Of a stretch of DNA of 41,475 bases, positions 1-41,475 are shown in pieces. Every line of letters begins with the position of its first letter. Position 1 is the stretch's first letter. Made by a program: the position numbers and the translations under genes. This DNA comes from Conidiobolus coronatus NRRL 28638. Lineage: Eukaryota > Entomophthoromycota > Entomophthoromycetes > Entomophthorales > Conidiobolaceae. A model generated the notes under the pieces. That model saw only the letters and a list, made by a program, of their open reading frames with translations. It was not told the origin of the DNA and made no database searches. The stretch is taken from contig KQ964526.1 in assembly GCA_001566745.1 (NCBI GenBank), forward strand, positions 34,086 through 75,560. Reading direction: 5' to 3'.

Positions 1-1072
1 TAAATCAATATTAACTAAAATTTAGAGGATGTTGAATATATAATATAATTGAATAAAATATTAGACTAATTAAAGTAAAAGTGATAATTGAATGTATTTG
101 ATTAGGTTGACAGGTTGGATAGCTCTGAGTTAATTGCATTGTTGAAGTTGGGTTTTTATAGTTACTAATGTCGTGTTCGTTATTATTTATTTAGGTGTTT
201 GGGATATTGAACGTTTTCTTCTGATACAGCATTTATATTTCCATAAGAATATTTGCGTAACCTTAGATTATTTATTTATATGTGTTTGAGAGCGGTAGTG
301 GTATTCTAGACCGTTACAATATTCTAAACAATGTCTTTTATGTGTATAAAAATTTCAAAGTTATTTATTAACTAAAACTTGCTTATATAACATTCTAATG
401 ATATTATGTCAAAATTATATATTTAACTAGATTTGTAGAACTTTAACATAGCGCATTTGTTATAAATTAGCTGAGTTAACGCAACCCACCTTTAAATAAG
501 TTAAAAATATCAAAATTATATTATACTGTCATCTCTTAGTTATATGCTAAAAATGTGCAGTAGTGTATTTTAAGATATAGAATTATAATACCCGAATTCT
601 AGTCATAACTTAAATATCGTTAAATTATTCGAGCTGACTCATAATAATATAAACAATACACTTGTGATTCTGACTAAACCGATGAGATCTGTTCAAAATT
701 TTTAACATGTTAAATTTATTATTTATCATTTATTATTCTTAAAGCATGCCTAGAAGACTTATGTTTAATAAAATTGGTAACATATATAGAAATTTGATAC
801 TATCAGTTTTTCTTTAAATGAGCTATGAACACTAATAGCTTGTTTATATTAAAATTACAACTTTGAACTGAGTTAGTATACATTTAGATAAATAGAATAG
901 TGCATATATAATTTACTTAGCTTGATTCGAATTTGTATATAAAATTCGAAGAGTTTTAATAAGTAGCCAACGTTTATAATTGATTCAAAGAAAAATAGCA
1001 TATATCATATTATAGTATATTCTATAGCTTTTTTCAACATCAATACTTGGTTTATATGGTTTTGGTTATATA
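1..1072. other. Gene-free AT-rich spacer
   Basis: No reading frame with coding character, no tRNA-like T-loop and no long repeat was seen here. The stretch is dominated by short A/T runs and ends at the left terminus of a MITE-like element. Confidence 0.5.
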
Positions 1073-1336
1073 TATGAGTAATTCTAGTTAATTTGGTTCA
1101 GTTTTGTATGGGCTCAGTTCAAATTTTAACCATAGTATAAGCAAGTTATTGGTATTTATAGCGCTTATTTAAAAAATTTTAGCTTATAATATCATATTAA
1201 AACTCTATTTTCTCAGCTTTAACTAGCAAAAGAGATTTTTTAGACGATTTAAACATATAAAAAATAAAAATATTGTAGATTTAACTATTAAAAAATTTAG
1301 GATAAATTTTCCTCGTTTTAACCAGAATCACTTATA
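1073..1336 (+). mobile_element. MITE-like repeat, copy 1
   Basis: This is a ~260-bp element with imperfect terminal inverted repeats. The left end reads TATGAGTAATTCTAGTTAA; the reverse complement of the right end reads TATAAGTGATTCTGGTTAA (3 mismatches in 19). Both ends abut TA, as expected for the TA target-site duplication of Tc1/mariner-type MITEs. The interior is shared with the copies at 23566-23832 and 28719-28977, including GCTTATAATATCATATTAAA and the right-end TTTTCCTCGTTTTAAC. It has no coding capacity. It lies 3' of the PHD-finger gene, about 400 bp beyond its stop codon. Confidence 0.75.
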
Positions 1337-1736
1337 TGTAAAAAGAATAGTATACATTTATTAAAGATTTATAGTAAAAATGTGTTATCTTATTCAGAAT
1401 GCCGCATATATTTAGAAGTTTATTTAATTTAATTGACTTTAATTTATAATGTTTATATAAGGTGATTGATTAAGGTTAACAAAGTATAAGTTAAATGTTA
1501 TCATGATAACTCAATAATAATAAAAATCTCTAATCAGCTAATATATAGAATTCTAAAAATTTTTTATACATTATTTTCATAAATTTAAGTCTATTAAAGT
1601 TTTAGGCAAAATTTAAAGCAACAAAGAGAAATAAAATTTAAAACAATCTAAAATTGAAAAGTGTTTAGAGACATGTACAAAATATCTTAGAGTGAAAAAA
1701 ATATTAATAAAAAACTTAAATAAACTTGGAGATTAT

Positions 1737-4700
1737 TCAGTTATGGCATTTTTGAGCGTGCTTCCACCAATAAATTTCTTCTACGTTAACAGGCTTATTG
1801 CGAGCACTTTCGCTGGGTATCCAGTTATGACACTTATGGCAAAGCGCTTCTCGAATTTCTGTATTAGGATTTATACGATATTCTAGGGGTGGTGCAAATT
1901 TAGCTCCTGTAATGGATGAAATACCATGATTGTAGTTTAAGTGGTACCAATAAGCTGATATTTTAATTTTTAGCCATACAGGTCTATCTGTACAGTGTGG
2001 ACATAGTCCTTCTTTAGATTTGCCCAAGCCTCTTACCCATACAGGCGTATATCTATGTAATGTGTGTTAGCTTAGTTAATATTGAGTTTAAATTAACTTA
2101 CAGATCTCCTTCGAATCTAGGGGCTTGTTTATATGGCTTGATTGTTTGTGGATTTCCTGTAGAGTCTACTTCAGAGTCTGCAATTGGCCATCCTTCAGAT
2201 TGGACAGGATATGTTTGTGTTTTTCCAGATGAAGGATGCTCTTGCTTGAATTGCAAAGTATTTCCATTGTTGCTTGGTCCTTGTAGTTTGCTATTTGGTT
2301 TAGGTGGTTGCTTGAGGTTCATGCTCTTGTTGATTTGGTGATGCTTTTGATGCATTTGCTGTGACATATGTAGCTGATTTGGTGAAGCATTCATAGTCAA
2401 TTGAGGTGAGTGGTCTGAAGGAATTTCGTTGGTTCCTAAATTAAAAGGTTAGAAACAAAATATATTAATTTGGAAACACATACCTGATAAAGACATTGGT
2501 TGAGGAGCAGGAGGAGATGGCTCAACTCTAAGACAAGGAGTACATGTCCATAGTGCTGTACAATCTCTAGGACGTCCTGGAGCAGGAATACAGTTGATAT
2601 GATACCAGCTACCACAACTTTGGCATGTAATACAAAGCGTACTAAAATCTACTATGACACTACATACGCCACATATACATGATACAGGTTGAGAAGGATT
2701 ATTAGATGCTTCATCAGAAGTTGATTCTAAAACATGTCTCCCAACTTGAAGGAAATAATCTAGAAGACGATCTTGATGTGGGTAAAATTCTAATCCATCT
2801 TTTGGTCTACCAATGATTTTTTGAATTAATCTTAAACTTTTCAAACTGCAAAGATTTAATAGGGCATATTTAAGCTCGTTAACCTCCATTCTTAAATTTC
2901 TATTAGTTTGTTCTAGTACGTTTTGGTGATGTTGCACTGAAGTTACTCTACTTGAGAGGTTATAAAGTTGGCTTGAAGCACGATTGAATATGTGTATGGT
3001 TAGTATTTTTAATTTGATCACAATGTTGAATAAATTCAGAGCGATCTAGATAGTTGGTTAAAAAATTGGATAAACTATAAATTGAGTAATAATACCTTGT
3101 TCATACAAATTATATAGAGTAGTAATGTTCTTAACAAAGCCAGGAAGCTCTGTAAAAGTGCTTAAGTTTGGAGAGGGGAATGATTCATTCTAAACCACAA
3201 AATTAGATTGGTTAAAGCAAATGAATATTGGAGTACCTTTAAATCGGGGGTAGTTCCAGTTTCAGCAACAGGTTCTAATGGTGTAATAGAAGAAATTGGA
3301 GGTAGCATAATTCCATTAAATTGAATACTGTGTCTTCTTGGGAGTGAAGGTGGATTGAAGCTAGTCTCGGTTGTATTGACAGATGGAGCATATTCCATTT
3401 CGTTTTTGCTAAAATGACGATATTAATTTAAAAGTCTGGCAGGTAGAATGTCTATTATTAGTTACCACATGTTTTCGTAATACACAGTTTTCTTATATGC
3501 CCACTCAGCCCAAGGGTTAACCTAAAATATTTGAATAAGTTATTGATTTTATAATTAAAATAAAGCGTACCTTAGGTGTATCTCTAAATCCATGATCTTT
3601 ACAGTATATGTAGTAGGGTTCCTGATCTGCAGCTAGTTGAGCCATGTCTGTACATTCCTCAAGCAAATCCCAACGCTGAGCACAAGTAATATGTACTGTT
3701 TTATTACATTTAGGAGCTTGGCAAATCTAGCAGAGAGTTAGTTTTTTGATACAAAAAGTATGTCTAGAGTTAAAAATAAAACTTACCACACTAGCTCCGT
3801 AGTGAGAGTCTTGAGCATTGTCACATAGATAACAGACCTATAAATTTGACTGTTAACAATATACTTAATATGTTTGGCTTTGCTATTTACTCTTTGATAG
3901 GCTTCTCTTGGAATATTATCAACGTTAACGATTTCTAATATACCTCTATCATCATTAATTTGAACTTGGGGCCACCAAAGAGCGCATACAACATGAACCC
4001 AGCAGCTCATATCTCTAATAGGCTTTAAAGCGCCACCTTTTTGAGGACAAAGTTTACAGCACTAAAATGATTGTTAATTTAAATTGAACGCTAAAATAAA
4101 ATTAATATTACCAATTTCTCTCTATCAGGATGTTGGCATTTATCACAGTACCATAATTCGTTAGCGCTTGGAACTTCTAAAATACCATAACATTCTATAT
4201 AAAAATAAATTTGTTAATAAATTTGCTTTCTTGGGACTGTTTCACGTGAATTAGTAATTTACCTTGATGAACACAAACATCACACTCGGGATGAGCACAA
4301 AAAACTAAGTCGTTATTAACTCCAGGTAAACTATCCAAGCAGACACAGCAGTTATCAGGTTGAGAGCGTTTCTAAAGTTTATTATTTGATTAATAACAGA
4401 TGTTTAAATTAATAATAATGTTTTTATAGTTAGTAATATATTATAATATTATATGTAATAGATTATAGGTCTCAGGTCAGTATTTTTAGTTAATGATATT
4501 TATAAAAAATTATGTATAATTAAAAGAGTAAAAAGCTAATTTTAAACAAATAAACTTGCTTACCCAATCAGATAAGAAATTCTGATAATGAACATTTTCC
4601 AATCTAGCTTTTTGGCTCTTTGTCCTAGATACGGGGGTTGAATTTGTTGGACTAACATTACTTTTTGTTGAAGTATTGCTAGGATTATGAAAATGCAGCG

Positions 4701-4944
4701 ATTGATAAGGGAAATTTCCACTAGCGTTATTATTACTACTGCTGTTATTGTTATTGGTGCCAGTTGTAGTGCTAGTGTTGGTTGGAGTATCTGATTTAGT
4801 GCTGACATTGTCAGCGTTATTCCTTAAATTGCTCATAGGAGTAAATTCGCTATTATTAGTTGTATTATTAGAGCTACGGCTATCAGTATTATCTATAGGA
4901 TCTTTTAAAGACACGGGTTTACCAGTGAAAAAGGGGTAACTCAT
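1737..4944 (-). CDS. PHD / extended-PHD / PHD protein with C-terminal Rua1_C domain
   Basis: Predicted chromatin-associated regulator of about 799 aa. Exons on the minus strand: 4944-4564, 4371-4263, 4194-4112, 4061-3891, 3837-3787, 3726-3571, 3521-3466, 3408-3237, 3189-3096, 3045-3022, 2936-2484, 2435-2102, 2052-1737. All phases are compatible. Residues 1-127 are Ser/Asn/Thr-rich. A C4HC3 PHD (CCVC near 135, HQECYG) runs straight into a zinc knuckle and extended PHD (CCKLCPQKGGALK, WVHVVCALW, CYLCD, HITCAQRW, to about 320), the arrangement of AF10/JADE/BRPF/NTO1 proteins. A third PHD spans about 519-567. The last exon starts YTPVWVRGLGKSKEGLCPHC and ends EEIYWWKHAQKCHN, the fungal Rua1_C (DUF4451-like) pattern. 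The 3021-2937 intron is the least certain junction. The combination is unusual; two separate genes cannot be excluded without RNA. Confidence 0.75.
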
Positions 4945-6679
4945 ATTACTATTAATATTTTTAACTATTTTTTTTAAATTTAAGCTAATAATCTACTTTC
5001 TAAAAGTGAATACGAGTTAAGTTTAAATATTAAGGATTATTATTATTATTTTTCTGTGAGTAAATAATAAGGAAAAAAAGAGAAAAAGGCAAAAAATAAA
5101 ACGTGATGCGATTGATTAAAGCTCCACTTTGATTAGACTAAAATTATTATATATTTTTCTCCTTCTCTTCTCTATATAATTCTAGTAAAATAGAAGGAGA
5201 GTTAGAGATTTAGTTTAAAGATATTATATGCTAATATTATTAATTAGCATACAATTAATACGGTTTTAATTTAATTACAATAATACCCAATCAAATATTA
5301 TTAATGCAAAGTTTAAATTTAAACTTTTGCTTACAAAAATAAAAGTGCACTCAATTTTACACATTTCTAAGTGTGTATAGCGTGATAAACTTACAGCTTC
5401 TTAGCTTCTTTTTAATACATATATAAAGAAGTTTATTTTAACTTTTAGTATTATTCATCTACAAGTTTAAAAATATCCATAAATAAAACGGAATTAATAA
5501 TATTAAGCTTTTCTTTATTAATTGTACAACATCAAAATTGTCTAGCATACATAAGGGCGTCTGATTAGATAATAAATTTTTGGTGTAATTAACAGCTTAT
5601 AATAATTGTATGGTGGTTATTTACTTTGTAAAAAGAGCTTAAAAAATATTATTTATTATTCTCCCTAGTATAATAACTTGGCATCACTGAGCTTGATAGC
5701 CTCTCATAATTCACTATTTGTTATTCGAATTTCATATGAGCTTAAATTTTCAAAATTTTTTTATCTCTATTAGTATTAAAAAATACCGCAACCTGCATAT
5801 TTTTTTTCGCCAAAGTGAATTTCTAAAGAATTCCCACGTGTGGCATAGCAAATTAATGGGTGTTATATCTCTGTTAATGTATATACTATTCAATACATAA
5901 TATTTGCCCAATAATTACAATTAAAAATTCAACCTATACAAGGGCGAAATTTTTATAATATATATATTCCCTTCAAATTATTAAATACAGCTCAATAGCG
6001 ACTATTTGATTAAATTATATCCAATTTTAATTCTAACTAGATTAAACAAGATATATTATACAGCTTATGATAATATTGCTAAAAATGAGCTACTGAATAG
6101 TATTTTATAAAGATATAATAATGTTAAACTTAACTTTATTTAAGAATATTCTCAAATTAATCAAAGCAGTAGTTACTGTGTAACGGAGTATGCACTAGTG
6201 ATTATAGAAGGCAAAAAGCGTTATTATATTTATTGATGGCAACTTTCAACTGTGCTAATTAGTTAAATAGTTTATTACATACAATTTAAACGCTATCAAT
6301 AGCATGAAATAAGCCCTTTTGAGTGTATAATTAGAGGTTATTTCAATTTAATCGGTAAAAGTAGATATCAAGCAAGCTTGCAATCTAGATGACATCGCAA
6401 AAGTCTTATTTGCGTGCTTTAGATATTCAAAAATTAAGAGGAGTTTTTATTACTTAAAATCATAATTATCGAGCCTTTTGAATATAATATTACTTAAGGT
6501 TATTGGCTTAATTTATATCATAACTTATATTCTATCTCAGTCCTTACAAATAAGTACTCTGCAATAAATTATATAATTAAAATACTATCTGTAAATATAG
6601 TCATTAATTTATATTAATTGATTATTGTTTTTATTAATATTATTTAGTCTATTCTATGGAAAATCAAACGTCCTAATGA
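4945..6679. other. Intergenic AT-rich region
   Basis: Contains the 5' flank of the PHD-finger gene and the 3' flank of the repeat-rich secreted gene. I see no supported gene. A 60-codon open frame at 5718-5900 has only background composition. Confidence 0.45.
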
Positions 6680-7741
6680 TTAATTTTTGGGCATCTTTTT
6701 AGCTTCAGCGCCAGATGGGGTTGTAGCGGGATCTGTAGCTTTGGCGTCTTTGGCGTCTTTGGCACCTGTTTCTGGTTTAGCTTCTTCAGTTCCTGTAGCA
6801 CCAGCAGCAGGAGTTTCTTCAATAGTTCCCTTAGCTTCAGCAGTCAATTGGGCCTCTAATTCATCTGGTTTAGCTCCTGCTTCTTTTGGTTGTTCAGGTT
6901 CTTTGGACTCTTCTTGAGTCGCTTTGGGTTCCTTGGGAACTGAAGCAGCTTGAAGTTTTGAATCTGATTCAGCTTTTGGATCTTTAAGAGTTGAGGCAGC
7001 TTGAGGCTCTTTGGGATCAGTTGGCTTAGGCTCTTTGGGAACTGAAGCAGCTTGTAATTCTTTTGGATCAGAGGCTGGTTTAGGCTCTTTAGGATCGGTT
7101 GGCTTAGGCTCTTTGGGAATTGAGGCAGCTTGGAGCTTTGAATCTGATTCAGTTTTGGGATCTTTAGGAGTTGAGGCAGCTTGAGGCTCTTTAGGATCGG
7201 TTGGCTTAGGCTCTTTAGGAATTGAAGCGGCTTGAAGTTTTGAATCTGATTCGGCTTTAGGATCTTTGGGAACTGAAGAAGCCTGGAGATCTTTTGATTC
7301 AAGAGATCCTTTTTGATCTACTTGTTCTTTTGGGTCCGAAGGTGCTTGTTGCTCTGCTTGTCCTTTAGGTTCACTAGACAATGCTTCCTCTGAACTGGCT
7401 TTGGCTTTGGCATCGGCTTCTGGAGTGATATGAGCTTTAGTTTTTTGGTTTGAATTAATCATTTGCATCAGCGATTGGAAAAAGCTCATTTGAGATGCGT
7501 TTGGAAGCTCACCATGAGGCATTGATGGTGGCAGAGGAAAACCGTGCTCAAGAGTTTCATGACTGAACATCAATGCTTTAGCGTAGTCTGATAAGAATTT
7601 GTTGTAAGAAACTAAAGCTTCTGTCTTGAGCTGCATTTCTTTGATCTGATGAGATTGTTCAGCTTCAAGCTTATTTAATGGTGCAGATGCTACTGACTGA
7701 CTAGCAATGGCGAAGAGAGTGAATTTAGTAATAGAGCGCAT
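6680..7741 (-). CDS. Secreted Lys/Pro/Asp/Glu-repeat protein
   Basis: A single-exon 353-aa protein. It begins with a signal peptide (MRSITKFTLFAIASQSVASA, likely cleavage after ASA). A ~100-residue Leu/Met/Gln-containing region follows that could be helical. From about residue 115 the protein is low-complexity, built from repeats such as KEPKPTDPKEPQAAS and PKDPKAESDSKLQAAS. The C-terminus is Ala/Glu/Thr-rich and ends in KKMPKN. No enzymatic domain or membrane anchor is visible. The composition fits a disordered cell-surface or secreted matrix protein. Repeat units are near-identical at DNA level, so length variation between strains is likely. A TATAAATA box sits 47 bp upstream. I do not recognise the family. 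Confidence 0.75.
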   Translation of the reverse strand: MRSITKFTLFAIASQSVASAPLNKLEAEQSHQIKEMQLKTEALVSYNKFLSDYAKALMFSHETLEHGFPLPPSMPHGELPNASQMSFFQSLMQMINSNQKTKAHITPEADAKAKASSEEALSSEPKGQAEQQAPSDPKEQVDQKGSLESKDLQASSVPKDPKAESDSKLQAASIPKEPKPTDPKEPQAASTPKDPKTESDSKLQAASIPKEPKPTDPKEPKPASDPKELQAASVPKEPKPTDPKEPQAASTLKDPKAESDSKLQAASVPKEPKATQEESKEPEQPKEAGAKPDELEAQLTAEAKGTIEETPAAGATGTEEAKPETGAKDAKDAKATDPATTPSGAEAKKMPKN

Positions 7742-7787
7742 ATTGAATTAGTATTAGATAATAACTAATAGATGGCAGAATCGACTA

Positions 7788-7795
7788 TATTTATA
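7788..7795 (-). promoter_or_regulatory. TATA box of the 6680-7741 gene
   Basis: TATAAATA on the minus strand, 47 bp upstream of the ATG at 7741, matching the promoter arrangement of the other secreted genes. Confidence 0.55.
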
Positions 7796-8127
7796 GATAT
7801 CTTCATATTAATTATCTCTAGTTTAACTTATTAGAAACTGAATTAAAATAAAATTTCAAATCCAGCAAAATCTCTATACATTGATAATTTCTCGATTCTT
7901 TCTTATAAAACCACTCTCAAAATTTATTCTATTAACTTTCAAAAATTTTTAATTTGTGTCAAAAATCCCTAATTGAATATAAATTTCGTTTTAAAATAAA
8001 AAAATTTCTAAAAGCTTTTTTAAAACAATATTAATCATTATTTTTGCAATATTGGTTTAATATATTATACTAATCTATCAATAATTAAATTTAATAAATA
8101 TGAGTGTATATCTATTTCAAACAAGTT

Positions 8128-8388
8128 TTAATTTATTTGATCGGTTATATTTAATTGTAATGGAGGACCTATTGGTAGCTTTTCAAAAGGAACTGGAAAC
8201 AGTTTGTACTCTGGTTGGTCAGCTAAGTTGGAATCTAAATCAGCGTTTTTGGCTACTTTATTCCACCCCAGTATATATTCAATTATTGATTTATAGCTAT
8301 AGTTATTCGCTTTACCAATGCTATCGTTTTCTTTATTTTTAGAAATTGAATTTAATTGGTTTTTATCGTTTTCCATAATATAAGCCAT
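8128..8388 (-). CDS. Hypothetical small protein (86 aa)
   Basis: An 86-codon frame starting ATGGCT in a good initiation context (TACCATGG). It encodes a hydrophilic protein rich in Asn, Lys, Asp and Ser. Its C-terminal half looks protein-like (WNKVAKNADLDSNLADQPEY, then FPVPFEKLPIGPPLQL). No signal peptide, membrane span or known motif is seen. A TATAAAT lies about 20 bp upstream, closer to the ATG than in neighbouring genes. The opposite-strand frame over the same bases is hydrophobic, Tyr/Leu-rich and less credible. It may be a real small gene or one exon of a larger one. I do not recognise it. Confidence 0.4.
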   Translation of the reverse strand: MAYIMENDKNQLNSISKNKENDSIGKANNYSYKSIIEYILGWNKVAKNADLDSNLADQPEYKLFPVPFEKLPIGPPLQLNITDQIN

Positions 8389-8399
8389 GGTATTTTTTC

Positions 8400-9300
8400 T
8401 ACAGATTTATATCACTTAAGCTTTTTATTTTTTAAGATTTGGAAGAATAAGATATAAATATAAGATTTTGAGACTATAGTGGCATAAAAATTATAATTAA
8501 TAATAGCTTAATATGATCATCGTTGCTTGATAGAGCTAGTAAAAGTATATGACTACAATAAACTTAATAAAACTTGAATAACTTAGCCACTGAATTTCAT
8601 GAATTATAATATACTAGATTTGGGTTGATTGATAGTATATCTAGTTAATTTATATGCAAAGAAAACTGTAATATTTGATATTATATAATATAAATTACAA
8701 GTTGCTGAGAATGGTTATAATGTAGTCGTTAGCTATTTCAAGAGATAATACTAACATTCTTTATATAGGTAAATGTATGTAACTAGTATAATGTGCTAAA
8801 ATGTGTTAAATATTCTAGTCTTATTTATACATTAGTTCATTTTATTAAATATGGAGAATAGATTCAAATTAGAAAAATATGGATGTGTATCTGATATCTC
8901 ATATAAAATATATACCAAAATAGCTTTATAAGTCAAATTATATATATACCAAGTTGGAATAACACAAAAGTTTCAATATATGCCATTTAGTATTTAAACC
9001 ATAATATTGATAATATATCAATTAATAAAATTAGCAAAATTGCTATATTAATTAATTTTTAAGATAATGTGGAAATGGTTTAATAGAATTTGCAAGTTCT
9101 TATATTTTCAACGTTTAATAACTTGAAATGTGTATAGATAACTATTACAATAGGTGTTAGCTAGATATAGTACATGGGTTATGTTAATAATAGCTAGGAG
9201 TAATAATTATATTTATTACATATATTGAATTTAGACTTAGTTTGGAATTAAAACCAACTGTGTTAAGATATTGAATTAGCCATGATTTTTAGCGAAAATT
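8400..9300. other. Intergenic AT-rich region
   Basis: No gene, structured RNA or notable repeat recognised between the 86-aa frame and the promoter of the large secreted gene. Confidence 0.45.
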
Positions 9301-9302
9301 TT

Positions 9303-9310
9303 TATATAAA
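9303..9310 (+). promoter_or_regulatory. TATA box of the Cys/Pro/Gly-repeat protein gene
   Basis: TATATAAA, 52 bp upstream of the ATG at 9362. Confidence 0.55.
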
Positions 9311-9361
9311 TTATCAAAGAGTTGCTAGGTCAAAAAAATTGGTTAATTGAATTGATTAAAA

Positions 9362-11791
9362 ATGAAGTTTAATGCTTCAACTATTTTTTTGCTGCTCTCA
9401 GCTATACAATGCAGCGAGCCAGTAAGCCCTGGAGGGCTTTTTGGTACTTTTGCAAATGGTTTTAAATCTGCAGCATCTGGTATGGCAAGTATTGCAGATT
9501 ATGCTACTGGTAGGAATCAAAATCCACCTAATACTGGGTCACAGACTCAACTGCAACCAGAACCAGAAACACAACCACAGTCTCAACCGCAAAGTCCTCC
9601 AGAATGCCCGCCAGGAACTAGACTTTCTCCTGGCCCTGCAGGAGGACCACCGAATATATGTGCATGTATCCCACCATGTAATAATTACGGAATGGTAGAG
9701 GTGTCAGGATTCGGTAATGGGCCTCAAAGAATCTGTGTATTTTGTCCACCATGTCCACAAGGTACTGTAGAAGTTAATGGAAGGTACGGAGGGCCACCAA
9801 AAATATGTGTAGAAGTTCCTAAAGATAAATGCCCTCCTGGAACACGCCCTAACCCGAAGGGAAATCCACCATGCATTCCAATCATTTCACCAGGGCAATG
9901 CCCTTCAGGAATGAATCCACTGCCAAATCCAATAGGCGGTCCTCCAACCATTTGTGTTGCAGGTCCTCCATGTCCTAATGGAATGATTACAGTTCCGGGT
10001 CTACCTGGAGGACCGTCACCAATGTGTGCATTTTTCCCTCCCTGTCCTAGCATTTCAGTAGAAATAGCAGGCGCTCAAGGAGGTCCCCCAAAGATTTGTG
10101 TCGTAGTTCCTAAACCTGGATGTCCACCAGGACAAGTACCTAATCCTAAAGGAAATCCACCATGTATTCCTGATGGTCCAAGTTGTCCACCAGGGCAAGT
10201 ACCTAATCCCAGAGGGAATCCACCATGTATTCCCGATGGTCCAAATTGTCCACCAGGACAAGTGCCTAATCCCAGAGGAAATCCTCCATGTATTCCCGAT
10301 GGTCCAAGTTGTCCACCAGGACAAGTACCTAATCCTAAAGGAAATCCTCCATGTATTCCTGATAGTCCAAGCTGTCCGCCAGGTATGATACCAAATCCCA
10401 GAGGAAACCCACCATGTATTCCCAATGGTCCAAATTGTCCATCAGGACAAGTACCCAATCCCAGAGGAAATCCTCCATGTATTCCCGATGGTCCAAGTTG
10501 TCCACCAGGACAGGTGCCTAATCCTAAAGGGAATCCACCATGTATTCCTGATGGACCAAAATGTCCACCAGGGCAAGTACCTAATCCTAAGGGAAATCCT
10601 CCATGCATTGAGGTTCCAAATTGTCCGCCAGGTCAGATACCTAATCCTAGAGAACTTAATCCTCCTTGTATAACACCTCCGGAATGTCCTAATAGCATGT
10701 TTGCGATACCAGGACCGCCAGGAGCGCCTCCGTTTATGTGCGTTGGACCCCCTCCTTGTATGAAGGGGATGATTAAAGTTGGGGAAGTCCCAGATGTCTT
10801 CCCTGGGTTCTGTGCTTTCGCACCACCATGTCTACCAGGAACCACAGCAGCTCCAGGGCCTCCAGGAGGACCTTCAGAGATATGTGTGATTATACCACCT
10901 TTTAAATGTCCACCAGGGATGGCCAAGAATCCATCATTATATCCACCATGCAAAGAGCCACAAAAACCACAAACTTGTCCTAAAGGAATGATTTCTATCG
11001 ATGGAATTGTAAGAGATAGATCGAATTTCTGTGTCTATCCCCCACCTTGTCCAAAAGGCACATCTGAGTTTATAGGATTTCCAGGAGGTCCACCAACGGT
11101 GTGTATGATTAAAGCTCCTTGCCCAGTAGGAATGGAACTAGCTCCAGCTGATCTAGAAGGACCTGTAAACGTATGTATTACTGTGCCTCCTTTAGTATGT
11201 CCCAAAGGCTATACCCCAAATCCTGAATTAGTTCCACCATGTATTGAGGAAGCACCACCAGTTACTTGCCCATTAGGAATGGTTGCAATTCCAAGTCCCA
11301 TTGACGGAAATTCAAGGATTTGCGTCAACCCCCCACCTTGCCCACAAGGAACCATCCAAGCACCAGGAACGCCAGGAGGTCCGCCTTTTATTTGTGTATA
11401 TGCTCCTCCTTGCCCTCCTGGAACCACTGAGATACGTGGAATGCCAGGTGGCCCACAAAAGATATGTGTAGTATCTCCTCCTCTTAAATGCCCAAGCGGA
11501 TATCTCCCTAATCCAAAGGCAAACCCACCTTGTGAACTTGAACCAGATCACGGAGAATGTCCTTACGGAATGGTTGAGCTTAAAGGAGATGTAGGACAGC
11601 CGGCTAGAATGTGTGTACTTCCGCTCCCTTGCACAGGTGGATTTATTCAAATTAGGGGTATTAAAGAGAAAGGTCAGCCTAATCATTTCTGTGCTTGTCA
11701 GCCAGCGTGTCCTCCAGGAGAGGTAGAAGTAAAGGGAGGAAAGGGACAACCGCCTAAATTCTGTATCGTTGAGCCCGGAGAATATTACTGA
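9362..11791 (+). CDS. Secreted Cys/Pro/Gly-rich modular repeat protein (809 aa)
   Basis: Single exon. It starts with a signal peptide (MKFNASTIFLLLSAIQC, cleavage near residue 17-20), then a Gly/Ala segment and a Gln/Pro linker (about 50-80). From there to the C-terminus it is built of two Cys modules. Type A is about 22 aa, CPxGxxxxxGxxGGPPxICV. Type B is 21 aa, CPPGQVPNPKGNPPCIPDGP, repeated eight times in tandem in the middle. Type A units fill both flanks. Cysteines occur at regular intervals in pairs, suggesting an extensively disulfide-bonded extracellular fibre or coat. No enzyme domain, GPI-like tail or membrane span is visible. An adhesin or matrix/holdfast role is inference only. 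The DNA is markedly GC-richer than its flanks. I do not recognise the family. Confidence 0.85.
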   Translation: MKFNASTIFLLLSAIQCSEPVSPGGLFGTFANGFKSAASGMASIADYATGRNQNPPNTGSQTQLQPEPETQPQSQPQSPPECPPGTRLSPGPAGGPPNICACIPPCNNYGMVEVSGFGNGPQRICVFCPPCPQGTVEVNGRYGGPPKICVEVPKDKCPPGTRPNPKGNPPCIPIISPGQCPSGMNPLPNPIGGPPTICVAGPPCPNGMITVPGLPGGPSPMCAFFPPCPSISVEIAGAQGGPPKICVVVPKPGCPPGQVPNPKGNPPCIPDGPSCPPGQVPNPRGNPPCIPDGPNCPPGQVPNPRGNPPCIPDGPSCPPGQVPNPKGNPPCIPDSPSCPPGMIPNPRGNPPCIPNGPNCPSGQVPNPRGNPPCIPDGPSCPPGQVPNPKGNPPCIPDGPKCPPGQVPNPKGNPPCIEVPNCPPGQIPNPRELNPPCITPPECPNSMFAIPGPPGAPPFMCVGPPPCMKGMIKVGEVPDVFPGFCAFAPPCLPGTTAAPGPPGGPSEICVIIPPFKCPPGMAKNPSLYPPCKEPQKPQTCPKGMISIDGIVRDRSNFCVYPPPCPKGTSEFIGFPGGPPTVCMIKAPCPVGMELAPADLEGPVNVCITVPPLVCPKGYTPNPELVPPCIEEAPPVTCPLGMVAIPSPIDGNSRICVNPPPCPQGTIQAPGTPGGPPFICVYAPPCPPGTTEIRGMPGGPQKICVVSPPLKCPSGYLPNPKANPPCELEPDHGECPYGMVELKGDVGQPARMCVLPLPCTGGFIQIRGIKEKGQPNHFCACQPACPPGEVEVKGGKGQPPKFCIVEPGEYY
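10120..10623 (+). repeat. 63-bp coding minisatellite (8 units)
   Basis: Tandem 63-bp units, each encoding 21 aa from one CPPG to the next. Substitutions are mostly synonymous, Lys/Arg (PNPKG versus PNPRG) or Ser/Asn at the last position. One unit has CPPGMIPN and one CPSGQ. Array homogeneity indicates recent unequal exchange or conversion. Confidence 0.85.
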
Positions 11792-12814
11792 TAGTAATTT
11801 TTGAATCTCTTTAAGACTAACATTAGACTGATGCAAACTATATTTTTTATGAAATAATGCAATAAAAATATAAGTAATAAATTAAGAATGTGAATATTCT
11901 GTTATATTATATTGGTCATATCTAGTAATTTTATAATTAAGAACACACATATTTTACTATCAAATTTTTGAAAGATCTTCAATCAATAGAATGAAATTAA
12001 TAAGCTATCAAAGCACTATAAAAAGTAGCTAGTCTAGCTCATAAAAATATTAAAAATTTTATAGAAATTTAATCCAATAAAGTTGTAGCAAACTTTTTAA
12101 ATAGTATAGAATGGTAATTTTTTCAAGTATCTAACTCTTAAGAGTGAAGCTGTACTAGTGAGTAAAAGTTTGAGATAATCAGTTAATATCAGTGAAATGT
12201 AATAACTTTCATTCCATTCAGTGGACAAATATTCATTCGACAAAATAATTTAATGCCCCATAATAACAATATTTTCTCTAAAATAACCTTAAAATCTTGA
12301 GTCATTTAGTTCAAAACCTAAATTCGCTTTGGTTAAAAAGAATAACATAATATGAAGTAGATTCCATAAACATACTTAATATCGTAATTAAATAGATTTA
12401 TATTTTATTCAAAAATTTGTAGGTAATCATCAAAACTGGCTATAATTTATAATACTTTAAAAATACAGATCGTTTTTAACTAAAAAAGAGCGCCAGCTAG
12501 AATAATAAAGCTTCAGTACTTGGCAGATATTATCAAAATTTATAATTAACAGTCAAATATAGTCAATTTTTTTAGCTATATTAATCAAAAATTAATCAAA
12601 AATGAACACAGCTTAATCACTAATTATAAAAAAGATCAACAGCTTTGCCAACTATAAAATTCTTCAATTACAAAAAATAAATGCCACATAATTATAATGA
12701 TAATTATATATTTAAATTGACTAAATTTAGATATTTTTAATATTAAAATTAATAACAAATAAATATTGAGCAGGGTTTTTATCTGATACTTCTAGAATAT
12801 GCTAATTTATTCAG
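11792..12814. other. Intergenic AT-rich region
   Basis: Holds the 3' flank of the repeat-protein gene and the 5' flank of the acidic secreted gene. No other gene is supported. Confidence 0.45.
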
Positions 12815-12823
12815 TATAAAAAG
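12815..12823 (+). promoter_or_regulatory. TATA box of the acidic secreted protein gene
   Basis: TATAAAAAG, 62 bp upstream of the ATG at 12877. Confidence 0.55.
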
Positions 12824-12876
12824 CAATTGAATAGAGTTAATATAGTATCAATCTTGTTTTTATATTGTTAATAAAT

Positions 12877-13383
12877 ATGAAGTTGATTACTTGCTCTATT
12901 CCTTTATTTATCATTAGTGTTAGCTCTGCACCACCAAATTACTCTGGATTATTTGGTGATGACTTTACAAAGTTATTTGATGGTTTTAACTTTGAAAAAG
13001 AATTTAATTCACTTTTTAAAGATCCTTTTGATGAATTTAGTAACTCCTTCCACGGAGGTCTATCAAATATAGATGAAATTTTCAAAAAGGCCCAAGACTC
13101 CTTTCAAGATAGTTTTAATCAATTCCAGAAACAAATCGACAATATTAGTAAATTAGCTAAAGATTCGCCAAATACTGATTCAGTTAGCGAATCCATTTCA
13201 AAGGAGTTCACTACGGACCCTAAAACTGGAAAACCTGAGATTAAAACTCATAAGGAGGTGCATGAAAATGGTCCGCACACTCATAACGCCCCTGTTAATG
13301 AAAAAGAAGATACTATAACTGATGCTAATACTGGCGAGCTTATTAGCTCTGAAATGGATAATACTACACCTGAAAGTAGCTGA
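12877..13383 (+). CDS. Small secreted acidic protein (168 aa)
   Basis: I place the start at the ATG at 12877 (MKLITCSIPLFIISVSSA), because the upstream in-frame TTG at 12865 only extends the signal peptide. Cleavage is predicted after SSA, before PPNYSG. The mature part begins with a Phe/Asp-rich region (FGDDFTKLFDGFNF, FKDPFDEFSNSF). A Gln/Phe amphipathic stretch follows (KKAQDSFQDSFNQFQKQ), then a Thr/Glu/Asp/Asn-rich hydrophilic tail. After the signal peptide it has no cysteines, membrane span or known domain. It could be a secreted structural or effector-like protein; function unknown. A single exon and a TATA box match its neighbours. Confidence 0.75.
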   Translation: MKLITCSIPLFIISVSSAPPNYSGLFGDDFTKLFDGFNFEKEFNSLFKDPFDEFSNSFHGGLSNIDEIFKKAQDSFQDSFNQFQKQIDNISKLAKDSPNTDSVSESISKEFTTDPKTGKPEIKTHKEVHENGPHTHNAPVNEKEDTITDANTGELISSEMDNTTPESS

Positions 13384-13580
13384 TTGAGCACTCTAAACTA
13401 TATTAACTATTTTATTATAATTATACCCATAAAGAATAAATTTATTTTAGTTTTGATATTAAATTATTAGTAAATTTTGTTAAAATTATCATATGCTATA
13501 TTTTTATTAAATGCTTATTAAAACAGCTATATATTCATATACATACACTTTATTCTAGATGGTCTAATATATATTAACCT

Positions 13581-13603
13581 TAAACATTAAACATTAAACA
13601 TTA
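13581..13603. repeat. Heptanucleotide microsatellite (TAAACAT)n
   Basis: Three consecutive TAAACAT units in the 3' flank of the acidic secreted gene. Confidence 0.7.
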
Positions 13604-13956
13604 TTATTCATGTTGAATAGGGATGTTTACCATATTAGAACTCCATATATAGATCTATTGCAATGGCCTTAACTTGTGGAATTGGCAGTGTTTTAGTTAA
13701 AGTCTTGCAAGAATTGACTTCTACTGTGATTACAATTCAAAGTCAGATTTAATTAGCTTAATTAATATTCAAATTAGGGGTCTAAGCAATGGAATACTAA
13801 CAAGTAATTGATTTAGCTTTTACTGATTAATTGGTTATCGTGGAATGGTGAATGTTTGATTAATGTAAATAATTTATTAAGATAAGTGCGATTAACTGAT
13901 TAATATAATCTTATAATATTGTATCTTTAGCAGCTTACTTAATAAAATGGTTCAAT
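13604..13956. other. AT-rich spacer left of the assembly gap
   Basis: No gene recognised before the run of N. Confidence 0.4.
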
Positions 13957-14356
13957 NNNNNNNNNNNNNNNNNNNNNNNNNNNNNNNNNNNNNNNNNNNN
14001 NNNNNNNNNNNNNNNNNNNNNNNNNNNNNNNNNNNNNNNNNNNNNNNNNNNNNNNNNNNNNNNNNNNNNNNNNNNNNNNNNNNNNNNNNNNNNNNNNNNN
14101 NNNNNNNNNNNNNNNNNNNNNNNNNNNNNNNNNNNNNNNNNNNNNNNNNNNNNNNNNNNNNNNNNNNNNNNNNNNNNNNNNNNNNNNNNNNNNNNNNNNN
14201 NNNNNNNNNNNNNNNNNNNNNNNNNNNNNNNNNNNNNNNNNNNNNNNNNNNNNNNNNNNNNNNNNNNNNNNNNNNNNNNNNNNNNNNNNNNNNNNNNNNN
14301 NNNNNNNNNNNNNNNNNNNNNNNNNNNNNNNNNNNNNNNNNNNNNNNNNNNNNNNN
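13957..14356. other. Assembly gap (400 N)
   Basis: Exactly 400 undetermined bases. The flanks do not resemble each other, unlike those of the second gap. Reading frames spanning it are meaningless. Confidence 0.99.
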
Positions 14357-15907
14357 TATAGTATATAATCCATTTAATCAGCTATTTTTCTATTAGCTTC
14401 CATTAGAATTATAAGATTGCTTATTTTCCCAACTTAAGTTAATAATTCAAAAGCTAACTTAATATAGCCATTATTAGATATCTTATAGATATGTATAGTA
14501 TATTGTTATAACAAGTACTAAAATAATACATGTTCAATTTTTAAATAGATTATGGATACTATGAACAGAATGAGAAAGGTTTATTCGGGTAGCGCAATAC
14601 AGTTCACTTACTTCAATGATAAAGGCTTAAGTCCGCTTCAGGAATGATCTCTGTCTCTTTAGAGCTGACATTAGATTACAATTTCTTGAATGAATTACTA
14701 ATATTAGCTAATCCATGGGTTATAAATAAGATTTTATATCCTTATATTTTATTCCATTGTTCAAGATAAAGATGTCATAAAAATAGTACTACAGAAGGGA
14801 AATAAAGATCGAGTTTTCTAATTTAAAAACCAATTACTTAATAAAATGCACAAACTATAAATCTTCTTTAGTATCAAGGTATATTCCAATCATATAGCGA
14901 TACTTTATTGATATTTAGCTATAACGCCCATAACACATTTAAAAAACTTAATATAAACAACTATCTAATATTAGTTTACTTAAATCAAATGCCAATCTAA
15001 GCAAATTTCAATATAAATATATATAAAATCAAGTTTTAATACTGGTAACTATATGGTACATAATATACTAAAAAAGTTAATTTGTATTAGATATTTTAAA
15101 CTGGTTAGTAACAAAATTATTTAATTTTGCAAAAAATATGCTTTTTGCCACGATTAATTGAGTAATACAAGGCAAAATTTTAGTTTTGCAAAAAAAATTA
15201 AATTAGAGTTTAATAAATTTATAATGGTCAAATAATATGCTATATATACTATAATTAATAAAATTATTGGTTTATAAAAGTTATTAAAAAATCAATTTAT
15301 AAATAATGCGAATTATTATTTTATAATATTATTTATTAAAAATTCTCATTAAGGTCTTTATTTAAATTTCTATATTAATAATAATTAGGCGTAATTAACT
15401 TTTGTTTAATTTTTAAATAATACAATAATAATGATATAAAACTAAATTAAATATGCCAAAGTATTTAAGCCAAAGCCTCTTTTTTATACAATTTGTAATT
15501 ATAGCATGTGGAAAGTTGCGAACATTCTGGTTTCTGGGCTATTTTTTAATAGTTGAAGCATTATAATTATTTAATAGCGCGTTCATTATACTTGATAGTT
15601 TAAGTAGAATAATTAGGGGTTATATTTTAATATTTACTTTTATTAATTTAATCTAATGATTCTAATAATATGGAGAAGTTAACGTATATAATACTGGCTA
15701 CTGGAAATTACAATATTGAATATAAATCACAGTTAATTTACCTTTAATAATTATTATTCTGGTGGCAATAAATTATATATGCATCTCCTATTAATCAGTC
15801 AATAGGCTTTTAGTTCAATTTTGACTTGTGTAACAATTTAATAACACCGAATTTAATTGGTTAATGATTGATCATAAACATTTAGTTGCAAGAGTAAAGT
15901 TTTGAAA
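14357..15907. other. Intergenic AT-rich region
   Basis: No gene supported. Around 14580-14685 there is a short, less AT-rich island without an open frame. The rest is very AT-rich. Confidence 0.4.
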
Positions 15908-15924
15908 GCGCCTGATGGGCGCGG
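15908..15924 (+). promoter_or_regulatory. GC-rich inverted-repeat promoter element, copy 1
   Basis: GCGCCTGATGGGCGCGG: GCGCC and GGCGC arms around a 5-nt centre, ending 160 bp before the ATG at 16083. The same element occurs at the same distance before the paralogous gene. It stands out in an AT-rich background and is probably a transcription-factor site. Confidence 0.65.
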
Positions 15925-15998
15925 TGAGTAAATTGAATAATTAGTTCTCGTAACCTGATTAATGCCCATTTTTATTAAAGATTAAAATTATTGATTCG

Positions 15999-16006
15999 TA
16001 TATAAA
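15999..16006 (+). promoter_or_regulatory. TATA box of Gln-rich secreted gene 1
   Basis: TATATAAA, 84 bp upstream of the ATG at 16083, the same spacing as in the paralogue. Confidence 0.6.
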
Positions 16007-16082
16007 CCAGCTATCTTAAAGTTAAAATAAGTAGAAAATCATCACTCTCTATTACTAATTCATATACACATAACAATCAACA

Positions 16083-16697
16083 ATGGTCAGTTTTACCTCA
16101 GTTTCTAGCATTGCTGTCGCTCTTTTAACTGCTTCTTCAGCTGTCAATGCTCAATATGCCCCTCAAATGCAACAATTCCCTCAAATGCAAATGCAATTCC
16201 AGCAACCTTCTAACTTTGATCAGTATGGACTCCCTTCTGCTTATGCTGGTCAAACTCAACAATATCCTACTCCTCAACAACAGCAACAACCTCAGCAACA
16301 ACAACAACAACAACAGCAACCCGCTGTCCCTCAAAGTGAAGCCCTTAATGAATTATCTCAAACTTTCTACAATTGGGCCAAAGCCACTAACATTGTAAAC
16401 AAAAATTATCAACAAGTAGCCACAGATGCAATGAACGATTTCAAGAATGCTCAAGGATCAGTTAAAGATAAATTGGCTGTAGTCAACAAAAAGTACCAAC
16501 TTCAAGAGCTTGCAGGAGCATTGGCCCCAGTAGCTACCAAGTTAGCTAAAGAATATCAAACTAATCCCGCAGTTAAACAAGCAGCAGCTAATTACTTGCC
16601 CAAAATTCAAGAAATGATCTCTTCCGTAACTGGCGGTAGTGGAGGTTTAGGAGCTATTACTTCTTTATTAGGTCCTTTGAAGAGTCTTTTAGGATAA
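16083..16697 (+). CDS. Secreted Gln-rich protein, paralogue 1 (204 aa)
   Basis: Single exon. Signal peptide MVSFTSVSSIAVALLTASSA with a cleavage site near VNA-QY. A Gln/Met/Pro region follows (QMQQFPQMQMQFQQPSN), then a polyglutamine tract near residues 65-80. The C-terminal ~115 residues are mostly helical in character: FYNWAKATNIVNKNYQ, DKLAVVNKKYQLQELAGALA, then KLAKEYQTNPAVKQAAANYL. The tail is Gly/Leu/Ser-rich. There are no cysteines and no enzyme motif. It is one of a tandem pair with the gene at 17682, which shares its promoter elements and the first 176 coding bases exactly. A cell-surface or extracellular role is inferred from the signal peptide; the family is not recognised. Confidence 0.85.
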   Translation: MVSFTSVSSIAVALLTASSAVNAQYAPQMQQFPQMQMQFQQPSNFDQYGLPSAYAGQTQQYPTPQQQQQPQQQQQQQQQPAVPQSEALNELSQTFYNWAKATNIVNKNYQQVATDAMNDFKNAQGSVKDKLAVVNKKYQLQELAGALAPVATKLAKEYQTNPAVKQAAANYLPKIQEMISSVTGGSGGLGAITSLLGPLKSLLG

Positions 16698-17508
16698 GCA
16701 AGAGGATTAAATGATAATAGCAGGGCTTATAACAATTAATAGTACAATATAACACATACAAACTAATAATATTAATAAAACTATCAAAAATAATACCTTA
16801 TTGTAGTTCTCTTTCAAGCTTTATTAAGGGTTTTTAGATTTTCAAGTAGCATTTTAATAATTTGATAAAGTAAATTATAAAAATTAGCGACTATAATAAA
16901 ATATTAAGTATATAACATTATTTTAAAGTTTATTAGAATATAAAGTATAGAAGGGTTAACTTTTGTATATATTGTCAAATTTAAATTTTTATCTAATAAT
17001 TTGCAAAGTTTTAGTTTATTTGTAGTACTAATTTGAACCAATTTTTAATACTATGAAAGAGTGAAAAGATTAGATTATGCGAGAAGAACATAGAGTGCAA
17101 TTATTATTTCTTGAGTGTAATTTATAACTATTTTCTCTTCTATTCCTAATAATAGAATCTTATGGCGCGAAGTATAGCTTGAATAAGCTAAATATCAATT
17201 GATACTAAACTTATAAAAATTTATGTTACACACGCTAGTTTTTAAATAGAGATATTAATAGAACATGAGTTGAATCTTGCCAATATGTCTGTATTGGCGT
17301 AATTAAATAATTGCAGTAAATAATTCTTTTTAATAATATTTACTATGTATCGTTTATATTTAAATATGCTATACAAAATCTAAACGCGCTATTAACTAAC
17401 TAGTCAAAAATAATAGTTTTGGGGAAAATCTTAAATTTACAAATAAAATCATTCGCAGCAAGATTGTTATTTAATTGGCTGAAATATTTTCAAGTTGTTT
17501 TTATTCAA
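16698..17508. other. Spacer between the tandem paralogues
   Basis: About 0.8 kb of AT-rich DNA with no gene. It does not resemble the upstream flank of paralogue 1 except in the proximal promoter that follows. Confidence 0.5.
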
Positions 17509-17525
17509 GCGCCAGATGGGCGCGG
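17509..17525 (+). promoter_or_regulatory. GC-rich inverted-repeat promoter element, copy 2
   Basis: GCGCCAGATGGGCGCGG, one base different from copy 1, with the GGCGC arm 159 bp before the ATG at 17682. Downstream both promoters also share GTAACCT, ATGCC and the TATA box. Confidence 0.65.
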
Positions 17526-17597
17526 GGGATAAATTTACTAATAAGTTTAAGTAACCTAGTATAATGCCAAATTTCGTTAATATTAAATATTAAATGG

Positions 17598-17607
17598 TAT
17601 ATAAATA
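17598..17607 (+). promoter_or_regulatory. TATA box of Gln-rich secreted gene 2
   Basis: TATATAAATA, 84 bp upstream of the ATG at 17682. Confidence 0.6.
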
Positions 17608-17681
17608 AGCTATTTTGAGTCTATAATCATTAGAAAAATATCATCTTTTACAACTAACTAATATACACCTATTAATCAACA

Positions 17682-18311
17682 ATGGTCAGTTTTACCTCAG
17701 TTTCTAGCATTGCTGTCGCTCTTTTAACTGCTTCTTCAGCTGTCAATGCTCAATATGCCCCTCAAATGCAACAATTCCCTCAAATGCAAATGCAATTCCA
17801 GCAACCTTCTAACTTTGATCAGTATGGACTCCCTTCTGCTTATGCTGGTCAAACTCAGCAATATCCTACTCCTCAACAACAACAGACTCAGCAAAAACCC
17901 CAGCAACAGCCTGAACAGTCTCAACAGCAGCAATCTGCTGTTCCTCCAAGTGAAGCTCTTAATGATCTATCTCAAACCTTCTACAATTGGGCCAAGGCCA
18001 CTGATATTGTAAACAAAAATTATCAAACAGTAGCCACAGATGCAATGAACGATTTTAAGAATGCTCAAGGGTCTATTAAGGATAAATTATCTGCAATCAA
18101 CAAAAAGTACCAACTTCAAGAGCTTGCAGGAGCATTGGCCCCAGTAGCTACCAAGTTAGCTAGTGAATATCAAACTAATCCCGCAGTTCAACAAGCAGCA
18201 GCAGACTACTTACCTAAAATCAAAGAAATGGCCTCCTCTGCTATTGCCGGTAGTGGAGGTGCAGGAGGTATTGCCAACTTATTAGGCCCTTTGAAAGATA
18301 TTTTAGGATAA
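17682..18311 (+). CDS. Secreted Gln-rich protein, paralogue 2 (209 aa)
   Basis: Same architecture as the gene at 16083: identical signal peptide and Gln/Met/Pro region, a Gln tract interrupted by Lys, Pro, Glu and Ser, then the helical C-terminal region (FYNWAKATDIVNKNYQ, DKLSAINKKYQLQELAGALA) and a Gly/Ala-rich tail (GSGGAGGIANLLG). The first 176 coding bases are identical between the copies. The Gln tract and tail have diverged, while a second identical block codes for LQELAGALAPVATKLA. Length differs by five residues, mainly in the Gln tract. Recent tandem duplication or gene conversion explains the pattern. Expression is probably co-ordinated with paralogue 1 through the shared promoter elements. 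Confidence 0.85.
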   Translation: MVSFTSVSSIAVALLTASSAVNAQYAPQMQQFPQMQMQFQQPSNFDQYGLPSAYAGQTQQYPTPQQQQTQQKPQQQPEQSQQQQSAVPPSEALNDLSQTFYNWAKATDIVNKNYQTVATDAMNDFKNAQGSIKDKLSAINKKYQLQELAGALAPVATKLASEYQTNPAVQQAAADYLPKIKEMASSAIAGSGGAGGIANLLGPLKDILG

Positions 18312-18476
18312 TCCAATCTCAGTTATATAGAAATTCTAATTTATAATATACATACAATAATACACATATAATAATTAACTATAAAGATGATTAATGCTCA
18401 ATAAAACTAAATTTAACATTTATTAAATACAAATTAAGTATAAATTTTCTCTTAACCTAAGTTTAATTTTGTAATT

Positions 18477-20501
18477 ATGAATGAAATATTTGATTCAAGA
18501 TTAGAAAGCGAAGAATTCAGCGATATTAGCACTGATAGTAGCATATTTAAAGATACTTCCTCTGATATTGGTATTGACAGTAGCAAAGACAATGGCACAG
18601 ATTCTTACAATGATCATGCATCTTTATTAAGGTAGATAACGTTTATGCTCTCGTATATAATAATTAAATAAACTAATATAGCTCAAGCTATAATTTTATG
18701 GAAAATGACTATAGCACGGGGTAATTTATATCAGTATTATTATACATATTTTAACTTTTTAATAAATATGAATTGAATATTTAAAGTGCTGCTAATAGTA
18801 ATAATACCGATAACGGCTATTTAAATCAAGATTCTAATAAAAAAGCTAAAACTGACAACTATACAATTAATAATATTATTGAGGACAATAAGCCTATGAA
18901 GTATATTATGATATATTTACTATATATAATACTAACTTTGTTTACAAGAGATATCGAATTCCTAATAATTCACCTAATTAATCAGTTAAACTTGGGAAAA
19001 TTACCTTCAATAAAGTTTAATAGTAAACTTTATTATATTATCGTAATTATTATTACTAACCTTTGTTAGGGATTAATTTAAATTTTAATTCAATAAGTTC
19101 TAGTAGAAAATTTGGTAAACTAGCAATAAGAAGAATCAGCTTGGTTAATAACTAACAGTATAGCTATAATATTAAGATTGTTGAGTATGAGTTACGAGTT
19201 AATGTTAAATGGAATAGTAGCAACTAAGAGGCAAGTTAAACTCATGGCTTTTTATTAATTAATTTTAGATTATTAAATTTTAGGGATTTATACTATCAAG
19301 ATGTTAATTTTTTCAGTAATCAATTGACAGTAGACAGAGTAATTCATCAGTGTAACTATCGCATTGCACTAATAGGTTTAGGGAATTGACCAAATTTGCA
19401 AGTTGTTAAACTATCAGAGTTATGAGCTAAACATTGTAACTAATATTGTTTATTGATCTTATTTTATTATTGATTACTACTAGGTAGCTTCGCCTAAAGG
19501 ATTAGTAGCAGGCCATATATCCATAATAACAAGAGATAAATCTATTATTAAGCCTACTTACATTAATCAAGTAGAAATCAATATGATATTATCTATATAT
19601 ACTTATAAGTAAATAGATTATGTTAATTCCAGATATTAGTGTAATACGAAGTAATATAATAATTGAGTTTGGTTTGATTGAAATTAAAATGAATAGAATT
19701 AGAAACTGGTGCAAATAGAGTGATTATAGTTGAGAAAGAGGTAATTAATCTGGTTAATAATATACACAAGACTTAATTATTATAGGCTACTTTTAAATAT
19801 TTAATATCAAAAAATGTATTACACATATATTACCCAATAATACTAGTAACAGTAATATAATTGTAAATTACTTATCGAGTATCAATTGATTGGATATAAT
19901 ATAGGGAAAAGGATATCCAGTATTAAGAATAGCATGTAAATTATATTGATCTAATGAAAATATTTAGGACTTAGCAACTAGAAGTTTTTTAAATAAGATT
20001 TCAAATTTAAATAGCTTAAAATTAGAATTTTTAGTTGATTGGGATCCCTATGGTAAAGGTTAATAATCTATAATAATATTATACTAAAGAAATAGTAGGA
20101 ATTGAAATATACCTGTGCTACAAATACGGCGCAAGAGTAATTTAACTACCAATCAAGATCTCATATTCATCTAAGTTGCATTTTAGAATAGAAAACTATT
20201 AAATACGGACTTAAAGTGCACTTATGGAGTTTATAAAGGATTAAAATATACTCAATTAGCCAAAAAACCAGCCAACTTTAATCAATTAATAAGTTTGAGC
20301 GAGAGAGATAAGCTAAAAATTCAAAGTTTACTCTCTAGAGCTGAGGTAAACGATATTGAAGAATTCAGTTTAAAGTAAAAATAATAATATATATATAATT
20401 TATTAATGGTTTATAGAGTTGAATTGAGTAAACAATTATTTCTTGGATATAAGGCCGAGTTAGAAATTTTAAATTATTTTAATATTTCCGAGTTAATATA
20501 A
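18477..20501 (+). CDS. SPO11: Spo11 meiotic DNA double-strand-break transesterase (17 exons)
   Basis: Topoisomerase VI A-like protein that makes meiotic double-strand breaks through a tyrosyl-DNA intermediate. Exons: 18477-18631, 18682-18720, 18787-18900, 18949-19022, 19070-19114, 19164-19230, 19284-19338, 19382-19435, 19484-19570, 19617-19650, 19697-19740, 19786-19851, 19905-19919, 19968-20052, 20099-20136, 20187-20374, 20417-20501. Every junction phase fits, giving 414 aa (yeast 398, human 396). Landmarks: VATKRDLYYQD with the catalytic Tyr in the Tyr168-Tyr169 pair, VDRGIDQI, NIVASPKGLVAG, the metal-binding VEKE (253-256), VTGKGYPDLATR and the Toprim DWDPYGIEIYLCYKYGAR (DxD at 307/309), then SERDRLKIQSLLSR and LGYKAELEIL. 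Residues 1-100 are acidic and disordered. Intron 6 (19231-19283) is GC-AG; exon 13 is only 15 nt. No catalytic residue is lost, so the gene looks functional. Confidence 0.9.
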
Positions 20502-20863
20502 TAATATTAGTTAGTCATTTATTATAACATATTAATAAACAAGTCTAGCTTATCATTTTTACAGTAGATTTATAAAGAAATTTAGATCAAAGCTAGAATA
20601 AAGATATTTACTAAATAGTATAAAATGAGCAAGTTTTAATACATATTATGATGAATTAAATAATAATATAAAAATATATAATTAAAGATGAATATATCAG
20701 AATAAAATGTAAAGTAATTAGGTGTAGTGTTAAATATCCCATAATATTATATTAAATATTTTTTGATATAAATATTTTTAAATCGCGTCCCAATTAAAAA
20801 AGTATAGAATAAATTCAATCAGATAATTAATTCTAACAAATCTGTTTTAAATAAATATTAAAA

Positions 20864-23539
20864 ATGACTTCAAAAGAGGTTTCAAAAACGACATTAAACT
20901 GTAAAGCAATGAGTCTAGATGATATTAAAGCTTTAACCGATATTGATAAGATCAGAGAGTGTTTAAAGCAGGTTGAGCTTGAGGAAGAGGAAATGGATAA
21001 ACAAATTAGCTTAAAGATGCAGAATAAAGATTTATTCTTTAGGGAGCTAAATGCCAAATTGGAGAAAACTGCCAAGTAAATTTATTTTATTACTAAGTCT
21101 TATTTCTATTCTCATATTGTTTTTATAGGCCTAATTTAGATAACTTAGGCTCGCAAATAAATGACTTAAAGGATAATTTGGAAGAAAGTTATAAAGTGGG
21201 GCTAGAACCCTTAAATAAGTTGGTTTACTTATACGAGCAGCAAGTAAAAATATATATTATATATATTAACATGATTCGATTGCAAGATAACTAAAATATA
21301 CTCCCTTAGAATTCTGTCAATGATTTACTTTCTCAATTAAGAAGTACGAAAAATATTAAAGTAACTTAATAATAATTGTCTACACTTAATAAATGTGCTG
21401 ACCTGATTTAGATTTATCAAGAAGAGTTAAAATTAGGAATTGAAAATAATGATTTAAACCAGTCAATTCAATCTATAAACAACTACTTGAACACTGATGT
21501 TGAGAGTCTTAAAAAGGGCTATTTTTCAAAATACTTTAAAGTAAGCTTATAGTTTTATAAAGTATAAACTCCTAACCGTATTCTATAGAATGATGATCAC
21601 TTTAATGTGGAAAAGTTTGAGAATTATAGACTTGAGTTAATTGAAAAGTTAGAAAACAATTATAGGGAGGGAGTTAAAAATAATAATAAGGATATGGTAC
21701 TTGATCAAATTAAGAAATTACCAAAATTAGGGGAGCCTGGGTTAGCTATTAAACTATTAAATGACTACATAGCCGATCCTTTAATAAATGAAGATAGATC
21801 AGGTAGCTCATCCCCAATTCTACAACTAAAGCAGCTATTGGAAGCTTTAGCCTTCCAGGTTACTGAGTATCAGGAGTGGATAGGTGATCACTTTGGATCT
21901 GGGTGGTTCTTAAGCTGGCTACACCAGTTAATAGAGAAAGTAAGCCCTACTTGTTACGAAATATTTAAAGATTTTAAAATGGTAAATGACTGGGATGCAA
22001 CAATTCAACGAATTCACTTAAGCTCAATGAGTTCAGTTAGCCAAGCTGGCAAAACCACCCCCACAATGCAAGCCAATAATGAAATAGATATTAAAGAGGT
22101 TGATAGGATGCTTGATGAGTTAACTTTTATGTGCCAAAAAATTAGATTATTTGAGTTGCTGGCCTTAAATAAAATCAACGAGGAAAAATTAAGTATTTTA
22201 TCTGAAAAAGCCCTATCAAGACATCATTACTCTTGCCCTGTTGACTTAATAGAAAGTAGTTTAAACCATCTACTAATGGATAATACAGAAGATATCCAAT
22301 TATTCCCTCAATTTAGAGAAAGCTTAATGGATCAATATCCTTTAATTGAGAAGTTTTACTTTTCAGATACTATTAAGCAGGCAATTGATATGGACGAGTA
22401 TGAGGAAGGCAATGGAACCAGTAGTAGCGTTGATGATAGCTTTTACCTGATAAAGAAGGGAAGCTTTAGATCTTTAACTACTTGTCAACTAGAAACTTTC
22501 CAGCGCAGTATTTCAATTTATAAAGAAGTTTTAACTAAATTAGTATTACCTTCGTTCGATCCCAAGCCTAAGAGCACAGGACCAGGGGGTGCCCAAGTTA
22601 CTACTCTTAAAAATATGTTAATTTCTATTAACAACACGGGAACAAGTCAAAAATACGTTAATACGCTAATAGCTGAGCTGCAATCCGTTTGTCAAAAGAT
22701 TTTAACATCTTTCCCCTCTGGGCAGAAATTAGAATTTGAAACCTGTATCCTAAGTTTAAACGAAGTAGAGACTCGATTTAAGCGCAGCCATCAAACTAAT
22801 TTCGATCGTTTAATATCAAGATCTTTAATGCCAAAGTTAAGTGATTTTATGCTCGGATTGAGCCAAGAAAGTGATTATATTTTGGAGAAGGAGGAGGATA
22901 TTCAATTGCTCTCGACTATAGAGCTAAAGTTTAAATCTAGAGTTCAACCTTTCCTTAAACCCTACGAAACCAACTTATTAGACTTTAACTTTAAGTATTT
23001 AATAGAAAAAATCTGCGAAATTATAAGTAAACAGTTTGAAGTAGAATTTATTAATAAGAAGAAATTTAACTGGGTAAGCAATCTAACTATACTCTTATTA
23101 TGTTATACTAACATTATCATTATAGTTTGGAGCTCAAAAATTAGACTCTGACTTAAGATTAATAATTCAATTTTTATCAAGTTTAACAGACATTTATATT
23201 AAGGATCTATTTCGTATTCCTATTACTATTTGTGATATTTTAATTCAAGAGGAAATAGAGCACGTTAGAGATATTTTACCCGATGATTTAATTGATTTTA
23301 GTAATTCTAATACTAATGGAGATTCTATTATTCGTGGTGGTGATGACTCTGGATCTGCTAGCAAAAATAAAATTAGTTTGGATGAGTTAGCAAATTGGAT
23401 GAAGTTAAGGTAATATAAACTCAATATTAATTTGAATTATGCTTATAACAATTTTAATTTTAATTTTTATAGGCAAGACTGGGATAGTAATAAAATCGAA
23501 GACTTTATTATTTCTTTAATACCTTCAAAATCTGGCTAA
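20864..23539 (+). CDS. COG4: Conserved oligomeric Golgi complex subunit 4
   Basis: Subunit of the COG tethering complex (lobe A), which acts in retrograde vesicle traffic within the Golgi. Exons 20864-21075, 21129-21243, 21310-21360, 21412-21540, 21589-23073, 23126-23409 and 23473-23539 join in phase to 780 aa, close to human COG4 (785). The N-terminal ~170 residues form coiled coils (CLKQVELEEEEMDKQISLKM). The large fifth exon carries the COG4 core, with YFKNDDHFNVEKFENYR, LGEPGLAIKLLNDYIADPL and the CATCHR-type helical region. The C-terminus shows the family's FGAQKLDSDLRLIIQFLSSL and ends NKIEDFIISLIPSKSG. The gene follows SPO11 on the same strand 362 bp downstream and converges on OSH3. 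Confidence 0.9.
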
Positions 23540-23565
23540 AAAGCTATTTGAAAAATAAAATATAA

Positions 23566-23832
23566 TATGAAAGATTATAGTTAACTTGGTCCAAATTTAG
23601 CATGAGTTCAGTTCAAAATTTTAATTTTTTATAACCAAGTTTTCATTGTGTATAGTGCTTATTTAATAGAGAATTGATGATGGTATCATATTAAAACACT
23701 ATATTATCAACTTTAACTAATAAAAGTTACTCTTTTATAAGCTTTAAGCAACTAAAAATCAAAAATATTGCGAATAATCTATATAAAAAATTTTGGTCAA
23801 ATTTGTCCTCGTTTTAACTAGAATCTTTCATA
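23566..23832 (+). mobile_element. MITE-like repeat, copy 2
   Basis: Flanked by TA on both sides. Termini are nearly perfect inverted repeats: left TATGAAAGATTATAGTTAA, right end reverse-complemented TATGAAAGATTCTAGTTAA (1 mismatch in 19). The interior shares the AGTTCAAAATTTTAA, ATCATATTAAAAC, AAATATTG and TCCTCGTTTTAAC blocks with the other copies. It occupies most of the gap between the convergent COG4 and OSH3 stop codons, so it may form part of both 3' UTRs. Confidence 0.75.
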
Positions 23833-23954
23833 TATATTTGGATATTATAATTAGTTGAGTTTTTATTAATAAAAAGTATAAAAATTAAATTTTTTATGAT
23901 ATTACAGAGTAAGATCACATGTATATTTTGTGATTATTAGTATAGTTGATTAAT

Positions 23955-26900
23955 TTAGAATATTTGAGTTAAATTAGTAAATTTTTCTTCATCTCTTACT
24001 TCCCAGTATCCTCCTTCATAAATGTAAGCTTCTTCGTTTTGTTTTTCGTGATCGGTTTGAGTTTTTAACTTAAACCAGCTAGGCTGATAGACTTCTCCCT
24101 TGCCTTCTCTATCCCTTCTGCGTGCTCTTTGACCTTCTTCAAGTCTAACTTTCTCGCTTTCTGCAAGCTCAACTTTTCCTTCTTCATATAACCTTTGATC
24201 AGGTCTTAATCTAGAGTCTGTGATAGGTAACTTGCCTTCGATATCTGGTGTAATTTCATTTAATTCCATTGCGAAAGAAGTGAAGCAATACATAGAGTCT
24301 GCATTTGAGGGGAGTGGCTTAGCTTTCCAAATAATTTCAAGGTTATCCTTACTTTTTTCAACCATTAGATTATTATTCCATTGACCTGTAAGCTTATGAA
24401 TAACATTTCCCTTGGAATCATGAAGAGTTGCTTTGGCTTCTTGATTAGAGCTCGTCCAGAGTGTTGACTCTTTAAATACTATTTTAGCAAATTCGCCAGT
24501 TGTTAGGTTAGTAATTTTAACTTCTCCAGCTTGTTCAATATACTTGGTTCCACCAACTATATTGCGCATCCATGTTACACTCTTATTATAAACAAAGTGA
24601 TCAGGCTTATCACTGCCACTTAGAGAATTTTTAAAAGTTATATGAGTAGTTCCTAAGCTGTTTAATTCCATTGATTTACCCCAAAACTTACTCTTTGGTC
24701 TAGCTTCACCCCAAACTTCCCAACCTGGTTCAATACTAGTACAGTGGCAAGCGAAAATTAAGGGGTTATGACTAACTTTTTCTGAAAGATATCTAAATCC
24801 TTTATCAGGACGATAATTTTCGTATGTTTCACCTAATAGAGGGTTAAAAGGTTTTCTTTCAGCTCTATATCCGGATGATGCATACGCAGAAAAAGCAAAA
24901 GCTGTCACCATTAGGAGACGATCCATTGAAGACGTTGAATTTAGAGCGCGATCCAAATATTCGCTATACTCAAATTCTTCACACATTTTTTGTAAAATAC
25001 TTAAAGGCTCATTGAAACTAACTGGCATTGATATTGTTGATAAATCTTTACCAATATTCTTTCTTAAGAAAGATAAAAAGTTAACATCATTAGCATTTGT
25101 AGGAGCTGGTAGTGCTGATCTTCTTGTGAAAGGCTTGGATGATTGGGATTTCTTAGGTGAAAGAACCAGTGAAGGGGTTGACATGCTTTCATTTGGACTA
25201 TCTTCGTCATCATCATCATTTTCATCGATTATAACTGGATTAGCAACGTCGTCATCATCCTCAGGGAAAGTAGGGGAATCATCATTAAATCTTATATCAA
25301 TTGGGCTTTGAATACTTTCTTGCTCATCAATATCAATAGCATCAAAGAATTCCTCATCAGCACCAGTTGTATCAATGGATGCTGTGGATAAAAATCTAGA
25401 TCTTCTACTGCGATGGCCATTAGTACGTGAGCCGTTGCTGAGAGTAGTAATTTGTATGTGTTCGGGCAAAGCATTGCTACTACTAGTCCTTGAATTAGAC
25501 ACAAAAGGACTAGAAGCTCTAGAATTACCGGAATTAGACATATTTCCAACAGCGTTAAGATATTGAAGTTCCAGCTTCCTTTTAATATCTAATTCCTTTT
25601 GAAGGTTTTCATCTAACCAGTTAACATCATGCAAAGCTGATTGAACTAGGTTCTTTAAATTATTTTTAATAAAATCCAAGTTATCATTTGAACCAGATCC
25701 TGCTGAACTTCCTCCATTAGTAGTAACTGTATCTCTTTTAGTTCTAAAACTGATGAATTTAGTTCTTTGATTAGACGTTTTTGAAGCTTCAGAGCTTGTA
25801 GATTGCTGGGAGGATGATTGTCCCATAGGTGTTGAGGTTAGAGTTCCTTGAGAATTTAACTGACTTAATACGTTCGCCAAAGTTTCTTGCAAGTGATGGA
25901 TTTTAGATTGAATTTCTGGACCATTATCTTCAGCTAATAAATTACTAGTTTCACCATTATTTATAACTGATTGTCTAATAGACAAAGATCTTTCAATTGC
26001 TAGCACTGCTAAATCTTCTCTCCTATTTGCGAGTGATCCTCTGGAAGGGAATTCCATCAGCTGCTGAGAAGCATTGTCAACGTTTAATCTAATAGCATGA
26101 ATCCAACGATCAAAGTCCTCCCTTGTAAAATACTTAAACCTGAATAACTCACTCCCTGAATCAATATTAATAGAGAGAGTTTTTGGAGAGATAGAGAATA
26201 CGGATTGATGTAATTGTACAGATCCTCTAGATGGTCCGTTTTCAGTTTTTGAATAACTTAGAACTCCTAACTTAATATTACACCATCTCTTCGCCCATCC
26301 TTGCATCTTTTTCTTCTTCTTTTTTAGCAACCAGCCTGAAATTTCTGTCACTTGTAAGTCTGTTTGATTTTTAGGCACTAAAAATAAATAAAGAGTTAAT
26401 TTGGGATAAAATTATACAGTATAAAAATATATATGTTTACCTGATTCAACAGAAATTTTAACGTCAATTTGGCATCTTTGATTAGGAGACTCATTACTAA
26501 AAAACATTCTATAGTAGCCTATTTTATCAACTAGGATTTTTCCTTTTACTTGACCCGTGCTCTCCATAGTACTAAGAGGTAGAATTTCTATTAATTCGTT
26601 CGTATTTATCTCAGTCGCTAGGGGTTTTGGCTGAGGCGAAAAAGCGGGGGAGTTTAATAGTTTAAAGCTTGGAGTGGCGGGCTCTTGATAAGCCTCATTT
26701 ATATCTTTTAGTGTGAGACTGCTTTGAGAGCCATTTTTTAAAGAGAATTTACTCGAAGGTTGAGGAGTATTAAAGTAGTCAGTATTAGCTATACTACCAG
26801 GAGATAGGGGGTGTTGGCCGCTTTGAGTTGAGAGTGGAGTATCTGGAATAATAACTTCAGGCTCTAAATAAAGTCCATAGGTTAACGTTATTGGAGAAGG

Positions 26901-27011
26901 GGAAGTTCCAAAAGTGTAGCAAATAGTTGAATCGGGCTTTTTAATATGAAATCTGTGAAAATGCTTTTGACTAGGACCTAAGTCATATAACTGAGTGAAA
27001 GGATATGACAT
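23955..27011 (-). CDS. OSH3: Oxysterol-binding protein, OSH3-type (GOLD-PH-FFAT-ORD)
   Basis: Lipid-transfer protein expected at ER-plasma membrane contacts, where yeast Osh3 binds PI4P. Two exons, 27011-26441 and 26377-23955, join in phase (intron donor GTAAAC) to 997 aa; yeast Osh3 is 996. Residues 1-190 form the GOLD region typical of fungal Osh3 (HFHRFHIKKPDSTICYTFG ... GYYRMFFSNE). The PH domain spans about 203-300 (GWLLKKKKKKMQGWAKRW ... DRWIHAIR). A low-complexity linker carries the FFAT motif EFFDAID (about 533-539) for VAP binding at the ER. The OSBP-related domain runs from about 622, with FNPLLGETYE. The signature reads EKVSHNPL rather than EQVSHHPP, so the second histidine is Asn. 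Poly-Asp and Ser-rich stretches lie between FFAT and ORD. The gene is convergent with COG4. Confidence 0.92.
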
Positions 27012-28718
27012 ATTAGATTAAAACTATGATTTGAAGTTATTTAAACTAAGATAAAAGATTATATTATATTATTATTATAATGGTTTTTGATAAAAAAAGT
27101 ATTAAGAGAATTAAGTGATGCAATACAGAGATATATGATTTATATATATTAATATGGCTAGATCATATAATTAGAACTAAAATTGCTGGGGATAATTAAA
27201 GTAGAAAAAATGTGTATATTAAATGTTAAATTTGGATATTATTTTTGGATTAGAATTAAAATTAGCTGCCTTTTTATTGTACAATACCACTTTATATAGT
27301 ATCACAATTATCTAACAAAAAGTTAGTTTTAGTATAAGTCATGTGAAAACTAGATTAAGCTTAATTAATGCTTAAAGCAATACTTTCATGCTCTCTCGCA
27401 ATAAAATTTAGTTTAATATCCCGTCTTATAGAAAAAAAAATAGATCGATTTTTGATTATAGGCAGAAATAGTAGCACTTTCACTTAATTTTTTTGATTTA
27501 TTGCTACCCTTCAAGCTTGTGAATTTCACACAAGTTGCCATTTATTTTTGATTAAATCACAAACTGAAAAAATATTACCGAAAAGTTCTTTTAATGAAAA
27601 TAACTACTATATCCCCTGTAATTCTCCAATAAAGTATTTATAGCTATAGTCTTTCAATAGCGGTTAATTCTTGAATAATAATTTGCAACTTTATTAATAA
27701 TCAAATAGCAAAGAGAATTAATATAATACAGTTTTATATCCGACGTTACTCTAACAATAATTCAATCAAAAAATTTTGAAAGCTTTTGTTAAATATTAAT
27801 AGTATTTTTCTTACAAAAGCGAAAATTAACTACGCGGATGTTAATATGCAATAATGAATCCATAATAAAAACCTTTTCCATTTTCAGAATCTGTTATTAA
27901 CATTTATATTATTTATCTGAGTTAAACACTTTACTCAAAGGTAAATAATATGGCACTTAATAAAATATTACTTTTATGATAATTTTGGAGCTAAAATAAA
28001 TTATATTTTCCTTGGTAAATGATATAAAATTTAACTTGGCAAATATACTAGCTATTAGTTTAACAACACCTCAATTATCAAACAATAAACTCTCAAAGTT
28101 TTTTTTTCGTATGATAATATATGGCTACTAGTATTAATTTGAATCGAAATTTATCTGTTGCATGATAGAAAATCTTTAAGCTAGATTGCATTGTGAAAAT
28201 CTTTTCTTGCTTACACTTGAAATTTAAACATGAATTAAAGAATGATCTTATAATCTGTTGATTAATATATAAATTAGAAAATAAAACATAGGTTTTTCCA
28301 TATTAAACATAAGTTTTATGAAGTATATAATAAATAAGGCGAAATTAAGAGCTTTTATATACATAAATAGCATGATAAAACTCGTATTTGAGTGTGATAA
28401 ATAAAAGGCACCCAAGGCAGAATTGGTTATAACAATGGGGTTGATTAGAGAGTGAAGGCTTTAATAATCATGAAATAATTTTATTAAAGTGTTGAATAAA
28501 GAAATAATCTTTTTAACTGACTATTAGATAATAATATGATTACTTTATTGCATATACCTAGAATGTTAAAGCTAATAAGTGGATGATTGTTAACTCAAAT
28601 CAAATGAAATTTAAAAAGAGAATGATTCAAATGGAGATCAGATTTTAAAAATCGAAAATTATAAGTTGTATTATCATTATTATCAATAAAACCATATCTT
28701 TAAGAAGAAACTAAGCAT
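27012..28718. other. Upstream region of OSH3
   Basis: About 1.7 kb, very AT-rich, without a supported gene. A small inverted repeat CTTGTG-N7-CACAAG lies near 27516-27534. No function is proposed. Confidence 0.4.
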
Positions 28719-28977
28719 ATTGAATGGTTCTGGTTAAAACGAGGAAAATTTGTCCTAAACTTTGTCAAATCTACAATATTTTTGTTTTCTTATATTTTTA
28801 AAGTGTATAAACAATCTCTATTTTAGTTAAATCTAAAAAACAGCGTTTTAATATGATATTATAAGCTAATCTCTTTTATATAACTGCTGTAAATACTAAT
28901 GACTTGCTTATACTACGGTTAAAATTTTGACTGAGATCATACAAAATTTGAATCAAATTAACCAGAATTACTCATTA
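28719..28977 (-). mobile_element. MITE-like repeat, copy 3 (inverted)
   Basis: Reverse-strand copy of the same element. The window-strand left end reads GGTTCTGGTTAAAACGAGG. The right end reverse-complemented reads TAATGAGTAATTCTGGTTAA. The interior matches copy 1 closely (GCTTATAATATCATATTAAA and TAGTATAAGCAAGT in reverse). It has no coding capacity. It lies about 200 bp beyond the GPN3 stop codon. Confidence 0.75.
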
Positions 28978-29178
28978 ATTTTAGTTTGTTATTAGTCTAT
29001 GAACAATGCTAGAATGTAAGCTATCATTGAGGATTTATATTAATTCTTTAAATTTTAATACATGTATTATATTAAACCTAGCTAGACTTTGATTTTAATA
29101 ATAGCAGTTTATTTTCAAATAAGCTATACAAACTAATAGCTATAAGCTAAATTAATCTATTTTTATAGTATAATATAA

Positions 29179-30186
29179 TTACTCATAATCTTCCATATCT
29201 TCTTCCATTTCTTTAGGCATTTCAGGCTCTAAATCTTCACCATATTGAATAGCGTTGTCAGCATAACTTAAAATATACTCTACACTATCTTCATCAGTGT
29301 TATTTAAAGGTATAAAGCTTACTAAGCTTTGATCTTCAATTAATTGAACTAGGCCCAAGTTTAAAGAATGGAATTTTTCAGTAAAGCCTCCCTTTACGCC
29401 AATACTCTTATCATTATCGTCTAATAATAAAGTAGGATCTACGTCCAAGTATCTTTGAAGCAACTCTTCATCTTCTTCGCCCAATAAATCCATTTTAGTT
29501 AATACGTTAATATATGGAATTTCAATATTAATCATTGTACTCATTGCACTCATTACACCTGAGAAGAACTTATATTTATCAACTATAAACTGACTATCTA
29601 AACAGTAAATCCCTACAACTTTAAAGTTTAATCTTTGTAGCTTTTCAACCAATTGACCTATAATATTATAGTGAGTATAGATTTCAATTTGACCTGGGCA
29701 GTCAATTAATAAGTAATCATCCTCGTAATCTCCTATTTCTTCTTCAAACCACTGCTCTTGCTCTAAAAAGTAATCTAAACAGTAGATAAGTCCTCCATTA
29801 GGGCCCATTTCAAGCTCTTCCATAACATCCTCAAGGGTAATCAATTCTCTAATATCTACATTATAAAATATTTTAGCTAAAAAGAACATATGGGTTTAGA
29901 ATATGCATGTTTACCAATAGTTGGTTCATATTCAAAAACTTCAGCAGCAGGGTCTAAGTTAACAAGATGAACCTTTCTTTTTTTAGTAATACAATGGTTC
30001 ATAATGGTATTACAGTAAGTGGACTATAGATTATAGTTAGTTAAATTATACTTTTTTATCTAGTAATCATCATTATTACTTTGCCACTTCCAGCAGGTCC
30101 CATAACTAATTGACAACATCTACCCCTAAATGATATTTCATTAATTACATTATAAAATTATATATACTATCCAATTGTTGTTACAT
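29179..30186 (-). CDS. GPN3: GPN-loop GTPase 3
   Basis: Cytoplasmic GTPase of the GPN family, which supports assembly and nuclear import of RNA polymerase II. Exons on the minus strand: 30186-30185 (A and T of the start codon only), 30125-30080, 30023-29915, 29855-29179, giving 277 aa (human 284, yeast 272). The intron between AT and G has donor GTAACA. The N-terminus reads [17 protein letters not shown] (P-loop 10-18). Further motifs: VNLDPAAE, the GPN motif at 70-72 ([10 protein letters not shown]), the G3-region [20 protein letters not shown], and TKMDLLG (G4). The C-terminus is acidic ([13 protein letters not shown]). The ATG at 29889 is not the start: it lies in the last intron and would omit the P-loop. 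The 5' end abuts the duplicated flank of the second assembly gap. Confidence 0.88.
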
Positions 30187-30281
30187 TTTTATTTATTATT
30201 TTTGCTATTATTTGAATTTTATTACAATTTTTAACCCTTTTTTGAATGCGATTTTAACTAAATAGTATTAAATTTAGTTTA
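30158..30281. repeat. Gap-flanking direct repeat, left copy
   Basis: 124 bp that recur at 30503-30630 with a few substitutions and small indels. This copy contains the AT|GT first-exon boundary and 5' flank of GPN3 and ends precisely at the run of N. Confidence 0.9.
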
Positions 30282-30502
30282 NNNNNNNNNNNNNNNNNNN
30301 NNNNNNNNNNNNNNNNNNNNNNNNNNNNNNNNNNNNNNNNNNNNNNNNNNNNNNNNNNNNNNNNNNNNNNNNNNNNNNNNNNNNNNNNNNNNNNNNNNNN
30401 NNNNNNNNNNNNNNNNNNNNNNNNNNNNNNNNNNNNNNNNNNNNNNNNNNNNNNNNNNNNNNNNNNNNNNNNNNNNNNNNNNNNNNNNNNNNNNNNNNNN
30501 NN
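30282..30502. other. Assembly gap (221 N)
   Basis: 221 undetermined bases bracketed by two copies of the same sequence. The true gap may be zero or negative (unmerged overlapping contigs or haplotypes). Confidence 0.98.
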
Positions 30503-30630
30503 ATTATATATACTATCCGATTGTTGTTACATTTTTATTTATTATTATTGCTATTATTAAATTGAGTTTTATTACAATTTTAACCCTTTTTTGAATGCGA
30601 TTTTAACTAAATAGTATTAAATTTAGTTTA
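30503..30630. repeat. Gap-flanking direct repeat, right copy
   Basis: 128 bp, roughly 93% identical to 30158-30281 and in the same orientation. It starts directly at the gap edge, so the remainder of the GPN3 gene is not repeated here. Confidence 0.9.
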
Positions 30631-31151
30631 TGGGATAACCCAACTTATTAATAAATTTGATTATGCCAGTAAAATTTTTTGTAGCTAAAATTTTGGCCAA
30701 ATAATTAGATATGTTCTTGGATATATTAAATGAAAGCTGTAATTAATCATATTCAGTATATGGCAAAGATATTTATGTTTCGCTAAATAGAATACTATTA
30801 TAAGCTGGTTGACCACATATTAGTAATCACATTTATAAATATCTAATTTATATTGGATTTTATTTTCTAAATCATCTTTTTTTCCGAAAATTATATAAGA
30901 TCTAATCAAATCTAATAAAGGAGGCAAAAAGGAAATTCTCCCATAGATTGTTGAACTCAACTTAATATCATTACAACTATTTATTGTTGAGTAAGTCTTT
31001 TGTACTTTAATTTATATATATATAACTAATATCAGTAATATATTGTTATTATATATGTATTGAATAGAAAAGTAGAAAATATATTACATATAAAACCTTA
31101 ATTAATTAGACTTAAACTTGATTTTAATATTCAGTATAATAACATATAATA
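30631..31151. other. Intergenic region between GPN3 and the carrier gene
   Basis: Shared divergent upstream region, AT-rich. No gene or clear promoter motif was recognised. Confidence 0.4.
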
Positions 31152-32114
31152 ATGGAAAAAGAAGTTGTTATAAGCTCTTGTTTAGCTAGTGGTTTAGATA
31201 CCCTTTGTACATATCCTCGTAATTAATTCCTTTTAATGTAATTAAACTAAACCGCTTACCTTTACTTTTTCATTTTAGTTGACACTATTGTAACTCGTCT
31301 TCAAGTTAATCAACCAACTGGTTTAGCTAAATTGTCTTACAGCCCTGCACAAGCTGTAAAATCACTTTATAGAGGATTTGTGCCTACTCTTCTTTTATCT
31401 ATCCCTTGTGGTGGTGTTTATTTAACAGGATATGAAGTTCATAAAAAGTGGATAGGAAAGAACACCTCTTTAAATGAGGATCATTGGCTCAATCACTCAT
31501 TATCAGGGGCTGGAGCTGAAGCCTTTACTAATTTTGTAGGCATTCCTATGGAAGTGATTAAAAATAGAATGCAAACAAATTCTAATAATACAAGTGCTAC
31601 AAAGCTTGTCAGATCTATTTATGCTGAAGAGGGTCTTAGAGGCTTTTTTAGAGGTTACTGGTTAGGTATGATTGTTTACGGGCCTGGTACCATTGTTTAT
31701 TGGATTACTTATGAAAAAGCAAAAACTCTAATGGCTAACTTCAATGCTAAAAGGAATGGAAACGGTGTTCCTGATAAAAGTTCTCTCTCTTCGATTCAAT
31801 TCGGCTTATCCTCTATACTGGGAACTTCGGTAGCCTCGCTATTCACCAATCCTTTAGACGTGACCCGTACAAGATGGCAAATAGCTACAAAAGCAAACAA
31901 TTTAGATAAGAGCGTCTGGGAATTGATGAAGCGAATGTGGCGCACAGAGGGTAAATTAATACCATTTTATAGAGGGTCTCTTACTAGGATATTTTGCGCT
32001 ATTCCCTCAGCTGCACTTACTATGACAGTGTATGAAAAATTAAAAATTCTTTTAAAAGAAGAGTTCAACCAATCAAATAGCAGTAGCTTAAGTATTGCTA
32101 CTAGCTCTATATAA
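31152..32114 (+). CDS. Mitochondrial carrier family (SLC25) protein
   Basis: Inner-membrane solute carrier of 300 aa. Two exons, 31152-31218 and 31279-32114; the junction restores the first carrier signature. Three tandem ~100-residue repeats carry the Px[D/E]xx[K/R] motif at the end of odd-numbered helices: YPLDTIVTRLQ, IPMEVIKNRMQ and NPLDVTRTRWQ. Matrix-helix motifs are also present: SLYRGFVPTLLLSIPCGG, GLRGFFRGYWLGMIVYGPG and IPFYRGSLTRIFCAIP. Length and topology (six membrane helices, short N-terminus) are standard. Substrate cannot be assigned with confidence; the second repeat recalls SLC25A44-like carriers, but this is weak. Confidence 0.9.
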
Positions 32115-32188
32115 TTATTCGGCTAATACCTGTAATAAGAGCATGCAACATAGATTACAAACATATTTATTTATTTTAAAAGATATAA

Positions 32189-32454
32189 TTATTCTGGTTT
32201 TTTAACATTAGGTAAGCTGATAGGCTTTTTAGCTTCTTTGCCTAAAAATACTAAAAAATAAAAGTTAAACAAAATTATTAAAAAAATCAAATTTAAAAAC
32301 TTTACTTCTTTGATAAAGTTCATAAGTTGTAACTATACAAAATGGAGTAGCTACCATTACTGTAATCCAACTATATTTTTCATTAATATTAATATAAATA
32401 CTATTTTAAATGATAATACCTAGCTGCTAATCTATTAACTTGAAATTTGGCCAT
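32189..32454 (-). CDS. Small single-span membrane protein (53 aa, 3 exons)
   Basis: Exons 32454-32420, 32370-32306 and 32250-32189 on the minus strand join in phase to 53 residues. The protein begins MAKFQVNRLAAS, crosses a membrane once (WITVMVATPFCIVTTYELY) and ends YQRIFLGKEAKKPISLPN plus VKKPE. The short basic N-terminus, one hydrophobic span and charged tail are typical of small mitochondrial inner-membrane proteins such as respiratory-chain accessory or assembly factors. That is inference, and I cannot name the family. Both introns are ~50 nt with good acceptors. It is convergent with the SLC25 gene, 74 bp between stop codons. Confidence 0.65.
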
Positions 32455-34035
32455 TTTATATAAAATTTATTAAAATTCTTTTCGAAAAATAAAGTAGAGT
32501 TAAAGCTCTTGTTTTATGTTAATATTTTTCAATATAGATGAAAAATAGAGCAGTTTATTAATAAATACGATTGTTTTTTAAAAATAATTTGTGAGTTGAT
32601 ATGTTTAAATAGCTTATATAGTGCCAATTGATTTATGGGATAAATATTACTTATTCAGCTATGATGTTTACAAATATTAACAGAAACATTAGCAGTCAAT
32701 ACGTTAATAACTATATGGAATTATTATATATTTATTAATATTATTTGTCGTTTTTCATATTTATATTAATTTTGACATATTTATTTTTTGTAAAAGCTTA
32801 GCTCAAATTTTAATTCCAGAATATGATATTATTAGGTAATTTTATTGAGTTTTGAAGATTGGCAAAAAGTCATTTATATCGGCTATTCTACACTTGAGAA
32901 TAACTAAATTTATTAAGACGAATTAAACTAATATTTTATTATTTATATAGCATAGTATATTGATTAAAATAATGATATACACAGAATAATAATATAAATA
33001 GCGCAAATAACGATATATCTAAAATAGAGTTAATTATAAATACTAATTAGTTACGTATTAAGCAAATGGTATTAAAAGGTAAAGTATATCATAACAGTTC
33101 ACGTATAATATAAATATCATTTATAGTAATGTTTAACTCCTTCTCTAAAGAGAATAAATTCGATACAGCTTAATAAAAAGTAATTAATTAATTCATAAAG
33201 ATTACATGCTTTTGGTAGTAAGCATTTATTATCATTATATACAGGAGCATGATATGCATTGCTAACTGTACTTTATAATTAGTCAAAATGTGAGAATTAA
33301 ATCTTCAACTTTTATTATACATAGTCCTTGAAAGTAAAGTTTAGAAAGCGAATAGATTATTTGTTTCAATACGCTTAGAGTTTAAATGACTTGGAGCTGT
33401 ATATGTGCAATAATAATAAATCATAGTCAAGGTATTAATAATTAAGATTATTGTGATATTATATAATATCAGTAATTCATCCTGTTATTTTAGTAAGAAT
33501 ATTGAAGTGTAGACATTTCAATTAGCTCTCAAACAAAAGCTAAGGTATAAGAATTAGCTGGATTATAGTTTAATATACCAAGATTAATAGAGTATCATAA
33601 TAGATATACGATTTATAGTAATTAGTAATAGATTAGATATTTTTCCAAAGTTTGGAAACTCATTCTAATGAATGACTAATCCACACATTTGATCAGCTAA
33701 ATATTAAATAGAAAAATACTATTTAACGACTATAATAGAATATTTTGAATATAGATGATAGATCTAAGTTATACAATATTTTATTTAAAATCGGCTCAAT
33801 AATAATTACCCTTAATTTTATTCAATAAAATTGTTACGTGTGAATAATTAAAAAGGAAATAATCGAAATACTTATGGAAAGTATAATCAATAATCCTATT
33901 CAAATCCATTAAGAATTTATCAGATAAAGGTGAGAAATTGACAAGAATAGTTAGATTATAATAGTAAAAGTATTTGTATTTTGCATATTAAACAATGAAA
34001 TGTAATATATAATTGGTAAAGTTAGTAATACATGC
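32455..34035. other. Intergenic AT-rich region
   Basis: About 1.6 kb upstream of the small membrane-protein gene and downstream of ferrochelatase. No gene or repeat recognised. Confidence 0.4.
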
Positions 34036-35495
34036 TTAAGCTTGTGCGGTAGAAGCTTTGGATGAAGAGTCCTTTTGATGATTAATCGTTTGATTATTTA
34101 AAGGAAAGGCAGGATTTGGCTCTGAAAGAGATTTTTCATATTGTTCAATGAAAAAGTCTCTAGAAGATTTACAAGATTCTCTCTTACAGCCTGGGCATCT
34201 CATAGGCATTTGAGTAGATGGAGCAAAGTTATTTTGAATGTGGTTATGAACTAAATCAGCAAGAGCTTTGATGAAAACAGGGCTGTCATTAAGGGACTCG
34301 GCTCTCTTAAGTCCAGTGATTCCTAATTCTTTAGCTTCTTCACCATATTCGAGATCCAATTCAAAGAGAGTTTCAATATGATCACTGGTGAAAGCAATAG
34401 GAACGAGTAAAGCGTTCTTTTTACCTTGCTCAGCAAGACCCTTGAGCGCGTCAGAAGTTTGAGGACCTAACCAAGGTTGAGGGCCAACTTGAGATTGCCA
34501 TACTAAGCTATAAGGGTTCTTTCTGTTTAGCTTTTCCATTACTCTTGTAACAGTGGAAGCAACTTCAGAAGGATATGCGTCACCACGGTTTACAACTGTC
34601 ATGGGGAGGGAGTGAGCTGAAAATAAGATTGGAACTTTGTCACGTACAGAGCTGTCATACTCTTCTAATTTGGATTCAATACGATCTACAAAAGCATCTA
34701 CGAGTCCAGGATGGCTGTGCCATCTGTCAATAACACTAAAGTTAATCTTATCTTCAAGGTTGTTGGCTTTAATATGAGTAACAAGTTCATTTACACTGCT
34801 TCCAGTTGTTGAGCATGAATATTGAGGGTATTGAGTGAAAGCGATGACCCTTTTGACTCCGTCTTCTTGAATTTGTTTGATAGTATCTTCGCATAGAGGA
34901 GGAGCGTATCTGAAAGCAATATATGGCTTATGAGGAGCTATAGATATGTTTAATATAAGAAAAATATATATAATTTGCTATTACCTGTTTGTGGAGAGAG
35001 TTTGTCTAATAATTTGACCATTTCGTCAGCTTGTTTTTCAGTCCACATTCTAATAGGAGAACCACCACCAATTTGAGCATACTGATCTTGAATTTGAGGA
35101 GTACGACGAGAAGCTATCCAAGGTGCCAAATATTTTTGGAAAGGAATGGGAATTAATTCGGGGTCTGAGAATAAGCGATGTAAAAAGGGCTGAACTTCAT
35201 TTAAATTAGAAGGTCCTCCTAAGTTCATAAGTAACACACCAGTAGGTCTAAATTTATAATTATTATCTGCTAAAATAATAAATGTGGAAGTAAATTACTT
35301 ACCCTTGAGGACCCTTTTGGAGGATTTGGTGGAGAAGTAACAGTAGCAAAATGTTGAAGAGGTAAAATCATTCTGGATTTTGCTATAATAAAACTAAGGT
35401 TAGTGGCCATAGCAGTAGAGTAAAAAGTATTTACCTTTCAAAGCATGAGTAGACCTGCTGATCATATTAAAAGTAGTTGGATTTTTAAGAAACAT
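34036..35495 (-). CDS. HEM15: Ferrochelatase, mitochondrial, with [2Fe-2S] ligands
   Basis: Inserts Fe2+ into protoporphyrin IX at the matrix face of the inner membrane, the last step of haem synthesis. Exons on the minus strand: 35495-35435, 35382-35303, 35247-34985, 34937-34036. The N-terminus (MFLKNPTTFNMISRSTHALK) looks like a transit peptide. The core shows PTGVLLMNLGGPSNLNE, IGGGSPIRMWTEKQ, TAPHKPYIAFRYAPPL, TQYPQYSCSTTGSS, ILFSAHSLPM (catalytic His) and VGPQPWLGPQTSD. Cysteines in YSCSTTG and CPGCKRESC match the four [2Fe-2S] ligands of the human enzyme; budding-yeast enzyme lacks them. Exons 2 and 3 do not join in frame with the GTAAGT donor: one base too many lies in the AAAAGGG run (35312-35318). 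Dropping one G would give PPKGPQGPTGVLL. This is likely a sequence error, otherwise a damaged allele. Confidence 0.88.
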
Positions 35496-38400
35496 ACTGT
35501 TTTATTAATTTATAAGAATGGTTTAAAAAGAATAAAAAAGATTAAATGCTTATTTGAGCTATTTGTATTGAAATTTTAACTTATTTAGAATCTATAAATT
35601 GATTAGAGTAAGAGAGGTCAACCGGGTAAAGGTCAGCAATTAACCAATTTAAATTGACATTTTAATTAATTGTTCACTGGATCGGATCGGATTCAAAACC
35701 ATCAAGCTTAACCGTTCTAGAGATCGATAATCAATAAGGTTATTGATTTGTTTTAATTTTAATTTCCCACATGATTTAGAATAATTGGGTAAATTTAGAA
35801 TTAATTTTAATCAAAGTTGCAGTTTAAATCTTATCTTCTTGATGGTATGTTATAGATCTATTAGAACAAAAATGTATATAATAATAGTACAGCTATGTAC
35901 AAAGTTGGAAGATAGCTTTAGTGTTATGACATATGTCTTAAAAGAATAGTTTTAGAGTTATGTAGTTAAAAGAAACATGTAAATTAATCAGGCCCGACAA
36001 TAATTACATAATAATTAGTACTAAAATAGAATAACTTTAAACAGATATATACATAAGTAATTTTTATTAATTGATAGTTGGAACAGAAATTTACAATATT
36101 CAAATTGCTATTTTGATCGATCTTAGTATTGTAATATATTCGATTAAAATGCTTTTAAGTGATCTATATTATTAATGATGTTAAAAGAAGCAACAAGCGA
36201 TGATTTATATTAGTTGGATATAAAAATATGCTTTTATCAAGATATATAGCAGTTATAGCATTATTGATATTCTGATATAGATAAGATTAGATAATCAGTA
36301 AGTTATGAAATATTTTTGAGGTTGATATAATAATTCTCAAGTTCCAGTTGTAAAATGTTGCTATTAATATCAAGCTATAATACTGCTTTGATTTTAATAT
36401 TGTAATAGTTATATGGACTCATATATAGTAGCTATTATTTATATTTAAATAGTGAGTTGGTAAAAAAACTCAAGAAGATTATAGTATAGCCTGGATATAG
36501 TTATTGACATGGCATGTGCCCTATTGATCTATAAAATTGAATTAACAGCTCGTTATACAGTTAAATCAGAACTATTATTCTAGAGCAAGATCTAAGCTAT
36601 ATTATATAGCAGATATAGCGTAATAATAACCTCTATATATAGGTAGCTTGTAATTCAATTTCAGCGTATTAAGCTAATTTATTATGTAAAACTATTTATA
36701 TCAAAGTATTAACAAGTGAGTATTAAAATATATTAAATATTCTAAGTTTTATACTATTATCAATGTATATTATAATAATCAAATATATTTATTTCAGCGT
36801 ATATCAAAAGATGCTTTATCCAAAGTTCTGTGCATAGTAAAAAGATTTATTATTCAAGATCTTTACATTTTAATATTCGAGGACTTGTAACGTTTTTAAT
36901 ATATTGCAACTGGAACGGTTTAGAATTAACAATATACTTTTGGTAGTGAAATTAGTTGAATTTATTAGTCACCAATAAAATATACAAGTCTAGTAACCCC
37001 GATCTGAGGAGTATTTTAGTAGAGTGTTCAATTCAGATATAATACGTTTCTATACCATTTACTATTGCTAAGTATATAGTATCTCAAATTAATAATTCTT
37101 CAAACAGTGGTTATTTTTCGCCTTTCAATAATAATAGAATTAAGTTAAGTATGTATAAGTTTTTATTAATATGCAAAATATAATAGCAGTAAAAATTATT
37201 TGAATAAAAGATTGTATAAATTTTTACTATCATTAATTGTATGAATTCAGTTATTTACTAAGCTTTTGCATTATCTTAAGTTGTGGAAATTTCAGTTATA
37301 TAATAAAAAATATTTATCTGATTCTACCTCTTAGTTTTTATGTATAAAAATGCTAAGTTTAACGAATATGCGTTAAATTTAGAAGGTTTAAAGATGCTTT
37401 TCTATAAATTATAATAACAACAGAGGCTAATCTAATAAATTATAAATTCATTAGCATATAGTTGATTTTTGATATAATTCTGATGAAAGAAGAAGCATTA
37501 TATATGCCAAATATTAAGATTTTCCTTGTTTGATAGCAATAGTATGCAGGCTATTATCAACACTAATACTACATTGTCCATAGATCGTTGAAATTTACCG
37601 ATCCCTTCATATTTCGGAATATAAATGGCAAATTGCATAGTTATTACTATGGTAGAAACTACATGAGAATACCATATACTGCTGAGATTTTTATATTATA
37701 TAACATTTTTCTGATATCAGCAAGATTTATAATTATATTTTAGATCGATATATTTGATTTTAATTTATCTATTTTACTTTAATTCTTTGATTGAAAAATA
37801 TTATTATTAATTGGCATACTTTAACTATGCGTTATATCTTGAGTTGAAAACTTGGAATCAAAGTTATATAGCCAATTGGCTAATTTGATTCAAAATATCT
37901 TTTTACTGCCCAATTTTTTAGAATTAGATAGTTTTTACTATTCTTGGGCTCTCATTTAAAAATCAAAGTTTTGTATAAATTCATGATCATATTGTATTTA
38001 ATATTGTGTCCAATATATGGAATATTAGAGATTCTTAAATTGAAGGAATATAAACATCGAAGAATTTTGCAAATATAAAATTTAAGTTCAAAAATATCAT
38101 CTTAAACTATTTAGAATCTTAGTTTATATTTGAGCTGCTTTTTTTAACAATCATATTTTATGAAATTTTTGAAATATTTAATGATTAAGATTTTTATTAC
38201 TATTTAAATAAAAGCTTTGTTGTGAGTTATAATTTGCTATAAAAGTGATAGACATAAAACATATATTGGCGCTGTAGAATTTAGAATTGAAATTATAAAG
38301 CTTTTTTTAGAATAAATAGCTATAATTTAATTACTTTATTATGTTAATGAGCAGTTCATTTCTAAAAATCATTTGAAAAATTATATTCTAGTTTAAATAA

Positions 38401-38959
38401 TGATGAAATTGTGCAGAACTGGTTAATTTTGAGGTGCTTCTTTTGAATTAAGAGAGTATACAATTTCCTTGAGATATATGAACTATAAAATCTTATATAT
38501 AATTTGGATAAATTCAAAATCCCTTAGACCCGGTTATCAAGCATTTTGTGTTAAGCTTTATACATATTTTGAAAGAAGTAGAGATTCAGCTTTGTTGAGA
38601 TTACTAGTTCGATAATTAAATTTAAATTATATCATTGGTAGAGTAGAGTTATCAATTACTCGAATGATTTTTTGTTTACAAATTACAGATATATCAATAA
38701 GTATTCGCGTCATTTAAGAGGAATTACTATTTAATTGGATTTAAACTAATCCCATAAAGAATATTCTATATAAATATTTTAAATTAATATATCCTGAGTA
38801 AAATGATTTTTATATTTCGCGTCAATCCTTTATTTTAATATTATTCAGCTATCAAACTAAAAAAATCTGACGTTAAACTGTTTTATAGTGACATTTCTCC
38901 AAATTAACTGCACTCTCATCTAGCAGTTTCTATATAGTTCCTTTAAATTTCATTTAATA
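35496..38959. other. Long gene-free AT-rich region
   Basis: About 3.5 kb with no open frame over 60 codons of coding character. I also looked for intron-split exons of the kind found in SPO11 and saw no recognisable motif, tRNA or MITE copy. Confidence 0.4.
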
Positions 38960-40761
38960 ATGACATGCGCAATCTGCTTAGAGGCTTTTTATAATACACC
39001 GGGTTCCGAAACTTCTAGAACCGGAGCTTCTGAAGAATCTGCTGTTGTAGCTACAAACTGTATGTAATATTTATTATTTAATTCTTTGAACTTAAAATTT
39101 GATTTTTTATAAGATTTTTAACCTATAACTTAATTTATGTTTTATTTTATTAAGGTGGTCACGTTTTTCATTATAATTGGTATGTATAGATTGCAGAAGC
39201 TCTTTAGAAAATTATTTTAGTGTTTTTTGAACATGAGTACTTATATGTTTTATTTAGTTTATCACAAACTCGCCCTGCGCCAAATCGAAATTACATTCAA
39301 TGCCCTGTTTGTAGAAATCGAGTATATGAAAATGCTCTTCTTAAACTTCATAATGATTGGAAATGTGACTGTCCAACAGTTTCAACCCCAAAGAGCTTAG
39401 AAGTTGAAACAAGCGATAGAAAGTGGGAAAGTGAATTAATAACACTATTGGAAACTGTGAAAGTAGGAGGAAAGCCTGTAAGAATTAGTATTCTTCATTT
39501 TAATAATCTGAATTCTAATTTACCATTTAGACTGAAGGGTTAATTTCTTCTTTAAACAGAATGATAGATATGTCGACAGGGCGCACTTATAACTTTTTTA
39601 CCAAAATTAAGAAAGCTATAAATGACCTGACTACCCAGGTATTACACGAAAGTAAAGCAAAAGATGATTCTAAAATCGCGCTACAAAATGCTATACTTGA
39701 GCATGGAAATATACTATCAATTAACCAGAACATGATAACAAGTTTAACAGAAGCAAATGATTCTCTAAATAATGAAATAGAAAATCTAAGAAGCAGACTT
39801 AAGACTGCCAATGACACCTTAAATAGGCTTAACATCCTTAGAACTCTTAATAACTCTTCAGAATTTCCTAGTATGGAAGCTACTATCAGAAGAAACTTAT
39901 TTTTAGAGAGAATAAATGAGCTTGATAGAGGAGGATGGGTTAATCTTTTGAGAGACTTGCATAATATTAACCTTCATAACGAAAAGTGAGATATTTATAT
40001 TGAATGATATTTTATCGTTATTTATTAAATTTTTTAGGGAAAAGATAGATTATAAGCGACAATCTGAAAAAGCCATAAAAGAAAAGGAAGAGCTATCAAA
40101 AGAATTTTATGAGCTATCTCAGAAATGTAAAAGATTAGAAAGCAGAAATCGCCAGTTTGAAAGCGATACTCAATTAGAAAGAGACGTGCCACGTAAAACA
40201 GCTGGCAGTCATCATACGACACCAACTGATAATAGACAGATTGTAACTCCTGTGAGTCGAATAAATCATGAAGATCCTATTGAAATATCTGATTCAGAGC
40301 CTGAAAATTCAACTCTTAATCGTAGAAACACAACTCCTACAAGGCATATGACTTCATCTTCTAACCAGCCTTCATCTTCCACCTCGGTTTATAAACGCCA
40401 TAATAAGTATATTTATACAATACTATACTTTTTATTTCTAACGTTTTTATTAGCTTAACTTCAAATCCATTTGTCAGAGTGAATGTACCTCTTCCAGATC
40501 CAAGTTCTATATGTAAGAAAACGTTTTGAACGATAATTTGATTTATACTAATACGAATATTTAGATGAAAGTGGTACTGCAATTGTTAATAACATAATAC
40601 CATCTTCATCCAATACACCAAGCGCACGAGCGGCTGCACTTTTCAATTCAACATCTAAAAGCTTAAGTAAAAACAATTCCCGTGACCATATGGTAGGCAG
40701 AGCAATTGCAGTTCCAAAGAGTAAAAGAGCCGCTATAAGGAAAGTAGGGATGGATGATTAA
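38960..40761 (+). CDS. RING-H2 / coiled-coil protein, TRAIP-like E3 ubiquitin ligase
   Basis: Predicted E3 ubiquitin ligase of 474 aa (human TRAIP 469). Exons 38960-39059, 39155-39179, 39258-39477, 39531-39985, 40038-40406, 40454-40512 and 40565-40761 join in phase. The RING is assembled across three exons: C3 and C6 (MTCAIC), C34-G-H36-VF-H39-YN-C42, then C57-PV-C60. All eight ligands are present, with a 27-residue Ser/Thr/Glu loop between the first and second pairs. Coiled coils follow from about 160 to 320 (ILEHGNILSINQNMIT, ENLRSRLKTANDTLNRL, KEELSKEFYELSQKCKRLES). The Ser/Thr-rich tail has an acidic IEISDSEPE patch resembling a SUMO-interaction motif and ends in a basic KSKRAAIRKVGMDD. 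TRAIP acts in replisome ubiquitylation; assignment rests on architecture and length, not on close sequence identity. Confidence 0.78.
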
Positions 40762-41457
40762 CTGTGAATTAGATATTATATAACAAATTCGGTATAAATA
40801 TTGTATGAATAGTTCTTAATAAATTTTGTAAACATTATTTCATGAGTATATATGACAAAACTGTTGCTCTTAATTGTATTTTTTTATCAACAATCAATCT
40901 TTGACATGATTTTGTACATATATTTGGTTAAGCTTATGCTAATAATTCTTCATATTTTATTTTTAATTTATCAATATTGTATAACTATTCATTATACTGA
41001 GTTAGTATCGTATCCATCACTTTTTGAGTCTTCATAAACTTAGTTTATAAGCTTAAAATCCACTAATACCCCTTATTTCGATAATATATATTAAAAATAC
41101 AAGTTCAATTAATCCTAAACTGGGTGTGAGTTGAGGAGTATCGCATTTTTAATATAAAGCCTAAGTTCTCCGCTTTAAAGAATATAGAATATTCAGCAGT
41201 ATAAGGATATAATGGAGCTATTAGTAATAGTAGATGCTTATAGTGAAATAAGAAAAATAATTCCATACAATATATAATACTGATAATCGTTTCATTTTGT
41301 TTTTACACTCATCAACCTACTCAATATTACACATAAAGCAAACATATAAAATTTAATCCCATAATAATTTAGTCCTTTAATTTTACTATAATATCCCGTT
41401 TTGTTAAAAAATTATTGCTAAAATAGTCACAAAAGTTATTTTTAAATTTAATTAATA
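40762..41457. other. Intergenic AT-rich region
   Basis: No supported gene. A 61-codon frame at 40852-41037 is composed almost entirely of Ile/Leu/Phe/Tyr, as expected by chance in AT-rich DNA. Confidence 0.4.
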
Positions 41458-41475
41458 ATGAGTTTAGATGATATA
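41458..41475 (+). CDS. Possible start of a gene truncated by the window edge
   Basis: ATG followed by five open codons (MSLDDI) at the very end of the window, in an A-rich context (TTAATAATG). Too short to identify. Confidence 0.2.

What the first reader, a model, noticed from the sequence alone, without database searches (positions are those of the whole stretch)
18477..20501. Complete SPO11 gene hidden in a region without long ORFs
Between the secreted block and COG4 the sequence looks non-coding, yet 17 short exons join in phase into a full Spo11. They include the catalytic Tyr pair, VEKE, GKGYPDLATR and the DxD of the Toprim fold. Sixteen introns in a ~1.25-kb CDS is much denser than neighbouring genes (1-12 introns). 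Standard gene callers are likely to miss or mangle it. Its presence implies meiotic potential in this organism.
Basis: partly seen in the sequence, partly recalled or inferred. Interest (0 to 1): 0.8.

Follow-up and report, generated by a model that had tools for sequence, protein, structure and literature searches.

The report
Intron-shattered SPO11 gene, mis-annotated publicly
This stretch of a soil and insect fungus genome (Conidiobolus coronatus) carries an apparently intact gene for Spo11, the enzyme that starts meiotic recombination, cut by sixteen tiny introns; the public gene model appears wrong in three places, and the gene hints that a fungus described without a sexual spore may still be able to do meiosis.

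Summary
Joining 17 exons (18477-20501, + strand) gives one open frame of 414 aa with TP6A_N and Spo11-Toprim domains; yeast SPO11 is its best PDB relative. A spliced alignment to 12 SPO11s from other organisms returns 12 introns, all equal to the model's; its score is 194 against at most 22.4 in 200 shuffles.

The DNA is Conidiobolus coronatus, probably NRRL 28638. The public protein (356 aa, "DNA topoisomerase IV, alpha subunit") is reproduced exactly from this DNA but avoids a GC-AG intron, skips two exons and stops inside intron 16; both Pfam scores drop. The forecast that gene callers would mangle the gene is borne out.

"Meiotic potential" is only partly supported: MND1 is also present, but DMC1, MSH4/5, HOP1, REC8 and HOP2 were not seen in the held 17.5 Mb, under half the genome. 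SPO11 and MND1 carry over 11 introns per kb against a published 1.58 for the species. The protein is ordinary; the annotation error and intron contrast are the useful parts.

The parts
18477..18631 (+). SPO11 exon 1 (start codon 18477-18479; Ser/Asp/Asn-rich N-terminal tail)
   Evidence: same exon in public model; not covered by the homology profile
18682..18720 (+). SPO11 exon 2
   Evidence: same in public model; not covered by the profile
18787..18900 (+). SPO11 exon 3
   Evidence: same in public model; not covered by the profile
18949..19022 (+). SPO11 exon 4
   Evidence: same in public model; not covered by the profile
19070..19114 (+). SPO11 exon 5
   Evidence: profile alignment begins at 19084
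19164..19230 (+). SPO11 exon 6, ends in TKR just before the catalytic tyrosines
   Evidence: cut short at 19203 in public model
19231..19283 (+). intron 6, GC-AG type (exon AG|GCAAGT); public model uses 19204-19268 (GT-AG) instead
19284..19338 (+). SPO11 exon 7 with tyrosine pair Y168 (19291-19293) and Y169 (19294-19296; the invariant one)
19382..19435 (+). SPO11 exon 8
19484..19570 (+). SPO11 exon 9 (SPKGLVAG)
19617..19650 (+). SPO11 exon 10
19697..19740 (+). SPO11 exon 11, VEKE; Toprim glutamate E254 at 19732-19734
19786..19851 (+). SPO11 exon 12 (ATFKYLI...VT), skipped in public model
19905..19919 (+). SPO11 exon 13, 15-nt micro-exon GKGYP, skipped in public model
19968..20052 (+). SPO11 exon 14, DLATR and DxD (D307 20037-20039, D309 20043-20045)
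20099..20136 (+). SPO11 exon 15
20187..20374 (+). SPO11 exon 16; public model reads on into intron 16 to a TAA at 20376-20378
20417..20501 (+). SPO11 exon 17 with the nearly invariant K399 (in KAE) and stop codon, missing from public model

Best explanation
An intact SPO11 gene of Conidiobolus coronatus, the only such place seen in the held part of the genome. Shown: a 17-exon gene model whose product has the winged-helix/5Y-CAP domain with the tyrosine pair and the Toprim domain with its acidic residues, scored far above chance. Inferred from the family (recalled knowledge): as a dimer with a Topo VIB-like partner, its tyrosine attacks DNA and stays bound to the 5' ends, making the meiotic double-strand breaks that start recombination. 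Inferred: nearly every short intron has to be removed for an active enzyme. Of 16 introns, 13 hold an in-frame stop when retained alone, introns 7 and 10 would shift the frame, and only intron 3 (48 nt, no stop) could stay in frame. RNA splicing is therefore a point of failure or of control. The deposited shorter protein is most simply an annotation error caused by a GC-AG intron, a 15-nt micro-exon and a missed last exon.
For: Open spliced frame; Pfam Toprim 103.6 bits and TP6A_N 68.3 bits; yeast SPO11 84.5 bits against at most 54.5 for the four Topo VI A sequences listed; 81 homologs with E up to 0.001, one of them the public C. coronatus protein, the next three from Glomeromycotina; catalytic residues invariant in 14 rows; 12 of 12 introns recovered by the profile alignment; shuffle control; the model scores above the public one in both domains (46.7 to 103.6 and 45.9 to 68.3 bits); one TP6A_N match in the held genome; MND1 present.
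Against: No RNA evidence for any junction. Introns 1-4 and the start codon are not tested by homology. The tree did not place the gene well: it joined a long-branched yeast, and its letter make-up is deviant. A Topo VIB-like partner was not searched for; DMC1 was not seen in the held 17.5 Mb, nor were MSH4/MSH5 recognised among the MutS places.
Confidence: 0.93

Rival explanations
1. The public 356-aa model reflects a real transcript: exons 12-13 are skipped in frame and the last exon is dropped, as a vegetative, catalytically dead splice form. SPO11 would then be regulated by splicing.
For: The skip of 81 nt keeps the frame and the public exons reproduce P0001 letter for letter. Plant SPO11-1 and -2 show much intron retention and some exon skipping (PMC8430568 passages; PMC4071758 passages).
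Against: It removes T278, G279, K280, G281 and P283, each at 90% or more in the 14 aligned rows, one of the 14 being the public model that lacks them, and cuts the Toprim score from 103.6 to 46.7 bits. All three deviations are typical failures of gene callers (GC-AG intron, micro-exon, stop in a retained intron). Nothing I saw says the model has transcript support.
Confidence: 0.12
2. A decaying SPO11 in a lineage that has lost meiosis: still readable but no longer used.
For: Zygospores are not in the species description as far as seen (PMC7136305 passages). Entomophthoralean fungi are hypothesised to be almost entirely asexual (PMC11105155 passage). DMC1 and others were not seen in the held part.
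Against: No stop or frameshift in the model, 16 of 16 introns with GT or GC and AG ends, catalytic residues kept; MND1 is also open over 203 aa. No close relative was available for a dN/dS test.
Confidence: 0.08
3. A Topo VI A subunit (TOP6A, plant SPO11-3 type) used in vegetative DNA decatenation, not the meiotic SPO11.
For: Same superfamily; several public names call it or its relatives a DNA topoisomerase.
Against: Scores favour SPO11 over Topo VI A (84.5 against at most 54.5 bits), and many named relatives are SPO11. No Topo VI A row was in the tree, and a Topo VI B gene was not searched for.
Confidence: 0.03

Closest known systems
SPO11-type proteins of Glomeromycotina (Rhizophagus P0002/P0003, Gigaspora P0004)
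   Same: 37-38% identity over 67% of the query, same two domains, same catalytic residues; also from fungi long taken for asexual (title of a cited paper, seen)
S. cerevisiae SPO11 (PDB 8urq/8uru)
   Same: Aligned over residues 140-403, E 8.9e-23
   Different: Distant in sequence; recalled, not checked: the yeast gene has no intron in its coding sequence
Public protein P0001, 'DNA topoisomerase IV, alpha subunit', C. coronatus NRRL 28638
   Same: Same gene; reproduced letter for letter from the window, 11 of its 13 introns equal the model's
   Different: Alternative intron 19204-19268, exons 12-13 skipped, no exon 17; 356 instead of 414 aa
Land-plant SPO11-1 genes
   Different: 16 introns here, all 42-66 nt, one GC-AG; shared positions not tested

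Membership tests
SPO11 (eukaryotic Topo VI A-like meiotic protein) | TP6A_N winged-helix/5Y-CAP domain | tested here: met
   PF04406 68.3 bits, cut-off 26
SPO11 (eukaryotic Topo VI A-like meiotic protein) | Toprim domain with Glu and DxD | tested here: met
   PF21180 103.6 bits, cut-off 24.1; E254, D307, D309 invariant in 14 rows
SPO11 (eukaryotic Topo VI A-like meiotic protein) | Catalytic tyrosine preceded by conserved Arg | tested here: met
   R165 and Y169 invariant in 14 rows
SPO11 (eukaryotic Topo VI A-like meiotic protein) | Closer to SPO11 than to Topo VI A | tested here: met
   PDB scores 84.5 against at most 54.5 bits; many relatives named SPO11; no tree with Topo VI A was built
SPO11 (eukaryotic Topo VI A-like meiotic protein) | Topo VIB-like partner and DSB accessory proteins in the genome | tested here: inconclusive
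   Rec114 family: no match and no control rang; only 17.5 Mb held; VIB-like not searched
SPO11 (eukaryotic Topo VI A-like meiotic protein) | Makes meiotic double-strand breaks | not testable with these tools
   Needs cells and transcripts
Topo VI A (TOP6A / SPO11-3) | Works with a full Topo VI B subunit | not tested
   No Topo VI B search was made in the held genome
Functional meiotic toolkit | MND1 | tested here: met
   C55 about 77.8-78.75 kb; a hand-joined 200-aa product has PF03962 3.7e-23 and PF18517 3.5e-14; genome hits; refined 203-aa splicing
Functional meiotic toolkit | DMC1 | tested here: inconclusive
   4 matches, all in one gene, which is RAD51 (TIGR02239 506 bits, over its cut-off 478; TIGR02238 417, under its cut-off 447.7); less than half the genome held
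Functional meiotic toolkit | HOP2, HOP1 (HORMA), REC8, MSH4/MSH5, MER3 | tested here: inconclusive
   No matches for TBPIP, HORMA and the two Rad21/Rec8 domains; LZ3wCH found only MND1; the MutS places (3 loci) and Sec63 places (1 locus) look like other members. No RAD21 was found either, so absence means little

The most novel reading that the evidence does not exclude
In this intron-poor genome the meiosis-specific genes keep, or exceed, the intron load inferred for the fungal ancestor: SPO11 12.9 and MND1 11.4 introns per kb, against a published 1.58 for the species and 7.6 for the inferred ancestor. If intron loss here runs through copies of vegetative mRNA, genes silent in vegetative nuclei would be spared, and intron density would be a readable fossil of which genes are expressed only in a rare sexual stage. 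This SPO11 could also keep intron positions published as lost in fungi.
Probability: 0.25. Interest if true: 0.6.

Novelty: new member of a known kind. Interest (0 to 1): 0.38.

Why it matters
Whether Entomophthorales have sex is open: a 2024 paper calls them hypothesised to reproduce almost entirely asexually (PMC11105155 passage) and a 2023 review says mating genetics in the phylum is not well understood (PMC10386755 passage). An intact SPO11 with MND1 makes cryptic meiosis in C. coronatus a testable idea. The public model lacks part of the Toprim core, so a survey relying on it would see a broken or oddly named gene. The gene could also test a published statement that two ancient SPO11 intron positions (8 and 12 of Arabidopsis SPO11-1) were most probably lost in fungi (PMC4071758, section 11 read); the fungi named in that paper's Table 1 are two Dikarya species.

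Tried and rejected
A home-made ab initio gene predictor failed at its first run (script error) and over-spliced wildly at its second (discarded). The third version gave sane neighbours but got SPO11 only partly right: at the setting used for the neighbours, 12 of its 18 introns equal the model's, although its splice-site weights had been trained on those same introns. Its neighbour counts are therefore rough.

A tree of 23 SPO11 rows left the Conidiobolus branch unresolved, joined to a long-branched yeast; no claim is built on it.

The DMC1 model hit turned out to be RAD51. MutS places: C54 is MSH2; C13 and C27 look MSH1-like and MSH6-like by my reading only. Two Sec63 domains in tandem at C48 look like a Brr2-type helicase rather than MER3, again by my reading. 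An alignment search for other Zoopagomycota SPO11 gave 77 proteins; of those that bear a name none but the known C. coronatus one is from that phylum, and the unnamed ones cannot be assigned (candidates capped).

Intron positions of other SPO11 genes could not be compared: the contents of Table 1 in PMC4071758 are not held as text, a paper search for positions gave nothing usable in its listing, and I had no DNA of another eukaryote.

Full report
WHAT IS THERE. From the ATG at 18477 to the TAA ending at 20501 they make a 1245-nt frame, 414 aa, without an internal stop. The 16 introns are 42-66 nt long (median 48), 15 with GT-AG ends and one, intron 6 at 19231-19283, with GC-AG ends in the context AG|GCAAGT. 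Of the 16 introns, 13 contain an in-frame stop if retained alone; the other three are introns 3, 7 and 10, of which 7 and 10 are not a multiple of three long.

IS IT MORE THAN CHANCE. I built a profile from 12 SPO11 proteins of other organisms (of the 14 rows of alignment A1, the model and the public Conidiobolus protein were left out) and aligned it to the raw DNA, allowing introns of 38-90 nt with GT or GC and AG ends. Those settings were chosen after the model was known. The best path has 12 introns; 12 of 12 equal the model's. It starts at 19084, so introns 1-4 are not tested this way. The score is 194. Controls with the same settings: 200 dinucleotide shuffles, mean 16.5, maximum 22.4; minus strand 18.1; 58 tiles from the rest of the window (both strands), best 22.2; the same strand with introns forbidden 40.1.

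WHAT IT IS. Pfam TOP6A-Spo11_Toprim 1.5e-29 and TP6A_N 5.2e-19. In the PDB, yeast SPO11 comes first (8.9e-23), followed by four Topo VI A sequences with weaker scores. In 14 aligned rows the invariant columns include R165, Y169, K206, G207, E254, K255, D307, D309 and G312. The held genome gave one TP6A_N match, the window's own; with 17.5 Mb held, a second copy elsewhere is not excluded.

WHOSE GENOME, AND WHAT THE PUBLIC RECORD SAYS. The best of 81 homologs is P0001, 356 aa, named 'DNA topoisomerase IV, alpha subunit [Conidiobolus coronatus NRRL 28638]'. It is identical to the model outside three places. Joining window DNA in a 14-exon pattern gives P0001 letter for letter, so the window is this species and probably this strain; the held contig is 75,560 bases long, the one on record for P0001 105,715. 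In the public pattern an alternative GT-AG intron 19204-19268 replaces the GC-AG intron 6, exons 12 and 13 (the latter 15 nt) are skipped by one 227-nt intron 19741-19967, and translation runs into intron 16 to a TAA at 20376-20378, so exon 17 is lost. 11 of its 13 introns are shared with the model. The model's reading raises the Toprim score from 46.7 to 103.6 bits and TP6A_N from 45.9 to 68.3 bits and restores the nearly invariant TGKGxP and K399. Whether the shorter form is also a real splice form cannot be told without RNA.

INTRON DENSITY. SPO11 has 12.9 introns per kb of CDS. A rough predictor, its splice weights trained on these introns, gives for window neighbours: COG4 6 introns in 780 aa, a GPN-like ATPase 3 in 283, mitochondrial carrier 1 in 300, ferrochelatase 3 in 421, oxysterol-binding protein 1 in 997, a left-hand gene that I read as PHD-type 11 in 636 and a right-hand gene 5 in 436, that is 0.3-5.8 per kb; a secreted-looking gene (353 aa) and a short left-hand ORF (144 aa) had none, and a minus-strand prediction with 16 introns overlapping the right-hand gene was dropped as spurious. 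Pfam finds the domains of five of these on their longest ORFs. Published values: 1.58 introns per kb for C. coronatus and 7.6 for the inferred fungal ancestor (PMC8476143, section 5 read), and 2.85 exons per gene in another strain (PMC12387763, passages). Those values rest on annotations that, as here, may miss introns, and they are averages over genes. MND1, spliced by hand from the held genome, has 7 introns in 203 aa, 11.4 per kb, its first exon being the ATG alone; RAD51 has about 5-6 in 330 aa, and MSH2 has a 688-codon uninterrupted frame. Two meiotic genes against a handful of others is a lead, not a result. Intron-rich SPO11 is not itself new: land-plant SPO11-1 has 14 (PMC4071758, section 11 read).

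MEIOTIC POTENTIAL. Besides SPO11 the held part has MND1 and RAD51. DMC1 was not found. Searches for TBPIP/HOP2, HORMA, the two Rad21/Rec8 domains and Rec114 gave nothing, but the controls for these either did not ring or rang below the cut-off. Even RAD21, which I expect in every eukaryote (recalled), was not seen, and 17.5 Mb were held of a published 39.9 Mb (PMC8588673 passage; PMC12387763 passage). Absence is therefore uninformative. In the passages I saw of the 2020 revision, C. coronatus is described with conidia, microconidia and villose spores, and zygospores are mentioned for the genus and other species (PMC7136305, 12 of 20 places shown). A search for papers holding both 'Conidiobolus' and 'SPO11' gave one, where the two words are unrelated. 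My searches thus found no report of this gene, in a library that lacks most subscription journals. A parallel case I know by title only: conserved meiotic machinery in Glomus, a putatively ancient asexual lineage (reference list entry seen).

HOW IT WORKS. By family knowledge (recalled): SPO11 dimers with a Topo VIB-like partner cleave DNA through the tyrosine and remain bound to the 5' ends, starting meiotic recombination. Here the catalytic parts are shown; partner, expression and activity are inferred. The gene structure means that correct removal of nearly all of the 16 short introns is needed for an active enzyme.

VERDICT. A real, apparently intact SPO11; a new member of a known kind; public annotation most likely wrong in three places; meiotic potential plausible and testable but not shown.

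Noticed in passing
L008:1288-2254 (G000:C55 about 77.8-78.75 kb): MND1 gene with 7 introns in 203 codons; its first exon is only the ATG, so an ordinary gene caller would probably misplace its start.
   Followed up: partly
16083-16697 and 17682-18311: Tandem copies of a secreted-looking, Gln-rich protein (204 and 209 aa) whose first 60-odd residues are the same; no Pfam match.
   Followed up: no
9362-11791: 809-aa secreted-looking protein rich in CPPGxxPNPxGNPPC-like repeats; its kilobase at 10001-11000 has 48% GC while 8001-9000 and 12001-13000 have 23%; no Pfam match.
   Followed up: no
13957-14356 and 30282-30502: Runs of N, presumably assembly gaps, of 400 and 221 bases.
   Followed up: no
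19231-19283: GC-AG intron directly before the catalytic exon (TKR|DLYY); likely reason for one of the annotation errors.
   Followed up: yes
18477-18900: The first about 100 residues are Ser/Asp/Asn-rich and not conserved in the other SPO11 proteins aligned; role unknown to me.
   Followed up: no
G000:C4:391382-392522: The only RAD51/DMC1-type gene found in the held part is RAD51.
   Followed up: yes
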